In this document: positions 1-64,000 of the stretch, in pieces
Numbering within the stretch: the first letter of the stretch is position 1
How the letters are laid out: each line of letters opens with the position of its first letter
DNA from: Chitinophagaceae bacterium
GTDB taxonomy: Bacteria > Bacteroidota > Bacteroidia > Chitinophagales > Chitinophagaceae
DNA length: 64,000 nucleotides
Direction: 5' to 3'
NCBI GenBank assembly: GCA_019752045.1
Contig: JAIEMP010000007.1
Span: 372,001-436,000, forward strand
The notes under the pieces: model-generated
What the model was told of the DNA's origin: nothing
Databases searched by the model: none
What the model saw: the letters and a program-made list of their open reading frames with translations, nothing else
Program-made: the position numbers and the translations under genes

Positions 1-72
1 TGAGAGCAGGATTTACCGCCTTTCGCTGCCTGTGTATAACGCTCTGAGATTGAATTATCTTATTTTTATCCC

Positions 73-1170
73 ATGCAAATTGCTGAAATCACCCGTTTTC
101 TGGAAACAATTGCCCCTCCTTTTCTGCAGGAAGGCTATGATAATGCAGGTCTTATTACAGGTTCAGGTGCATGGGAATGCACAGGAGTAGTTGTTAGTCT
201 CGATGCTACTGAAGAAGTTGTTCAGGAGGCAAAAGCAAAAGGTTGTAATCTGATTATTGCCCACCACCCGATTGTTTTCAGCGGGTTAAAGAAAATTACC
301 GGTAAAACATACGTAGAAAGAGCTGTTATCAAATCCATCAAAGAAGATATAGCGATTTATGCCATACATACCAATCTGGACAATGTAATGGAAGGTGTAA
401 ATGGAAAAATGGCTGAACGGATTGGCTTAACCAATTGCAAAATATTACAGCCAAAACCCTCTTTGCTTCAAAAGCTTTTTACGTTTGTTCCTCTGGCGCA
501 TGCCGATGCTGTTAGAACAGCTATTTTTGATGCAGGAGCCGGCCATATTGGAAATTACAGTGAATGCAGCTTTTCCACATCCGGTACAGGTACTTTCAAA
601 GCCGGAGAAGGAACCAACCCTTTTGTAGGAAAAATTGGCAGCAGACATTCTGAAGAGGAAGTGAAAATAGAAGTACTTTTTCCTGTCTGGTTGCAGGGTG
701 CAATAATTAACGGAATGAAAAAAGCGCATCCATATGAAGAAGTGGCTTATGATATTGTGCCGCTGGAAAATAAGCACCAAATGACCGGCTCCGGCATTTT
801 AGGAGAATTACCGGAGGCCATTTCAGAAAAAGAATTCCTTCAACTGCTTAAAAATCAATTTGGATTATCTGTGATCAGGCATACCGGCTTTCGGAATAAG
901 CCTGTGAAAAAAGTTGCTGTTTGTGGCGGGGCAGGCAGTTTTTTAACCAAGACAGCACTGGCAGCAGGGGCTGATGCTTTTGTTACAGCTGATGTGAAAT
1001 ATCATGAGTTTTTTGACGCTGAAAACAACATGCTTTTGACCGATATTGGGCATTGGGAAAGTGAACAGTTTACAATTGATTTATTGGCCGAATTTTTAAG
1101 TGTGAAATTCCCTACCTTTGCCGTCCTCAAAACTGGTGTGAAAACGAATCCTGTTGAGTATTTCAGTTGA
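73..1170 (+). CDS. Nif3-like dinuclear metal centre protein
   Basis: A 365-residue protein of the Nif3/YbgI (GTP cyclohydrolase I type 2 / NIF3) family. Two metal-binding segments are visible: AHHPIVF at about residues 63-69 and IHTNLDN near residue 98, with a third, GHWESEQ, near the C-terminus. The middle 100 or so residues form the extra domain found in the long form of the family, which explains the length over the 250-residue short form. Members form toroidal hexamers; the cellular substrate is not agreed, so only the family is called. It lies upstream of a zinc-ribbon coiled-coil gene, a pairing I recall from other Bacteroidota. Confidence 0.93.
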   Translation: MQIAEITRFLETIAPPFLQEGYDNAGLITGSGAWECTGVVVSLDATEEVVQEAKAKGCNLIIAHHPIVFSGLKKITGKTYVERAVIKSIKEDIAIYAIHTNLDNVMEGVNGKMAERIGLTNCKILQPKPSLLQKLFTFVPLAHADAVRTAIFDAGAGHIGNYSECSFSTSGTGTFKAGEGTNPFVGKIGSRHSEEEVKIEVLFPVWLQGAIINGMKKAHPYEEVAYDIVPLENKHQMTGSGILGELPEAISEKEFLQLLKNQFGLSVIRHTGFRNKPVKKVAVCGGAGSFLTKTALAAGADAFVTADVKYHEFFDAENNMLLTDIGHWESEQFTIDLLAEFLSVKFPTFAVLKTGVKTNPVEYFS

Positions 1171-1191
1171 TTAGTGTGATGGACGTACAAG

Positions 1192-1220
1192 CCTGCCCGG
1201 CCGAACGCCATTCGGACAGG
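1192..1220. repeat. GC-rich imperfect palindrome
   Basis: A 29-bp GC-rich element beginning CCTGCCCG and ending TTCGGACAGG, in the 118-bp gap between the Nif3-like gene and the zinc-ribbon gene. It can fold on itself imperfectly and shares its layout (CCTGCCCG, CGAA, CATTC, then a GG-rich end) with the element at 23652-23679. Probably a dispersed intergenic repeat; no function can be read from it. Confidence 0.45.
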
Positions 1221-1288
1221 AGAGTGACACAACCAAAGCTGAGCAGGGCTTAACCGCCGGAAAAAAACAAAAAACTTCAAACACATAT

Positions 1289-2041
1289 ATGGCTACTACA
1301 AAAGAGTATTCTGTAGAAGAAAAACTGAAGGCACTGATTCATGTGCAGAAAATTGAAAGCAAACTGGATCAGATCCAGATTCTGAAAGGTGAGTTACCGA
1401 TGGAAGTAAAAGACCTTGAAGACGAAATTGAAGGATTGAATGCTCGTAAGAATCGTATTGAAGAAGAGATCAACGGTATTCAGGAATTTATTGAAAGCCG
1501 TAAAACAGCCATTACAGAATCACAGGCGCTTATAAAAAAATACGAAAAGCAAAGTGAGAATGTAAAGAACAACCGTGAATTTGAAGCGATCAATAAAGAG
1601 CTTGAAATGCAGGGGCTGGAAGTGAAGCTGGCTGAAAAACATATTAAAGATGCAAACGAAGAGTTGATTGAAAAAAGTGAAGTGCTTGAAAAAGCCAAGA
1701 AAGCAATTGCTGTAAAAGAAAAAAATCTTGAACATAAGAAAGGTGAGCTGGATAAAATTATTGCCGATACAGAGAAAGAAGAAAATCATTTAAAAGGGCA
1801 GGTAAACAAAGCAAGAGAAGCTGTTGACGAGCGTTTGCTCGTAAGCTTCGACCGAATCCGTAACAGTTACAGAAATGGCCTTTCTGTAGTTCCTATTGAA
1901 AGAGAGAGCTGCGGCGGTTGTTTCAACACCATTCCACCACAACGCCAGAGCGAGATTAAACAACATAAGAAGATCATTGTTTGTGAAAACTGCGGACGTA
2001 TTCTTGTAGACACAGATTTGAATGATTCAATTGAACCATAA
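1289..2041 (+). CDS. Coiled-coil protein with C4-type zinc ribbon
   Basis: A 250-residue cytosolic protein. Residues about 25-180 are Lys/Glu-rich heptads of an antiparallel coiled coil. The C-terminus carries a zinc ribbon with CxxC pairs at Cys208/Cys211 and Cys232/Cys235. This is the architecture of the CT398/HP0958-like C4-type zinc-ribbon family; the Helicobacter member is linked to flagellar regulation, but that role need not carry over to a Bacteroidota species. The biochemical role here is unknown. A strong terminator follows at 2063-2098. Confidence 0.9.
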   Translation: MATTKEYSVEEKLKALIHVQKIESKLDQIQILKGELPMEVKDLEDEIEGLNARKNRIEEEINGIQEFIESRKTAITESQALIKKYEKQSENVKNNREFEAINKELEMQGLEVKLAEKHIKDANEELIEKSEVLEKAKKAIAVKEKNLEHKKGELDKIIADTEKEENHLKGQVNKAREAVDERLLVSFDRIRNSYRNGLSVVPIERESCGGCFNTIPPQRQSEIKQHKKIIVCENCGRILVDTDLNDSIEP

Positions 2042-2062
2042 TTCATAATTATACTTCATTTA

Positions 2063-2098
2063 AAAGCGGCTTTGAATTTTCAACGCCGCTTTTTTGTT
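2063..2098 (+). terminator. Rho-independent terminator after the zinc-ribbon gene
   Basis: AAAAGCGGC and GCCGCTTTT form a perfect 9-bp stem around a 14-nt loop, followed by a run of T. It lies 22 bp beyond the stop at 2041 and before recN. Confidence 0.85.
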
Positions 2099-2227
2099 GG
2101 CCCACCTGCAGTAATTAAAAACCATTTTTATTTAAGTATAACGCTGTTTTAATTGAAAATTGAACAATCTGCAACTGCAAACAGGATATGATAGTTTGCG
2201 CTATTTCATTTAGTTTTGAAATTCTAT

Positions 2228-3883
2228 ATGCTGCAAAAACTTTCCATACAAAATTTTGCCATTATTGATGAACTGACGGTTGAATTTCAGAGCGGCTTAA
2301 ACAGCATCACCGGAGAAACAGGTGCCGGTAAATCAATATTACTTGGTGCATTGGGTCTGGTACTGGGTAACAGAGCCGAAAGCAATGTGTTGATGAATAA
2401 AGAAAAGAAATGTGTAGTGGAAGTATTCTTTTCTGCAGGCAATTACCTGAAAGTAAAAGAGTGGTTACAAGAGCAGGAAATGGAGCATGAGGAAGAATTG
2501 ATCTTACGGAGAGAGATTGCTCCCAACGGTAAATCAAGAGCATTTGTAAATGATACCCCTGTAAATCTAACTCAACTCAAAGCACTTACTTCGTTATTGG
2601 TTGATCTGCATCAACAGTTTGATACACTTGAATTGGGAGAAGAAGGTTTTCAACGTGAAGTACTGGATGCATTAGCCAGCTGCGCAAAAGAAGTGCAACA
2701 GTACCACAGCAGTTATCTCCTTTACATTAAACAACAAAAAGAATTACAACTGTTGAAAGAACAACAGCTGCAGGCAAAAAAAGAACAGGACTATAAACAG
2801 TTTTTACTGGATGAATTAAATGAGGCTGCATTTAAAGAAAATGAACTGGAAGATGTTGAACAGGAATTGAAACTGCTTGCAAATGCCGGTGCTATCTCAA
2901 CCGTATTAACCGATGTAACTGCTTTTTTAAAAGAAGGTGATGCCCCAGTTGTACAACAATTAAAATCTTTACTCCAGCGCTTGCAGCAGTATAAAGACAT
3001 GAATGCAGATCTGCAACTGATCACTGAACGTTTACAATCGGCACAAATTGAACTAAATGATATTTCTGCCGAGCTGGTTCATTTACAAAACAGTATTAGT
3101 ATTGATGAATCCCGCATGCAGCAGATCAACGATCGTTTAGAAACCGGTTATAAACTGCAAAAGAAACATGGCTTTCATTCTACCCACGAACTTTTACAGA
3201 TACAGCAGCAGTTGGAAAACGAACTGCAGGTTGTATTAAATCTTGATCAATCGATCAGTGATAAAGAAAAAGAAATTGCACAGCTTCAGATTCAATTAGA
3301 AAAACAGGCAACCGCCATTCATGAAAAAAGAAAAAAACAGGCTGAGCCATTTGCAAAAAATGTAACCAACTTGCTGCAACGTGTAGGTATGCCCAACGCA
3401 CAGTTAAAAGTTGAACTGAATAAAACTGTGTTATCAGCATTTGGAAAAGATGAAATCAGCTTTTTGTTTGATGCCAATAAAAGCAATCGCTTTGAGCCCA
3501 TCAGTAAAGTAGCAAGCGGTGGCGAACTGAGCCGTTTAATGTTATGCATTAAATCGCTTGTAGCAGAAAGCATTCAACTGCCAACCATGTTGTTTGATGA
3601 AATTGATACCGGTATCAGCGGTGAAGCTGCAAGACAGGTGGGCATTTTACTGAAAGAACTTTCTGCAAAACATCAGGTGATAACCATTACTCATCTTCCG
3701 CAAATAGCAGCTAAAGCATCGGCGCATTACTTTGTATATAAGCAGGAAGAACACTCGGTTATCAAAACAAAAATCCGTTTACTCAACAAAGAAGAGCAAA
3801 TTGAAACGATTGCCAAAATGTTGAGTGGAGAAAAACTCACAGCATCATCTTTAGTAACTGCAAAAGAAATGGTGGCAGGATAA
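2228..3883 (+). CDS. recN: DNA repair protein RecN
   Basis: SMC-like ATPase of double-strand-break repair by homologous recombination, cytosolic. The N-terminus has the Walker A region GETGAGKS (about residues 30-37). A long Gln/Lys/Glu-rich coiled coil follows, then the signature VASGGELSR and the Walker B region LFDEIDTGISG near the C-terminus. The start is placed at the ATG at 2228 (MLQKLSIQNFAII), which fits the family N-terminus; an in-frame TTG at 2216 would add only four residues. At 551 residues it matches the usual length. It converges on uxuA with a 20-bp gap. Confidence 0.97.
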   Translation: MLQKLSIQNFAIIDELTVEFQSGLNSITGETGAGKSILLGALGLVLGNRAESNVLMNKEKKCVVEVFFSAGNYLKVKEWLQEQEMEHEEELILRREIAPNGKSRAFVNDTPVNLTQLKALTSLLVDLHQQFDTLELGEEGFQREVLDALASCAKEVQQYHSSYLLYIKQQKELQLLKEQQLQAKKEQDYKQFLLDELNEAAFKENELEDVEQELKLLANAGAISTVLTDVTAFLKEGDAPVVQQLKSLLQRLQQYKDMNADLQLITERLQSAQIELNDISAELVHLQNSISIDESRMQQINDRLETGYKLQKKHGFHSTHELLQIQQQLENELQVVLNLDQSISDKEKEIAQLQIQLEKQATAIHEKRKKQAEPFAKNVTNLLQRVGMPNAQLKVELNKTVLSAFGKDEISFLFDANKSNRFEPISKVASGGELSRLMLCIKSLVAESIQLPTMLFDEIDTGISGEAARQVGILLKELSAKHQVITITHLPQIAAKASAHYFVYKQEEHSVIKTKIRLLNKEEQIETIAKMLSGEKLTASSLVTAKEMVAG

Positions 3884-3903
3884 AACCAAGCCAGTATAAT
3901 TCA

Positions 3904-5067
3904 TTATAACGATTTATCTAACGCATACTCCACCCCTCTTAATTCAGCTAAACCTTTCAGTCGACCAATAGCAGAATAGCCGGGATACGTTTTCTTGTTG
4001 AGATCATCTAACATTTGATGTCCATGATCAGGACGCATTGGAATAGAAATATTTCTTCTGCGCTGCAGCAATACAATTTCTTTGATCACATCAAACATTT
4101 CTGTATCGCCACCTAAATGATCAGCTTCATAAAAATTTCCTTCTGCATCAAGTTTGGTATTACGCAAATGAAGAAAGTGAATATGATCAGCAAAACGCTT
4201 CACCATTGCGGGAATGTTATTATCAGGTCTTGCACCAAATGAACCGGTACAAAAACACAATCCATTTGCAGGCGATGGAACAGCTGCAAGTAAATCGGCG
4301 GCATCCTGCTCTGTGCTCATGATACGTGGAAGACCCAACACAGAATATGGAGGATCATCGGGATGAATTGCCATCTTTAAACCACACTCTTCCGCTACCG
4401 GAACAACCTGTTGCAAAAAATAAAACAAATGCTCTTTGAGTTTTGCAACATCAATGCCCTCATATTTTTTCAACTCAGTTAATACCTGATCAGGAGTAAA
4501 TGCATCATCACTTCCGGGCAAACCCAACATCATATTGCTAAATAGCTTTGTACGTTGCTCATTTGTCATTGAAGTTAAACGATCATGAGCTCTTGCAGTT
4601 TCTTCTACTGAATAATCTGCAGCAGCACCAGGGCGTTGCAATAAAAACAAATCAAAAATCACATAATCAATCCGGTTGAAATAAAGTGCTGTGCTTCCAT
4701 CAACCATCGGATATGCAATATCTGTACGTAACCAATCCAGCACCGGCATAAAATTATACGTCACTACTTTTAATCCGCAAGCTGCTACATTACGAAGACT
4801 TATTTTGTAATTCTCAATATGGTACATGTAATTGCCCGACTGTCGCTTAATATCATCACTCACCGGCAGACTTTCAATCACCGTCCAGGTCATGCCGGCA
4901 TCTTCAATCATTTGTTTACGAAGGAGAATTTCATCAGTTGTCCAGATATCCCCAACAGGGATCTGGTGCAATGCAGTAACAACACCGGCACATCCTGCCT
5001 GGCGGATATCTGATAAACTTACCGGGTCATTCGGTCCATACCAACGCATAGTTTGATGCATCAACAT
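3904..5067 (-). CDS. uxuA: D-mannonate dehydratase
   Basis: A 387-residue UxuA-type TIM-barrel enzyme converting D-mannonate to 2-keto-3-deoxy-D-gluconate in hexuronate breakdown. The N-terminal MRWYGPNDPVSL and the segments AIHPDDPPYS and FCTGSFGARPDN are typical of the family. It is the last gene of a leftward set xylB-xylA-uxuA. Together with the GH67 alpha-glucuronidase and the SDR at 12513, it suggests that glucuronic acid side chains of xylan are degraded by the isomerase (Ashwell) route. No glucuronate isomerase (UxaC) lies in the window. Confidence 0.96.
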   Translation of the reverse strand: MLMHQTMRWYGPNDPVSLSDIRQAGCAGVVTALHQIPVGDIWTTDEILLRKQMIEDAGMTWTVIESLPVSDDIKRQSGNYMYHIENYKISLRNVAACGLKVVTYNFMPVLDWLRTDIAYPMVDGSTALYFNRIDYVIFDLFLLQRPGAAADYSVEETARAHDRLTSMTNEQRTKLFSNMMLGLPGSDDAFTPDQVLTELKKYEGIDVAKLKEHLFYFLQQVVPVAEECGLKMAIHPDDPPYSVLGLPRIMSTEQDAADLLAAVPSPANGLCFCTGSFGARPDNNIPAMVKRFADHIHFLHLRNTKLDAEGNFYEADHLGGDTEMFDVIKEIVLLQRRRNISIPMRPDHGHQMLDDLNKKTYPGYSAIGRLKGLAELRGVEYALDKSL

Positions 5068-5162
5068 AATTCACTCGTTTTTATAAATGTAGTTTACAAA
5101 AATAAAAAAGCTTACAATAATCATTTACATCTTATTGCAAGCAAGTTCCAAGCCATATATTA

Positions 5163-6491
5163 TCAGATAAAACGGTTAATAATATTCTCCAGGTATTCCT
5201 GTTTACCACTGCGAACAGCGGGTTCACCGTTTTCTACTGCATATGCTTTCAAATCTTCCAATGATAATTTACCTTCTTCAAATTCTTTTCCCTTTCCACT
5301 ATCGAATGAAGCATAGCGATCGGTTCTGATTTTTTTATAATCCGATTTCTGTAAAACAGCATCAGCAATTATGAGCGCACGTGCAAACGTATCCATACCA
5401 CCAATATGTGCATGAAAGAGATCTTCAGCATCGGTACTGTTTCTGCGGATCTTTGCATCGAAGTTGATACCACCGCCTGAAAGACCACCTGCTTCAACAA
5501 CTACCAGCATGGCTTCTGCCAACTCATTTATATTATTCGGAAACTGATCAGTATCCCAACCATTCTGATAATCGCCACGGTTTGCATCCATTGAACCAAG
5601 CATGCCTGCATCAGCAGCTACTTGTAATTCATGTTGAAATGTATGACCTGCCAATGTTGCATGATTTACTTCGATATTAATTTTAAAATCATTCAACAGA
5701 TCATATTGACGAAGGAAGCCAATCACCGTTTCACAATCATAATCGTATTGATGCTTACTTGGCTCACAAGGTTTAGGTTCTATAAAGAAGGTTCCTTTAA
5801 ATCCATTTTTACGTGCATAATCTTTTGCAGTATGTAAAAAGCGGGCAAGATGCTCTTTCTCTCTTTGCATATTCGTATTGAGTAAACTCATGTACCCTTC
5901 ACGACCTCCCCAGAATACATAATTCTCACCTCCCAATGCAATGGTTGCATCCAATGCTGCTTTCACTTGCGCTGCTCCGTGAGTAAGTACATGAAAATCG
6001 GGATTGGTTGCTGCACCATTCATATACCTCCGGTTCGAAAATAAATTAGCCGTTCCCCAAAGAAGCTTCACTCCACTTGCTTTTTGCTTTTCGCTAAAGT
6101 ATTCTGTAATGGCTTGCAAACGACGATCATTCTCGTTTACATCATTGGTATAGTCAATTGCATCTACATCATGGAAACAATAAAAAGGAAGATTTAATTT
6201 AGTGATGAATTCAAAGGCAGCATCCGCCTTGTCTTTTGCACGTTCTACCGCATCTGTTTTTTTGTCCCAGGGAAAAATATGCGTGGGTTCTCCAAAAGGA
6301 TCAGCACCGCTGCCAACAAAGCTGTGCCAGTATGCACAAGCAAAGCGCAACCATTCTTTCATACTCTTTCCTGCTACAATTTTGTTTTCATCGTACCAGC
6401 GAAACGCCAACGGATTATCTGTATTTGTTCCTTCAAATTTAATTTGCGGAATACCTTTAAAAAATTCTGTTTGTCCTGTTACTACTGTCAT
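5163..6491 (-). CDS. xylA: Xylose isomerase
   Basis: A 442-residue class II xylose isomerase (D-xylose to D-xylulose). Visible family motifs are FHDVDAID (catalytic His region), FWGGREGY, the metal-site [31 protein letters not shown] and [11 protein letters not shown]. The length is usual for the Bacteroidota/anaerobic-fungal type. The gene lies 54 bp after xylB and 95 bp before uxuA on the same strand, so co-transcription is likely. Confidence 0.98.
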
Positions 6492-6545
6492 TGTTTGATT
6501 TTTTACTGTTGTTATCAGCTCAGTTATTGAAATGATGTTTGTTTG

Positions 6546-8024
6546 TTACCCAATGCACTTTTGCAACAACGTATTCCATTTTCCATACAGTGCATCATAT
6601 TGTTGTACACACTTATCCGGTTCTATTAAAGCCAATGGTTTACGATTGGTGAATGCATCTTTGGCATCGGCATAAATTCCTGCACCCATACCTGCACCAA
6701 TAGCAGCACCTGTGCTCCCATCACAATTATGCAGCTCAACAGGTATATTCAATGCGTTTACAAACGCCTTGGTAAACACATCGCTCAAAAACATATTTGC
6801 CTTACCTGCACGTATTACAGAAGGATTCATTTTATTCTCCCGCATAATATCCAGGCCATACCGGAATGCAAATGCAATTCCCTCCTGCGAAGCACGATAG
6901 AGATGTGCATTTGTATGAATGTTGAAATCAAGTTGCAGTAATTGTGCGCCTGTTATTTTATTCTCCAGCATCCGTTCTGCACCATTACCAAACGGCAGAA
7001 CAAACAACCCATCACTTCCAATAGAAACAGTTGATGCCGCTTCATTCATTTGCTGATAAGATTGATTGCCGGTACTGTTTTTTACCCAACGGTTCAAAAT
7101 GCCTGTTCCATTGATACATAGTAAAACACCTATACGTTTTTGAGTTGCTGTATGATTAACATGTGCAAAGCTGTTAATTCGTGATTGCGGATCGAATGTA
7201 AGCTCATCACTAACACCATATATTACTCCACTGGTGCCGGCTGTTGCAGCAACTTCACCTGGTTCTAAAACATTTAACGATAATGCATTGTTTGGTTGAT
7301 CGCCTGCTTTATATGTAACCGGTATTCCTGCAGATAAAGACAACTCTGCTGCAACCGATGCATCCAATTTTCCATGTTCTGAAAACACATCCTTAATCTC
7401 CGGAATTACAGATTGACTGAAACCAAAATAATCAAACACATTCTGCGACAATTCATTCTTTATAAAATCCCAGAACACCCCCTCAGATAAAGAAGAAATA
7501 CTTGTATTAGTTGAACCTGTAAACTTCATGGAAATATAATCACCGGGCAACATGATCTGATGAATTTTTTCAAACAAGTGCGGTTCATATTGTTTTACCC
7601 ATGCCAGTTTGCTTGCTGTAAAATTTCCCGGCGAGTTTAATAAATGTTGCAAACATTTTGAATGACCTATTGAATCAAAAGCATTCTTGCCAATTTCTAC
7701 TGCACGGCTGTCGCACCAAATAATGCTGTCACGTAATACATGATTGTCTTTGTCAACAATTACTAAACCATGCATCTGGTATGAAATTCCAATAGCTGCA
7801 ATATCTTTTGCATTGTATTTCTTTGTGGCATTTGCTTTTAAAATTGCCTGTTGTGTATGCTCCCACCACATAGCAGGGTTTTGCTCAGCCCACCCCGGTT
7901 GTTTCGAAATTATTTCCGATTCAACCTCCGGATAATATGCTGAAACAATACACTCCTGAGATTGGGCATCTACAACCGATACTTTAACAGAAGAAGTTCC
8001 AATGTCAATCCCCAATAAAAGCAT
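6546..8024 (-). CDS. xylB: Xylulokinase
   Basis: A 492-residue FGGY-family carbohydrate kinase phosphorylating D-xylulose. The N-terminal phosphate-binding GIDIGTSSVKVSVVD and the substrate region YQMHGLV are visible, as are the central AGDQPNNALSLNV and the C-terminal GKANMFLSDVFTKAF and GAAIGAGMGAG segments of the second actin-like domain. It is first in the leftward xylB-xylA-uxuA group, so its promoter should lie in the 0.7-kb divergent region that also carries two LacI-type palindromes. Confidence 0.97.
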   Translation of the reverse strand: MLLLGIDIGTSSVKVSVVDAQSQECIVSAYYPEVESEIISKQPGWAEQNPAMWWEHTQQAILKANATKKYNAKDIAAIGISYQMHGLVIVDKDNHVLRDSIIWCDSRAVEIGKNAFDSIGHSKCLQHLLNSPGNFTASKLAWVKQYEPHLFEKIHQIMLPGDYISMKFTGSTNTSISSLSEGVFWDFIKNELSQNVFDYFGFSQSVIPEIKDVFSEHGKLDASVAAELSLSAGIPVTYKAGDQPNNALSLNVLEPGEVAATAGTSGVIYGVSDELTFDPQSRINSFAHVNHTATQKRIGVLLCINGTGILNRWVKNSTGNQSYQQMNEAASTVSIGSDGLFVLPFGNGAERMLENKITGAQLLQLDFNIHTNAHLYRASQEGIAFAFRYGLDIMRENKMNPSVIRAGKANMFLSDVFTKAFVNALNIPVELHNCDGSTGAAIGAGMGAGIYADAKDAFTNRKPLALIEPDKCVQQYDALYGKWNTLLQKCIG

Positions 8025-8206
8025 AGCTAAATTTACGTTTTACAAGTTTAAAAAATGGGAGCAGAAACATCCTCCCTGATTTTTAATTATAACCTCAATA
8101 CAAACATGAGAAAACAACTTTATTGACCCTTTAATTCTTGCAGAAAACCAGCAAAAGATGGTTTTTAATGGCAGGTTTACTCATACAACAATAGAAATTC
8201 TATACT

Positions 8207-8450
8207 TCAGTTCAACCACCAGTTGTTCGCATCATTAACTCCCCAAACAGTAATACAGGTATAACTTTTAACGTAACCTGCAGTCTTTTTACTATACCAT
8301 CCAAGTGTATGCTCAAAAACACTAAAGCCTTCTGCCGTTGCAATATTTACAAACTCATCCACATTGGAATAGTTAAAAACACCGCTTCCTTTAACAATCG
8401 ATTTATTTTTTATTTCATTTTCATACGTGATGCAATGCGTTGCATATATA
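8207..8450 (-). pseudogene. Remnant of a GH10 endo-xylanase
   Basis: Reading the minus strand in one open frame down to the TGA at 8207 gives about 80 codons. The first part contains YENEIKNKSIV, SGVFNYSNVDEFVNIA and EHTLGWYSKK. This corresponds to the GH10 xylanase stretch running from the conserved ENEMK to the GHTLxWHSQ motif. It then jumps straight to CITVWGVNDANNWW, which resembles the C-terminal TVWGxxDxxSW motif. The whole barrel between, including both catalytic glutamates, is missing, and a stop lies just upstream in the same frame. It is a relic that cannot encode an active enzyme. Its placement beside xylan genes supports the reading. Confidence 0.7.
8430..8445. promoter_or_regulatory. 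Candidate LacI-family operator 1
   Basis: ATGCAATGCGTTGCAT, inverted ATGCAA/TTGCAT arms around four bases. It shares its arms with the site at 8650-8665 and lies upstream of divergent xylB and the lacI pair. It overlaps the 5' end of the GH10 remnant, so it could be a relic of that gene's own control region or simply coding sequence. Confidence 0.5.
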
Positions 8451-8649
8451 ATTCAAAAAAAACCACTTTTCCTTTGCTGATCCTTTTTCGAATGCTTTGC
8501 TTACAAGTTACCTCATCACAAATTCAAAAAATATAATATTGACTTCAATTTCTGTATTCATTTGCTGTAAACAGTTTTAGTAAAAGAACACAGAACTTTT
8601 GAATGCACAGAAGCTAATCTGACAGCTAAAGTAGGAAATACTTTTAATT

Positions 8650-8665
8650 ATGCAACCGATTGCAT
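8650..8665. promoter_or_regulatory. Candidate LacI-family operator 2
   Basis: ATGCAACCGATTGCAT, inverted ATGCAA/TTGCAT arms with a central CG step, the usual form of LacI/GalR-family operators. It lies 58 bp before the start of the first lacI-type gene, which suggests autoregulation and control of the divergent xylose genes. Confidence 0.6.
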
Positions 8666-8681
8666 TTCTTTAAAAAAATCT

Positions 8682-8696
8682 TCTATCTTAGATAGA
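8682..8696. promoter_or_regulatory. Short palindrome before the first lacI gene
   Basis: TCTATC-TTA-GATAGA, a 6-bp inverted repeat about 26 bp upstream of the ATG at 8723. It could be part of the promoter or a short 5'-UTR hairpin. Its role is not determined. Confidence 0.3.
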
Positions 8697-8722
8697 TAAA
8701 CCATCTCTGTCATTCTCCACTT

Positions 8723-9259
8723 ATGCAGAACGATGTTACTATTTACGACCTGGCGAGGGAGCTTCATTTCTCAGCTGCTACAATCAGCAGGGGGCTAAAG
8801 AAGAGCAGCGCTCTTAAAAAAGATACTGTGATCCGGATCCTGAAGAAAGCAGAAGAGATGGGTTACCGTCACAATAACTTTGCGAGCAACCTCCGTAATA
8901 AGCGCACACAAACTATTGGCATCATTGTTCCCCGATTGAACAGTTATTTTATGACTTCTGTATTGGCCGGCATTGAAGATATTGCCAGTAAAGAAGGTTA
9001 TCATATTATCATCAGTCAGTCATTGGAAAAAAAGGAACTGGAGAAAAGTAATGCGCATACCATGTTTAATAAAAGAGTAGATGGCTTATTGATATCACTT
9101 GCTAACGACACAACAGACATTGATCATCTGCAGCCATTTTTTGATAAACATATACCGGTTGTATTTTTCGACAGGGCACTCCCAAACGATCAGAAAAAAT
9201 ACACCACTTTTAATAAGAGAATCATCGAAGCAATTAAAAGGTTAACCTACGATTCATAA
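8723..9259 (+). pseudogene. C-terminally truncated LacI-family regulator
   Basis: A 178-residue protein, about half the usual 340. The N-terminal helix-turn-helix (VTIYDLARELHFSAATISRGLK), hinge and first half of the sugar-binding domain (up to VVFFDRALP) are clear. They closely parallel the full-length neighbour 12 bp downstream, including GYRHNNFASNLR and SVLAGIE. After about residue 155 the similarity stops, the protein ends 20-odd residues later and the C-terminal subdomain is absent. It most likely arose by tandem duplication and decay. It still could make a DNA-binding fragment, so loss of all function is not certain. Confidence 0.75.
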
Positions 9260-9271
9260 CAAACCAGAGCC

Positions 9272-10300
9272 ATGAAGGAAAAAAAGGAAGTAACTATTTA
9301 TGATATTGCACAGTTGCTGGATCTTTCTACTGCAACCATCAGTCGTGCCCTGAAAGATCACCCTGCGATCAGTAAGAATACAAAAAAGAAAATTCAGGAT
9401 ACTGCAAAGGAAATGGGTTACCGTCATAATAATTTCGCCAGCAACCTACGCAAGCAAAAGACAAACACCATCGGCATTATAGTGCATGAATTGAATAGTA
9501 ACTTCATTACTTCGGTATTAGCTGGCATTGAAAAAATCAGTACTGAATCAGGATACGATCTCATTATTACACACTCATCAGAAAGTTTTAAGAAAGAAGC
9601 AGCCAACGTACTCAACTTATTTCATAAACGTGTAGATGGCATTATTGCTTCGCTTTCGTTTGATACCAAAGGACTTGATCACTTTCAACCATTCTTCGAT
9701 AAAAACATTCCGGTTATCTTTTTTGATCGGGTGGAAGAAAATTCCGACAATGCCAAAGTGATTATCGATAATTACAAAAGTGGTTACCAGGCCACGCAAC
9801 ATTTGATTGAACAGGGAAGCAAACGCATTGTGATTGTTACAGCTAATCTTAACCGTAACGTATATGCCCAACGTTTTAAAGGATACAAAGATGCATTATT
9901 CGATAACGGAATTAAGTTCGATGAAAATCTTGTACTCATAAAAGACTTGAGTGAAAAATGTGGCCGTGAAGCAGCTTTGCAAATACTTGAAATGAAACCA
10001 ATGCCCGATGCAGCCTTTATCACCAACGATTTCTCAGCAGCTGTTTGTATGCAAACATTAAAAGAACATGGTATACGCATACCTGAAGACATTGCCATTG
10101 TTGGCTTTAACAATGACGCCATCAGCAAGATTGTTGAACCACAGTTGACCACCATCAACTACCCCGGTATTGATATTGGTGAAATTGCTGCACGTAATTT
10201 AATTGCACACCTGAAGGGTGATATCAAGATTACACAGACGAACACGATCATTGTAAAATCAGAATTAATTATCCGCAAATCATCTTTACGTAAAGGATGA
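9272..10300 (+). CDS. LacI-family transcriptional regulator
   Basis: A full-length 342-residue regulator. The N-terminal HTH (VTIYDIAQLLDLSTATISRALKDHP, about residues 6-30) and hinge (NNFASNLRKQKT) are followed by a periplasmic-binding-protein-like effector domain that includes VIIDNYKSGYQAT, FITNDFSAAVCM and VGFNNDAISKIVEP. It heads the rightward xylan gene set starting 19 bp downstream with GH67, so it is the best candidate for the local repressor or activator. Candidate operators are the ATGCAA-N4-TTGCAT sites upstream. The effector is unknown; a uronate or xylose derivative would fit. Confidence 0.94.
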   Translation: MKEKKEVTIYDIAQLLDLSTATISRALKDHPAISKNTKKKIQDTAKEMGYRHNNFASNLRKQKTNTIGIIVHELNSNFITSVLAGIEKISTESGYDLIITHSSESFKKEAANVLNLFHKRVDGIIASLSFDTKGLDHFQPFFDKNIPVIFFDRVEENSDNAKVIIDNYKSGYQATQHLIEQGSKRIVIVTANLNRNVYAQRFKGYKDALFDNGIKFDENLVLIKDLSEKCGREAALQILEMKPMPDAAFITNDFSAAVCMQTLKEHGIRIPEDIAIVGFNNDAISKIVEPQLTTINYPGIDIGEIAARNLIAHLKGDIKITQTNTIIVKSELIIRKSSLRKG

Positions 10301-10319
10301 TGCTGTAACGATTACTTAC

Positions 10320-12485
10320 ATGAAGAGAATAAATATATTGCTGCTGTTATTGTTTTGTTGTTCGTTTGTTCGAGCTGAGAATGGTTATGATCTTTGGTTA
10401 CGTTATGTGCCTATCAAAAACAAAACACTTCTTTTTGAATACAAAAAACAAATTGCATCACCGGTTGTGCTTGGCTCATCAGCTACTGCTGATATTGCAC
10501 GGAAAGAATTAGCAATTGCACTAACAGGCTTAACAGGGAGCAGTTATTTAATTAACAGCACCATTAATACATCAAGTGTACTCATAGCAGGTACTGTAAA
10601 TTCATCTCCTGTTTTAGCTGCACTTGTTACAAAAGAAGAATTAAATCGTATTGGCGATGAAGGCTTCATCATTAAAGCAAAGCCCGGCAAAACATTTATT
10701 ACAGGTAATACAGATATTGCTGTGCTCTATGGCATTTTTCATTACCTGCGTTTAATACAAACCAATCAACAGGTAACAAATCTCAATATTGTTTCAGCAC
10801 CCAAACTGAAATTACGCATGCTCAATCATTGGGATAATCTCGACCGCACTGTTGAACGTGGTTATGCAGCTTTTTCCATCTGGGATTGGCATCGTCTTCC
10901 AACATTTATTGATCAACGTTATATTGACTATGCGAGAGCAAATGCATCGATTGGCATTAATGCAATGGTGTTAACGAACGTAAATGCAAACGCAATCATC
11001 CTTACTCCTGCTTATCTTGAAAAAGTAAAAAAGCTGGCTGATGTTTTTCGTCCTTATGGTATCAAAGTTTTTTTAACTGCACGTTTCAGCGCTCCTATTG
11101 AATTAGGAAAATTAAAAACTGCTGATCCGTTAGATAATACAGTACAACAATGGTGGACTGTAAAAGCAAATGAGATCTATTCATTCATTCCCGACTTTGG
11201 TGGTTTTCTCGTGAAAGCAAACAGCGAAGGACAACCCGGTCCGCAGGATTATAAACGTACACATGCAGATGGCGCAAATATGCTGGCCAGTGCAGTAGCT
11301 CCGCATAAAGGAATTGTGATATGGCGTGCATTTGTGTATGCAGCGGAAAATCCTGTTGATCGGCATAAGCAAGCCTACGATGATTTTGTTCCGCTCGATG
11401 GAAAATTCAACAGCAATGTACTTGTACAGGTAAAGAATGGCGCAATTGATTTTATGCCACGTGAACCTTTTCATCCATTGTTTGGTGCCATGCCCAAAAC
11501 ACCGTTGATGATGGAGTTCCAGGTAACACAGGAATATTTAGGACAGGCAACCAACTGGGTTTTTCTTGCTCCTTTATTTAAAGAAGTATTGGATGCTGAT
11601 ACATATGCTAAAGCCCGCCCGGATGACCCGGTCGGACGGGGAAAAGGCAGCACTGTTGCCAAAGTAATTGATGGGAGTTTAGATAATCATGCGCTCAATG
11701 GTATGACAGGTGTTGCAAATATCGGTAACGACATCAACTGGTGTGGTCATCCAATGGCACAGGCAAATTGGTATGCACTTGGCCGGCTTGCATGGGATTA
11801 TAATTTATCGAGCGATGCAATTGCTGATGAATGGTTGCGTATGACGTTTAGTAATGATGCAGCATTTGTACAATCAACAAAACAGATCATGCTACGCAGC
11901 AGAGAGATCATGGTTGATTATATGAATCCCATTGGTCTGCATCATATCATGAGTACCGGTCATCACTATGGTCCTGCACCCTGGGTTAGTAATCTCAATC
12001 GTCCTGAATGGAATCCTGTTTATTATCACAAAGCAGATAGTATGGGTATTGGTTTTAACCGCACAAGCAGCGGCAGCAAAGCCATAGAGCAGTATCAACC
12101 GGCAGCAAGAAAGCAATGGGAAGACGTAGCAACTTGCGATGAAAAATATCTGCTGTGGTTTCATCATTCTTCGTGGAATCATAAAATGAAAAGCGGTCGC
12201 ACACTTTGGAACGAACTTGTTTACAAATATTATACTGGAGCAGACAGTGTGAAATGGATGAAGAATGAATGGTTAAAACAAGAATCAAAAATTGATGCGC
12301 AACGGTTCAGGGAAGTGAGCATGTTACTCGATACACAACTGGAAGAGGCAAAGTGGTGGCGCAATGCATGTGTACTTTACTTCCAGACTTTTTCCAAACA
12401 ACCTATTCCTCCGAATTACGAACAACCAGATAAAACATTAGACTATTATAAAAGTTTACGTTTCCCGTTTGCACCGGGCAACTAG
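10320..12485 (+). CDS. GH67 alpha-glucuronidase
   Basis: A 721-residue glycoside hydrolase family 67 enzyme that cleaves the alpha-1,2 bond of (4-O-methyl)glucuronic acid in xylo-oligosaccharides. A signal peptide (MKRINILLLLLFCCSFVRA) predicts export. The family hallmarks LRMLNHWDNLDRTVERGY, GGFLVKANSEGQPGP (about residues 294-308) and NIGNDINWCGHPMAQANW are all present. Around residues 432-440 it carries a 9-residue segment (ARPDDPVGR) encoded by a 27-bp GC-rich palindrome-like element, in a place where the family normally reads TYAKGKGSTVAKV. This looks like an in-frame repeat insertion. The SDR gene follows after 27 bp. Confidence 0.96.
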   Translation: MKRINILLLLLFCCSFVRAENGYDLWLRYVPIKNKTLLFEYKKQIASPVVLGSSATADIARKELAIALTGLTGSSYLINSTINTSSVLIAGTVNSSPVLAALVTKEELNRIGDEGFIIKAKPGKTFITGNTDIAVLYGIFHYLRLIQTNQQVTNLNIVSAPKLKLRMLNHWDNLDRTVERGYAAFSIWDWHRLPTFIDQRYIDYARANASIGINAMVLTNVNANAIILTPAYLEKVKKLADVFRPYGIKVFLTARFSAPIELGKLKTADPLDNTVQQWWTVKANEIYSFIPDFGGFLVKANSEGQPGPQDYKRTHADGANMLASAVAPHKGIVIWRAFVYAAENPVDRHKQAYDDFVPLDGKFNSNVLVQVKNGAIDFMPREPFHPLFGAMPKTPLMMEFQVTQEYLGQATNWVFLAPLFKEVLDADTYAKARPDDPVGRGKGSTVAKVIDGSLDNHALNGMTGVANIGNDINWCGHPMAQANWYALGRLAWDYNLSSDAIADEWLRMTFSNDAAFVQSTKQIMLRSREIMVDYMNPIGLHHIMSTGHHYGPAPWVSNLNRPEWNPVYYHKADSMGIGFNRTSSGSKAIEQYQPAARKQWEDVATCDEKYLLWFHHSSWNHKMKSGRTLWNELVYKYYTGADSVKWMKNEWLKQESKIDAQRFREVSMLLDTQLEEAKWWRNACVLYFQTFSKQPIPPNYEQPDKTLDYYKSLRFPFAPGN
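11614..11640. repeat. 27-bp GC-rich element inserted in frame in GH67
   Basis: CCCGCCCGGATGACCCGGTC-GGACGGG: inverted CCCG/CGGG ends, and its last ten bases match the GTCGGACGGG end of the REP elements near 58.6 kb. It is exactly 27 bp, so the reading frame is kept. Confidence 0.55.
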
Positions 12486-12512
12486 TTTGATGTTTAAACT
12501 AATAATTGAATT

Positions 12513-13259
12513 ATGAGTAACAAACAAAAAGTAGCAATTGTAACAGGTGGTGGCTCGGGTTTAGGTTTGGCCATTGCAAAAGCTTTTACAGAAAATAATA
12601 TCACAACAATTATAATTGGTCGTGATGAAGTAAAACTAAAAACGGCAAAAGAACTGATAGGTGAAAAATGTTATTATAAAGTTTGCGACTTAAGCAGCTT
12701 GTCAACTATACCAACTTTAATTGAAAATATACTTACTGAGTTTGGTCAAATTGATATCCTGGTAAACAATGCAGGCATTAACCAAAAGAAAGTATTTGAA
12801 GAAGTTACCGATGAAGAGTTTCAACGCATACTTACAACCAATGTAACAGCAGTATTCAGTATCAGTCGTGAAGTAGTGAAAGATATGCTGAAACGAAAAA
12901 GCGGTTGTATCATCAACATCAGTTCAATGGCGGCACAATATGGTTTGCCAAAAGTAATTGCTTACAGTGCAAGTAAAACAGCGATTGATGGAATGACGAG
13001 AGCAATGGCGGTTGAGCTTAGTCCGAATGGTATTCGTGTAAATGCGATTGCACCGGGTTTTATTTATAGTGCCATGACAGAAAAAGCATTGAACAGTGAT
13101 CCTGAACGCAAAGCAAAAGTATTTAACCGTACTCCAATGGGCCACATGGGACAACCCGAAGATATTGCTGCTGCTGCTTTATACTTAGCAAGTGATGCAG
13201 CTAAATATGTAACAGGTGTTGTGCTGCCAGTTGATGGGGGTAACAGTATTGGATTTTAA
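12513..13259 (+). CDS. SDR-family oxidoreductase, probably D-mannonate/fructuronate reductase
   Basis: A 248-residue classical short-chain dehydrogenase. It has the nucleotide-binding TGGGSGLGLA (about residues 10-19), NNAGIN, the catalytic Ser in INISSMAA, YSASK (Tyr/Lys pair) and a C-terminal VDGGNSIGF. SDRs of this group include gluconate 5-dehydrogenase, 2-keto-3-deoxygluconate oxidoreductase (KduD) and SDR-type mannonate oxidoreductases. Because it sits between the alpha-glucuronidase and xylosidase genes, with uxuA nearby, reduction of fructuronate to mannonate is the most sensible role. The substrate is inferred from context only. Confidence 0.85.
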   Translation: MSNKQKVAIVTGGGSGLGLAIAKAFTENNITTIIIGRDEVKLKTAKELIGEKCYYKVCDLSSLSTIPTLIENILTEFGQIDILVNNAGINQKKVFEEVTDEEFQRILTTNVTAVFSISREVVKDMLKRKSGCIINISSMAAQYGLPKVIAYSASKTAIDGMTRAMAVELSPNGIRVNAIAPGFIYSAMTEKALNSDPERKAKVFNRTPMGHMGQPEDIAAAALYLASDAAKYVTGVVLPVDGGNSIGF

Positions 13260-13311
13260 GCCACCATAAAAATGGCAAACAAAACGAACTAATTTAAACC
13301 CATATAAAAAG

Positions 13312-14385
13312 ATGAAACTTCAACTTGCCTTTGCATTAATAAGCACGGCTCTTTGTATCAGTTGCAATAACGAAACGAAAACGGAAACAACTGCTGAAAC
13401 ACCAACAGAAGTTAAAAAAGAATACTTGTCGCAACCGTTGGTATCACATATCTACACAGCTGATCCATCTGCTCATGTTTTCAACAATCGTATTTATGTT
13501 TACCCCTCGCATGACACTGCCACAGGTACAGCAGAAGACGATCTTGGCAGTCATTTTAATATGATGGATTATCATATCCTCTCTATGGATTCAGTTGGTG
13601 GAACAGTAACTGATCATGGTATTGCGCTCAACATTAAAAATATACCATGGGCAGGCCGTCAGCTTTGGGCGCCGGATGCAGCATTCGCTAACGGCAAATA
13701 CTATCTCTACTTTCCGGTAAAAGATAAACAAGATGTTTTTCGAATGGGAGTAGCCGTGAGTGATAAACCCGAAGGCCCGTTTGCAGCAGAGCCATCGCCC
13801 ATTACCGGAAGTTACAGTATTGATCCATCTGTGTTTAAAGATGATAACGGCGATTTTTATATGTACTTCGGTGGAATCTGGGGAGGGCAACTGCAACGCT
13901 GGAACGAGAATCAATACGACTCAACTGCAGGCAACCGTAAACCTGAAGAGTTAGCGGTATTACCGAGAATGGCAAAATTGAGTAAAGACATGAAAAGCTT
14001 TACTGAGTCTGTAAAAGAAATTAAGATCGTTGATGAAACCGGGAACTTGTTTACAGAGAAAGATAACAGCAAACGTTTTTTTGAAGCTGCCTGGGTATTT
14101 AAATACAACGGCAAATACTATTTTACATACTCAACGGGTGATACACACTTCATTAACTATGCTATTGGTGATAATCCCTATGGTCCATTCACCTACAAAG
14201 GAATTATATTAGATCCTGTTGAAGGCTGGACAAATCATCATTCGATCATTGAATCAAATGGCAAATGGTTTTTATTTTATCATGATGTGCAGTTGAGCGG
14301 TAAAACACATTTGCGGAATGTGAAAGTAACAGAGCTGAAGTTTAATACAGACGGAAGTATTCAAAAAGTAACAGCAGTAAAATAA
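13312..14385 (+). CDS. GH43 glycoside hydrolase lipoprotein (xylosidase/arabinofuranosidase type)
   Basis: A 357-residue secreted enzyme. The first 18 residues end in a lipobox-like stretch (STALCISC), so it is probably a lipoprotein. The five-bladed propeller of GH43 is indicated by ADPSAHVFNNRIYVYPSHD (catalytic base Asp), the aspartate of SIDPSVFKDDNGDFYMYFGG and FFEAAWVFKYNGKYYFTYS (acid Glu). Family members release xylose or arabinose from xylan oligomers; sequence alone does not separate the two. The GH3 gene follows after 7 bp, so the two are certainly co-transcribed. Confidence 0.93.
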   Translation: MKLQLAFALISTALCISCNNETKTETTAETPTEVKKEYLSQPLVSHIYTADPSAHVFNNRIYVYPSHDTATGTAEDDLGSHFNMMDYHILSMDSVGGTVTDHGIALNIKNIPWAGRQLWAPDAAFANGKYYLYFPVKDKQDVFRMGVAVSDKPEGPFAAEPSPITGSYSIDPSVFKDDNGDFYMYFGGIWGGQLQRWNENQYDSTAGNRKPEELAVLPRMAKLSKDMKSFTESVKEIKIVDETGNLFTEKDNSKRFFEAAWVFKYNGKYYFTYSTGDTHFINYAIGDNPYGPFTYKGIILDPVEGWTNHHSIIESNGKWFLFYHDVQLSGKTHLRNVKVTELKFNTDGSIQKVTAVK

Positions 14386-14392
14386 AATAGCA

Positions 14393-17038
14393 ATGAAACA
14401 ACTTCTCTTCATCAGTTTTTTATTTTGTACAATTCAAAGCTTTGCGCAGGATTACAAAACATTCCCGATGTGGAATACAGGCTTATCTATTGAACAACGG
14501 GTGAATGATGTGGTGAGCCGATTAACACTGGAAGAAAAAGTAGCGCAGATGCTCAATGCAACACCTGCAATTCCCCGTCTTGGTATTCCTGCTTACGATT
14601 GGTGGAACGAAGTATTGCATGGTGTTGCAAGAACGCCTTTCAAAACAACTGTATTTCCACAGGCAATTGGTATGGCTGCCACATGGGATACAAATTCATT
14701 GCACCGCATGGCCGATTACTCTGCCTTGGAGGGAAGAGCGATTTTCAGCAAAGCGGTTGAGCAAGGAAGAACAGCAGAACGTTATCTTGGTCTCACTTAC
14801 TGGACACCCAACATCAACATCTTCCGTGATCCACGCTGGGGTCGTGGACAGGAAACTTATGGCGAAGATCCATTTCTAACGGCTATGCTTGGGCGCTCTT
14901 TTGTGCGTGGCTTACAGGGCGAAGATCCCAAATACCTCAAAGCAGCAGCTTGTGCAAAACACTACGCTGTGCACAGCGGACCTGAACCTTCACGTCACTC
15001 AGATAATTTTAATCCTACGGCTTATGATTTGTGGGATACTTATCTGCCTGCTTTCAAAGAATTGATCGTTGATGCAAATGTGGCGGGTGTGATGTGTGCT
15101 TACAATGCGGTTGATAAACAACCTTGCTGCGGTAATGATCAATTAATGAATGATATTCTCCGCAAACAATGGAAGTTCAATGGCTATGTAACAAGCGATT
15201 GCTGGGCAGTAGATGATTTCTATAAATATCACAAAACACATAAGGATGCAACAACCTCAGCTGTAGATGCAGTGATCCATGGCACAGACCTGGAGTGTGG
15301 CGTTACAGTTTATAAAACATTGGTGGATGCTGTGAAGACCGGATTGATCACAGAAGCACAACTCGATATTTCCCTGAAACGTTTGTTTACGATCCGTTAC
15401 CGTTTAGGTATGTTTGATCCTGTATCACTGGTGAAGTATGCACAAACTCCTTCCTCTGTTTTGGAAAGTGCACAACATAAAGCACATGCATTAAAAATGG
15501 CACAGCAATCGATCGTGCTGTTAAAGAATGATCCCCTTCCGCCCAATGGCGGAGCTGGCGTGGGTACATTACCTCTTAGCAAAAAAATAAAAAAGATTGT
15601 GGTGTTGGGTCCGAATGCGGATAACAGCATTGCCGTTCTTGGAAATTACAATGGTACTCCTTCTGAAATTATAACGATCCTGAAAGGCATTCAAAATAAG
15701 GTTGGCAATTCGGTTGAAGTGGTTTATGAAAAAGCGATCAATTTTACCAACGATACTTCTTTGGTGTATGCTGATGTGAGTAATCAGTATATGTATGAAG
15801 GCAAAAAAGGATTTAAAGCAGAATATTTTTCGAATAAAGAATTACAGGGAGTACCTGCTGTTGTACAAACAGAAACAGGCGTTGATCATTTCTGGCAGGA
15901 AGGTCAACAGGTATTGGGCAACATCCGGGCAAATAATTTTTCTGCACGTTACAGCACCAACTTCACAGCTGCGACCGACGGATCCATTTTGTTTGAAGTG
16001 GAAGCAGATGATGGATATAAACTTTTAGTTGATGATAAAGAAGTATTGAATGCATGGGCACGAAACCGCTGGGGTGCAAGAACCTATAAACTAAACACAG
16101 TAAAAGGTAAGACCTACAAACTTGTATTGGAATATTGGCAGGGTGAAGGAAAGGCCAATGTAAAATTAAAAACAGGCAACCTGGAGCAATTGAATTATGC
16201 AGCATTAATCAACAAAGTAAGCGATGCTGATGCAATTATTTATGTTGGTGGCATCTCGCCGCAATTAGAAGGTGAAGAAATGAGAGTTGATTATCCAGGC
16301 TTTAATGGCGGCGATCGTACAACCATTGCGTTACCAACTGTACAAACTGAATTAATGAAAAAACTCCATGCAACCGGAAAGCCTGTTGTATTTGTTATGC
16401 TCACTGGCAGTGCCATTGCTACACCATGGGAAAGCGAAAATATTCCTGCTATTGTAAATGCATGGTACGGTGGACAAAGTGCCGGCACTGCTGTTGCAGA
16501 TGTATTGTTTGGCGATTATAACCCTGCAGGTCGTTTACCTGTTACATTTTACAAGAGTGATAATGATCTTCCCGGTTTCAGTGATTATTCAATGGAAGGA
16601 AGAACCTATCGTTACTTCAAAGGCGAAGCATTGTATCCGTTTGGTCATGGTTTGAGTTATTCAACATTTCACTACAGTGGTTTGCAGTTACCAAAAACAA
16701 TTGCAGCAAACAAACCAGTTACTGTTACAGTAACTGTGAAAAATACAGGAAAGCGTGATGGTGATGAAGTGGTGCAGTTGTATGTATCGCATCAACAAAC
16801 AAAAAGCAAAGCACCAATTCGTGCATTAAAAGGTTTTAAACGCATTGCATTAAAAGCAGGCGAAAGCAAAACCATTACGTTTAAACTTACTCCTGAAGAA
16901 TTATCGCTGGTGAATGAAACAACAGGAAAGTATTTTCAACCGAAAGGAAACGTACAGATCAGTGTAGGCGGTGGTCAGCCAGATGTAAAGAATAAAACAA
17001 CAAGTAATGTAATTAGCTCACAGCTCCTTATTCAATAA
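14393..17038 (+). CDS. GH3 beta-xylosidase/beta-glucosidase with PA14 domain
   Basis: An 881-residue exported GH3 enzyme with a signal peptide ending SFAQ. The N-terminal barrel has WWNEVLHGVAR, the RDPRWGRGQETYGEDP motif and the nucleophile region GYVTSDCWAVDD (Asp near residue 269). The second alpha/beta domain is split by a PA14-type insert (about residues 470-600, beginning GFKAEYFSNKELQG). A fibronectin-III-like tail closes the protein. The WWNEVLHGVA motif fits xylan-type beta-xylosidases. Near residues 381-390 there is a 10-residue insert (PLPPNGGAGV) from a palindromic element, just before the conserved GTLPLSK. Confidence 0.95.
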   Translation: MKQLLFISFLFCTIQSFAQDYKTFPMWNTGLSIEQRVNDVVSRLTLEEKVAQMLNATPAIPRLGIPAYDWWNEVLHGVARTPFKTTVFPQAIGMAATWDTNSLHRMADYSALEGRAIFSKAVEQGRTAERYLGLTYWTPNINIFRDPRWGRGQETYGEDPFLTAMLGRSFVRGLQGEDPKYLKAAACAKHYAVHSGPEPSRHSDNFNPTAYDLWDTYLPAFKELIVDANVAGVMCAYNAVDKQPCCGNDQLMNDILRKQWKFNGYVTSDCWAVDDFYKYHKTHKDATTSAVDAVIHGTDLECGVTVYKTLVDAVKTGLITEAQLDISLKRLFTIRYRLGMFDPVSLVKYAQTPSSVLESAQHKAHALKMAQQSIVLLKNDPLPPNGGAGVGTLPLSKKIKKIVVLGPNADNSIAVLGNYNGTPSEIITILKGIQNKVGNSVEVVYEKAINFTNDTSLVYADVSNQYMYEGKKGFKAEYFSNKELQGVPAVVQTETGVDHFWQEGQQVLGNIRANNFSARYSTNFTAATDGSILFEVEADDGYKLLVDDKEVLNAWARNRWGARTYKLNTVKGKTYKLVLEYWQGEGKANVKLKTGNLEQLNYAALINKVSDADAIIYVGGISPQLEGEEMRVDYPGFNGGDRTTIALPTVQTELMKKLHATGKPVVFVMLTGSAIATPWESENIPAIVNAWYGGQSAGTAVADVLFGDYNPAGRLPVTFYKSDNDLPGFSDYSMEGRTYRYFKGEALYPFGHGLSYSTFHYSGLQLPKTIAANKPVTVTVTVKNTGKRDGDEVVQLYVSHQQTKSKAPIRALKGFKRIALKAGESKTITFKLTPEELSLVNETTGKYFQPKGNVQISVGGGQPDVKNKTTSNVISSQLLIQ
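15533..15562. repeat. 30-bp palindromic element inserted in frame in GH3
   Basis: A 30-bp GC-rich segment containing the hairpin CCGCC-CAAT-GGCGG (15539-15552). It splits what is normally LLKNDGTLPLSK, adds ten residues and keeps the frame. Confidence 0.5.
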
Positions 17039-17056
17039 CATTATACAATATGCATC

Positions 17057-18235
17057 ATGAACTCTAATAAACCAAATAGAAGAAAATTTTTGCAAGACGC
17101 AACAAAAGCTTCCGGGTTAATGCTGTTTGCTCCATTGGCCGGTAAGTTTAAATCTATCCAATCGACAGAAAAGAAAAATGATGTCGTTATTGCAGCAGGC
17201 AAAATAAAATTTGCAGTCATCAGTATCAATCATCCACATATTTATGGAATGACGGATGCGATCAAAAGAGGTGGTGGTGAATTAGTGGCTGTCTATGCAA
17301 AGGAAGCTGATCTGCTTGCTGCTTTTTCAAAAGCATACCCAGAAGCGAAACTTGCAAAAAATGAAAACGAAATTTTAGAAGACACTTCCATCCAGTTAGT
17401 GTTAAGCTCGGGCATTCCAGATGAAAGAGCCCCGCTCGGCATTCGTGTGATGCAGCATGGCAAAGATTATTTGACTGATAAGCCCGGCATTATTACCTTA
17501 CAACAATTGGCTGAAGTAAAGAAAGTGCAGAAAGAAACAAAACGGATCTACTCGATCATGTACAGTGAAAGGCTGGAGAATAAAGGCACAGAAAAAGCCA
17601 GCCAATTAATAAAAGCGGGTGCAATAGGCAACGTCATACAAACAATTAATTTAGCTCCGCACAGAATCAGCAACAAGTATGGCACCTCTGGTTTAGCCGT
17701 ACGACCAGATTGGTTTTGGGACAAAAAGCGTTATGGTGGAATTTTAACTGACATTGGCTCTCACCAATTTGATCAGTACTTACATTTTACTAATTCAACA
17801 CAAGCAACTGTGCTGATGTCGCAGGTAGGCAATGTGCATTTCCCAGAAGCTCCATTGTTCGAAGATTTTGGAGATGTGATGTTGAGCGGCAATGGTGGCG
17901 TGGGTTATATAAGGGTTGATTGGTTTACACCTAACGGACTCGATAGCTGGGGCGACGGAAGACTAACCATCATGGGTACTGACGGTTATATCGAGGTAAG
18001 AAAAAACATCGATATTCTCTCGGGCAAAAAAGGCGGCAATCATTTATACCTGGTCAATCAAAAAGAAACGCTTCATATGGATTGTAATAATGAAACACTT
18101 CCATTTGGTCCGGCATTGGTTAATGATGTATTAAACAGAACTGAAACTGCCATGAGCCAGGCGCATTGTTTTTTGGCAACAGAACTTGCTTTACTAGCAC
18201 AGAAAAAAGCGAAGGTTCTGAATTTGAAAAAATAA
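17057..18235 (+). CDS. Tat-exported Gfo/Idh/MocA oxidoreductase 1
   Basis: A 392-residue NAD(P)-dependent oxidoreductase of the Gfo/Idh/MocA family. The N-terminus NRRKFLQDATKASGLMLFAP is a twin-arginine signal, predicting folded export to the periplasm with bound cofactor. The N-terminal Rossmann part is atypical (FAVISINHPHIYGMTDA). A C-terminal domain follows with PDWFWDKKRYGGILTDIGSHQFDQYL. It starts 18 bp after GH3. The sugar substrate is unknown. It is one of three Tat-targeted members of the family in 4.6 kb. Confidence 0.88.
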   Translation: MNSNKPNRRKFLQDATKASGLMLFAPLAGKFKSIQSTEKKNDVVIAAGKIKFAVISINHPHIYGMTDAIKRGGGELVAVYAKEADLLAAFSKAYPEAKLAKNENEILEDTSIQLVLSSGIPDERAPLGIRVMQHGKDYLTDKPGIITLQQLAEVKKVQKETKRIYSIMYSERLENKGTEKASQLIKAGAIGNVIQTINLAPHRISNKYGTSGLAVRPDWFWDKKRYGGILTDIGSHQFDQYLHFTNSTQATVLMSQVGNVHFPEAPLFEDFGDVMLSGNGGVGYIRVDWFTPNGLDSWGDGRLTIMGTDGYIEVRKNIDILSGKKGGNHLYLVNQKETLHMDCNNETLPFGPALVNDVLNRTETAMSQAHCFLATELALLAQKKAKVLNLKK

Positions 18236-18277
18236 TTTCCTGCACTATCATTTAAATGTTTAATAAAAAATATTGCT

Positions 18278-19675
18278 ATGCAAACAGAAAAAAAACAAGG
18301 TATCGGAAGAAGAAAATTTCTAACTGATACCATTAAAACAGCAGCAGGCACTGCCATTGCACTGCATTTCCCATCAATAGTCCCAGCAAGTGTGTTTGGA
18401 AAAAATGCACCAAGCAACCGCATTAATATTGCAGCCATTGGCACGGGGCGGATCTCCCGTGGTCATGATATACCCGGTGTTTGGAAACATGACTATGCAC
18501 AGATCATGGCTGTATGTGATGTGGATTTAAAGAGAGCAAACGAAGGCAAGCAATTAGTGAATGATTTTTATACAAAGAGAGATAACAAAACCTACGACGG
18601 TGTAAAAGTTTATACAGATTTTCGGGAGCTTTTATTGAATAAAGATGTTGATGCCGTATTGATCAGCACACCTGATCATACACATGCAATGATTGGTGTT
18701 GCAGCTGCACATGCAGGCAAACATATTTATATGCAGAAGCCTGCATCTTTAACTATATCAGAAGGAAGAATCATCAGCAATGTGGTACAGAAAAGTGCTG
18801 TGAAGTTTCAAATCGGTAGTCAGCAGCGAAGCAGTGATCAATTCCGTTATGCAGCAGAGCTTGTTCGTAACGGGCGCATTGGTGAATTGAAAACAGTGTA
18901 TGTTGGTTTACCCGGCGATCCGCCCGGTGGTAAGAAAGATGAAATGCCGCTTCCTGCAAATTTCAATTATGATATGTGGCTTGCATCAACACCTGAAGTT
19001 TACTATACGGAAGAGAGAGTGCATCCGCAGGTTGGTTATGGTCGTCCTGGTTGGTTGCGTTGTGAACAGTTTGGTGCAGGTATGATCACAGGTTGGGGTG
19101 CACATCATATTGACAGTGCACATTGGGGTATGGGTATGGAAGCAAGTGGCCCGGTTGAAATATGGACCGAGAATGTTGAGTTTGCAACAGGTGGTTTGTG
19201 GGATGTACATGGCATTTTTAAAACAGGGGCTAAATATGCAAGTGGTGTTACAATGATCGTCAGCAATGAATTTCCAAACGGGATAAAATTTGAAGGAAGC
19301 AAAGGATGGATCTTTGTTTCGAGAGGCGATTACCAGGCAACATCAAGCGATCCCGGCGCCGGCACTGTACAGGCCAAGAAAATTGATGCAAGTGATCCAT
19401 CTATCCTCACATCTGTAATCGCTGAAAAAGAATTTCATTTCACCGTAAGCAAAGATCATCATGGCAACTGGCTGGAAGCAATTCGTGATAACAAAAAAAC
19501 AATTGCACCTGTTGAAGAAGCACATCGTGCCTGCTCAGCTTGTTTACTCCATCACATCTCCATGAAGTTGAAACGGAAATTGTATTGGGATCCTGCAAAA
19601 GAACAATTCAAAAATGATGCGGAAGCAAACAGGATGTTATCAAGACCACAACGCAAAGGTTATGAAGTGAAATAA
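18278..19675 (+). CDS. Tat-exported Gfo/Idh/MocA oxidoreductase 2
   Basis: A 465-residue protein with the twin-arginine signal GRRKFLTDTIKTAAGTA. The Rossmann domain includes INIAAIGTGRISRGHDIPGV and LISTPDHTHAMIGVAAA. The catalytic-type motif HIYMQKPASLT carries the conserved Lys-Pro of the family. The C-terminal half (GWGAHHIDSAHWGMGME and the Gly/Trp-rich GRPGWLRCEQF) matches the long secreted subfamily common in Bacteroidota and Planctomycetota. It lies 42 bp after the previous gene. The substrate is unknown; oxidation of a sugar or inositol-like alcohol is the family chemistry. Confidence 0.92.
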   Translation: MQTEKKQGIGRRKFLTDTIKTAAGTAIALHFPSIVPASVFGKNAPSNRINIAAIGTGRISRGHDIPGVWKHDYAQIMAVCDVDLKRANEGKQLVNDFYTKRDNKTYDGVKVYTDFRELLLNKDVDAVLISTPDHTHAMIGVAAAHAGKHIYMQKPASLTISEGRIISNVVQKSAVKFQIGSQQRSSDQFRYAAELVRNGRIGELKTVYVGLPGDPPGGKKDEMPLPANFNYDMWLASTPEVYYTEERVHPQVGYGRPGWLRCEQFGAGMITGWGAHHIDSAHWGMGMEASGPVEIWTENVEFATGGLWDVHGIFKTGAKYASGVTMIVSNEFPNGIKFEGSKGWIFVSRGDYQATSSDPGAGTVQAKKIDASDPSILTSVIAEKEFHFTVSKDHHGNWLEAIRDNKKTIAPVEEAHRACSACLLHHISMKLKRKLYWDPAKEQFKNDAEANRMLSRPQRKGYEVK

Positions 19676-19692
19676 ATAAAATACTCTCTTTC

Positions 19693-20448
19693 ATGAAACG
19701 ATTACTTGCAATATTTTTTATTCTTCCCTTTACTGTTTTTGCACAAAAAGATTCTGTATTGTCAGGCGCTTATACGTGGCAACAACCTGTTGCACAAAAA
19801 GGAAAAATCAGTTCGGTTGTTTTACTGGAAGGCAAGGTGCATGATTTTGAATGGATGCAGTTCTCCGCAAACAGTATTGCAGGTAAAACAGAAATAAAAC
19901 AAACGATTCCTGCAAACCAGGAACAATTGCTGATTGTAAGATCGGGTGCTGTAACAATTCATTTCAGAGATTCCAGCTTTCTATTAACAGCAAATAGTAT
20001 TGCTGTTTTAATTCCGGGTGAAAAATATAGTTTATCAAATGCTGCAACAACAGTTGCAGATTTCTTCACAATGAAATACCGCAGCAGGAAACCCGTTGAT
20101 GCACAACGTGGCGGAAGTTCATTTGTGAAAATATGGGAGAACATTCCTTTTAAACCAAATAACAACGGTGGCGGTCGTCGTGATTTTTTTGAACAACCCA
20201 CTGTTTTGCAGAAACGTTTTGAAATGCACGTAACCACATTAAAAGAAGGATTGAAAAGTCATGACCCGCATACACACCGTGCAGAAGAAATTATATTGGT
20301 TATTGAAGGAGAAACTGAAATGCAGGCAGGCAATGCTGTTGTAAAAACTGCAGCCGGTGGATTTTATTACCTCGGCAGTAATGTATTGCACGGTATAAAA
20401 AACATCGGCACAAAGTCAGGAATGTATTTCGCCATTCAATTTGAATAA
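19693..20448 (+). CDS. Exported cupin-domain protein
   Basis: A 251-residue protein with a signal peptide (MKRLLAIFFILPFTVFAQ). Two cupin-like halves can be seen. The clear one is C-terminal: SHDPHTHRAEEIILVIEGE, with the His and Glu metal ligands of cupin motif 1, and YYLGSNVLHGIKNIG for motif 2. The N-terminal half (LLIVRSGAVTIHF) appears degenerate. It begins 17 bp after an exported sugar oxidoreductase, so a role in sugar or sugar-acid binding or isomerisation in the periplasm is plausible but unproven. Confidence 0.85.
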   Translation: MKRLLAIFFILPFTVFAQKDSVLSGAYTWQQPVAQKGKISSVVLLEGKVHDFEWMQFSANSIAGKTEIKQTIPANQEQLLIVRSGAVTIHFRDSSFLLTANSIAVLIPGEKYSLSNAATTVADFFTMKYRSRKPVDAQRGGSSFVKIWENIPFKPNNNGGGRRDFFEQPTVLQKRFEMHVTTLKEGLKSHDPHTHRAEEIILVIEGETEMQAGNAVVKTAAGGFYYLGSNVLHGIKNIGTKSGMYFAIQFE

Positions 20449-20527
20449 CTGATATGAAATAGGCATAAGGTAAATAAACATTGGTCGCTTTACATCGAAA
20501 TAATGCATCACTATAAAATCAATTCGT

Positions 20528-21649
20528 ATGAGTCAGCAACATTCACGAAGAAGGTTTTTGCAACAGATCGGGTTGGCAGGCTTGAGTCTTCCATTAATCT
20601 CTGCCAATAATTCCTGTAATGAACAACAATCAAAACAACGATCCATGCAACAGAATAATGCAAAAAAACTCGGCATTGCTTTAGTTGGCCTGGGTGGTTA
20701 TGCTACAGGGCAACTGGCACCTGCATTACAACAAACCGAACATTGTTATCTCGCAGGGATTGTAACAGGTACTCCTTCCAAAGCAATTGCATGGAAAGAA
20801 AAATACAATCTTCCTGAAAAGAATATTTACAATTACGAAAACTACGATTCAATTAAGGACAACACTGACATTGATATCATCTATATAGTGCTGCCGAATC
20901 ATTTGCATGCAGAGTATACCATTCGTGGGGCAAAAGCAGGGAAACACATCATCTGTGAAAAACCAATGGCTATTACTGTTGCAGATTGCGACAAAATGAT
21001 TGCTGCCTGCAAAGAAGCCGGCAGGCAGTTGTCAATTGGTTACCGTTTACACTTTGATCCATACAATCTTGAGATGAAAAGATTGGGTCAACAAAAAGTA
21101 TATGGTAACATTAAAAAGATCAGCTCTGCTTTTTCATTTGTTGCACAAAAAGGAATCTGGCGCCTTGATAAAAAAATAGCAGGCGGCGGTCCGTTGATGG
21201 ACCTGGGTATTTATTGTATGCAGGGCATCATGTACACAACAGGCATGGAACCTGTTGCTGTTACTGCTCAAACATTTCCTATCAGCGACACTGAAAAATT
21301 TATAGACATTGAAGAAACATTGGCATGGCAAATGGAAATGTCCAATGGATTGATTGCAGAATGCAGAACCAGTTATTCAGAAAACAGTAACTTCCTGAAA
21401 GCGGAAGCAGAAAAAGGAATGTTTGAATTGCAACCTGCATTTAGTTATTCAGGGTTGAAGGGTAATACATCAAACGGTGCGATGGATTTTCCAAAGCTTT
21501 CACAACAGGCCAAACAGATGGATGCTTTTGCCTTGTCAATCAAAAACAAACAACCAAGTATTGTGCCGGGTGAAATGGGCAGAAGAGATGTGAGAATTAT
21601 TGAAGCAATTTATGAAGCGATGAAGACGGGAAAGAGAGTGACGGTATGA
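20528..21649 (+). CDS. Tat-exported Gfo/Idh/MocA oxidoreductase 3 (glucose-fructose oxidoreductase type)
   Basis: A 373-residue protein with the twin-arginine signal SRRRFLQQIGLAGLSLPL. Residues about 46-52 are GIALVGLGGYA, the dinucleotide fold, and HIICEKPMAITVADC carries the conserved Glu-Lys-Pro. GGGPLMDLGIYCMQGIMYTTG follows in the C-terminal domain. Together these resemble periplasmic glucose-fructose oxidoreductase, which keeps NADP bound during Tat export. The substrate is inferred only. The last rightward gene before a repeat-rich gap of 270 bp. Confidence 0.9.
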   Translation: MSQQHSRRRFLQQIGLAGLSLPLISANNSCNEQQSKQRSMQQNNAKKLGIALVGLGGYATGQLAPALQQTEHCYLAGIVTGTPSKAIAWKEKYNLPEKNIYNYENYDSIKDNTDIDIIYIVLPNHLHAEYTIRGAKAGKHIICEKPMAITVADCDKMIAACKEAGRQLSIGYRLHFDPYNLEMKRLGQQKVYGNIKKISSAFSFVAQKGIWRLDKKIAGGGPLMDLGIYCMQGIMYTTGMEPVAVTAQTFPISDTEKFIDIEETLAWQMEMSNGLIAECRTSYSENSNFLKAEAEKGMFELQPAFSYSGLKGNTSNGAMDFPKLSQQAKQMDAFALSIKNKQPSIVPGEMGRRDVRIIEAIYEAMKTGKRVTV

Positions 21650-21738
21650 GTGATGAGTTGTCAATAGTGAATGGTCAATAGCGTGTTTGTTGCGGAGGAA
21701 CAATTGGTTGGTAGAGCTATGATTTGAATAGTTAGCCA

Positions 21739-21839
21739 TCCCCTCCCGGGAGAGCCTGTCCCGATAAAATCGGGAGGCGAATTACAGAATGACTGAACAT
21801 AGTACATTGGGGTGGGTCCTTCGACTTCGCTCAGGATGA
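21739..21839. repeat. Mosaic of nested palindromic repeats
   Basis: In the 270-bp gap before the IlvD/Edd gene. TCCCCTCCCGGGAG (21739-21752) and TTGGGGTGGGTC (21807-21818) look like the two halves of the element found whole at 23757-23785. Between them lies a different hairpin, GCCTGTCCCGAT-AAA-ATCGGGAGGC (21754-21778), plus about 28 bp. A third motif, CCTTCGACTTCGCTCAGGATGA (21818-21839), follows directly. No gene is visible elsewhere in the gap. Confidence 0.6.
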
Positions 21840-21919
21840 ATAGAATTACAAAACGTACAAGTGTGCGACGCAACAATAGTTTAATAGTAGTAAGAAAGCT
21901 AAGTACATAAATAAAATAT

Positions 21920-23638
21920 ATGTCTCAAAAACTACGCAGCCACGATTGGTTTGGCAAGAAAAATAAAGACGGAATTATTTACCGCAGCTGGATGAAAAAC
22001 CAGGGAATGCCTACCGATATGTTTGATGGGCGGCCGGTGATCGGCATTTGCAATACATTCAGTGAGCTTACGCCATGCAATGCACATTTTCGTGATCATG
22101 CAGAAGCAGTGAAACGTGGTGTGTTGGAAGCAGGCGGTTTCCCATTGGAATTTCCGATCATGAGTTTGGGTGAAACATTGTTGAAACCAACAGCGATGTT
22201 GTTTCGCAACCTGGCGAGCATGGATGCAGAAGAAAGTATTCGTGGCAATCCGATTGATGGCGTAGTATTATTGACAGGTTGTGATAAAACCACTCCTTCA
22301 ACAGTGATGGGTGCAGCGAGTGTAGGTTTGCCAACAATTGTTGTACCGGGCGGACCAATGTTGAATGGACGTTACAAAGGACAAACCATCGGCAGTGGTA
22401 CACATGTGTGGAAGTTTGATGAAGACATGAAGACAGGTAAGATGACGCAGGAAGATTGTGAATATGCAGAGAGTTGTATGAGCAGAAGTATTGGTCATTG
22501 TATGACGATGGGTACTGCAAGTACAATGGCAGTAATGGTTGAATCATTGGGATTAACATTAAGCGGTGCATCAGCTATACCTGCAGCAGACAGCAGAAAG
22601 AAAGTAATGGCGCAACTGAGCGGCAGACGTATTGTAGAAATGGTAAAAGAAAATTTAACCATCGATAAAATTCTTACACGTGAAGCTTTTGAAAATGCCA
22701 TCAAAGTGAATGCAGCAGTTGGTGGTTCATCCAATTTCATTATTCATCTTACTGCTATTGCAGGAAGAATTGGCGTTGAATTAAACTTAGAAGATTTTGA
22801 TACGCTCGGCAGCAAAATTCCTTTGTTGTTAAACCTGATGCCATCGGGAAAATATTTGATGGAAGATTTTTATTACGCAGGAGGCTTACCTGTTATTCTG
22901 AATGAAATGCAAAAGGAGTTGCATAAAAATGTGATCACCGTTACAGGAAAAAATCATCATGATAATATTGCAGGTAATACAGAATGCTATAACGAAGATG
23001 TAATTGCAAAATATGAAGCACCTGTAAAACCTGAAGCAGGTTGTGTAGTGGTGAAAGGAAATCTTGCAACAAATGGTGCGGTCATCAAACCATCGGCTGC
23101 AACGCCTGCGTTGATGAAACATACAGGCCGGGCAGTGGTGTTTGAAAGTATTGAAGATTACAATGCAAGGATTGATGATCCTGCATTGGATATTGACGAA
23201 ACCTGTGTGATGGTGTTGAAATATGTTGGTCCGGTTGGTTATCCCGGCATGCCTGAAGTTGGCAATATGGCATTACCGAAAAAAATATTAGAGAAAGGTA
23301 TTAAAGATATGGTGCGCATCAGCGATGGACGTATGAGTGGTACAGCTTATGGTACAGCTGTATTGCATGTGTCGCCTGAAAGCGCCATTGGTGGTACATT
23401 AGCATTGGTACAGAATGGCGACATGATTGAACTGGATGTAGAAAAAAGATTATTGCACTTGCATGTAAGTGATGAAGAGCTGGCCAAACGAAAAGAAGCA
23501 TGGCTTTCACCGAAACCTGCAGCTACACGTGGTTATGTGAGCATGTATATTAAACATGTGATGGGTGCAGATAAAGGAGCTGATCTTGATTTTTTACAGG
23601 GAAGTTCGGGTTCAGTTGTTACAAGAGATTCACATTAA
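21920..23638 (+). CDS. IlvD/Edd-family sugar-acid dehydratase
   Basis: A 572-residue Fe-S dehydratase. Cluster-ligand regions TGCDKTTPS and ESCMSRSIGHCMTMGTAS are visible, as are the metal/substrate motif GGPMLNGRYKGQ and the C-terminal RISDGRMSGTAYGT. The family covers dihydroxyacid dehydratase, phosphogluconate dehydratase and pentonate (L-arabonate/D-xylonate) dehydratases. With a lactonase, an FAH-family gene and a gluconate-type permease directly downstream, a sugar-acid (pentonate) dehydratase giving a 2-keto-3-deoxy acid is favoured over a role in branched-chain amino acid synthesis. Confidence 0.9.
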   Translation: MSQKLRSHDWFGKKNKDGIIYRSWMKNQGMPTDMFDGRPVIGICNTFSELTPCNAHFRDHAEAVKRGVLEAGGFPLEFPIMSLGETLLKPTAMLFRNLASMDAEESIRGNPIDGVVLLTGCDKTTPSTVMGAASVGLPTIVVPGGPMLNGRYKGQTIGSGTHVWKFDEDMKTGKMTQEDCEYAESCMSRSIGHCMTMGTASTMAVMVESLGLTLSGASAIPAADSRKKVMAQLSGRRIVEMVKENLTIDKILTREAFENAIKVNAAVGGSSNFIIHLTAIAGRIGVELNLEDFDTLGSKIPLLLNLMPSGKYLMEDFYYAGGLPVILNEMQKELHKNVITVTGKNHHDNIAGNTECYNEDVIAKYEAPVKPEAGCVVVKGNLATNGAVIKPSAATPALMKHTGRAVVFESIEDYNARIDDPALDIDETCVMVLKYVGPVGYPGMPEVGNMALPKKILEKGIKDMVRISDGRMSGTAYGTAVLHVSPESAIGGTLALVQNGDMIELDVEKRLLHLHVSDEELAKRKEAWLSPKPAATRGYVSMYIKHVMGADKGADLDFLQGSSGSVVTRDSH

Positions 23639-23651
23639 AGATAGAAACACT

Positions 23652-23679
23652 CCTGCCCGACGAAGTCATTCAGGCGGGG
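23652..23679. repeat. GC-rich imperfect palindrome
   Basis: Starts CCTGCCCGACGAAG and ends CAGGCGGGG, 13 bp after the dehydratase stop. It resembles the element at 1192-1220. It could also act as a weak transcription hairpin. Confidence 0.4.
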
Positions 23680-23756
23680 ATGACGCTGATGCAACTGATG
23701 AAAACAGATTTGAAAAACAAATGATTAAAAATTAAACAACAGTTGATCGGAGCATA

Positions 23757-23785
23757 TCCCCTCCTGGGAGGGGCTTGGGGTGGGT
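23757..23785. repeat. CCCCTCC/GGAGGGG palindromic repeat
   Basis: TCCCCTCCTGGGAGGGGCTT-GGGGTGGGT: a hairpin (CCCCTCC, GGAGGGG) followed by a GGGGTGGGT tail, 20 bp upstream of the lactonase ATG. The same layout occurs at 32940-32970, is split at 21739-21818, and in looser form appears inside the FadB-type gene. Confidence 0.6.
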
Positions 23786-23805
23786 CTTTAAAAACAGATA
23801 TAATT

Positions 23806-24809
23806 ATGAAACCAATTACACTAACATTACTCTTTGTTGGTTTATTGTCTTGTAACAACCAACAACAAACTACAAGCATGTACAAAACAACAGGCACAAT
23901 TGAACGTATTGATCCTGTATTGGATTCAATAGTAGATGCTGATGCAACAGCAGAGATCATCGCCGAAGGTTTTGATTGGAGCGAAGGAACCTTATGGATC
24001 GAAAAAGAAAACATGTTGCTGTTCTCTGATGTTCCAACCAATACTGTTTACAAATGGACAGAAGCAAACGGCAAAGAAGTATACCTCACTCCTTCTGGCT
24101 ATACTGATACAATTAAAAGTGGAGGTGAAACTGGCAGCAATGGTTTGTTGTTAGATCCAAATGGAAATCTTGTTTTATGTCAGCATGGGAACAGGCAGAT
24201 GGCAAGAATGGATGCGCCACTTAATCAACCTGAAGCAAAGTTTATTACACTTGCAGACAAATATCAAGGCAAACGCCTGAGCAGTCCGAATGATGCAGTG
24301 TACAACAGTGCAGGTGAACTATTCTTCACTGATCCACCTTATGGATTAGAAACACAAAGTGATGATGATCCGAAAAAAGAATTACCTTATAACGGAGTAT
24401 ATAAAGTAAAAACGAATGGCGAAGTAATTTTATTGGTTGATAGTATTCCACGTCCTAACGGCATTGCATTTTTGCCGGGAGAACAGCAGCTCATCATTGC
24501 AAGTTCCGATGGCACTAATCCCAACTGGTTTATCTATGATGTGAACGGTGATTCATTAACCAATGGCCGGTTATTCTATAATAATATTGCAGCAGCAAAA
24601 GGCGAACCCGGTTCACCGGATGGATTGAAAGTTGATAAAAACGGAAATGTATTTGCAACAGGACCCAGTGGCATCTGGATCTTTAACAAAGAAGGAAAAG
24701 TATTAGGCAAATTAAAACTGGAACATCCAATTGTGCATTTAGTCCTGATGAAAAAATATTGTACATCAGCAATGATATGCAGGTGTTAAGATTTAAGATG
24801 AGAAAATAA
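23806..24809 (+). pseudogene. SMP-30/gluconolactonase-family lipoprotein with 3' frameshift
   Basis: A six-bladed-propeller lactonase of the SMP-30/Gnl family, expected to hydrolyse aldonolactones. The ATG at 23806 gives a lipoprotein signal ending LLSCNN; an earlier in-frame TTG would only translate a repeat. Family segments include FDWSEGTLWIEKENMLLFSD, GGETGSNGLLLDPNG, SSPNDAVYNS, RPNGIAFLPGE and GEPGSPDGLKVDKNGNVF. After EHP (about 24728) the frame breaks: the original frame runs into a short unrelated tail ending at 24789. One frame over, NCAFSPDEKILYISNDMQV continues to a stop at 24809 and restores the last blade. It is one base short, either a real mutation or a sequencing error. Confidence 0.8.
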
Positions 24810-24810
24810 A

Positions 24811-24843
24811 CCACGAATTACACGAATCAATACGAATAAATAC
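24811..24843. repeat. CACGAAT-type tandem motif
   Basis: ACCACGAATTACACGAATCA-ATACGAATAAATAC: degenerate CACGAAT units filling the 36-bp gap between the lactonase and the FAH-family gene. I recall similar CACGAATTACACGAAT strings beside GxxExxY genes in Bacteroidota, so this may be an orphan end or scar of such an element. Confidence 0.4.
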
Positions 24844-24845
24844 AA

Positions 24846-25673
24846 ATGAAACTATACAAAACCAATGCAGGAGTTATCATCGAAAGCAACAGTAAGTTTT
24901 ATCTCGCAAACGAAAGCTGGGACAGCTTAGTGAATGATGATACCCTGTTTCAAAAAAAAGAACAACTGATACAAGCATCAACTATTGTTTCAAGTGAAGC
25001 AATAAAAGATGTAGAAGCACCCATTGGCGACAAACAGGAACTCTGGGCTTGCGGTGTTACGTATTTACGCAGCAAAGTTGGCAGGCAGGAAGAAAGCAAA
25101 GCAAGTGGTGGTGCGGATTTTTATGCAAAAGTATATGAAGCAGAACGACCGGAATGTTTTTTTAAATCAACGCCTCATCGTGTTGTAGGCAACAATGGAT
25201 TCGTTCGCATACGAAAAGATTCTACCTGGGATGTACCGGAGCCTGAGTTAACATTAGTAGTTACCTCATCGGGCAAGATCATTGGCTATACGATTGGTAA
25301 CGATATGAGCAGCCGCAGTATTGAAGGTGAAAATCCATTGTATCTGCCACAGGCAAAAACTTATGATGCATGTGCTGCACTGGGGCCATGTATTTATGTT
25401 ACTGATCAATCATTGCCTCCATCAACAAACATCAGCTTACAAATTTCAAGAAGAAAGCAACTTATTTTTGAAGGTACCATTGCCATTGATCAAATGAAAC
25501 GAACAGTAGATGAACTGGTTTCATTTGTATATCGTGAATGTTCGTTTCCGTATGGTTGTTTAATTATGACGGGGACAGGCATTGTGCCTGGCAGTGATTT
25601 CACATTGCAAAGTGGAGATGAAATAAACATAACAATTGATAATATTGGTACATTAGTAAACAAGGTGAAATAA
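24846..25673 (+). CDS. Fumarylacetoacetate hydrolase-family protein
   Basis: A 275-residue FAH-superfamily protein. The C-terminal fold shows VPEPELTLVVTSSGKIIGYTIGND, with the metal-binding glutamate of the EPEL motif, then NDMSSRSIEGENP and MTGTGIVPGSDFTLQSGDEI. The N-terminal part (KQELWACGVTYLRSK) is that of the sugar-acid group. Members next to IlvD/Edd dehydratases act as 2-keto-3-deoxy-pentonate dehydratases (XylX/AraD type) in the Weimberg pathway. That role fits here, though a 2-oxoglutarate semialdehyde dehydrogenase is not in the window. A 2-keto-3-deoxy-acid hydrolase or isomerase is the alternative. Confidence 0.87.
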   Translation: MKLYKTNAGVIIESNSKFYLANESWDSLVNDDTLFQKKEQLIQASTIVSSEAIKDVEAPIGDKQELWACGVTYLRSKVGRQEESKASGGADFYAKVYEAERPECFFKSTPHRVVGNNGFVRIRKDSTWDVPEPELTLVVTSSGKIIGYTIGNDMSSRSIEGENPLYLPQAKTYDACAALGPCIYVTDQSLPPSTNISLQISRRKQLIFEGTIAIDQMKRTVDELVSFVYRECSFPYGCLIMTGTGIVPGSDFTLQSGDEINITIDNIGTLVNKVK

Positions 25674-25700
25674 ATGAACTCATACGATTACATACAAATA

Positions 25701-25720
25701 CCCCCTTTTAGGGGTTGGGA
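25701..25720. repeat. Short C-run/G-run palindrome before gntP
   Basis: CCCCCTTTTAGGGGTTGGGA, a degenerate relative of the CCCCTCC/GGAGGGG repeats. It ends 6 bp before the permease ATG at 25727 and so occupies the ribosome-binding region. Confidence 0.4.
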
Positions 25721-25726
25721 GCATAT

Positions 25727-27034
25727 ATGACATTCCTCATTATCATATTTGCCATTGCATTGCAGGTGTTCTTAACTGTAAAGAAAGTAAACCCATTTCT
25801 ATCTTTATTGATCGTTGCTATTACAGCAGGTTTGTTATTAGGTATGCCTCCTGCACAATTAGTGAAATCCATTGAGAAAGGTGTTGGCAGCACCTTAGGC
25901 GGGTTAGCATTGATTCTTTGTTTGGGCGCAGTACTTGGCAAAATTTTAGAAGCAAGCGGCGCTGCAGAAAAAATCGCTATCACACTAATCAAAAAATTTG
26001 GAGAAAAAAATATTCAGTGGGCTGTGTTGCTCACTGGTTTTTTAATTGGCATCCCACTTTACTACAATGCCGGCTTTGTTATTCTTGTACCGCTGGTATT
26101 TATGCTGGCTAGGAAAACGGGATTACCGTTGTTATACATTGCTATTCCAATGGCAGCTGCGTTAAGCACTACGCATTGTTTTTTACCACCACATCCGGGG
26201 CCTGTTGTTTTGGTAAATGCATTTCATGCAGACATGGGTAAGGTGTTGATCTATGGAATCATCATTGCCATACCTGCGGTAATTATTGCAGGTCCTTTGT
26301 TGGGAAGAGTGGTAAAAGGAATCAGTTCCTCCCAAACAAATTTATTCTCACCTGTTGATACAGAATTGAAAGAATTACCGGCCGCACTTCCAAGTTTTCT
26401 CATTGCTTTATTGCCTGTGTTATTGATCACGTTGGCAGTGATTGCACAAAACTTCTTAGCAGAAGGATTTTTAAAAACAAGTTTCTTATTCATTGGTGAT
26501 TCAACCATTGCCTTACTCATTGCAGTGATTTTAGCTTTTTATTTCTTTGGAATTCGTAAGAATATTCCAATGGAAAAATTAATGAAATGGTTGGGCGATG
26601 GCATCTCCGGCATTGCTATGATACTGCTCATCATTACAGCTGGTGGCGTGTTTAAACAGGTATTGCAGGATAGTGGCACCGGCAATTACATTGCATCCTT
26701 CAGCAGCAAATGGCAAATGCCGCCGTTGATCTTTGCCTGGGTCATTACAGCTTTGTTACGTGTAACCATCGGTTCAGCAACTGTTGCCGGCATTACTGCT
26801 GCAGGTATTGTTGCTCCTTTAGTGTCAACCGGTGCAGCATCGCCTGAGTTGATGGTACTGGCGGTTGGCAGCGGCAGCGTGTTTGGTTCACACATCAACG
26901 ACTCCGGTTTCTGGATGTTTAAAGAATTTTTTCAACTCTCACTCAAACAAACGTTTTTATCGTGGACTGTAATGGAAACGCTCATTTCGATACTGGGATT
27001 GACGGGAGTTTTGCTGTTAAACTATTTTAATTAA
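25727..27034 (+). CDS. GntP-family gluconate:H+ symporter
   Basis: A 435-residue inner-membrane permease of the GntP family, with about 12 hydrophobic segments from the N-terminus on. Typical stretches are GLALILCLGAVLGKILEASGAAEKIA, the STTHCFLPPHPGPVVLVNAF loop, and VGSGSVFGSHINDSGFWMFKEF near the C-terminus. The ATG at 25727 is preferred over an in-frame TTG at 25715. Members import gluconate and related aldonates. Downstream of the dehydratase, lactonase and FAH genes, it probably supplies the pathway's sugar acid. Confidence 0.93.
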   Translation: MTFLIIIFAIALQVFLTVKKVNPFLSLLIVAITAGLLLGMPPAQLVKSIEKGVGSTLGGLALILCLGAVLGKILEASGAAEKIAITLIKKFGEKNIQWAVLLTGFLIGIPLYYNAGFVILVPLVFMLARKTGLPLLYIAIPMAAALSTTHCFLPPHPGPVVLVNAFHADMGKVLIYGIIIAIPAVIIAGPLLGRVVKGISSSQTNLFSPVDTELKELPAALPSFLIALLPVLLITLAVIAQNFLAEGFLKTSFLFIGDSTIALLIAVILAFYFFGIRKNIPMEKLMKWLGDGISGIAMILLIITAGGVFKQVLQDSGTGNYIASFSSKWQMPPLIFAWVITALLRVTIGSATVAGITAAGIVAPLVSTGAASPELMVLAVGSGSVFGSHINDSGFWMFKEFFQLSLKQTFLSWTVMETLISILGLTGVLLLNYFN

Positions 27035-27122
27035 TTATTAATCCATACTTGAAAGGTTCGAACAACTTACTTTGCAATCAGTTATAAAAGCATCAAATTT
27101 CAAACAGATAAATTTCAAACAA

Positions 27123-28166
27123 ATGATCGCAACAAAAGCATATGCAGCCCTTAGCCCCATTTCCGGATTAGCTCCCTTTGAATTTGAACGAAGAGACCTT
27201 CGTCCAGATGATGTGCAGGTAGAAATATTGTACTGTGGTGTGTGCCACAGTGATCTGCATCAGGCACGTGATGAGTGGGGAGATTCAATTTATCCCATGG
27301 TACCCGGTCATGAGATTGTTGGAAAAGTAACAGCAGTTGGCACAAGTGTAACCAGATTCAGGGCAGGTGATACCGTTGGAGTTGGCGTGATCATTGACAG
27401 TTGCAACAGCTGCAAAAACTGTAAAGCTGAATATGAACAATACTGTCTTGATGGGCCTACCGGCACTTACAATGCAATGGAACGTGATGGCATTACTATT
27501 TCACAGGGCGGTTATTCATCACAAATCGTAGTAAAAGAAAAATTTGTGTTGAAGGTTGCTGATACACTTGATCTGAAAGCAGTAGCCCCTTTGCTTTGCG
27601 CCGGTATTACAACATACTCTCCACTGCGTTATGCAAAGGTTGGTCCCGGTATGAAAGTAGGTGTGATTGGTTTAGGTGGCCTGGGGCATATGGGTGTAAA
27701 GTTTGCTGTTTCATTTGGTGCCGAAGTAACGGTACTCAGTACTTCACCACATAAAGAAGCCGATGCAAAAAAGCTTGGTGCCGCCAAATTTTTGCTTACA
27801 AAGGATAAGGCACAAATGAAAGCACACGACAACTATTTTGATGTGTTGCTTGATACTGTGAGTGCATCACATAATTACAGTTCTTATCTTCATTTGCTTG
27901 GTTTAGAAGGGAAATTAATGGTGGTGGGTTTGCCAGCCGAACAACCGAAAGTTTCACCATTTTCACTCATAACTAACAGAAGAAGTATTATTGGTTCCAT
28001 GATCGGCAGCATGAAAGAAACTCAGGAAATGCTCGACTACTGTGCAGAAAACAACATTGTATCTGATGTTGAACTCATCCCTATCCAAATCATCAATGAA
28101 GCCTATGAGCGGATGTTAAAAGGAGATGTGAAGTACCGGTTTGTGATTGATCTTAAAACTTTGTAG
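27123..28166 (+). CDS. Zinc-dependent NAD(P) alcohol dehydrogenase (YahK/cinnamyl type)
   Basis: A 347-residue MDR-family dehydrogenase. Catalytic zinc ligands lie in CGVCHSDLHQ and PGHEIVG. Structural zinc cysteines are in SCNSCKNCKAEYEQYC. The cofactor fold is GVIGLGGLGHMGVKFA, followed by STSPHK, which suggests NADP preference. The ATG at 27123 gives the usual N-terminus; an in-frame TTG at 27072 would add 17 unlikely residues. This group reduces a broad range of aldehydes. It could detoxify or reduce aldehydes from sugar-acid breakdown, but that link is only positional. A terminator follows at once. Confidence 0.93.
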   Translation: MIATKAYAALSPISGLAPFEFERRDLRPDDVQVEILYCGVCHSDLHQARDEWGDSIYPMVPGHEIVGKVTAVGTSVTRFRAGDTVGVGVIIDSCNSCKNCKAEYEQYCLDGPTGTYNAMERDGITISQGGYSSQIVVKEKFVLKVADTLDLKAVAPLLCAGITTYSPLRYAKVGPGMKVGVIGLGGLGHMGVKFAVSFGAEVTVLSTSPHKEADAKKLGAAKFLLTKDKAQMKAHDNYFDVLLDTVSASHNYSSYLHLLGLEGKLMVVGLPAEQPKVSPFSLITNRRSIIGSMIGSMKETQEMLDYCAENNIVSDVELIPIQIINEAYERMLKGDVKYRFVIDLKTL

Positions 28167-28172
28167 TAAAGG

Positions 28173-28205
28173 AAAAACCTCAACAAATATGTTGAGGTTT
28201 TTTTA
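28173..28205 (+). terminator. Terminator after the alcohol dehydrogenase
   Basis: AAAAACCTCAACA and TGTTGAGGTTTTT stem with a short loop and a T run. The stem sequence is nearly the same as in the terminator at 34354-34386. Confidence 0.88.
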
Positions 28206-28207
28206 AG

Positions 28208-28281
28208 TCGGGAAGACAGGATTCGAACCTGCGACCCCCTGGTCCCAAACCAGGTGCGCTACCGGCCTGCGCTACTTCCCG
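28208..28281 (-). tRNA. tRNA-Pro (anticodon TGG)
   Basis: On the minus strand a 74-nt cloverleaf: acceptor CGGGAAG pairs with CTTCCCG, the D arm is followed by the anticodon stem CCTGG/CCAGG with loop TTTGGGA (anticodon TGG), and the T arm contains GGTTCGAATCC. CCA is not encoded. It reads Pro CCN codons (CCA and, by wobble, others). Confidence 0.96.
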
Positions 28282-28391
28282 ATTACCCTGAGGGGTTGCA
28301 AAAATAGCCGACTATTGGTAAAGTGCCAAAAGAAATCCCAAATTCCATGAATGAAATTTGGGATCAATTATTTATTTATCCTACAATCGTT

Positions 28392-29825
28392 TTACATGGC
28401 AGCCAATTGTACTTTCTGCTGCAGCTCCAATACACTTTCTTTAAACATACTGTCGGTATCCATTAAATCTTTTACCGTTTGGCAGGAGTGGATAACCGTT
28501 GTATGATCTCTGCCGCCAAAATGTTCGCCAATTGTTTTAAGCGAATTTTTGGTAAAGGTCTTGGCTAAGTACATCGTAATCTGACGTGCCTGTACAATTT
28601 CACGTTTGCGTGTCTTTTGCAGCAGTTTTTCGTATGGAACATCAAAATAATCGCATACCATTTTCTGTATGGCATCGATGGTTATTTCTTTCGAGGATGT
28701 TTTGACAAAATTTTTCAACACTTTTTTGGCCAAGTCAAGATCTATTTCTTTTTTATTCAGCGAGGATTGTGCCAATAATGAGATCAGGGCTCCTTCCAGC
28801 TCTCTAACGTTGGTATTAATATTATAAGCAATGTACTTTACAACGTCTTTGTGCATTTCCAACCCGTCGTTCTTCATTTTCTTTTCCAGAATTTCAATAC
28901 GGGTTTCATAATCGGGCATTTGCAAATCTGCACTGAGGCCCCAACGGAAACGGCTGAGCAAACGCTCCTGTACACCTTCAAGGTCTTTTGGGGGCTTGTC
29001 AGACGAAAGCACCAATTGCTTACCGCTCTGATGGAGGTGATTAAAAATGGCAAAAAATGCATCCTGCGATTTTTCTGCACGGTTGAAGAATTGCACATCA
29101 TCAATAATTAATACATCGACCAACTGGTAAAAATGTATAAAATCATTGATGGCATTATTACGGCTGTGATCTACAAACTGGTTAATGAATTTTTCTGAGC
29201 TTACATACAGCACCACTTTCCCGGGATGCTGGCGTTTTACTTCGTTACCAACTGCCTGTGCCAGATGGGTTTTACCTAATCCTACTCCACCATAAATAAC
29301 CAGCGGATTAAAAGAAGTGGCGCCGGGTTTATCTGCAACGGTTTTGCCTGCCCTGCGGGCCACACGGTTACAATCACCTTCAATAAATGTATCGAATGTA
29401 TAATTTGGATTCAGTTGCGGATCAATCTGAACCTTCTTTAAACCCGGTATTACAAACGGGTTCTTTACAGGATTATTTATTACCAGCGGAAAATCCATTT
29501 CGTTATTTGTATATGTTTTATAACCATGTCCGGGAACATCCATTGTGATGGGCTGATTATGATTATTACCACTATCCATCATGATGCGATATTCAAGATT
29601 TGCATCTTTGCCTAATTCACGCTTTAAGGTTTTACCAAGCAGGGTTACATAATGCTCCTCCAGATACTCAAAAAAGAACTGACTGGGAACCTGAATAGTG
29701 AGAATTTTATTTTTAAGTTCAACCGGTTTAATGGGTTCAAACCACGTTTTAAAATGTTGCCACTCTACAATATCCTTTATAATGGTTAAACAACTTTTCC
29801 ATACCTGATCAGCCGTTTTCGTCAT
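28392..29825 (-). CDS. dnaA: Chromosomal replication initiator DnaA
   Basis: A 477-residue DnaA. Domain I is at residues 1-90. The AAA+ domain has Walker A GGVGLGKTHLAQA, Walker B VLIIDDVQFF and the box VII arginine region QERLLSRFRWGL. Domain IV carries the DnaA signature GGRDHTTVIHSC for DnaA-box binding. It is transcribed away from an AT-rich divergent gap. No dnaN or rpmH neighbours are present, as is common in Bacteroidota, where dnaA is often isolated. Confidence 0.98.
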   Translation of the reverse strand: MTKTADQVWKSCLTIIKDIVEWQHFKTWFEPIKPVELKNKILTIQVPSQFFFEYLEEHYVTLLGKTLKRELGKDANLEYRIMMDSGNNHNQPITMDVPGHGYKTYTNNEMDFPLVINNPVKNPFVIPGLKKVQIDPQLNPNYTFDTFIEGDCNRVARRAGKTVADKPGATSFNPLVIYGGVGLGKTHLAQAVGNEVKRQHPGKVVLYVSSEKFINQFVDHSRNNAINDFIHFYQLVDVLIIDDVQFFNRAEKSQDAFFAIFNHLHQSGKQLVLSSDKPPKDLEGVQERLLSRFRWGLSADLQMPDYETRIEILEKKMKNDGLEMHKDVVKYIAYNINTNVRELEGALISLLAQSSLNKKEIDLDLAKKVLKNFVKTSSKEITIDAIQKMVCDYFDVPYEKLLQKTRKREIVQARQITMYLAKTFTKNSLKTIGEHFGGRDHTTVIHSCQTVKDLMDTDSMFKESVLELQQKVQLAAM

Positions 29826-30287
29826 TGTTCCTGAAGCAGTTTATATAATGAGTTAATAATTGTCCTGTTTATTCTCTTTGTATTCTTTTACAATGAAACT
29901 TCACTATAAAAAAAATGGGGGGACAGCGAATATCAACACTTTTTGTGGAAAAAAAAATTTTTTATTCTGCTGTTTTTTTTCATCAACAAAATTGTGATTT
30001 TATGCTTTTCAGGGACTCATACTTTTCCCCTTTGCATCATAACGATCGGTATAAAATAACATCAATGATTGAGCCACTTTATCTCCCTTTTTGTATGTTT
30101 ATAATAGACGGAATACCAACAGATAAATAGAATTCAAAATCAGTTTTTTCTACCAGCAAAAGGAAGTTAGCTTTTTTTATCAGCAGAAAAAAAGTTTATT
30201 TTTTTTTGATTAATTTGTTTTTTTATTGAGTATATACAACCACTACCTTTACCGCTGAACACTGTTTTTAGGTTAAATACCTGACAC
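29826..30287. other. AT-rich divergent region upstream of dnaA
   Basis: A 462-bp gap with long A and T runs between dnaA (leftward) and the FAD protein (rightward). One near-match to a DnaA box (TGTGGAAAA, about 29944) is visible, which may serve dnaA autoregulation. No cluster of boxes is seen, so I do not call an origin. A small plus-strand frame at 29915-30130 has no coding character that I recognise. Confidence 0.5.
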
Positions 30288-31928
30288 ATGCAACAACAAG
30301 TTACACTCCGTTTGCTGCCCTCGCAGGCAGCAAGTTCCAGCAGCATTAACGAACAGATAGCAATGCAAATTGCCATCCCTGCCACATCTGTAAATGGTTT
30401 TTATATTCTTAAGCAATCCATTGATGCCAGAGGAAAGCAGCCCTGGATAAATATGACGGTGACAGCATTTATTAATGAACCTGTTCAAAAAAGAACTTCC
30501 ATTCATGTTGATTTTAAAGATGTGCATAATACAGGTAAACGGGTAATAATTGCAGGCGCTGGCCCGGCCGGTTTATTTGCGGCTCTTCAATTGATTGAGC
30601 TGGGTATTAAACCTGTTATTGTAGAAAGAGGAAAAGATGTAAGGGCAAGGAGAAGAGATCTTGCAACTTTAAATAAAGAAGGAGAAGTAAACCCCGAAAG
30701 TAATTATTGTTTTGGTGAAGGTGGTGCAGGTACTTACAGTGATGGTAAACTATATACCCGGAGCAGCAAACGGGGAAACATTGATCGTATTTTGCAACTG
30801 TTTGTTCATTTTGGAGCCGATGAAAAAATTCTGTATCAAAGTCATCCCCATATAGGTACCAATAAACTGCCTCAGATTATTACCGCCATGCGTGAACAGA
30901 TTCTTTCCTGTGGTGGCGTTATTCACTTTGAAACAAAACTCACCAATTTTATTATCAGGGATGGTGAGCTTAAAGGAATTGAAGTAAACCACAAAGATGA
31001 ATTATATGCAGATGCTGTTATACTGGCTACAGGACATAGTGCCAGAGATCTGTTTGAATTACTTCACCAAAACAACATCCTTATAGAAGCAAAACCGTTT
31101 GCACTGGGTGTAAGGATTGAACATCCGCAGGCGTTGATCGATTCGATCCAATACAGATGTTATACAACACCCAAACCCGGAGAAGTTGGAAGAGGCCCTT
31201 TTTTACCACCAGCTTCTTACAGTCTGGTTGAGCAGGTGCAGGGAAAAGGGGTGTTTAGTTTTTGTATGTGCCCTGGTGGTATTATTGCCCCTGCCTCAAC
31301 AGCTCCCGGAGAACTGGTTGTAAATGGCTGGAGCCCGTCCAAACGAAACAATGCCTTTGCCAACAGTGGTATGGTTGTAACGGTTGATGTGAAAGACGCA
31401 TCCGATTACTTTAAAGCAGAGTTCCGAAAGCAATCACAGTCACATCAAAAAATACATACAGATGAACAGGATCCTTTGCTGCTGATGAAGTTTCAACAGG
31501 CCATTGAGCAAAAAGCATTTATTGCCGGTGGTGGAAATCTGGTGGCCCCGGCTCAACGGATGGCAGATATGTTCAATAACAAAGTCTCCTCATCTTTACC
31601 CTCCTGTTCTTATTTGCCCGGAACAAACAGCACATCGCTTGCAGATGTATTGCCCGGTTTTATTTTTAAAGATCTGCAACTTGCTTTTAAAGCCTTTGGA
31701 GAAAAAATGAGGGGCTATTTTACCAATGAAGCCATTGTTGTTGCAACAGAATCACGCACATCTTCACCGGTGCGTATTCCAAGAAACCCGGATACATTGC
31801 AACATCCGCAGTTAAAAAACCTCTACCCCTGCGGTGAAGGTGCCGGTTATGCCGGAGGTATTGTGAGTGCAGCAATGGACGGAGAACGGGTGGCTGTAAT
31901 CATCCACCGGCAACTCAACCATTTATAA
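30288..31928 (+). CDS. FAD-dependent dehydrogenase-like protein (COG2509 type)
   Basis: A 546-residue flavoprotein. About 85 N-terminal residues precede the FAD-binding Rossmann motif VIIAGAGPAGLFAALQL and the ribose-binding VIVERG. CFGEGGAGTYSDGKLYTR and LATGHSARDLFELL are characteristic of the uncharacterised COG2509 family. The C-terminal PCGEGAGYAGGIVSAAMDG closes the FAD site. The substrate and pathway are unknown; the family is found across bacteria and is annotated only as NAD(P)/FAD-dependent oxidoreductase. Confidence 0.9.
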   Translation: MQQQVTLRLLPSQAASSSSINEQIAMQIAIPATSVNGFYILKQSIDARGKQPWINMTVTAFINEPVQKRTSIHVDFKDVHNTGKRVIIAGAGPAGLFAALQLIELGIKPVIVERGKDVRARRRDLATLNKEGEVNPESNYCFGEGGAGTYSDGKLYTRSSKRGNIDRILQLFVHFGADEKILYQSHPHIGTNKLPQIITAMREQILSCGGVIHFETKLTNFIIRDGELKGIEVNHKDELYADAVILATGHSARDLFELLHQNNILIEAKPFALGVRIEHPQALIDSIQYRCYTTPKPGEVGRGPFLPPASYSLVEQVQGKGVFSFCMCPGGIIAPASTAPGELVVNGWSPSKRNNAFANSGMVVTVDVKDASDYFKAEFRKQSQSHQKIHTDEQDPLLLMKFQQAIEQKAFIAGGGNLVAPAQRMADMFNNKVSSSLPSCSYLPGTNSTSLADVLPGFIFKDLQLAFKAFGEKMRGYFTNEAIVVATESRTSSPVRIPRNPDTLQHPQLKNLYPCGEGAGYAGGIVSAAMDGERVAVIIHRQLNHL

Positions 31929-31999
31929 ACAATAGCCCTTTCATAAATTTCCGGTACTATCTTGTAACAAATTAATCATCTCACACTCTAATCAGCTAT

Positions 32000-32935
32000 A
32001 TGAGTACAATCCTTGAAATAAAGAACCTGAAGAAATATTTTTCTTCGCAAAAGGCGGTAGACGATATCAGTTTTAGCATTGAGAAAGGATCTATTTTTGG
32101 TTTACTGGGACCAAACGGAGCCGGCAAAACCACGTTAATCAGAATGATTACGGGTATTTTTTATCCGGATGCCGGCAGTATTCAACTGAACGGAAAAAAG
32201 TTTGATCCTGTTACCGATGTTATCAATATAGGCTATATGCCCGAAGAGCGTGGCTTATATAAAAAAATGAAAGTGGGTGAGCAGGCCATGTATCTGGCAC
32301 AGTTAAAAGGCATGCGCAAACAGGAAGCCTTTGCACAGGTAAAACTGTGGTTCGAAAAATTTGAAATGCAAAGCTGGTGGAATAAGAAAGTAGAAGATCT
32401 GTCAAAAGGCATGAGCCAGAAATTGCAATTTGTTACAACCGTTTTACACGAACCCAAGCTGGTTATTCTGGATGAGCCGTTCAGTGGTCTTGACCCGGTA
32501 AACAGCAATCTCATCAAAGATGAAATTTATAACCTGGCGCAGAAAGGCACTACCATCATCTTCAGCACACACCGTATGGAACAGGTTGAAGAAATCTGCG
32601 ATCATATTGTACTGGTGAACAAAGGCCATAAAATACTTGACGGTACGGTAAGAGAAATTAAACAACAGTTTAAGCAGCATATTTTTACAGCCGAGGTAGA
32701 TCAGTTGCCTTCTGCATTAGAGCACAACTCATTCAGTATTGTAAAAAAAGAAGGGAATAATCTCACTGTAAAAATTAATGATGGCTTTAAATCAAATGAT
32801 GTGTTGATGCATTTCATCAATCAGCAAAGTGGCATTGTAGCTTATCACGAAATTCTGCCTTCGTTAAACGAAATCTTTATCCGGCTGGTTGAAGGCACAC
32901 CAACAGCAAGGCAATTTGAAGCCATTCCAGCGTAA
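32000..32935 (+). CDS. ABC transporter ATP-binding protein (NatA-like)
   Basis: A 311-residue ATPase subunit. It has Walker A GLLGPNGAGKTTLI (about residues 34-47), a signature DLSKGMSQK, Walker B KLVILDEPFSGLDP and the H-loop FSTHRMEQ. The C-terminal 80 residues are the DUF4162 extension typical of Na+/antibiotic exporters. The paired permease starts 83 bp downstream beyond a palindromic repeat. Export of Na+ or a hydrophobic toxic compound is the likely role. Confidence 0.94.
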   Translation: MSTILEIKNLKKYFSSQKAVDDISFSIEKGSIFGLLGPNGAGKTTLIRMITGIFYPDAGSIQLNGKKFDPVTDVINIGYMPEERGLYKKMKVGEQAMYLAQLKGMRKQEAFAQVKLWFEKFEMQSWWNKKVEDLSKGMSQKLQFVTTVLHEPKLVILDEPFSGLDPVNSNLIKDEIYNLAQKGTTIIFSTHRMEQVEEICDHIVLVNKGHKILDGTVREIKQQFKQHIFTAEVDQLPSALEHNSFSIVKKEGNNLTVKINDGFKSNDVLMHFINQQSGIVAYHEILPSLNEIFIRLVEGTPTARQFEAIPA

Positions 32936-32939
32936 TACT

Positions 32940-32970
32940 TCTCCTCCCGGGAGGAGATTAAGAGGTGGGT
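32940..32970. repeat. CCTCCCGGGAGG palindromic repeat between ABC genes
   Basis: TCTCCTCCCGGGAGGAGATT-AAGAGGTGGGT: a perfect hairpin core (CTCCTCCCGGGAGGAG) with a GGTGGGT tail, the same layout as 23757-23785. It lies between the ATPase and permease genes and could lower read-through between them. Confidence 0.6.
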
Positions 32971-33018
32971 TAAATCAGGGCTGTTATAAAAAATAAACCA
33001 TTAAACTATTTGATTTAT

Positions 33019-34338
33019 ATGAACAAGATCTGGATCATCATCAAACGGGAATACGTAACTAGAGTGCGTAATAAAACGTTTTTGCTTTCAACTTTTCTGT
33101 TTCCCCTGCTCATGTTTGCACTCATATTTGGAGGTGCATTTATTGGCGCTAACGGAACTGAGCAACGTAAGATTGCTGTAAACGATCAGAGTGGATTGTA
33201 CAGGAATAATTTTAAAGATGGTTCTTCTGTAGCATTTGGCTATCCTGATGCTGTTACAAGAGACAACTATAAAGACAAGGGGTTTGAAGGGATTCTTATT
33301 GTTTACTCAGCCGATCAGCAAAAAGCTGATTCAGTAAGATTGTATACTGAAAAACAGCTTGGCCTGAGCACTGATGAAGCCATTAAAAACCAGATTCAAA
33401 AAATCAATGAAAACCGTTTATTGATGGAACGGGGTGTTACCAGAAATACGTTAGACTCCATTAAACAACTAAGTGAAAGTAAAGATGCCCTCAATTACCG
33501 TTCTTACCAAGTAAGAGGAGCTGAAGTAAAAGAAGATAATAAGAAGCTTGCAATCGTTATTGGGTATATCAGCGGGTTTATCATTTATATCGTGTTGTTT
33601 ATTTATGGTGCGGCAGTAATGCGTGGTGTGATGGAAGAAAAAACGAACCGGATTGCAGAAGTAATGGTGAGCAGTGTAAAACCTTTTCAATTGATGCTGG
33701 GAAAGATCATTGGGATTGCAGCCGTAGGTTTAACACAACTGTTTTTATGGATCATCCTTATATTTATTTTATCATCACTGAGTAGTTTATTTATTTCTCC
33801 CGAAGTGCTGGAGGAGGCGCAAAAAATGAACGAGAGCATGCCTTCTATGGCGAGCAATAATACCATGGCATTAAGTTTTCTTGAAGGAAAAACAGTTTTA
33901 TTTAATAGTGTAAACTGGGCCTTGGTTATTCCCTGCTTTATTTTCTATTTCCTTTTCGGCTATTTGTTTTATGCATCCTTGTTTGCTGCTGTGGGCAGCG
34001 TTGTAAATGAAGATCCACAGGAAGCCCAATCATTAATGCTGCCCATTACCTTACCAATCGTCCTTGGCATTTTTATTATGATTAATGCTGTGCAAAATCC
34101 TGGTGGTTCGCTTGCTTTCTGGGGAAGCGTTATTCCATTTACATCTCCCATTGTAATGATGAGCCGTATTCCGTTTGGAGTGCCTTGGTGGCAGTTGGGT
34201 ATCTCCATGATATCTCTCATCATTGGGTTTTTATTTACAACCTGGCTCAGTGCAAAAATTTACAGAACGGGCATATTATTATATGGAAAGAAAGTAACCT
34301 TAAAAGAAATGGCCAAATGGGCTTTTAGAAAAGCCTGA
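33019..34338 (+). CDS. ABC-2 type exporter permease (NatB-like)
   Basis: A 439-residue membrane protein: one N-terminal helix (about residues 20-42), a large external loop of roughly 130 residues, then five or six helices from IGYISGFIIYIVLFIYGA on. MRGVMEEKTNRIAEVMVSSVKPFQLMLGKIIG is a clear NatB/YhaP-type motif. The ATG at 33019 is taken as start; a TTG at 33010 would add three residues. It forms an exporter with the preceding ATPase. The transported compound is unknown. Confidence 0.92.
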   Translation: MNKIWIIIKREYVTRVRNKTFLLSTFLFPLLMFALIFGGAFIGANGTEQRKIAVNDQSGLYRNNFKDGSSVAFGYPDAVTRDNYKDKGFEGILIVYSADQQKADSVRLYTEKQLGLSTDEAIKNQIQKINENRLLMERGVTRNTLDSIKQLSESKDALNYRSYQVRGAEVKEDNKKLAIVIGYISGFIIYIVLFIYGAAVMRGVMEEKTNRIAEVMVSSVKPFQLMLGKIIGIAAVGLTQLFLWIILIFILSSLSSLFISPEVLEEAQKMNESMPSMASNNTMALSFLEGKTVLFNSVNWALVIPCFIFYFLFGYLFYASLFAAVGSVVNEDPQEAQSLMLPITLPIVLGIFIMINAVQNPGGSLAFWGSVIPFTSPIVMMSRIPFGVPWWQLGISMISLIIGFLFTTWLSAKIYRTGILLYGKKVTLKEMAKWAFRKA

Positions 34339-34353
34339 TCATTCAACGCACAT

Positions 34354-34386
34354 AAAAAAACCTCAACAAATGTTGAGGTTTTTTAT
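34354..34386. terminator. Bidirectional terminator between convergent genes
   Basis: AAAAAACCTCAACA and TGTTGAGGTTTTTT form a perfect stem with a two-base loop. A runs and T runs flank it on both sides, serving the permease and the minus-strand gene ending at 34401. Confidence 0.9.
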
Positions 34387-34400
34387 TGAAATATGTTTGT

Positions 34401-34796
34401 TTAAAAAGAATGAATGGTGATAGGCGATACAAACGGCTGATGAATTTCTTCTTCGGCTTCCACCACTTCAAAATCAACCTTAAATACAACTCCATCTTTT
34501 ATTACGATCCCGTCTTTCTTTGCAGCTCTGTATCCCACTTTATCAATCAACAGTGAGTGCTCACCTACCGGTACATTACTTATTTTAAAATTACCGTTGG
34601 CATCGGTTACAATATCTTTTTGAAACGATGCTTTTTTAATAATAGCTGTAAATGTAACGTTGGCCAAAGGCTTTCTTGTTTCTGCATCTACAATCGTTCC
34701 CTGAACAGAGCCTGTTTCAACACCTTTATCCGTTCCTGCATATCCTGCAACTGAAGCAGCTGTCATGAAAAGTGAAGCAAGAAATAGTTTCTTCAT
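34401..34796 (-). CDS. Exported carboxypeptidase-regulatory-like domain protein
   Basis: A 131-residue protein with a signal peptide (MKKLFLASLFMTAASVAGYA) and one beta-sandwich CarboxypepD-regulatory-like domain. GTIVDAETRKPLANVTFTAI, VTDANGNFKISNVPVGEHSL and the closing KVGYR are typical. In Bacteroidota this fold is usually fused to TonB-dependent receptors; here it stands alone. Probably periplasmic or surface-located. Function unknown. Confidence 0.85.
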   Translation of the reverse strand: MKKLFLASLFMTAASVAGYAGTDKGVETGSVQGTIVDAETRKPLANVTFTAIIKKASFQKDIVTDANGNFKISNVPVGEHSLLIDKVGYRAAKKDGIVIKDGVVFKVDFEVVEAEEEIHQPFVSPITIHSF

Positions 34797-34902
34797 AACA
34801 TTCGTTTTAAGATGAAAGGATGATAAAGATACATCAATTGAACATTAAAACAGTCAGTTCTGCGACATCCGGGACCGTTAAATTCTTTTGAAAAAAACTG
34901 CA

Positions 34903-35856
34903 TCATTCTGCAAGAGGGTTGGCCAAAGCTTCCTGAAAAGATTGCCAGAGATTTTGTGTAATTACTGCAGCAGGCAATATATCATCGAGCAACGCACTAA
35001 CCTGTCCAATTTCAAGTTCACCATCAACCAGATTACCTTCAAACATTCCTTTCTTGGCCCTTGCCCTGCCCAGCAATTGCTGCAATTCTTCTGCTGTAGC
35101 ACCTTTTTGTTCTGCCTCCTGCACCTGTTTGTAAAAATCATTTTTAATTAAACGAACAGGTGCCAGTTGCTTCAGTGTAAGAACGGTATCGCCTTCATTG
35201 CTGTTTACCACCGCCTGTTTAAAACTGATATGGCTGCTGGCTTCTTCACTGGCTACATAACGACTGCCCACCTGCACTCCCTCAGCACCCAACACCATAG
35301 CGGCCAGCATTTGACGGCCGGTTGCAATACCACCCGCTGCAATTACAGGTATGTTCACTGCTTTTTTTACTGCAGGTATCAACACCATGCTGGTAGTTTC
35401 TTCTCTCCCGTTATGTCCGCCTGCTTCAAAGCCTTCTGCTACCACTGCATCGCAACCTGCTTCCTGTGCTTTTAATGCAAACTTGCTGCTGCTGATCACA
35501 TGCACGACTGTAATTCCTTTTTCCCTTAGTGTGGATGTCCATGTTTTAGGATTGCCTGCACTGGTAAACACAATTTTTACCCCTTCTTCAATAATGATGT
35601 TAATGTGTTTATCAATATCAGGATATAACAAAGGAACATTTACAGCAAATGGTTTTGTTGTAGCGGCTTTACATTTTTGAATGTGTTCTCTCAATACTTC
35701 GGGGTACATGCTTCCGCTGCCAATCATCCCCAATCCACCTGCATTGCTTACGGCACTGGCTAAACGCCATCCGCTGGCCCAGATCATGCCTGCTTGTATG
35801 ATGGGTTTTTCGATTTGAAATAATTGAGTGATGCGATTCTGAAATGAGGCAACCAT
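34903..35856 (-). CDS. Nitronate monooxygenase / FabK-like flavoprotein
   Basis: A 317-residue FMN TIM-barrel protein of the 2-nitropropane dioxygenase family. It shows PIIQAGMIWASGWRLASAVSNAGGLGMIGSG at the N-terminus, the active-site region AEGFEAGGHNGREETTSM, the FMN phosphate motif PVIAAGGIATGRQMLAAM and GAEGVQVGSRYVAS. The last segment also fits enoyl-ACP reductase FabK, which is the main alternative. Nitronate oxidation or enoyl reduction cannot be separated by reading. Confidence 0.88.
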   Translation of the reverse strand: MVASFQNRITQLFQIEKPIIQAGMIWASGWRLASAVSNAGGLGMIGSGSMYPEVLREHIQKCKAATTKPFAVNVPLLYPDIDKHINIIIEEGVKIVFTSAGNPKTWTSTLREKGITVVHVISSSKFALKAQEAGCDAVVAEGFEAGGHNGREETTSMVLIPAVKKAVNIPVIAAGGIATGRQMLAAMVLGAEGVQVGSRYVASEEASSHISFKQAVVNSNEGDTVLTLKQLAPVRLIKNDFYKQVQEAEQKGATAEELQQLLGRARAKKGMFEGNLVDGELEIGQVSALLDDILPAAVITQNLWQSFQEALANPLAE

Positions 35857-35975
35857 GAATATATATTTTTCAGGAATGAACTATTTAAATCCTGTAGACG
35901 AAGGTAATAGATGATCTTCTGTTATTTCTGAAAAAGGAGAGGTTAAGAGTTTACTTGAGAATACATCCTTTGCTT

Positions 35976-36422
35976 TTATTTTTTAAAACAAAAAACAGGT
36001 CTTGAAGAAATCGTGGCTACTGGAACTATATCACCATTACCGGTTCTTTGATTGTCGTAACCAGAAAACGCTTCCGTATAAACCGAAAATAAAGTCCAGC
36101 CATTTTTTGACAGATAATTTAATGCCTCAGTAGCTGATAGAAAATAATTATAAATATTGCTTGTTTTAACTTTTATATTATAATAAAATGAAGCTTCTGA
36201 GTTTACAGCATTTTTTTTGTAATCATACATCTTTAATGAATAGATTTCATTTGCTGCTTCACAACCAGATTCGGCTTTAATTGAATAAAAGCCTCTTCCC
36301 ATGGTATTATCATAATTATAATCAAACCTTAATAAAAGGTAGTTAGCAGAAGAATCTTGTTGAGAAAAACAAAAAAGACCGGATAGAAGAAATATAAACA
36401 AGTAAAAAAGTTTCATGTTCAT
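35976..36422 (-). CDS. Small exported protein of unknown function
   Basis: A 148-residue protein with a signal peptide (MNMKLFYLFIFLLSGLFCFSQ). The mature part is rich in Tyr, Asn and Ser, with no motif that I recognise. It is downstream of a T9SS cargo gene on the same strand but separated from it by a strong terminator, so it is likely its own unit. Confidence 0.65.
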   Translation of the reverse strand: MNMKLFYLFIFLLSGLFCFSQQDSSANYLLLRFDYNYDNTMGRGFYSIKAESGCEAANEIYSLKMYDYKKNAVNSEASFYYNIKVKTSNIYNYFLSATEALNYLSKNGWTLFSVYTEAFSGYDNQRTGNGDIVPVATISSRPVFCFKK

Positions 36423-36501
36423 TACTATTAGTTAATAGTAAAATACGGCAAGAAATATCATTATATAAGAGGCTACTATATTTACAAGTAAAATTTAACA
36501 A

Positions 36502-36531
36502 TCAGGGGCTAAAAAAAAGTTTAGCCCCTGA
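36502..36531 (-). terminator. Terminator after the T9SS cargo gene
   Basis: TCAGGGGCTAAA and TTTAGCCCCTGA form a perfect 12-bp stem with a 6-nt loop. On the minus strand it lies 28 bp beyond the stop at 36560 and is followed by TTGTTAAATTTT. Confidence 0.8.
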
Positions 36532-36559
36532 TAATATTATAGGAGGTAAAAGAATATTA

Positions 36560-38695
36560 TTATCTATTTAAAATAAATCTTGCTTTTAAGTTCCCCTTTG
36601 AAGTAACGGCGGTTAAAATATAAGTACCACTCTGTAATTTTAATTGCATTTGTTTAATAAATCCAGCATCTAAATTTATGTTTCCTTCATTAGAAATATA
36701 GACTATTTTTCCTAACATATCGGAAACTGTAACTTTAGTTAATACAGCTTTTTGCTCTTTAATTTTTATTGTAAATATTCCATTATTTGGATTAGGATAA
36801 AGTCCAATTCCTTCCTTTTCAATTTTTCTTTCCATTAAAACAGAGTCCTGGTAAGCTATGCTCTGTCTGTCTAAATTGTAATACACATTGCTTTGGCAAA
36901 ATGAATTTACAAAGGCTGCACTTGCTTGGGGTAATATTGTACTATCACAGGAAGGAAATGTTGGTGTAGTTATCTGAACATTATCAGATACTACCTTCAT
37001 GGGATAAGTTAAAACCATTAAAACATTTTGAGTTGTTGCTGTTGCGTTATCCCTTTTCAGGTTAATCATCAACTTTAAATATACCGTGTCATAGTTCACA
37101 TACCAGTTGTTATCAGGGTAAATTTCACAAAATGTTTTCCAATGTGGGGCAGTGTGTTTAAATATTTGGCGGTCAAGACATTTTATATCAAAATATTCTG
37201 TACGGAATCTGTAAGTACTATCCATTGTGTCTTTACCTTCAAAAAACTGAAAATAGGAGTTTATATTCTTATTTGCCATATTGAGCGTATCGGTGGTTTT
37301 AGGTCTGGCCTTAACTACAATGGCTGCTTTCATGTTTTGAATGGTTACTCCTGCTGCCGGATTTAGCACATAATAAAATGAATCTGCATCAAACCGAAAG
37401 GAATTTTCCTGTTTTGGTGGTGCATAGGCTCTTCTATTGTCATCGCATACGGTCGAGGTAATACCTCTGAATATTACAGGAGTTTTTACTAAATTAAAAA
37501 CACCTAATACCTCATTATAATATGGATATATGTCAGGGTCAAGTTGTGCATCCTTACTGCCAGGATTTGTAAATGTTACATCATGATAGCCATTTGTTGT
37601 AGTTAATGTCCCGTTTAACCTCGCCGTTAAATTAACTGCTAAAGGCATTATTTTAACTTCTTGTGTACCACTTGAAGTCTTTCCACCTCCTATGAATATA
37701 TCTACTATACTCATTGCAGATTTTAACCATGGTACTGCGGTTAAGCCTGTTTTTAAAAATTGATTGGTTTTTAAAAAGTTACCTAAGTTGTACAGGGCTG
37801 CTTTTTTGCCAGCAGTGTCAATCTTTTTTACATTGTCAGCAAGTTTTTGACCCTGTGAAACAAATGTATTAATATTTGCATGGGCGGTTGATAGTTTACC
37901 ATTTACAAAACCCGCAAAATCTTTCCAACCAATTGATCCCGGTTTTTGAATTTCGGCTTTACCGCCAACATCTTTGGTGTAAATATCACCGGTAATGTTA
38001 CCTTAAAGACTTATTTGCGAAGTAGAAATCAAATCTGAAATAATGTTCAGCTTTGATTTATATAAACAAGTACAGGGGTCAAACATCATAGGGAAATCAG
38101 CATAAAACCATTTAGAATTATTATTTCTGTATGGGTAACCTGCAGCATAGCTTAATGGTGTAAACTTTTTATCAATAGAGGAAATATTACCCCGCCCAAA
38201 TTCCAGTAAATCAGTTTTCATTATTGAAGTAGAGGCAAACCTTATTGATATTCTAGCAGCATTATAATCCGCACCTCTGCATGTCTTTAATAAGACTCGA
38301 AGTATCCCTGTATATTTATTGTAAAGAATAACAGTAATGTCTGGGTCAGTATCTGGGGTATTAGTATTTTGTTCTGTTAAACCAACTTTTCGTAAAATTA
38401 ATTCCCAACCATCATCCCAGATCATATCTTTGCTTTCTCTTAGTTCTTCTGTATTGTCTGTTCGATAAAAAGGAGAAGTCATAGTATCCTCACGAGAACA
38501 ATTACCTTGGTTTAAAAATGGTTTCTGCTTCCATGTAGATAATTGCCAATCAAAAAATGTATTCCTTTTAGTTGGTAATTGATTGTTAATTGGATTAATA
38601 GGATTTGTGCTAATTCCATTGACACAAGGATATTGTGCTTTTGAATTTATTACAAGAGAAAGTGTAAGAACGGTGAATACTATTTTTCTTTTCAT
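36560..38695 (-). pseudogene. T9SS-sorted secreted protein split by an in-frame stop
   Basis: Two minus-strand frames, 38695-38003 (230 residues) and 37714-36560 (384 residues), are in the same phase. They are separated only by the TAA at 38005-38003. Codons after that stop stay open for about 95 residues (beginning GNITGDIYTKDVGGKAEI) before the next ATG at 37714, so the coding signal is continuous over 712 codons. The N-terminus has a signal peptide (MKRKIVFTVLTLSLVINSKAQ). The C-terminus has a T9SS type A sorting domain (LYPNPNNGIFTIKI ... LQSGTYILTAVT ... RFILNR). The middle (VDIFIGGGK ... MPLAVNLTARLNGT) recalls large uncharacterised Bacteroidota surface proteins. A nonsense mutation or a sequencing error is likely. 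Confidence 0.8.
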
Positions 38696-38707
38696 AATGC
38701 AGTTTTT

Positions 38708-39481
38708 TTAAAGTTTTTTGCCAATAAATTTTTTTCTGCCTACTAAATCATTGCCATAAATAATAAAAAGTGTGTCATTTGCGAGCCAACCTTTTCCTTG
38801 AACTATACTTGAGCCAGTTCCAAAAACAAAACACTTGTAACCCATTTCGACACTTAACCCATTTTGCAATTCTTTATAGACATATGATGCAGAAGTTGTA
38901 CCTGCAAATCCCTTAGGCATATTACTAAACCAATAGAAATTTTTGGCACCAGTTATAGAAGCATCGTATTTTGTACTGTCAAAATATTCCATTCTTACAG
39001 TAAATGTGTCGGAAGGGTTGTCAGTAAAATAACCCATATACTTCCCTACTAATGGGCTAATAGTAACGTAAGGTTTTTCCACCTGCTCAACCATAGTTAA
39101 GTTTTTGGCGGTTGAATATGTACCGTTGTCGTTGGGAAAACAAAGTGTATTTGGTGATTTCTTCCCAACAAAATTTACAGAAAGCTGACCTAACTCATTT
39201 ATAAAACTTAATGAAAAGGTAGAATCTGTCCAAACTCTTGGGTCTGCACCTAATTTCCATACTATACTTTCATATCTATCCAATGCCTGAAACTGCACAT
39301 AATTGTCACGGAATATTGTGTCTGCAATAAAAGCAGTATCGCCTATCATCTCTTTCATTACAAACTGACCTGAAGGTTTTGTTTTACCCTGGCATGGATT
39401 ATCATTTTTTTTTCTGCAACTTGAATAAATCGTAAGTGTGAAAATAAATGATAAGATAAGGCAGGTGAGGGCTGTTTTCAT
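38708..39481 (-). CDS. Putative lipoprotein of unknown function
   Basis: A 257-residue protein whose first 22 residues (MKTALTCLILSFIFTLTIYSSC) form a lipoprotein signal. The mature part has several Thr/Tyr-rich beta-strand-like stretches and no motif that I recognise. It lies 12 bp upstream of the T9SS-sorted gene on the same strand, so the two are probably co-transcribed and may act together at the cell surface. Confidence 0.7.
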   Translation of the reverse strand: MKTALTCLILSFIFTLTIYSSCRKKNDNPCQGKTKPSGQFVMKEMIGDTAFIADTIFRDNYVQFQALDRYESIVWKLGADPRVWTDSTFSLSFINELGQLSVNFVGKKSPNTLCFPNDNGTYSTAKNLTMVEQVEKPYVTISPLVGKYMGYFTDNPSDTFTVRMEYFDSTKYDASITGAKNFYWFSNMPKGFAGTTSASYVYKELQNGLSVEMGYKCFVFGTGSSIVQGKGWLANDTLFIIYGNDLVGRKKFIGKKL

Positions 39482-39710
39482 TTGTTAAAAATTTTAAATT
39501 AAAAATAGCAAATTCATTATTGCTTGTTGGTGGGGATTTGTTAATTGTCATAGAAGTTAGCTGAATGAGGGTTAAGTGTTTAAGTGCGGTTTAATAAATG
39601 AGCCGCAACTTTTGGTTAATAGTTAGTTAATATAGAATAAAAATTATTTTAAACGTATCGGTTGACAATAATTTTTTCAATACTCCCCACCTTGCCCCTC
39701 TGGAGACAAA

Positions 39711-39929
39711 ATGAACAAAAGTCTTTTTTTAAAAAAACTTGGGGCTAATATTACCCGCTTAAGAGAGGAAAAAGGCTTTAGCCAATCTGAGCTGGCTTTG
39801 AGATGTGATAAAGACCGTCAAAGTCTTAATAGGCTGGAAAAAGGGAAAATCAACCCATCCATCTTTTATTTGTTAGAAATTGCTACTGAACTAAATGTTG
39901 AATTGAAAGATCTGCTGAATTTCAAGTAA
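39711..39929 (+). CDS. Small XRE-family HTH protein
   Basis: A 72-residue protein that is almost entirely a Cro/C1-type helix-turn-helix: LGANITRLREEKGFSQSELA, DRQSLNRLEKGKINPSIFYL and LNVELKDLL. No effector domain. It is transcribed away from the lipoprotein/T9SS pair, across a 229-bp AT-rich gap, and may regulate them. The true start is the ATG at 39711; the upstream sequence has TTGACA-like and AT-rich promoter bases. Confidence 0.85.
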   Translation: MNKSLFLKKLGANITRLREEKGFSQSELALRCDKDRQSLNRLEKGKINPSIFYLLEIATELNVELKDLLNFK

Positions 39930-39944
39930 ACCAAAAACTTTTAA

Positions 39945-40937
39945 CTACCCCAGATCAATCTCTGTATTATCGCCAATATTCAAACTTCTTGTTTCGCCTT
40001 TTACTTCAGTATCACTTCCAATGAGTGAATCTTCAAGCACTATATCATACAGATCGGCATAGGAACCAATGATGGATTCTTTAATGATGGAAGAATTGAT
40101 GCTGGTGTTATCACCTACTGATACATTGGGGCCGATGATGGAGTTTTTGATTTCACAGTTTTTACCAATACTTACCGGCTCTACAACAATCACATTTTCA
40201 AAACGGTGATCGGCTGAAACAGAAGTGCCGAATTTTTTCAGCAACGTTGCATTTGATTCAAGCAAAGAATCTTTATTCCCGCAATCGAACCAATTGAGCA
40301 CTTTAAAGGATTGAAAAGACACGCCCTTCTCTATCATACATTGCAGCGCATCAGTTAAACTGAATTCATCCCGGTTTTTAACGCCATCTCTGTAATTAAT
40401 TGCCAGGCAATCGTACATCATGGCCGTTTCTTTTATTTTATAAATGCCCACCAGCGCCATATTACTTTTGGGGATTTGCGGTTTCTCCACCACTTTTAAA
40501 ATAGCTCCCTCTTCATCCATTTCTGCCACGCCGAAACTGCGGGGGTCATCCACTTTTTTTACAGCAAGCATGGAGTTGCTGCTGCTGAGTACTTCTTTAA
40601 TATCATATTCACAAACCGTATCACCCAGCACAATCACCACTTCATCGCCTGTTACATGAGGTTGGGTAAGTAAGATGGCATGACCAAGTCCCTGCCGCTC
40701 GCCCTGATGAACGAAAATGCTTTGAATATGAGGAAAGGTTTCTTTGATGTAGTCCTGAATTTTGTCACCAAGATATCCGGTTATGAAAATAAATTCCTGA
40801 ATGCCTGCTTCATGCAGTTGCTCAATAATGATACTGAGTACCGTTTTACCAGCAATTGGGATGAGCGCTTTGGGTTGAGTATATGTATGTGGACGGAGTT
40901 TTGTACCTGCACCGGCCACGGGAATAATTGCCTTCAT
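39945..40937 (-). CDS. Sugar-phosphate nucleotidyltransferase
   Basis: A 330-residue enzyme. The N-terminal nucleotidyltransferase domain begins KAIIPVAGAGTKLRPHTYTQPKAL, the NTP-binding signature, and includes VVIVLGDTVCEY. The last 100 or so residues form a left-handed beta-helix of hexapeptide repeats (SIGKNCEIKNSIIGPNVSVGDN and onwards). This layout matches glucose-1-phosphate thymidylyl/uridylyl-like transferases. The sugar is not determinable. It probably makes an NDP-sugar for glycan synthesis. Confidence 0.88.
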   Translation of the reverse strand: MKAIIPVAGAGTKLRPHTYTQPKALIPIAGKTVLSIIIEQLHEAGIQEFIFITGYLGDKIQDYIKETFPHIQSIFVHQGERQGLGHAILLTQPHVTGDEVVIVLGDTVCEYDIKEVLSSSNSMLAVKKVDDPRSFGVAEMDEEGAILKVVEKPQIPKSNMALVGIYKIKETAMMYDCLAINYRDGVKNRDEFSLTDALQCMIEKGVSFQSFKVLNWFDCGNKDSLLESNATLLKKFGTSVSADHRFENVIVVEPVSIGKNCEIKNSIIGPNVSVGDNTSINSSIIKESIIGSYADLYDIVLEDSLIGSDTEVKGETRSLNIGDNTEIDLG

Positions 40938-41114
40938 AATATCACTTGATCTGATCGAAGCGGCTAAAGTAGGACTTTTTAGATAAACCGATTTTTAATG
41001 GGAGTAAAGTTGTTTAAAAAAATACCTGTACAATCCACCATCACAAAAGTGCGGGGCTTATTTTTGCGGCTCGGTTCTTTCAGTTAACAATCAATTTTAA
41101 ACGATCCTCACAAT

Positions 41115-42395
41115 ATGCAAAGAGATACGGCAATCTTTAACCTCATCAATCTGGAATTACAACGTCAGCGGCACGGTATTGAGCTGATAGCTTCAGAAAA
41201 TTTTACATCGCTGCAGGTGATGCAGGCTATGGGCAGCGTGTTAACTAATAAATATGCAGAAGGTTATCCCGGTCGCCGTTATTATGGCGGTTGTGAAATT
41301 GTAGATCAAACAGAACAATTAGCCATTGATCGTTTAAAAGAAATTTTCAATTGCGAATATGCAAACGTTCAGCCGCATAGCGGTGCACAGGCAAATGCAT
41401 CTGTTACACAAGCTATTTTAAAACCGGGCGATATTACGTTAGGCCTTGATTTAAGCATGGGCGGACATCTTACACATGGATCACCTGTTAACTACAGCGG
41501 CAAATTGTATGAAGCGCATTTTTATGGTGTGGTAAAAGAAAGCGGTTTAATTGATTATGAAACGCTTGAACAAAAAACAAGAACACTCAAACCAAAATTG
41601 ATTTATTGCGGCGCCAGTGCATACAGCCGTGATTGGGATTATGCACGCATTCGTAAAGTTGCCGATGAAGTAGGTGCATTTGTGTTGTGCGATATGGCGC
41701 ACCCTGCAGGATTAATAGCAAAAGGTTTGTTGAGCTCTCCATTTGAACATTGTCATTTTGTAACATCAACAACACATAAAACCTTACGTGGACCAAGAGG
41801 CGGCATCATCCTCATGCATAAAGATTTTGAAAACCCATTTGGTCTAAAAGATGTAAAAGGTAATACACGAATGATGAGCAACCTGATTGACATGGGTGTA
41901 TTCCCCGGTCAGCAGGGCGGGCCATTAGAACATGTAATTGCAGCGAAGGCTGTTGCATTTGGTGAAATACTTACTGATGAGTTTGGTATTTATGCAAAAC
42001 AGGTGCAGTTGAATGCACAGGCCATGGCAAAGGCATTTGTAAGCAGAGATTACAAATTAATTTCTGACGGCACCGATAATCATTTAATGCTGATTGATCT
42101 CCGCAATAAAAACATCAGTGGTAAAAAAGCCGAACAGGTGTTGGGCAAAGCCGAAATTACTACCAACAAAAACATGGTTCCGTTTGATGATAAAAGTGCG
42201 TTTGTAACAAGTGGTATACGCACAGGTGTTGCCGCTATTACAACACGTGGCATGAAAGAAGAGCACATGGACTTTGTTGTTGATGTAATTGATCGCAGTT
42301 TGATGAATGCGGATGATGAAACGATGCTTGCTTCCATTCAAAAAGAAGTTAAGGCATTTATGGAGCAGTTTCCGTTGTACCCTGATCTGGGTTAA
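41115..42395 (+). CDS. glyA: Serine hydroxymethyltransferase
   Basis: A 426-residue PLP enzyme converting serine and tetrahydrofolate to glycine and methylene-THF. Key stretches are [36 protein letters not shown], the PLP lysine in [14 protein letters not shown], and [11 protein letters not shown]. Length and order are standard. A DUF4293 gene follows after 38 bp, a neighbour that I recall from related genomes. Confidence 0.98.
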
Positions 42396-42433
42396 TTGAT
42401 GCTGCCCTCTGTTGTTAAACTAAATTCATTGTT

Positions 42434-42841
42434 ATGATTCAACGAATACAAAGCATCTGGTTATTACTTGCTGCAGCCTGTTCACTGGCCAGTTTAAAAT
42501 GGTCTTTTTACAGCGGTAACAAAGACAATAATCTGTTTGCAGAACTGAATGGCACTTCCAGTTTCTTTATGTTAATTCTTGCAGTAGCCGTTTCTTTACT
42601 TGCTCTTGTGGCGCTGTTTTTATTTAAAAACCGCAGGCTGCAAATAAAACTTTCATTAGGAGGTTTATTGCTTCAGCTTGTTGCACTGGTTGTTTATTTT
42701 ATGCAGACCAAACAATATCTGGAAGGCAATTTTACACTAACATCTGTGTTTTCATTTGCCATCCCTGTTTTATTTATTCTTGCATGGATGGGTATCAGAA
42801 AAGATGAACAACTGATAAAAAGCATGGATCGTTTGCGCTAA
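42434..42841 (+). CDS. DUF4293 family membrane protein
   Basis: A 135-residue protein starting MIQRIQSIWLLLAAACSLASL, the hallmark N-terminus of DUF4293, a family I know from Bacteroidota. It has four predicted membrane helices (about residues 5-22, 40-65, 73-95, 105-122). Function unknown. Likely co-transcribed with glyA. Confidence 0.88.
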   Translation: MIQRIQSIWLLLAAACSLASLKWSFYSGNKDNNLFAELNGTSSFFMLILAVAVSLLALVALFLFKNRRLQIKLSLGGLLLQLVALVVYFMQTKQYLEGNFTLTSVFSFAIPVLFILAWMGIRKDEQLIKSMDRLR

Positions 42842-42913
42842 CCGATTTCTTTTTTTTTAAATTTTACCTGCTCTCTCAAGTATACCTCCTTCGTTATGTG
42901 AGGGGTTTCCCGT

Positions 42914-42983
42914 GTAAGTCCCTTACTTACAACTCAGCTTTATACTACATGTTTGCAGTACCGTTTTCGTAAAATTACGGTAC
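42914..42983. other. Two small hairpins before a T9SS gene
   Basis: GTAAG/CTTAC (42914-42930) and GTACCGT/ACGGTAC (42958-42983) lie in the 216-bp gap between the DUF4293 and T9SS genes. They may be a terminator remnant or a 5'-UTR structure. There is no T run, and no riboswitch family is recognised. Confidence 0.35.
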
Positions 42984-43077
42984 AGCAAGAACAAATACCC
43001 TTATTTACCGGATAGTGTTATCTACCTTGTTCGTTTAAGTAGTTACTCTTAATTTTATGGTTCCAAATCCACTATCC

Positions 43078-44073
43078 ATGAAAACATTTTTTACTGTTTT
43101 TCTATTCCTGCTTTTTTTTCATCAAAGCCGGGCAGCTATCCGCACAGCTATTGGCAACACTGGTCAGGGATGGTCGGTTGCAGGCAACTGGAGTCCATCA
43201 GGTATACCTCAAAATGGAGACACCGTATTAGTTCCTGCCGGAATTACGATTACAGTTAAAACAAATATTTACAATACAGCTCCCAATCTGGTTATCCGGG
43301 TTTTTGGCAGGTTACACTTTGATCCAAGTGGTAAACTTGAACTGGGACCTGCATCTTCAGTAAACATTTACCCCAACGGTTATATTACCAGCACCGGATC
43401 TCCTTCATCAGTGATTAAAATAGGGAACGTAAATAAATACCAGGGAACAAGCGGAACCATCGTAGGTCCGGCGTTTGCGAGTGCAGCATCAGGCATTTCG
43501 CCCAATGGTTTTTCTCAAGGAGTTTTGGCAGTGAAATTTCAGCGCTTCCTTGTAAAAGCAAATACAAAGCAACAGGCCCAATTAAACTGGACGGTTAGTG
43601 AAGAGTTTGAAATTACAGGATACGATATCGAAAGAAGCAGCGATTCAAGAAACTGGAGAACTGTTTACACTCAACCTTCAACTATTTCAAATGAAGCCAT
43701 CAAGCAGTATGCTTACACTGACAGCTTTCCTCCAAATGGGATCATCTATTACCGCATCAAAGCAAAAGAAAGTAACGGATCAATCTATTACTCTTCTACA
43801 GAAACATTGAACCGTAATGCATTGAGAAAATTTACTGTCTATCCAAATCCTGTTTCATCTCAATTAAATATTTCGATTGAAGCTTCAGCAGTGCAGTCAC
43901 CTGTAAGCATTACCATCTATACATCGGCAGGAAGAAAAACTGATCAGTTTACATATGATCGTTTGCCATCCAAACTAGAATTAAACATCAGCCATTTGCC
44001 CAAAGGAACCTATCGGGTTATTTTGAATGATGCTGCAGGCACAAAGCAAGATCAAACCATTATCGTTTACTAA
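43078..44073 (+). CDS. Secreted protein with T9SS type A sorting domain
   Basis: A 331-residue protein with a signal peptide (MKTFFTVFLFLLFFHQSRA); an in-frame ATG at 43057 would only add seven residues. Residues about 20-110 are beta-rich (GNWSPSGIPQNGDTVLVPAGITITV), like the G8-type or parallel-beta segments of surface proteins. The C-terminal 80 residues are the sorting domain: FTVYPNPVSSQLNISI, LPKGTYRVIL. It is expected to cross the outer membrane by T9SS. Its last four bases overlap the end of uvrA on the other strand. Confidence 0.88.
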   Translation: MKTFFTVFLFLLFFHQSRAAIRTAIGNTGQGWSVAGNWSPSGIPQNGDTVLVPAGITITVKTNIYNTAPNLVIRVFGRLHFDPSGKLELGPASSVNIYPNGYITSTGSPSSVIKIGNVNKYQGTSGTIVGPAFASAASGISPNGFSQGVLAVKFQRFLVKANTKQQAQLNWTVSEEFEITGYDIERSSDSRNWRTVYTQPSTISNEAIKQYAYTDSFPPNGIIYYRIKAKESNGSIYYSSTETLNRNALRKFTVYPNPVSSQLNISIEASAVQSPVSITIYTSAGRKTDQFTYDRLPSKLELNISHLPKGTYRVILNDAAGTKQDQTIIVY

Positions 44074-46931
44074 AAAAGATATTTTGCAGTACGGCTTTTT
44101 TTTACGGAGGTAATACCGGTTGGTATGCCTGTGTAAACAACTTCACCTCCGCCATCACCTGCTTCGGGGCCAAGCTCTATGAGCCAGTCGGCCCGTTTAA
44201 TCACGTCGGTATTGTGTTCAATCACAATCACTGAATGTCCTTTTTCAATGAGTGCATGAAAACTCTTGAGCAGTTTATTGATATCATTAAAATGCAACCC
44301 TGTGGTTGGCTCATCAAAAATAAACAGGATGTTCCCCTGTCCGTTTCCTCTGCCCAGAAAAGAAGCAAGCTTTACACGTTGTGCTTCGCCACCACTCAAC
44401 GTATCACTGCTTTGCCCCAGTTTAATGTATCCCAATCCCACATCGGCGAGGGGTGTTAATTTTTTGACCAGATCTTTTTCAAAGCGAAAAAAATCCAATG
44501 CCTCATCTACACTCATCTCCAGTATATCATGAATACTTTTATCGTTATACTTTACTTCCAGCACTTCTTCTTTAAAACGCTTTCCAGCACATACTTCGCA
44601 GGTTAAATGCACATCAGCAAGAAATTGCATTTCTACTACCTGTTCTCCTTCTCCTTTGCATGCATCACATCTTCCACCATCCACATTAAACGAAAAATGC
44701 TTGGGCATAAATCCTCTGATCTTACTTAAAGGCTGCGATGAAAAAACATCTCTTATTTCATCGTATGCTTTTATATAAGTAACGGGATTACTTCTGCTGC
44801 TTTTACCAATGGGGTTTTGATCAATCATTTCCAGCTGGGCAATGGATTCAATATCTCCGTTCAACTGTTTGTGCATACCGGCTTTATCGCCAAACTCACC
44901 TTTGAGTTTATTTAATGCAGGGTATAAAATATTTTTTACCAGCGTTGTTTTACCACTGCCGCTTACACCACTTACTACACACAACACATTTAAAGGGAAC
45001 TCTACAGTAATATTTTTCAGGTTGTGTTGTCTTGCCCCTTCTATTTTAATACTGCGGTTCCATTTACGAGGTTTTCCAAAATCATCAATCAGCTTCTCGC
45101 CACTGAGATATTTTCCGGTGAGACTTTTTTTATTGCTGATGATGGCATCATAATTTCCTTCTGCAATAACTTCACCTCCGAGATGACTTGCAAGCGGCCC
45201 CATATCAATAATATGATCGGCTTCACGCATCATCATTTCATCATGCTCAACAACTACAACCGTATTTCCCAGATTGCGGAGCTCTTTTAAAACAGTAATG
45301 AGATTGGCTGTATCTCTGGGATGCAAACCAATGGATGGCTCATCAAGAATATATAATGAATCGGTGAGATTACTTCCTAAAGAACGGGTGAGTTGAATAC
45401 GTTGACTTTCGCCTCCGCTTAAACTGTTAGCCAAGCGGTTTAGTGTGAGATAACCAAGGCCAACCTTGAGCAATGTTTGGATACGGTTATCAATTTCTAG
45501 TAGAATACGTTTGCCAACTTCTTTATCGTACACACTCAGCTTTAATGCATCAAACCAAACTTTCAAATCTCTTACGGGCATTTCGCACAGTTCACCAATA
45601 TGTTTATCGCCCACCTTTATATACAAAGCTTCTTTACGCAAGCGATAACCTTCACATTCTGTACAAAGTGTTCTGCCACGGTAGCGGCTTAACAAAACAC
45701 GGTATTGTACTTTATACAAATTCTGTTCAACCTCTTTAAAAAAATCATCTATGCCAAGAGCAGTGCCAATACCTTTCCAGAGTTGATTGTATTGCTCAGC
45801 AGATAAATCCATCACAGCTTTGTGTACAGGAAACCCTGATTTTGCAGCTGCCTTTACAAACTGATCTCTCCACCAAACAAGCTTCTCTCCTTTCCATGGC
45901 GCAACAGCACCTTCATACACACTTAAACTTTTATCCGGTATCACCAAATCTGAGTCAATACCCAGTATCTGGCTAAAGCCCTCGCATACTGGGCACGCAC
46001 CATACGGGTTGTTAAATGAAAATAAATTAGGAACAGGTTCTTCAAACTTTATTCCATCCAGTTCAAAGCGGTTAGAAAAATGTACAAATTCTTTATCCCC
46101 AATTTCAAGATACAGTTCTCCTTCCCCTTCAAAAAAAGCAGTGCCTGCACTATCACCAATACGATGCAGTTCATCTTCTTCAAATTGTTTTGCAATAAGC
46201 CGGTCAATCAACACATACACAATGTTTGTTGATTCTTTACGCTTCACTATTTCACTTAATTCCTTTTCTGTTTTTTCAAGAAGGTCTTCAATATGTAAAA
46301 TTTCACCAGCTTCCTGTTTTTTACTTTTTGTCGACTGCTTTTTTTCATACACTCTTGTAAACCCTTTCTGCAACAGAATATTCAATTCCTCTTTTATATT
46401 CCTCTTGGCATGCACAGGAAATTTTACCAGCATTAAAATTTTTGTACCTTCTTTTTGTTCGCTGATGGCTTTCACCACATCGGCCACATCATCTTTCTTT
46501 ACTTCTTTACCGCTTACCGGAGAAATCGTTTTACCTACTCTGGCAAAAAGTAAGCGGAGATAATCATACACTTCCGTCATACTGCCCACAGTACTGCGAG
46601 GTGTTCGGGTAATTACTTTTTGTTCTATAGCAATAGCGGGACATAATCCTTTGATGAAATCCACATCAGGTTTATTCATACGGTTCAGAAACTGTCTTGC
46701 ATACGCACTTAAACTTTCTGCATAGCGCCGCTGGCCTTCGGCATACAGAGTGTCAATTGTTAACGATGATTTACCGCTACCCGATACACCTGTTACTACA
46801 ATAAACTGATTACGTGGAATATGAACCGATACATTTTTGAGATTATGAACTCTTGCCCCTTTAATATAGATATCGTCTTTTTGCAGAGATGCAGAAAGCT
46901 TGCTTTTTTGCTGTTGAATCTCAGTACTCAT
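44070..46931 (-). CDS. uvrA: Excinuclease ABC subunit A
   Basis: A 953-residue UvrA, the damage-sensing ATPase of nucleotide excision repair. It has two ABC modules: Walker A GVSGSGKSSL with signature SLSGGESQRIQL, and GVSGSGKTTL with TLSGGEAQRVKL. Zinc-finger cysteines occur in CPVCEG, CTECEG and CDACKGEGEQ...CEVCAG. RTPRSTVGSMTEVYDYLRLLFAR is a typical UvrA stretch. Complete and standard in length. Confidence 0.98.
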   Translation of the reverse strand: MSTEIQQQKSKLSASLQKDDIYIKGARVHNLKNVSVHIPRNQFIVVTGVSGSGKSSLTIDTLYAEGQRRYAESLSAYARQFLNRMNKPDVDFIKGLCPAIAIEQKVITRTPRSTVGSMTEVYDYLRLLFARVGKTISPVSGKEVKKDDVADVVKAISEQKEGTKILMLVKFPVHAKRNIKEELNILLQKGFTRVYEKKQSTKSKKQEAGEILHIEDLLEKTEKELSEIVKRKESTNIVYVLIDRLIAKQFEEDELHRIGDSAGTAFFEGEGELYLEIGDKEFVHFSNRFELDGIKFEEPVPNLFSFNNPYGACPVCEGFSQILGIDSDLVIPDKSLSVYEGAVAPWKGEKLVWWRDQFVKAAAKSGFPVHKAVMDLSAEQYNQLWKGIGTALGIDDFFKEVEQNLYKVQYRVLLSRYRGRTLCTECEGYRLRKEALYIKVGDKHIGELCEMPVRDLKVWFDALKLSVYDKEVGKRILLEIDNRIQTLLKVGLGYLTLNRLANSLSGGESQRIQLTRSLGSNLTDSLYILDEPSIGLHPRDTANLITVLKELRNLGNTVVVVEHDEMMMREADHIIDMGPLASHLGGEVIAEGNYDAIISNKKSLTGKYLSGEKLIDDFGKPRKWNRSIKIEGARQHNLKNITVEFPLNVLCVVSGVSGSGKTTLVKNILYPALNKLKGEFGDKAGMHKQLNGDIESIAQLEMIDQNPIGKSSRSNPVTYIKAYDEIRDVFSSQPLSKIRGFMPKHFSFNVDGGRCDACKGEGEQVVEMQFLADVHLTCEVCAGKRFKEEVLEVKYNDKSIHDILEMSVDEALDFFRFEKDLVKKLTPLADVGLGYIKLGQSSDTLSGGEAQRVKLASFLGRGNGQGNILFIFDEPTTGLHFNDINKLLKSFHALIEKGHSVIVIEHNTDVIKRADWLIELGPEAGDGGGEVVYTGIPTGITSVKKSRTAKYLF

Positions 46932-47254
46932 AAGCCAACAAATGTAACTGATAAACAGATTGCTGTGATGAGTGTGAAGAAGGAAAATCTCCCATTTTGG
47001 CCTAAAGGATCAACAGCTGCAGGAAATGGATCCGGAGGCAGAGCCGTGAAAATACCATATGTATGCTGCGTGCTAGTACGTTAAATAATTCAGAATGTTT
47101 GCAGATTGAGATTTTTCTATTATTTTTATTCTGAAATTCAATATCAAATCGAACCCAAAATATTTCTTTCGCCTATAGCTACAACTTCTACCTAACATTT
47201 TCAGTTTTTAAATCGCTGGAATCCTTTATTGAAAACCATCAACTGTAGAAGTGT
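46932..47254. other. Divergent gap between uvrA and the sigma factor gene
   Basis: A 323-bp gap. It must hold the uvrA and ECF sigma promoters. A short open frame on the plus strand (46965-47084) reads as non-coding to me. No repeat, RNA or strong hairpin is seen. Confidence 0.5.
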
Positions 47255-47836
47255 ATGCGCCTGTATCAACAATTTACTGATCAACAGCTCATTCATCTGT
47301 TTAAAGACGGTGAAGCTGAAGCTATGGAAACCTTAGTGCTTCGTCATAAAGACAAGCTTTACACCTCCATCTTCCTTCTTGTAAAAGATAAATACCTGGC
47401 AGAGGATCTGTTTCAGGATATGTTTATCAAGGTGATTGACACCTTCCGTAATAACCGTTATACGGAGGAAGGAAAGTTTTTACCCTGGGCTATGCGGATA
47501 GCACATAACCTCTGTGTAGATCATTTCCGCAGGGTAAAGCGTACGCCTACCATTAAAACAAGTGATAACCACGATATTTTTGAAGTCTTGAATTTCAGTA
47601 ATGAAAATGCTGAAGAAAAGATGATGAAAAACCAGAGTTATGATCGTATCCGCAGAATGCTGGATCTGTTGCCCGAAGAACAACGTGAAGTGATCGTACT
47701 CCGTCATTACGCTGATCTGAGTTTTAAAGAAATTGCATCGCTTACCAACTGCAGCATTAACACTGCACTGGGCCGCATGCGTTACGGACTCATTAACATG
47801 CGTAAAATGATGATGGAAAAACAAATCGCTTTGTAA
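47255..47836 (+). CDS. ECF-type RNA polymerase sigma factor
   Basis: A 193-residue sigma-70 family protein. Region 2 is seen in DKLYTSIFLLVKDKYLAEDLFQDMFIKVI and LPWAMRIAHNLCVDHFRR. Region 4 is LPEEQREVIVLRHYADLSFKEIASLTNCSINTALGRMRYGL, its HTH. No anti-sigma gene is next to it, unlike many Bacteroidota ECF pairs with FecR, so it may be a general or oxidative-stress-type regulator. Regulon unknown. Confidence 0.93.
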   Translation: MRLYQQFTDQQLIHLFKDGEAEAMETLVLRHKDKLYTSIFLLVKDKYLAEDLFQDMFIKVIDTFRNNRYTEEGKFLPWAMRIAHNLCVDHFRRVKRTPTIKTSDNHDIFEVLNFSNENAEEKMMKNQSYDRIRRMLDLLPEEQREVIVLRHYADLSFKEIASLTNCSINTALGRMRYGLINMRKMMMEKQIAL

Positions 47837-47871
47837 AACATATTTCCTTAAAAGAAAACCTGACAAAACCG

Positions 47872-47905
47872 AAAACCCTCCGTAATGCGGAGGGTTTTAT
47901 TTTTT
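47872..47905 (+). terminator. Terminator after the sigma factor gene
   Basis: AAAACCCTCCG and CGGAGGGTTTT form a perfect stem, followed by ATTTTTTT, 35 bp after the stop. Confidence 0.9.
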
Positions 47906-47980
47906 TACCAGGTATGCCATATTTACAACCAGCTTAATGAAATTAATCAGCCAGAAAAAATATAGCATACTTATCCAATA

Positions 47981-49933
47981 CTATTTTGCTTTTTTTGCAA
48001 AGGCTTCTAAGCCACACTCGAGCCAGAGCTTAAACTCAGCAGCACCCGGCGTATAGCCTTTTGTTTTGGTTAATGCTGTTTCATCTAAACCAATGATGGC
48101 ATATTGGGGTTGTGCCACCGCATTAAAGTTTTCGCTCTGGAATGTTGCCCACTTATCACCAACAGTTATTATCTGCTTGATGGTTCCGTTTTTGGTTGTA
48201 AAAGTTTGTTGTTGGGCAGAGGGTAATACTTTCCGCTCATCAACATATAAAGACACCACCACAAATTTATTCTTCATCAAATCCAGCACTTCGGGATTGG
48301 TCCACACATTTTCTTCCATTCTTCTGCAGTTCACACAGGCCCAGCCGGTAAAATCAATGAGCAATGGTTTGTTCTGTTGTTTAGCCAGGGCCAATGCTTC
48401 TTCATAATCACGCAATGGTTCTAACGAAGTTTCACAATTCACCGGATGCTGATAAACACTGTAACACAATGGCGGAGGAAACCCACTGATCAATTTCAGA
48501 TTCGCCCATTTGGTATTGGTAACGCCGGGAATTAAGTAGATGGTTGCTGCTGCAAACAATGCAATAAACGTCCAGCGGACACCTCCGATCTTGATCTTTT
48601 TATCATCATGCGGGAACTTGATAAAACCCAGCAAGTATGCAACAAGTAAAACACCAATGACCACCCAAATACCTATGAACACCTCACGTGGCAACAGGTG
48701 CCATTGTTTTACAAGATCAGCATTGCTTAAGAATTTCACGGCCATGGCAAGTTCTAAAAAACCCAGCACCACTTTCACGGTATTTAACCATCCACCACTC
48801 TTTGGTAATGATTGTAACCAGTTCGGGAACATTGCAAACAAAGCAAATGGCAATGCCAATCCCAAACCAAAACCACCCATGCCGAAACTTAACTGAATGG
48901 CACCACCATCTTTTGTTAATGCGCCAGCCAGCAATGATCCGAGAATTGGACCTGTGCAGGAAAAAGAAACAATAGCGAGTGTTAACGCCATAAAGAAAAT
49001 CCCCAATGTACTTCCAACACTTGCTTTTGAATCGGTTTTGTTGGCAATGTTGCCTGGGAGTGCTATTTCAAAATAACCAAAGAACGAAATAGCAAACACT
49101 ACAAAAATGACAAAGAAGATAATGTTGAGCCAAACGTTGGTTGATATATTATTCAATATCTCAGGATCGGTTTGATCGAGCAAATGAAACGGCAGACTTA
49201 ATAAAATATAAATGATAAAAATAAAGAAGCCGTAGATAGAAGCATTACGGATGCCCTTTGCCCTGCTTCCGCTACGCTTTGTAAAGAACGAAACAGTTAA
49301 CGGAATTAACGGGAATACACAGGGTGTAAGCAATGCAATAAATCCGCCGATTAAACCCAACAAAAAAATACCCCACAAACTTTTCCCTTCTGTTCCCTCA
49401 TCTCCACAATTACTGGCCGTATTGTTTAAATCAATCGAATTGATTTTTATACGGGCTGCTTGTGAAACGCCCCCTTCAAGTGCCACTTCAAAAGGTGCTT
49501 CCTGTGCAGGCAAAAATTCTTCTTTTGCACCCGTTGCATACAGGATGGTTCCTTTCAAAATTGCAGGTACAGCTCCGTTAATGGTGATCTGTTGTGAAAA
49601 TTTTACTTCTCCTTCTGCAACTGTTACCGGTTGCAGATCAAAAACAGGATCGGCATAGGTTTTACCACCGCTGATTGACTGCAGTAAACCATTCTTCATG
49701 ATTGCACTGTCGGGGAAAAGAATGCTGATGGAGTCTAACCCTGCACCGTCTTTAGCAAACAAGTAAAGGAATTTACCTTCTTTAATTTTGCCGGTGAATT
49801 GTAATTGATACACATTACTGCCCATTTTTTTGCCGCTTACATTCCACTGAACAGCAGCAGAATCCTGAGCGGATAAGAAAAATGGAAAAATAGTACAGAT
49901 AAAAAATGAGAGAATGAACAATATTGATCTCAT
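47981..49933 (-). CDS. dsbD: Protein-disulfide reductase DsbD
   Basis: A 650-residue membrane electron carrier that passes thiol electrons from cytosolic thioredoxin to periplasmic partners. The N-terminal exported DsbD-like domain (residues about 25-160) follows a signal peptide. The central membrane domain has about eight helices with the redox cysteines in PCVFPLIPLTVSFF and SFSCTGPILGS. The C-terminal thioredoxin domain has the active site WACVNCRRMEENVW. The full three-domain layout is present. A separate DsbD-type N-domain gene precedes it on the same strand. Confidence 0.95.
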   Translation of the reverse strand: MRSILFILSFFICTIFPFFLSAQDSAAVQWNVSGKKMGSNVYQLQFTGKIKEGKFLYLFAKDGAGLDSISILFPDSAIMKNGLLQSISGGKTYADPVFDLQPVTVAEGEVKFSQQITINGAVPAILKGTILYATGAKEEFLPAQEAPFEVALEGGVSQAARIKINSIDLNNTASNCGDEGTEGKSLWGIFLLGLIGGFIALLTPCVFPLIPLTVSFFTKRSGSRAKGIRNASIYGFFIFIIYILLSLPFHLLDQTDPEILNNISTNVWLNIIFFVIFVVFAISFFGYFEIALPGNIANKTDSKASVGSTLGIFFMALTLAIVSFSCTGPILGSLLAGALTKDGGAIQLSFGMGGFGLGLALPFALFAMFPNWLQSLPKSGGWLNTVKVVLGFLELAMAVKFLSNADLVKQWHLLPREVFIGIWVVIGVLLVAYLLGFIKFPHDDKKIKIGGVRWTFIALFAAATIYLIPGVTNTKWANLKLISGFPPPLCYSVYQHPVNCETSLEPLRDYEEALALAKQQNKPLLIDFTGWACVNCRRMEENVWTNPEVLDLMKNKFVVVSLYVDERKVLPSAQQQTFTTKNGTIKQIITVGDKWATFQSENFNAVAQPQYAIIGLDETALTKTKGYTPGAAEFKLWLECGLEAFAKKAK

Positions 49934-49944
49934 AAGATTTGGTT

Positions 49945-49974
49945 TTAAAAATCCCGCCTTTTATAAGACGGGAT
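49945..49974 (-). terminator. Hairpin between the two DsbD-type genes
   Basis: On the minus strand ATCCCGTC and GGCGGGAT pair over an 8-nt loop and are followed by TTTTTAAAA. It lies 8 bp beyond the stop of the small exported gene and may reduce read-through into dsbD. Confidence 0.6.
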
Positions 49975-49981
49975 CAATTAT

Positions 49982-50440
49982 TTATCCTTCGATTTTAACG
50001 GTAAATTTTGTTCTGTCGGGCGGCAAACATTGTTTATCATCACACACCATAAATTCTACATCACCCGCAACAGCTGTCTTTACTTTACTTTTTACAATGA
50101 CAACCTGTACAAACTCTACTTTATTTGAATAAAAGCGTGAACGGGATTGAGTGGCTTTATCATACGTATCAATCACTTTACCCACTTCTTTTGGTTTACC
50201 GGCAATAGTAAGCAAAGGGTTTTTAGCAAACGTAATCGTTGTTGGCAATGCAATTGCATCGGCACTCTGGGTTTGACTGTATAAATGCCAGCCCGGCTGA
50301 ATGTTTGCCACCATCCGGATTTCATATTTTTTATCGCCGATTTTTTTTACCGTGTAATCCCATTTCACTTTTGTACCACTTTGAGCCAAAGCTGCAAAAG
50401 CAAGGAAGAGTGCAGTAAGCGATGTAATTAATTTTTTCAT
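49982..50440 (-). CDS. Stand-alone DsbD N-terminal-domain-like exported protein
   Basis: A 152-residue protein with a signal peptide (MKKLITSLTALFLAFAALAQ) and one beta-sandwich domain like the periplasmic alpha domain of DsbD. The pair of cysteines in FMVCDDKQCLPPDRTKF matches the redox cysteine arrangement of that domain (CxxxxC). It lies just upstream of full-length dsbD and could act as an extra soluble electron acceptor, or be a paralogue split from DsbD. The role is inferred. Confidence 0.82.
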   Translation of the reverse strand: MKKLITSLTALFLAFAALAQSGTKVKWDYTVKKIGDKKYEIRMVANIQPGWHLYSQTQSADAIALPTTITFAKNPLLTIAGKPKEVGKVIDTYDKATQSRSRFYSNKVEFVQVVIVKSKVKTAVAGDVEFMVCDDKQCLPPDRTKFTVKIEG

Positions 50441-50548
50441 ACTGTTTTTATTGGTTCTTTTTACAAAGTTGCAGCCAAATTGCTTTCAAATGTTGCATTG
50501 GCGCTGTAATTGCAAATTTTACAGTTTATTTACGAATATCGAAACTGC

Positions 50549-51223
50549 TCAGATTGTAACAGCAGCATTGATTAACAAAGTATTCAGAATCTTTCTGCCG
50601 TCAGTATTCCCGAGAATTGTACTGGTGGCTCTTTCCGGATGCGGCATCATACCAAACACATTACCTTCTTTGTTTGAGATGCCGGCAATATTGCGGATGG
50701 CACCATTCGGATTTGCATCGGCTGTTTCGTTGCCATTTATATCGCAATAGCGGTAAATCACCTGACCGTTTACTTCCAGTGAATCCAGTGTTTGTTCATC
50801 TGCAAAATATCTTCCCTCGCCATGTGCAACCGGGATCTTTAATGCAGTACCCCCTGCTCCATTCAGATAAACATTTTTACAAACAAATTTCTGATTGGCG
50901 TTGCGAAGTAATACACCCGGAAGCAGCTGACTCTCGCATAAGATCTGGAAACCATTGCAAACGCCCAGTACTTTTCCACCTCTATTTGCAAAATCAATCA
51001 CACTCTGCATCATGGGACTGAATCTTGCAATGGCGCCACACCGCATGTAATCACCATAAGAAAAACCACCCGGCAATACCAGACAATCATCTGTTGAAAA
51101 CATGCTGATGTCTTTATCTTTATGCCACAGCATAATCACTTCCTGATTTAAATCGTGTTGAAGGGCATCCTGCATATCTCTGTCGCAATTACTGCCCGGG
51201 AAAACTACAATTCCAAATTTCAT
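50549..51223 (-). CDS. purQ: Phosphoribosylformylglycinamidine synthase subunit PurQ
   Basis: A 224-residue class I glutamine amidotransferase subunit of purine synthesis, supplying ammonia to PurL. MKFGIVVFPGSNCDRD, LPGGFSYGDYMRCGA, the nucleophile Cys in GVCNGFQILCE and the His/Glu of MMPHPERAT are all visible. The length matches the small-subunit form; purL and purS are not in the window. Confidence 0.97.
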   Translation of the reverse strand: MKFGIVVFPGSNCDRDMQDALQHDLNQEVIMLWHKDKDISMFSTDDCLVLPGGFSYGDYMRCGAIARFSPMMQSVIDFANRGGKVLGVCNGFQILCESQLLPGVLLRNANQKFVCKNVYLNGAGGTALKIPVAHGEGRYFADEQTLDSLEVNGQVIYRYCDINGNETADANPNGAIRNIAGISNKEGNVFGMMPHPERATSTILGNTDGRKILNTLLINAAVTI

Positions 51224-51328
51224 CCGTATTAAGTTTTATGTACTGGCCTGTTTAGCTAATCATCCACACCTGTTAAGATTAGAAAAGCCGGGGTTGATGA
51301 GCCAAAGTGCAAAGGTAAGGATTGCAAT

Positions 51329-52345
51329 TTACCTGCTGTTAAGTACAACATAATTTGATACAATCCAGATCAGCTGCAGCCACAAGATCAGCTCTGCAAA
51401 GTTTTTCTTTTTTGGATAATAATAAAAGGCCGCATGAAAAAGACTCACGGGAACAACCGCCAGTATCCAGTGCGATAAACCTGCCGAACTGTTTACAAAA
51501 GGGATTATCAGTGCAATGATGAGGTAAAAAATCATGTAGTTCCAGCTTTTTCTGGTTTGCACAAGCATACGTGCAGAAAACTTCAGCCCCATCAACAGCC
51601 CAATAACAAGTGCAAAACTGATGAGACCGAATTCAATCCAGAATTTCCAATCGAACGATGCATCCGGTAATTTCAAAACCATCTGCGGAATCAGCTCAGA
51701 AGCCATCTCCCAGCGATCCCACACAAAAAAATACACCAGCAGAAAATAAAACGGTGTAAGAATTCCTAATATGGCCAGTAACCATTCCGTGAGATAAAAT
51801 GGCCTGAACAGCAACAGTGCAATGATGAGCAACAACAACAGATAAACAGATGGGAAATAAAAAAAAGAAGTGAGCCCAAAACCAAATCCGATATTGAATA
51901 AAACCGTTTTAGGGCTGGGATGATTGTACAAGCCAACCATACGTGGCCAGGCCCAAACCATAATGGTATTAATGATCAGCACAGGAGAAAGCACATTCCA
52001 TTCAGGTACAACACTGGTTATAACCAGATAAGCAAGGGCCAGCAGATAATGTGGTGTGGCAAACAGTTTCTGATTATTAATCAATCCGTTGAATGTAATG
52101 GCCTGTGTAAATAAAAGCACATAAGCTATTATTGGGTAGATGGTGGGAAAAGAGTTGCCTGTTTGCTGCAACGTTTTTAATAACTGGATATACAAAAAAC
52201 CATCGGTTTCATTTGGCTGCGGAATAACCGGCGTAATAAAATAAGGCAGCTTGATAAAGATGCCCAGAAAAAAAAGAATGATGACGTTAAACGGGTTATT
52301 GCCAGAAAAAAAACGAACCACAGAAGTTATTAAATTAAGACACAA
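51329..52345 (-). CDS. DUF6427 family polytopic membrane protein
   Basis: A 338-residue protein with about nine hydrophobic helices from PFNVIILFFLGIFIKL on. The N-terminal SVVRFFSGNNPFNVIILFFLG and the motif NHPSPKTVLFNIGFGFGLTSFFYFPS are those of DUF6427, a Bacteroidota family. Function unknown. The start may lie a few residues into the annotated N-terminus (LITSVVRFF). Confidence 0.8.
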   Translation of the reverse strand: MCLNLITSVVRFFSGNNPFNVIILFFLGIFIKLPYFITPVIPQPNETDGFLYIQLLKTLQQTGNSFPTIYPIIAYVLLFTQAITFNGLINNQKLFATPHYLLALAYLVITSVVPEWNVLSPVLIINTIMVWAWPRMVGLYNHPSPKTVLFNIGFGFGLTSFFYFPSVYLLLLLIIALLLFRPFYLTEWLLAILGILTPFYFLLVYFFVWDRWEMASELIPQMVLKLPDASFDWKFWIEFGLISFALVIGLLMGLKFSARMLVQTRKSWNYMIFYLIIALIIPFVNSSAGLSHWILAVVPVSLFHAAFYYYPKKKNFAELILWLQLIWIVSNYVVLNSR

Positions 52346-52397
52346 ACATTCCGAAAGAAATTCACTTAACCAAATAAATTACTGCTGTAAACCTGTT

Positions 52398-53954
52398 TTA
52401 AAATTCTATCCGTGCAAAGCTGAAGGCGTTGCGGTAAATGCAGGGCACCAGCATTTCACGTGAGCTTACCTGTTTGCCAAAACGAATCATAAATTCAAAT
52501 CCTTTATCCAGACTCTTTAGCGGAGGTTCCCGGCTCACTTTACCTCCGGGGTCGAGAGATTGTGCATTCAACAACGGATTGCGTCTGCTCCATTCATTAT
52601 ACAGAAACAACAATTCAGCTCCGTTATTCATAATCTGGTAACTGAGCATATTATCTGTATTATCATCGAACTGAGATTTTGCAATCACATTGTTCCATTG
52701 CATGTTGGCTTCTTTATCAAGCGAAAGGATCATGACATTATCTGTAAAATATCTTGTTTGGTTGTTGTTGTTCCATCCACCTCCCCATGGTGAGCCCCAT
52801 CCGCCCATGCCCATACCGCCCATACCCCAGTTGTTCCATGGGCTCCAGCCATAATAACTTCCCGGTCCCCAGGGGTTACCCCACATAAATGGATTATCCC
52901 ACCGGCTGTAATTGCTGCCACGGTTACTGCCGTATGTACTTTCGCCGGTGATAAGCACGCCGCCATCTTTTTTAACAATCAGGTGTTTGAGATAATAATC
53001 ATTAAAGGCAAGCTTTGCGCTGTTATCGCCTTTTGCCAATGTGCGGAATTCATCATTAAACTCAATTGCCTTTTCAATATCTGTTCCCTGTAAATCTTTA
53101 TTCACAATGGCAGTAAACAATCCATCAATATTTCCCCTTTTGGCTTTTGAATAAAGTGATGTTAAGATATACCGACCATTGAGGTTATCTACTTTAATAC
53201 GTAGTTCTTCGAGAAATACTTTGTTTAAAGTAAGATCAAATTTCTTTAATGAATCTTCATAAGCAGGTAATACAACAAGCTTGGCTTTGTTAATGTATTC
53301 TCTTGCCGCCGGTCTTGCTACATGGCTGAATAAAAAATTGCCATCATTATCCAGATAAAAATCTGCAATAGATTCTTTTGAATTTTCAAGATGATACCCA
53401 AAGCCTGCACGTCTCAACGGAATCAGGTTGCTGCCCAGCAACAGAGTTTGAACATAAAAATCATCCCGCTGTTTGTTTTTCATTTTAAAAATCATGAGTT
53501 TCTTTTTATCATCGCTCATGATGGTGCTGTAAATCTTGTTATCATTAAACACACCTATTTCAGTTGTATCGAGCTGGAGAGGCTCGCCGATTTTTTTACC
53601 ATTACCATCTAACATCACACCCATGCAGTACACAATATTTTTTTTCTGATACTGATACACCAGTGATATATGATCAGGATGTGCAAACATGTCCATATTT
53701 ATAATACGGTCGGGAATGAAATCCAGGTCTACCTTTTCAGTTAATTTCATCTCTGCATCATACACTGCAACAATATGGCGGGAGCGATTGTTTTTATATA
53801 CAAGAAAGTTGGAATTGTATTTTCCAAGAATTTCAAAACGGAGCTGACGCAGATCGTCACGGTCTGGTTCTGAGTAATAAATACGCTGCGCATGGCCCAC
53901 TGTAACTGCAGCAGTTAAAAGAATGATGTGAGCTATTGCTTTAAGCGACTTCAT
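52398..53954 (-). CDS. Exported protein with Gly/Trp/Asn-rich tract, function unknown
   Basis: A 518-residue protein, taken from the ATG at 53954 because it gives a signal peptide (MKSLKAIAHIILLTAAVTVGHAQ); an in-frame ATG at 53999 would hide it. The mature N-terminal 300 residues have repeated beta-strand patterns (NSNFLVYKNNRSRHIVAVYDAEMKL) like a propeller. Around residues 350-400 a low-complexity tract made of Trp, Gly, Asn, Pro and Met appears (SPWNNWGMGGMGMGGWGSPW). No known family is recognised. Confidence 0.75.
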   Translation of the reverse strand: MKSLKAIAHIILLTAAVTVGHAQRIYYSEPDRDDLRQLRFEILGKYNSNFLVYKNNRSRHIVAVYDAEMKLTEKVDLDFIPDRIINMDMFAHPDHISLVYQYQKKNIVYCMGVMLDGNGKKIGEPLQLDTTEIGVFNDNKIYSTIMSDDKKKLMIFKMKNKQRDDFYVQTLLLGSNLIPLRRAGFGYHLENSKESIADFYLDNDGNFLFSHVARPAAREYINKAKLVVLPAYEDSLKKFDLTLNKVFLEELRIKVDNLNGRYILTSLYSKAKRGNIDGLFTAIVNKDLQGTDIEKAIEFNDEFRTLAKGDNSAKLAFNDYYLKHLIVKKDGGVLITGESTYGSNRGSNYSRWDNPFMWGNPWGPGSYYGWSPWNNWGMGGMGMGGWGSPWGGGWNNNNQTRYFTDNVMILSLDKEANMQWNNVIAKSQFDDNTDNMLSYQIMNNGAELLFLYNEWSRRNPLLNAQSLDPGGKVSREPPLKSLDKGFEFMIRFGKQVSSREMLVPCIYRNAFSFARIEF

Positions 53955-54064
53955 ATTTCGTTGATTATTCGTTCTTAAAATTACGTTGAAAGCAGACATT
54001 TCGGTTACAAGATGCAGTTAAAAATTAAATTGCATATTATTTAATAAAAATTCATCAACCAACC

Positions 54065-54976
54065 ATGGCAACAATTTGTATAACAGGCGGATCGGGACTT
54101 ATCGGCAATGCACTTTCCAACTATTTATCCGCCAAAGGCCATGCCATTCTTATTCTCAGCCGCTCTGCACACCCATCTGTAAAAGAAGGGATCCGTTATG
54201 CTGCATGGGACCCGTCAAAAGGTTTAATTGATGAAAAAGCAATTGCTGAGAGCGATTATATTATTCACCTTGCCGGTGCAGGTGTTGCAGATAAACGCTG
54301 GACAACAGCCAGAAAAAAAGAAATACGTGACAGTAGAATTGATGGTGGCAACTTGCTGGCAAAAGCGTTGAAAGAAATTCCTAATAATGTACAGGCTGTT
54401 ATCAGTTCATCGGCCATTGGATGGTACGGGCCTGATAATGGCAAACCATTTGTTGAAAGTGATCCGTCTTCTGCAGATTTTTTGGGAGAAACATGTAAAG
54501 ACTGGGAAGCATCGGCAGAACCAATTGCGGCTATGGGTATCCGTTTGGTTAAACTGAGAACAGGCATTGTGCTCAGCAACGAAGGTGGTGCTTTCAAAGA
54601 ATTTAAAAATCCTTTGCGTTTTGGTATGGCTGCTATTTTAGGTACGGGTGAGCAAATAATCAGCTGGGTACATGTGCATGATCTTTGCAGAATGTATGAG
54701 TATGCAATGGAGCAAAAAGAAATGAGCGGAGCCTTTAATGCAGTTGCCCCCACTCCTGTTAGTAATAAAACACTGACCATTGCTTTGGCAAAAAAAATGA
54801 GAAAGAATGCATTTATATCAGCACATGTTCCTTCTTTTATTTTAAAAATGGTGATTGGTGAAATGAGTATTGAAGTACTTAAAAGCACAACAGTCAGCTC
54901 ATCAAAAATTCAAAAGCAGGGATTTCAGTTTACCTATCCCACACTTGAATCAGCTTTATCTGAATTGATTCCTTAA
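54065..54976 (+). CDS. TIGR01777-family epimerase-like oxidoreductase
   Basis: A 303-residue extended SDR of the YfcH/SDR39U1 group. [16 protein letters not shown] is the NAD(P) motif at the N-terminus; [14 protein letters not shown] and [10 protein letters not shown] are family-specific; the DUF1731-type C-terminus includes [14 protein letters not shown] and [13 protein letters not shown]. Substrate unknown. Its last four bases overlap the end of the convergent gene at 54973. Confidence 0.92.
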
Positions 54977-55500
54977 TCTTTTGGTGCATCGTTTGATTTA
55001 ATGACCGGTTGTTTGGCTGCAGGTATTACCAGCTTTGGACTCAATTCAGGCAATTTTGCTTTTGCATCTTTTTGTTTGTACAGCATGGCATCTACAAAAT
55101 ACCAGGTCTTTCCGTCTTTTGATAAACCGATCAATGTACTTTCTGCTTCCATTGACCCCATCATAATTTCGATGTTGATGGTTTGAGGTAAAGTACATTG
55201 CATGATGCCGTTGTGTGTAATTACATCTGAAGGATTACCAATGATGATTGACTTGACTTTTAACCCAAAATCCTTACGATACTTTTCAACTGAATCAACT
55301 CCTTGTTTTATTTTCTCTTTACTTCCTTTTTCTTCCAGCAGGGTTGGATAAGTGAAGGAAGCATAGGTATCCAGATCCAGCGCTGCCAATGCTTTCGCCA
55401 TTTTTAATGCTTCTGTTTTAATAACAGTACTGATATTCTGTGCGGGGAGTACTGATGTGCAGAGCAGCATCGCAACAAGTATAGTTGTAATTTTTTTCAT
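54973..55500 (-). CDS. Small exported protein, function unknown
   Basis: A 175-residue protein with a signal peptide ([21 protein letters not shown]). The core ([29 protein letters not shown] ... [12 protein letters not shown]) has the pattern of cone-shaped SnoaL-like folds, but this is a guess. It lies 5 bp after the ABC permease on the same strand and so is probably the last gene of that unit. Confidence 0.65.
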
Positions 55501-55505
55501 GATGA

Positions 55506-56324
55506 TTAAAGGTCACGTTTTTTATAAATCCAGAAAACCAATCCCCAGAAAATGAACAGGTAGCCGATAGTCACAAACACCTGCTGATTAATTAAACCAA
55601 GTGCATGATCATACACTTTGGGATCGAGCCTGCCGAGAAATGCAGGCACAGGGGTTAACATATCAGATGATTCGGTGGGCAAGAAACGACCGGTATCTGC
55701 ATGCACATACTTATTGAGTAATTCTGCAGCAATATTCTCCACAATAATTTTATAAAAAATAAAAACGCCCAATGCAATAAAGGCCCGTTTAATTAAAAGG
55801 CCTAACAGAAATGCAAAAGAAAGCTGAGCAAAGGTCTGCAAGCTGAAGAGTGCTGTATAATTGGCTAACTGAAATTTATTTTTCACATCGGCACCGGTTG
55901 TACTGAAACCAATGGAAAGTGTAACGAGCAGATAAAGTGCAATCACAATCATCGTAATAATTACAACATTCAAAAACTTTGCAATCAGAAATTCGTTTCT
56001 GCTCCAGCCATCAATTACATTCTGTCGGTTGGTTTTATATGTGTACTCATTGGTGATGAGCATGATCACCAGAATAGAAGGAATAATCACAAACATGGAA
56101 GAAGCAAAAGCTGTGGTGCGGAATACTTCCGGAAATTCAAACGGATTTCCGATAAGCATTTTCAACATCTGCGCAGCTGATTTAGTATTGGCAGTTTGCT
56201 GTTTGTAAATGGTATAAAACATACCATTAATACCGGGGTACGACAATACGGTGATTCCCATGATCCACCAAAAGCCGGGATAGTTTTTTATTTTAAGCCA
56301 CTCTGTTCTGAATAAATGAAGCAT
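55506..56324 (-). CDS. ABC-2 type exporter permease
   Basis: A 272-residue membrane protein with about six helices: one at residues 18-35, then FASSMFVIIPSILVIMLITNEYTYKTNRQNVIDGWSRNEF. That last stretch is a typical permease loop between helices 2 and 3. It pairs with the ATPase that ends 23 bp upstream. Probably exports a peptide or lipid; the substrate is unknown. Confidence 0.88.
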   Translation of the reverse strand: MLHLFRTEWLKIKNYPGFWWIMGITVLSYPGINGMFYTIYKQQTANTKSAAQMLKMLIGNPFEFPEVFRTTAFASSMFVIIPSILVIMLITNEYTYKTNRQNVIDGWSRNEFLIAKFLNVVIITMIVIALYLLVTLSIGFSTTGADVKNKFQLANYTALFSLQTFAQLSFAFLLGLLIKRAFIALGVFIFYKIIVENIAAELLNKYVHADTGRFLPTESSDMLTPVPAFLGRLDPKVYDHALGLINQQVFVTIGYLFIFWGLVFWIYKKRDL

Positions 56325-56347
56325 AAATAGATTGTTGATGAGTAAGG

Positions 56348-57241
56348 TTAATTACCGGTGAGTTCAAAGAATTTTTCTTCTAACCGTTTTTTCTTAATGG
56401 CGAGATATTGCAATGCAATACCCTGATTGAAACAATAACGGTTCACTTCTTCTGCACTGGCAGTTCCTTTTGGAAAATGAAGTTGCATTGTTTGTGCGTT
56501 ATGTGTAGTGGATGTTATGCCGGGATAATTGCTGAGAGCTCTTTTTAACTGCTCTATGTCTGCAGCACCAATTTCCACCACATCTTCATCAACCAAGACA
56601 TCTTCCACCGAACCGGAAGTAACTAACGTTCCCAATTTTAAAATAGCTACATGGGTACAAATTTTTTCTACCTCATCGAGCAGGTGACTTGCCATGATGA
56701 TGGTATGTCCTTTTTTGCTGAGATCAATAATCAGTTCACGAATTTCCATGATACCAACGGGATCTAATCCGTTGGTTGGTTCATCGAGTACAAGTATCTG
56801 CGGATCGCCGAGCAGTGCAGCGGCTATGGCTAACCGTTGTTTCATACCCAAACTGTAGGTGCTGAATCTGCTGTTACGGCGTTCGTATAATTTCACTTTC
56901 TGCAAAACACTGTCTATCGCCGCTTTATCGCCACGACCACTGATGCTGTTGGTGATTTTTAAATTATTTTTTGCGGATAAGTAATGATAAAAATTCGGCG
57001 TTTCAAGTAAGGAACCGATATGCTTTCGTAAATCGGGTGAAGCAGGTTTACCAAACCAAGAGTAAGTTCCACTGTCTGCATTCAATACATCGAGGATGAT
57101 ACTGAGCATTGTTGTTTTACCACTTCCATTTGGGCCAAGAATACCAAACACCGCACCTTTTGGTATTTCGAAGGATACGCCTTTCAATGCCTGAATTTTT
57201 CCGTAGGTTTTTTTGAGATCCTGAACCTGTAATACGCTCAT
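56348..57241 (-). CDS. ABC transporter ATP-binding protein
   Basis: A 297-residue ATPase with Walker A GILGPNGSGKTTML, signature YSLGMKQRLAIA, Walker B ILVLDEPTNGLDPVG and H-loop MASHLLDE. The C-terminal extension after residue 215 is typical of drug/peptide exporters of the CcmA (COG1131) group. First gene of a three-gene unit with the permease and a small exported protein. Confidence 0.93.
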   Translation of the reverse strand: MSVLQVQDLKKTYGKIQALKGVSFEIPKGAVFGILGPNGSGKTTMLSIILDVLNADSGTYSWFGKPASPDLRKHIGSLLETPNFYHYLSAKNNLKITNSISGRGDKAAIDSVLQKVKLYERRNSRFSTYSLGMKQRLAIAAALLGDPQILVLDEPTNGLDPVGIMEIRELIIDLSKKGHTIIMASHLLDEVEKICTHVAILKLGTLVTSGSVEDVLVDEDVVEIGAADIEQLKRALSNYPGITSTTHNAQTMQLHFPKGTASAEEVNRYCFNQGIALQYLAIKKKRLEEKFFELTGN

Positions 57242-57283
57242 AGATTTAATTATGATGATAAAATGTGGGCTAAATGTAATGGA

Positions 57284-57943
57284 TTATTCTGTTGACAGGT
57301 AATGTGCGTGATAAATACTGGTAAAATCTCCAAGAACGGCAAAATCGCCATCATCAAAATTGAGTTTGTGCAGTTTGAGTTGTTGAATATCCTCTGTTAA
57401 TACTTTGCGATGCTTTGGATCCAAAGTGCCACCTTTTTGTCCAGGTGTTGCCGACGGATCGTATTGAAAATGCGGATCGCACAGTGTGCCACGTGGATAC
57501 ATGATGCCCGGTGTTTTCTGTCCTCTTATATCAAGTTGTTGCGGATGATGCAAACCAATCATGTGTCCGTATTCATGTGCAGCGGTTGTTGATGTTTGCA
57601 GGAGATTAGCCAGTTTGAAAAAACCGGTGTTACTGCCAATGCCATCCACAAATGAAATATCAAGTGGCGAGTATTCTTCAATGCGGAAGAAAAATAATTT
57701 GGGATCGGTGTTGTACCACACTGTTTCCGGCTGCAGTTCCGGATCATAAAAGCCTTTGATGTCAAATAACACCTCATACTCATTTCGTTTGTATTGAACT
57801 TTTGCATTTGGTTCGTTCCAGTGCAGTTCAATATCATTTGTAATTTGTTGGGCTAATTGTTCATTGGCAGCAGTTCCGTAAAAATAAAAATGGGAATGAA
57901 TGATGAATTGATGTGCAGAAGAAATGAGTTGTACGGAAGCCAT
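57284..57943 (-). CDS. Metzincin-type zinc metalloprotease-like protein
   Basis: A 219-residue protein when started at the ATG at 57943; longer versions from 58027 would overlap the DJ-1 gene. HEYGHMIGLHH (residues 123-133) exactly fits the metzincin zinc motif HExxHxxGxxH, and PGIMYPRG about 20 residues on is the expected Met-turn. No signal peptide is visible, so it may act in the cytoplasm or use an unrecognised export route. It follows the DJ-1 gene by 10 bp. Family membership beyond the metzincin clan is not clear. Confidence 0.8.
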   Translation of the reverse strand: MASVQLISSAHQFIIHSHFYFYGTAANEQLAQQITNDIELHWNEPNAKVQYKRNEYEVLFDIKGFYDPELQPETVWYNTDPKLFFFRIEEYSPLDISFVDGIGSNTGFFKLANLLQTSTTAAHEYGHMIGLHHPQQLDIRGQKTPGIMYPRGTLCDPHFQYDPSATPGQKGGTLDPKHRKVLTEDIQQLKLHKLNFDDGDFAVLGDFTSIYHAHYLSTE

Positions 57944-57953
57944 TGATTGTTGA

Positions 57954-58568
57954 TTATGATTTCCAATAATCGTACTGCATGTAAGCAGCTGTTTCATCAG
58001 CCGTTTCTTTACCAAACAGTTTGCCAACAGTATATAAACTCATATCAATGCCGGCAGAAATACCTGCAGATGTTATAATCGTTCCATTATCAACAAAACG
58101 TACATTTTCTTTTACATGAATGTTTTCTGAAATCTCTTTTAATGCATCAATTGCTTTGAAGTGTGTGGTTGCTGCCAATCCTTCGAGTAAACCGGCTTTA
58201 CCTAAAATGAGTGAACCGGTGCAAACACTTAATACCAACTTTGCCTGCGCTGCCTGTTCCTTCACCCAGTTAAGCACAAAGGGGTTGTTCATTTCCCGTC
58301 TGCTGCCAAAGGGCGTTCCATCAGTATGATGTCCACCACCACCGGGAATGAGAATGATATCAGCTTTGGGGGCATTGTCAAATGTATAAGTTGGCTTCAC
58401 TGTTAAATGATTTCTTGCTTCAATGGTTTCAAACTGCGCTACTGTGAATACATCAAACGGCGCTACAGGCATGGTTCTTAAACCTGCCACACTAAATACT
58501 TCAAACGGTCCTGCAAAATCCAGCACCTCCACTTCATTAAAAATAAAAACAGCGACTTTGTATTGCAT
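57954..58568 (-). CDS. DJ-1/PfpI family protein
   Basis: A 204-residue class I amidotransferase-like protein. The nucleophile elbow SVCTGSLILGKAGLL holds the Cys; IILIPGGGGHHTDGTPFG and GTIITSAGISAGIDMSLYTV are typical of the isonitrile hydratase / AraC-N-terminal subgroup. Possible roles are stress protection or isonitrile hydration; the exact substrate cannot be read. Apparently co-transcribed with the metzincin-like gene. Confidence 0.9.
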   Translation of the reverse strand: MQYKVAVFIFNEVEVLDFAGPFEVFSVAGLRTMPVAPFDVFTVAQFETIEARNHLTVKPTYTFDNAPKADIILIPGGGGHHTDGTPFGSRREMNNPFVLNWVKEQAAQAKLVLSVCTGSLILGKAGLLEGLAATTHFKAIDALKEISENIHVKENVRFVDNGTIITSAGISAGIDMSLYTVGKLFGKETADETAAYMQYDYWKS

Positions 58569-58606
58569 GCAGTAAAAATATGGAAGTTGATGAAGAAAGA
58601 AACACG

Positions 58607-58633
58607 CCCCGTCAGACGCCCTCGTCGGACGGG
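58607..58633. repeat. REP element copy 1
   Basis: CCCCGTCAGACGCCCTCGTC-GGACGGG. The CCCGTC.GACG arms pair with the CGTC.GACGGG arms. Same orientation as copy 3. Confidence 0.85.
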
Positions 58634-58677
58634 ATAAATCTTCACTTTCAAAAAAAGGAAAAAAAAGTCACTTTGAA

Positions 58678-58703
58678 CCCCCGTCCGACGAGGGCGTCTG
58701 ACG
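58678..58703. repeat. REP element copy 2 (inverted)
   Basis: Reverse complement of copies 1 and 3 (CCCGTCCGACGAGGGCGTCT and onwards). With copy 1 it forms an inverted pair about 45 bp apart, as in E. coli bacterial interspersed mosaic elements. Confidence 0.85.
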
Positions 58704-58706
58704 TAG

Positions 58707-58775
58707 CCTTAAATTTCAAACCGGCTTACCACCCTTCAACACACTCTTTTTGCGTTCAAGCTGTTCCATTTTTCT
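58707..58775 (-). pseudogene. Partial duplicate of the 3' end of the FadB-type gene
   Basis: Read on the minus strand this gives MEQLERKKSVLKGGKPV and a stop. The end of the intact gene at 59522 reads SLERIQSVLKGGKPVRN. At DNA level 25 of 27 bases around AACCGGCTT..CCCTTCAACACACT agree. In both places a REP element in the same orientation follows directly, so tail plus REP is the duplicated unit. Confidence 0.7.
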
Positions 58776-58779
58776 CACG

Positions 58780-58808
58780 CCCCCCGTCAGACGCCCTCGT
58801 CGGACGGG
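58780..58808. repeat. REP element copy 3
   Basis: CCCCCGTCAGACGCCCTCGT-CGGACGGG, same orientation as copy 1. It ends 5 bp before the stop codon of the RAYT gene. Confidence 0.85.
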
Positions 58809-58812
58809 AAAA

Positions 58813-59406
58813 CTAAGCTTCAAAAAACGAATTAACAAGTTCATCTGGAATTCTTTGTTCTGTTAACTTGATAAATGTTGAAGAATCAAACTCGCACAAT
58901 TGTTTCGCAAGTTCCATATTGCAAATACTTTGCTTTCTTGTTCCTGCATAAAAATGATAAGAAGAATATTTCCATAATGATACCCTGCTTACAATACCGT
59001 GCCTCCATGCATTTTGAGTTATGTAATAAAAACAATTGAGATAACTCATGGCACTTTTATCATCCGTTAAATTTTTCGATTTTGTTTTGGGGCGAAAAAC
59101 TGAACCGCTTTTTTGATGTGCTTTGTTGAATTCATGCGCATATGCACCTGATAAATTTCTGAACCCGTTTGACACAGAATCAAGCATGATATTTCCCTGC
59201 TTTACCGGAACACAGTTTTCTTTTACTGATAACATGAAATGATAATGATTCGGAATTAAAGACCACGCAAGTACATCTGCAAAAGGCAAGACATACGAAC
59301 TGAATAATTCCAAAAATCGTTTGTAATCAGCATCGGTATAAAACAGTTGTTGCTGATTATTGCCTTGATTGTAGACATGATATACATTGTTCGGCAAGAA
59401 TTTCAT
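58813..59406 (-). CDS. REP-associated tyrosine transposase (RAYT, IS200-like Y1 family)
   Basis: A 197-residue single-strand DNA transposase of the Y1/HUH class. The HUH metal motif is His54-Tyr55-His56 in SLIPNHYHFML. A YYITQN stretch near residue 127 offers the catalytic tyrosine. VYHVYNQGNN at the N-terminus is typical. It stands between REP copies 3 and 4, in inverted orientation to each other. RAYTs are domesticated relatives of IS200 that are thought to move REP sequences; no left or right IS200-type ends are visible. Confidence 0.9.
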   Translation of the reverse strand: MKFLPNNVYHVYNQGNNQQQLFYTDADYKRFLELFSSYVLPFADVLAWSLIPNHYHFMLSVKENCVPVKQGNIMLDSVSNGFRNLSGAYAHEFNKAHQKSGSVFRPKTKSKNLTDDKSAMSYLNCFYYITQNAWRHGIVSRVSLWKYSSYHFYAGTRKQSICNMELAKQLCEFDSSTFIKLTEQRIPDELVNSFFEA

Positions 59407-59423
59407 TTCAGTAAAATATAAAA

Positions 59424-59447
59424 AAAATCGGATGGCTATCCGATTTT
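59424..59447. terminator. Hairpin between the FadB-type gene and RAYT
   Basis: AAAATCGGAT and ATCCGATTTT form a perfect 10-bp stem over a GGCT loop, with A and T runs on both sides. It ends the leftward FadB-type transcript before RAYT. Confidence 0.8.
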
Positions 59448-59491
59448 ATAATTATTGACAGTATGAATTAAATGTAAACAGCACTTATATT

Positions 59492-59515
59492 CCCCGTCCG
59501 ACGAGGGCGTCTGAC
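59492..59515. repeat. REP element copy 4 (inverted)
   Basis: CCCCGTCCGACGAGGGCGTC-TGACG, same orientation as copy 2, 7 bp beyond the stop of the FadB-type gene. Confidence 0.85.
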
Positions 59516-59521
59516 GTGGCG

Positions 59522-61927
59522 TTAGTTGCGAACCGGCTTCCCGCCCTTCAACACACTTTGAATTCTTTCAAGCGATTTCTTTTCACCACAAAGAGATAAG
59601 AAGGCTTCTCTTTCTAAGTCTAGTAAATATTGTTCAGTAACCAAAGTGGGTTCACTTAAATCACCGCCACACATGACGTATGCCAGCTTCTTGGCAACAA
59701 CACTATCATGCTCCGTAGCATAACCTGCTGTTTTCATTCCGTTAATACCTGCGAGTAATGCACCCAATGCCGAGCGACCTAATACCTTTACATCGTTGCG
59801 TTGAGTAGGTGCCACATAACCACTATCATAGATTTCAATCACTGATTTTTTTGCTTCTGAAATCCGACGGCCCTGGTTCATGACTACTTCATCCAATCCT
59901 TTACGGAATACACCCATTTCAAATCCTTCCTTCGCTGATGTGGCAACTTTTGCAGTAGCGATAGATAAGAAACGATTCTTTAATGTGATTGTCTCCGGTT
60001 CATCTTCATGCATTTCATCAGCAGCACGCAACACAAATTCTTTTGTGCCACCGCCGCCGGGAATTAAGCCAACACCTAACTCAACCAAACCAATATATGT
60101 TTCAGCCGCAGCACAAACCTTATCGCTATGCAGACTCAATTCACATGCACCGCCTAAGGTTAAACCATGCGGTGCTACTACTACAGGAATAGAAGAATAT
60201 CTTGCACGCATCATCGTATTCTGGAACATACGGATGGCCATATCGAGTTCATCGTATTCCTGTTCAATTGCCAGCATAAAGATCATACCCACATTTGCAC
60301 CTGCACTAAATTGCGCAGCATCGTTTGCAATCACTACCCCTTTGTATTTTTCTTCTGCTAATGCAATTGTTTTTTGAATGCCTTCCAATACTTCGCCACC
60401 AATACTGCCCATTTTTGTACTCCACTCTAATCCCAATACATCATCACCTAAATGATATGTTCTGCAGGCTGCATTTTTCCATACAGTCTGATTTTCGAAA
60501 TTCTTCATCACAATAAATGCGGCCCCCTCCTGACCTCCCCCAAAAGGGGAGGAATAGCCTCCGCTAATTGAAGAGTAATACATTCGTTCAGCGTTTTCTA
60601 CTTTATAAAATGAAGTAATTCCTTTCGCTAGCATTTCATCTACCCAAGCAGCAACTTTATACCCGGCTGCTTTCATGGCATCAACTGTTTTTGTAACGCC
60701 CAGCACATCCCAACTTTCAAACGCTCCAATTTCCCAACCAAAGCCGGCCATCATCGCATCATCAACACGATACAACTCATCGCTGATCTCCGGAATACGA
60801 TGTGAGATGTAAGAAAACAAACTGTAATGAAACTGTTTGTAAAACTCACCTGCCTTATCGGTGCTGTTGCACAACATTTTTAATCTCGTCTTGAGATCAT
60901 CAATGGGTTTCGCTGCTTCCACACTTGCAAACTTTGGTTTTACACGTGGACCGTATTCCATTGTTTGCAGATTGAGGGTGAGAATTTCTTTAGCCCCCTC
61001 CCGACCTCCCCCCGAGGGGGAGGAGACTTTCTTAAAGAAACCCTGACCGGTTTTATCACCCAGCCAATTATTCTCAATCATTTTATTGAGCCAGGATGGA
61101 ATGGCAAAGATTTCTTTCGCTTCATCATTAGGACAATTCTCTGCAACACCCTTCGCTACTTTCACCAATGTATCCAAACCAACTACATCACCAGTACGGA
61201 ACGTAGCAGATTTAGGGCGACCAATGATGGGACCAGTCAATGCATCAATCTCATCTACATTCAACTGCATCTTATCCATCGCATTCATGATCGCCATCAT
61301 TCCAAACACACCAACACGATTTGCAATAAATGCAGGCGTGTCTTTACACAACACCGTTGTTTTACCGAGATAGAGATCACCATAGTTCATTAAAAAATCA
61401 ACAACCGATTGATCTGTATATTTTGTTGGAATGATTTCCAGCAAACGCAAGTAGCGTGGTGGGTTAAAAAAGTGTGTACCGCAGAAATGTTTTTTGAAAT
61501 CTTCACTTCTTCCTTCTGCCATCATGCTGATGGGTATACCGGAAGTATTTGATGTAATGAGTGTACCGGGCTTGCGGAATTTTTCTACCTGTTCAAAAAT
61601 GAGTTGTTTAATATCGAGACGTTCAACTACAACTTCTATCACCCAATCACAGGAAGCAATATCTTTCATGTTATCGGTGAAGTTGCCCGTAGTAATTTTC
61701 TTCACTACATCTTTTGTATAAACAGGCGATGGGTTGCTTTTGATGGCAGCCGTTAATGCATCGTTCACTAATTTATTTCGTTCAGCAGGTTTGGTACTTT
61801 CTTCAAAACCCTTCGGCACCATATCGAGTAAGATCGTTTGTAAACCAACGCCTGCAAAATGACATGCAATGCGTGAACCCATTACACCGCTACCTAGAAC
61901 GGCTACTTTTTTAATTGTACGTTTCAT
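59522..61927 (-). CDS. 3-hydroxyacyl-CoA dehydrogenase / enoyl-CoA hydratase (FadB/FadJ-type)
   Basis: A roughly 801-residue multifunctional beta-oxidation protein. The order is reversed relative to E. coli FadB: the NAD-binding 3-hydroxyacyl-CoA dehydrogenase comes first (VAVLGSGVMGSRIACHFAG; FCGTHFFNPPRYLRLLEIIP; GLDTLVKVAKG), and the enoyl-CoA hydratase domain follows (APHGLTLGGACELSLHSDKV; LGVGLIPGGGGTKEFVLR). The ATG at about 61927 gives MKRTIKKVAVLG; a GTG six codons earlier is possible. Two 32-bp palindromic inserts add SSPSGGGREGA and SSPFGGGQEGA in interdomain stretches without breaking the frame. Confidence 0.95.
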   Translation of the reverse strand: MKRTIKKVAVLGSGVMGSRIACHFAGVGLQTILLDMVPKGFEESTKPAERNKLVNDALTAAIKSNPSPVYTKDVVKKITTGNFTDNMKDIASCDWVIEVVVERLDIKQLIFEQVEKFRKPGTLITSNTSGIPISMMAEGRSEDFKKHFCGTHFFNPPRYLRLLEIIPTKYTDQSVVDFLMNYGDLYLGKTTVLCKDTPAFIANRVGVFGMMAIMNAMDKMQLNVDEIDALTGPIIGRPKSATFRTGDVVGLDTLVKVAKGVAENCPNDEAKEIFAIPSWLNKMIENNWLGDKTGQGFFKKVSSPSGGGREGAKEILTLNLQTMEYGPRVKPKFASVEAAKPIDDLKTRLKMLCNSTDKAGEFYKQFHYSLFSYISHRIPEISDELYRVDDAMMAGFGWEIGAFESWDVLGVTKTVDAMKAAGYKVAAWVDEMLAKGITSFYKVENAERMYYSSISGGYSSPFGGGQEGAAFIVMKNFENQTVWKNAACRTYHLGDDVLGLEWSTKMGSIGGEVLEGIQKTIALAEEKYKGVVIANDAAQFSAGANVGMIFMLAIEQEYDELDMAIRMFQNTMMRARYSSIPVVVAPHGLTLGGACELSLHSDKVCAAAETYIGLVELGVGLIPGGGGTKEFVLRAADEMHEDEPETITLKNRFLSIATAKVATSAKEGFEMGVFRKGLDEVVMNQGRRISEAKKSVIEIYDSGYVAPTQRNDVKVLGRSALGALLAGINGMKTAGYATEHDSVVAKKLAYVMCGGDLSEPTLVTEQYLLDLEREAFLSLCGEKKSLERIQSVLKGGKPVRN
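60522..60553. repeat. In-frame palindromic insert B in the FadB-type gene
   Basis: A 32-bp element, GCCCCCTCCTGACCTCCCCC then AAAAGGGGAGGA, identical at 28 of 32 positions to insert A. It encodes SSPFGGGQEGA on the gene strand near residues 459-469. Confidence 0.75.
60993..61024. repeat. In-frame palindromic insert A in the FadB-type gene
   Basis: A 32-bp element, GCCCCCTCCCGACCTCCCCC then CGAGGGGGAGGA. It encodes SSPSGGGREGA near residues 302-312, between the dehydrogenase domain and the next segment. Confidence 0.75.
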
Positions 61928-61943
61928 ATCTCTCACTGATTTC

Positions 61944-61956
61944 ACAGATTTACACA
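61944..61956. repeat. Left inverted repeat of the GxxExxY unit
   Basis: CACAGATTTACAC, perfect reverse complement of GTGTAAATCTGTG at 62359-62371. The similarity extends weakly outward (TCTCACTGATTT against GCTCACAGATGA). Position is accurate to about one base. Confidence 0.65.
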
Positions 61957-61978
61957 GATGCTGCGCAAAACTGATTCG

Positions 61979-62356
61979 TTAATTAATAATTCTTATCAAA
62001 TTTTCTTTATCAAATAAGTTTGATGAATTAAAATTCACCAATAAACCAATTTTTATTTTCGTCAGTTTCAGGTAGGTGAGCAATTGCTTCTTATGCACAT
62101 CCATTAATTTCTCAACAGACTTTATTTCAACAATTACGGCATCCTCAACCAGAATATCTAACCTGAAACCAATATCCAGTTGCACATCTTTATAATGAAC
62201 CGGAATTCCTACCTGAGTTTTAATTTGCAATCCTGCACTCAGTAGCTCAAAGGCCAGTGCCGCTTCGTATACACTTTCAAACAAACCCGGCCCAAGTGTA
62301 TTGTGAACCGTATAAATGGCCCCACGAATTTTATATGTCAAGTCGTTTAATTCCAT
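61979..62356 (-). CDS. GxxExxY protein (PDDEXK_3-like)
   Basis: A 125-residue protein of the GxxExxY family. The name motif is GPGLFESVYEAAL near residues 22-34. The putative nuclease-like core is RLDILVEDAVIVEIKSVEKL, with the Asp and Glu-x-Lys spacing of PD-(D/E)XK folds. KQLLTYLKLTKIKIGLLVNFN is also typical. The gene starts 2 bp inside the right inverted repeat. The function of the family is not established. Confidence 0.9.
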   Translation of the reverse strand: MELNDLTYKIRGAIYTVHNTLGPGLFESVYEAALAFELLSAGLQIKTQVGIPVHYKDVQLDIGFRLDILVEDAVIVEIKSVEKLMDVHKKQLLTYLKLTKIKIGLLVNFNSSNLFDKENLIRIIN

Positions 62357-62358
62357 CG

Positions 62359-62371
62359 GTGTAAATCTGTG
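62359..62371. repeat. Right inverted repeat of the GxxExxY unit
   Basis: GTGTAAATCTGTG, paired with 61944-61956; the two define a unit of about 430 bp holding only the GxxExxY gene. It sits where the ribosome-binding site of the gene would be. Confidence 0.65.
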
Positions 62372-62482
62372 TCATCTGTGAGCAACACAAATTAGTTAGC
62401 TATGCAACTATTTACCTCGAAGATAGGATTAATTGAGATTTAGCAGAAAAGTCTTATAAAAAATTAATGTAAAAACAGAAGA

Positions 62483-63160
62483 TCAAATAATGGCTAAACG
62501 CTCCAGTGTCCAGAAGCCCGCAATGAGTGCGATTGCAATAGAGAGGGGGTAAACAATTACTTTTTTATACCAGAGTTTGTTACCAAAAAAATAGACAAGT
62601 GTAGAAAAAATGAATGCAATGATGGCGATTTGTCCAACCTCAACACCAACATTAAATGAAACAATTGAAGTATAAAACTGGTTGCGTGGCAATCCAATTT
62701 CATTGAGCGAACTGGCAAAACCCATTCCGTGAATTAAACCAAACAGAAAAACCAAGATCACACGCCATGGTTTTAATCCGGAGATGAGCAGGTTTTCTAA
62801 TGCCACAAAACAAATGGATAGGGCAATGATAGGTTCCACTACATCGGCAGGAGCAACAATGATATTTTTCATACTCAGTGCAAGTGTAATGGTATGTGCT
62901 ACGGTGAAAGCAGTAGCCTGCCAGATAATGGTTTTAATTTTTGTACTCAGCAAACAAAGAGCAACAATAAACAGAATATGATCGAACCCATCAGGAATGA
63001 TATGAGCAAAACCCAATTTGAGATAATACCATGCAACATCCTGTGTTGGTTTATTCTCCAGCGCATAATTAATGGTATGGGCTGATGCAGCTGCAGTGAT
63101 TACTGCAAAAAGTAACGTGAAGAAAATAAAACGTTTAGTCTGGCTATTTGGCTTGTTCAC
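62483..63160 (-). CDS. HupE/UreJ family membrane protein
   Basis: A 225-residue membrane protein with about seven helices. The signature HIIPDGFDHILFIVALCLLS and the later FTVAHTITLALSM and GLIHGMGFASSL are those of the HupE/UreJ (metal permease-like) family, whose members are tied to nickel or cobalt supply. No urease or hydrogenase gene is in the window, so the metal role is uncertain. It directly follows the TPR gene with 9 bp between. Confidence 0.88.
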   Translation of the reverse strand: MNKPNSQTKRFIFFTLLFAVITAAASAHTINYALENKPTQDVAWYYLKLGFAHIIPDGFDHILFIVALCLLSTKIKTIIWQATAFTVAHTITLALSMKNIIVAPADVVEPIIALSICFVALENLLISGLKPWRVILVFLFGLIHGMGFASSLNEIGLPRNQFYTSIVSFNVGVEVGQIAIIAFIFSTLVYFFGNKLWYKKVIVYPLSIAIALIAGFWTLERLAII

Positions 63161-63169
63161 TTCGCTACA

Positions 63170-64000
63170 TTAAATCGTCTTCAAAAGTTGATCAACCTGG
63201 ATCTTTAAACGAACAGAAAAAGACGGATTGTTTTTTACAGCTACCTGTAACAATTCTTTTGCTTTCACCTGTTGGTTGTTCTTTGCATAGATCATAGCGG
63301 CACGGCATAACAATTCCGGATTTTTTGATTGCGTTCTTAACGCTGTTTCAATATATTTTAATGCTGTATTAAATTCACCTTTGTTATAGTACACCCATGC
63401 CAACACTTCATTTACATCAATATTTGCAGGGCGGCGGTCGTATTCCATCAATGCATGTTCCAATGCTTTATCGGTATTGTTCACATTCAAATAGGCATAC
63501 GCCATTTCACGGTCGGCATAATGACCAACACTGTCGTAGGTTTTTGATTGTTTAAATGCTTCTTCCATCATTACAATCACTTCTTTGTCTAACACATTTG
63601 CCTGCTGTTCTTTACCTGTAACTGCATACAACGCAGCCATTGCTTCTTTAAACGAATAATCATTGATCACCGTATCTGCCGCCTGATAGTAAGCAATTGC
63701 TTTGCTGTAATCTTTTTTAGCAGCTGCAATTCTTGCCAGACCTGCATTGGCATATGCATAACCGGGGCGGTTTACGATTGCAAGTGTATAATTCATTTCA
63801 GCATTTAAAAGATCGCCGGTTAATTCATATAATTTTCCCAGTTGTACACGAGTCCACTCGGTTGTTTCATCTCCTGCCTGCCCGGCATCAACTGCCATTT
63901 TCATTGCTTCAATAGCACCGGGATAATCGCCATGTATTTCACGCAGGTAAGAAATTCTTGCATATGAACGCAGATCAGGACGAATGCTGATCATTTTATC
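63170..64000 (-). CDS. TPR-repeat protein, cut by the window edge
   Basis: Partial gene; the reading frame stays open through position 64000, so the N-terminus is outside the window. The visible 276 codons consist of tetratricopeptide units (for example KLYELTGDLLNAEMNYTLAI, AYANAGLARIAAAKKDYSKAIAYY and VLAWVYYNKGEFNTALKYIE). TPR arrays mediate protein contacts. It is co-transcribed with the HupE/UreJ gene. Confidence 0.85.
   Translation of the reverse strand, partial: DKMISIRPDLRSYARISYLREIHGDYPGAIEAMKMAVDAGQAGDETTEWTRVQLGKLYELTGDLLNAEMNYTLAIVNRPGYAYANAGLARIAAAKKDYSKAIAYYQAADTVINDYSFKEAMAALYAVTGKEQQANVLDKEVIVMMEEAFKQSKTYDSVGHYADREMAYAYLNVNNTDKALEHALMEYDRRPANIDVNEVLAWVYYNKGEFNTALKYIETALRTQSKNPELLCRAAMIYAKNNQQVKAKELLQVAVKNNPSFSVRLKIQVDQLLKTI

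Follow-up and report, generated by a model that had tools for sequence, protein, structure and literature searches.

The two glycine-rich insertions that interrupt a FadB-type gene of a Lacibacter genome (family Chitinophagaceae) are probably, at a likelihood that we put at roughly 60%, solo ends of a mobile element that is bounded by palindromes, encodes a DUF559 nuclease when complete and resides, unspliced, inside proteins. The gene lies in the window, by which we mean the whole 64,000-nucleotide stretch of DNA that was analyzed, and the genome (G000) comprises 4.16 Mb in 29 contigs. The gene and its inserts are:

59522-61945, minus strand: FadB-type 3-hydroxyacyl-CoA dehydrogenase / enoyl-CoA hydratase of 807 aa, from its ORF and Pfam matches
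60992-61025, minus strand: insert A, candidate solo palindromic end in gene sense (right-end orientation)
60521-60563, minus strand: insert B, candidate solo palindromic end in gene sense

The FadB inserts and the palindrome family R1

The FadB-type ORF matches the Pfam families 3HCDH_N, 3HCDH and ECH_1/ECH_2, and it has one full-length match in its own genome, the remaining matches being partial. Both inserts lie within this one 807-aa frame, which is kept, as a preliminary description made from the sequence had stated. The peptides that it gave also stand: insert A encodes SSPSGGGREGA (residues 308-318, window 60992-61024) and insert B encodes SSPFGGGQEGA (residues 465-475, window 60521-60553). 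The inserts do belong to one family, but the 34-base copies are identical at 28 of 34 positions rather than 28 of 32, and they are not simple additions of 11 residues. Relative to most orthologues, the protein has grown by only 5 aa at A and 4 aa (+12 nt) at B, which falls short of 11 aa because a native Gly-rich loop was replaced at both sites; at A, the FadB alignment shows ~36 nt in place of a native loop of ~21 nt. Insert B is moreover longer than the 32 bp first assigned to it, extending into AGCCTCCG (60556-60563), which matches the inner tail of other copies. The scores of the two inserts against the covariance model R1 (56.7 bits for A; 54.7 bits over 60521-60554 for B) are not independent, because both are among the 15 copies, picked by eye for their common length, from which this model of 34 positions (consensus GGCCCCCTCCCGACCTCCCCCnGAAGGGGAGGAG) was built.

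The preliminary description had proposed an alignment with FadB orthologues, and the loops turned out not to be universal. Among 30 aligned FadB ORFs, a count that includes G000 itself, insert B is present in three (G000, G012 and G009), while insert A is confined to G000 and missing from the other 29. Insert B lies within a 191-nt stretch that is identical in G000 and G012. Over codons 480-510 of the FadB alignment, these two genomes are 100% identical, whereas G000 is only 61-62% identical to five other Lacibacter genomes, a contrast that suggests local recombination behind the shared insert. We compared 80 further orthologues from named genomes, one of which is the same genome as G012. At site B, a Bacteroidetes MAG (L208) carries TSPTGGGQEGA and a Ferruginibacter MAG (L188) a different palindrome; at site A, Niastella populi (L174) carries ASPPAGGGGLEGA, and two more orthologues share a short MPPSPKGE loop. 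By these sequences, both FadB loops have been struck again in other lineages. An AlphaFold model of the protein places both inserts in low-confidence stretches (312-318 and 468-476) and was used solely for that placement because the model is mediocre (mean pLDDT 65.2).

Further copies, for which the preliminary description had proposed a genome search, are abundant. The exact pattern CCCCTCCN{2,6}CCTCCCC has 31 matches in G000; the control of this pattern search is uninformative, since reversing the pattern leaves it unchanged. R1 yields 102 hits there at E<=1, of which 54 pass E<=1e-3 (best E 7.5e-11). Hits at E<=1e-3 occur in 9 of 14 genomes of the genus, five having none (G000 54, G012 32, G009 24, G004 12, G013 4, G002 2, and G001, G003 and G011 1 each); by these counts, four genomes are rich in R1 and close relatives contain hardly any. 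There are several subfamilies with matching changes in both hairpin arms, as seen by eye, among them GCCCCCTCC..CCTCCCCC, CTCTAAATCTCCCCC and CTTCCGACTTCCCCC, in which the hairpin is kept. A known RNA family was ruled out for the palindrome, since an Rfam scan of the window and six element loci returned nothing but a tRNA. Palindromes can also be nested: a palindrome like the repeat at window 11609-11644 sits inside R1 copies at G000:C17:35412-35469 (L315) and G000:C9:18430-18487 (L311), and these copies are themselves in frame, in ArgB and in an MtaB-type gene. At a site in IspG (G000; L010 1487, L095 745, L147, L074), different palindrome subfamilies occupy different Lacibacter genomes, which suggests repeated hits or replacement at one site.

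Two intergenic palindromes of the window had been thought to share the layout of the inserts:

23758-23785, no strand: palindrome CCCCTCC..GGAGGGG followed by GGGGTGGGT; one of 23 places in the genome with this hairpin pattern
32940-32971, no strand: looser palindrome of sister layout (CTCCTCCCGGGAGGAG..GGTGGGT), assigned from sequence; R1 12.4 bits, E 0.3

The CCCCTCC/GGAGGGG layout claimed for 23757-23785 and 32940-32970 is indeed found at 23758, but as that of a sister family, and the second palindrome is looser. Two of the 23 places lie beside a DUF559 gene (G000:C7:162957), and the palindrome at 23758 has the layout of the left flank of this gene. By eye, the two intergenic palindromes look like members of a sister family (CCCCTCC..GGAGGGG..GGGGTGGG) with its own nuclease, the one at ~32940 being the looser.

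Many R1 copies are translated as part of proteins. A copy was counted as in-ORF when its open frame spanned 100 codons or more, it lay 15 or more codons away from both ends of that frame (start and stop), and the codon score exceeded 0.12; by this rule 44 of the 102 G000 hits are in ORFs and 58 fail, some of these lying at gene ends. One orientation and frame dominates, with 27 copies in rev 2, 7 in fwd 2, 5 in fwd 0, 3 in rev 1 and 2 in fwd 1, and the dominant frame gives the peptide pattern [ASV]SPxGGxxxGA. The 27 of 44 compare with 8.8 expected from the stop-free frames of each copy (P 2.1e-9), and the 14 rev 2 copies among the 28 in-ORF copies below 46 bits compare with 6.0 expected (P 7e-4); both P values are too small because the copies are not independent, several lying in one gene or being shared by descent. 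An earlier pass over 120 copies from several genomes, which counted shared sites repeatedly, found 61 in ORFs, 46 of them in rev 2.

The hosts are mostly housekeeping enzymes. NCBIfam names, which cover most of the hosts in G000 (L007 has only a weak unrelated match, and the ORFs L301 and L304 lie outside the scan), are RlmD, PurH, IcmF, IspG, ArgH, TadA, pyruvate dehydrogenase E1, PhzF, ValS, MurC, UDP-glucose dehydrogenase, ArgC, gamma-glutamyltransferase, MetG, AcsA, PheA, HemF, PcrA-type helicase, ThrB, TrpE, TrpF, LeuS, MetH, RarA-type AAA ATPase, GcvP, ArgB and MtaB. The six hosts checked for copy number (LeuS, ValS, PurH, MetG, TadA and MurC) are each single copy in the genome. The MurC match was reported with a stop inside the aligned stretch, yet the open frame contains the insert.

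The sites can be compared with empty counterparts in G007, a relative that is 95% identical in FadB and has no R1 hits at E<=1e-3. Each of the 28 in-ORF sites from a first pass has a G007 orthologue that lacks the element and keeps the host frame, with poor alignment on one side at a few of them (e.g. PheA, HemF and PcrA). At 28 sites, G012 shares the element at 13, lacks it at 10 and is intermediate at 5; several of the intermediate loops are occupied, by eye, by other palindromes. At the compared sites, around which the loops differ between species, we saw neither a clean target duplication nor a precise empty site. Simple insertion of exactly one element length was rejected, as the net change relative to G007 runs from -2 to +24 aa; this variability arises because loops were replaced, some genes carry two copies and the loops themselves vary. 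The idea that R1 is a mobile palindrome tolerated in frame inside proteins is well supported by the many in-frame copies, their one dominant frame and the sites that are empty in a relative.

The DUF559 nuclease and its palindromic flanks

In two further genes of G000, DUF559 lies between two R1 copies:

LeuS: R1 forward at 339291, DUF559 at C2:339380-339697 in one frame with LeuS, R1 reversed at 339721
AcsA: R1 at 122606, DUF559 at 122700-123017, R1 at 123059, in the same layout as LeuS

DUF559 is bracketed by R1 copies in LeuS and AcsA of G000 and G012, in an adenine deaminase of G012 and in LeuS of G004, and has R1 on one side in the adenine deaminase of G009; LeuS of G007 lacks both R1 and DUF559. 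The right end of both in-gene full elements of G000 is read in rev 2, the frame that dominates among solo copies, and the FadB inserts are therefore best read as solo right ends in gene sense. The LeuS insert encodes ~160 aa, 106 of which are DUF559. This leaves no room for a splicing domain; an intein was ruled out by size, the LeuS and AcsA segments consisting of palindrome peptide, DUF559 and palindrome peptide, and the NCBIfam tables of the hosts scanned contain no intein model.

The arrangement extends beyond these genes. Our genus scan gave 38 DUF559 matches, of which 29 loci were used, and our family scan covered 98 genomes, 48 of them with a match; 28 loci from among the best-scoring were used. 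We then took the 220 nt preceding each domain and aligned them locally with the reverse-complemented 220 nt that follow. Inverted flanks scored at least 18 at 39 of these 57 genus and family loci, compared with 66 of 672 cross-locus pairs and 8 of 160 control windows from FadB loci; at a score of at least 20, the counts were 34/57, 46/672 and 2/160. The phylum scan covered 296 genomes, 126 of them with a DUF559 match at E<=1e-15, and among 29 loci taken from its best-scoring ones 14 reached 18, against 32 of 336 cross pairs. Eighteen of the 57 loci fall below the threshold. One, at G000 C1:89264, scores 10, not above shuffled sequence, and both adenine deaminase copies score low (10 and 11) though their palindromes are visible by eye. 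By eye as well, LeuS- and HsdR-like proteins from other Bacteroidota in the phylum sample (L393-L421) have DUF559 flanked by peptides that palindromes encode.

Palindrome types follow nuclease types. Across 1533 pairs of elements in different hosts, flank similarity correlates with nuclease similarity (rho 0.34), and the share of pairs with a flank score of at least 20 rises from 1.5% at 30-40% nuclease identity to 12% (40-50%), 23% (50-60%) and 59% (>=60%). R1 and DUF559 counts also correlate over the 14 genus genomes (rho 0.67, P 0.009); the exceptions are G013, with 4 R1 hits and no DUF559 hit, and G010, G007 and G005, with DUF559 but no R1 hits.

Within the sequence available around each locus, 47 of 86 DUF559 loci lie in open frames of at least 300 codons and 39 in shorter ORFs. 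An ATG within 40 codons upstream of the domain is present at 24/47 of the long-frame loci compared with 38/39 of the shorter ORFs, a difference that would be expected if translation of embedded copies began at the start codon of the host. Host genes were scanned for 29 of 35 embedded loci from genus and family, and comprise LeuS (9), MetH (4), AroC (4), MetG (2), ArgB (2) and, once each, AcsA, adenine deaminase, CinA, HsdR, a DEXH helicase and HisA; one more of the 29 has a hypothetical-protein host and one has no host match. DUF559 is N-terminal in ArgB and HisA, and one LeuS (L369, G041:C90) contains two DUF559 domains in one open frame.

The nuclease itself is well conserved. DUF559 (PF04480) is found above its curated cut-off in 11 of 14 genus genomes, a solved relative is 3hrl (E 2.7e-21), and its W, E, Q, D, E, D and H columns show no variation among the 57/57 domains of genus and family. 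The E, D, E, D and H columns are putatively catalytic, a role that we assume from the Vsr/PD-(D/E)XK fold. Seven embedded pairs that give a ratio (LeuS, AcsA, AroC, Ade and ArgB) have dN/dS of 0.04-0.25: 0.04 each for LeuS and AcsA of G000/G012 (2 non-synonymous changes each), 0.12 for LeuS of G000/G004, 0.13-0.17 for AroC, 0.25 for adenine deaminase and 0.06 for ArgB of G010/G002. Stand-alone DUF559 genes give 0.07-0.14, and one ArgB pair is saturated. These ratios point to purifying selection on the nucleases inside host genes.

Possible mechanism and alternative explanations

We propose that the complete element would consist of a left palindrome, a DUF559 domain and an inverted right palindrome. 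Outside genes, it would have its own start and stop codon; inside a gene, one frame would run from the host through left palindrome, nuclease and right palindrome back into the host. The shorter derivatives would be solo ends and pairs of a left and a right end that lack the nuclease. The nuclease, we infer, drives movement: DUF559 might cut or nick DNA at the palindromes or at the target, after which host recombination could copy the element in, often replacing a short target stretch, and only in-frame copies in permissive loops would survive. Within 0-100 nt of the element, median G000/G012 identity is 94.0% at the 13 shared sites vs 89.2% at the 10 unshared ones, which align poorly near the insert and so introduce a bias (P 0.006). 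At 300-800 nt, it is 89.5 vs 89.2 (P 0.39), the 5 intermediate sites having been dropped from the comparison, and a paired test within the shared sites gave P 0.03. This hints at co-conversion of the flanks near shared elements, with alignment bias as a possible contributor.

It is also conceivable that R1 copies are REP-like repeats moved by an IS200-type Y1 transposase (RAYT) and that DUF559 genes are chance passengers between two palindromes. The genome does contain eight matches to PF01797 (Y1_Tnp; E cut-off 0.001), REP insertion inside ORFs of other species is described in PMC3733652, and the window has a candidate of its own next to FadB:

58813-59406, minus strand: ORF with no Pfam or NCBIfam match
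58602-58637, 58669-58711, 58777-58812 and 59487-59522: copies of palindrome CCCCGTCAGACGCCCTCGTCGGACGGGG

This ORF is putatively RAYT-like. It is flanked by inverted copies of the palindrome CCCCGTCAGACGCCCTCGTCGGACGGGG, which is unrelated to the FadB inserts. A 58-base stretch of the FadB 3' end (59526-59583) is repeated on the far side of the ORF, at 58714-58771, with 76% identity, as if the ORF lay beside a partial duplication of the gene end. However, no R1 hit was found in the flanks examined at any of the eight Y1_Tnp loci, even at E<=5, each being flanked by other palindromes, and none flanks the RAYT-like ORF of the window; RAYT is not supported as the mobilizer of R1. Chance passage is further opposed by the genus, family and phylum samples, where DUF559 is the gene between inverted cognate palindromes, and by the joint variation of nuclease and palindrome types. 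We regard a RAYT origin as unlikely.

Alternatively, palindromes and DUF559 might be stable, beneficial insertions, acting as linkers or as a recruited DNA-repair domain, with their similarity arising from ectopic gene conversion from loop to loop. Such a role would fit the purifying selection seen on embedded DUF559, as well as the recurrent occupation of particular loops, such as both FadB loops in other genera or one region of LeuS in several. This explanation is nevertheless rather improbable in our judgment, given that 58/102 copies lie outside ORFs, that a 95%-identical relative (G007) has empty sites, that the hosts are unrelated enzymes, and that the copies have the tails and inverted layout of a defined unit. 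Chance resemblance between unrelated, low-complexity Gly-rich loops is hardly credible: the native FadB loops at the two sites are already Gly-rich (KGAGGE and IPGGD), but the genome search, with 31 exact copies of a long two-part pattern, excludes it, as do model E-values down to 7.5e-11 and subfamilies whose changes match, by eye, in both arms.

Relation to known systems and significance

The DUF559 element resembles REP/RAYT systems, Rickettsia palindromic elements (RPEs) and homing nucleases, and falls under the full definition of none of them. In-gene palindromes as such are already known, since PMC3733652 describes both short palindromes tolerated in frame inside functional proteins (RPEs) and REP insertions inside ORFs, R. 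conorii included. The likeness to RPEs that the preliminary description had drawn holds for in-frame tolerance, with many copies, one dominant frame and empty sites in a relative; we do not claim RPE membership. What had not been foreseen, and what sets R1 apart from RPEs as described, is that the same family also forms both ends of a DUF559 element whose nuclease can be translated as part of a host protein. REP/RAYT systems share with R1 the many short hairpins, the inverted cognate copies around the gene of a DNA-processing enzyme and the co-variation of repeat types with that enzyme. The enzyme of R1, however, is DUF559 instead of an HUH/Y1 transposase, R1 is absent from the flanks of the eight Y1_Tnp loci of this genome, and neither a GTAG nor a CGTC tag is evident in the 34-position consensus of 15 copies.

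Vsr-like homing endonucleases have reportedly been described (I-Bth0305I; the Dassa 2009 family). Like homing endonucleases of inteins and introns, DUF559 is a nuclease ORF nested in a host gene, with occupied and empty alleles in relatives; unlike them, it lies in a continuous frame at variable-loop sites, has palindromic ends and occurs as free solo ends in many genes. IS elements and MITEs likewise have an enzyme gene enclosed by inverted ends, together with shorter non-autonomous copies; from these the DUF559 element differs in having no recognized transposase, no target duplication seen and an in-frame residence inside host proteins. Our searches of open-access papers turned up no report in which DUF559 has palindromic ends or acts as a mobile domain in frame with a host.

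On a broader scale, we see an even chance that these elements form a phylum-wide selfish class in Bacteroidota, whose Vsr-type DUF559 nuclease, flanked by palindromic ends, would be a permanent, translated and unspliced extra domain of essential proteins. Frame, ends and nuclease would be tuned to yield a harmless loop or domain, and short palindromes in and between genes would be solo ends. If our reading is right, a common domain of unknown function would acquire a role in DNA mobility, as the enzyme that a mobile element encodes. Short in-frame palindromes, puzzling ever since they were described in Rickettsia, would have a moving partner and a mechanism that may explain them. A further consequence would be that tRNA synthetases and other core enzymes routinely bear a foreign nuclease domain in living cells, with a bearing on annotation, on how proteins acquire new loops and domains, and on the ways in which selfish DNA may hide where the host can hardly delete it.
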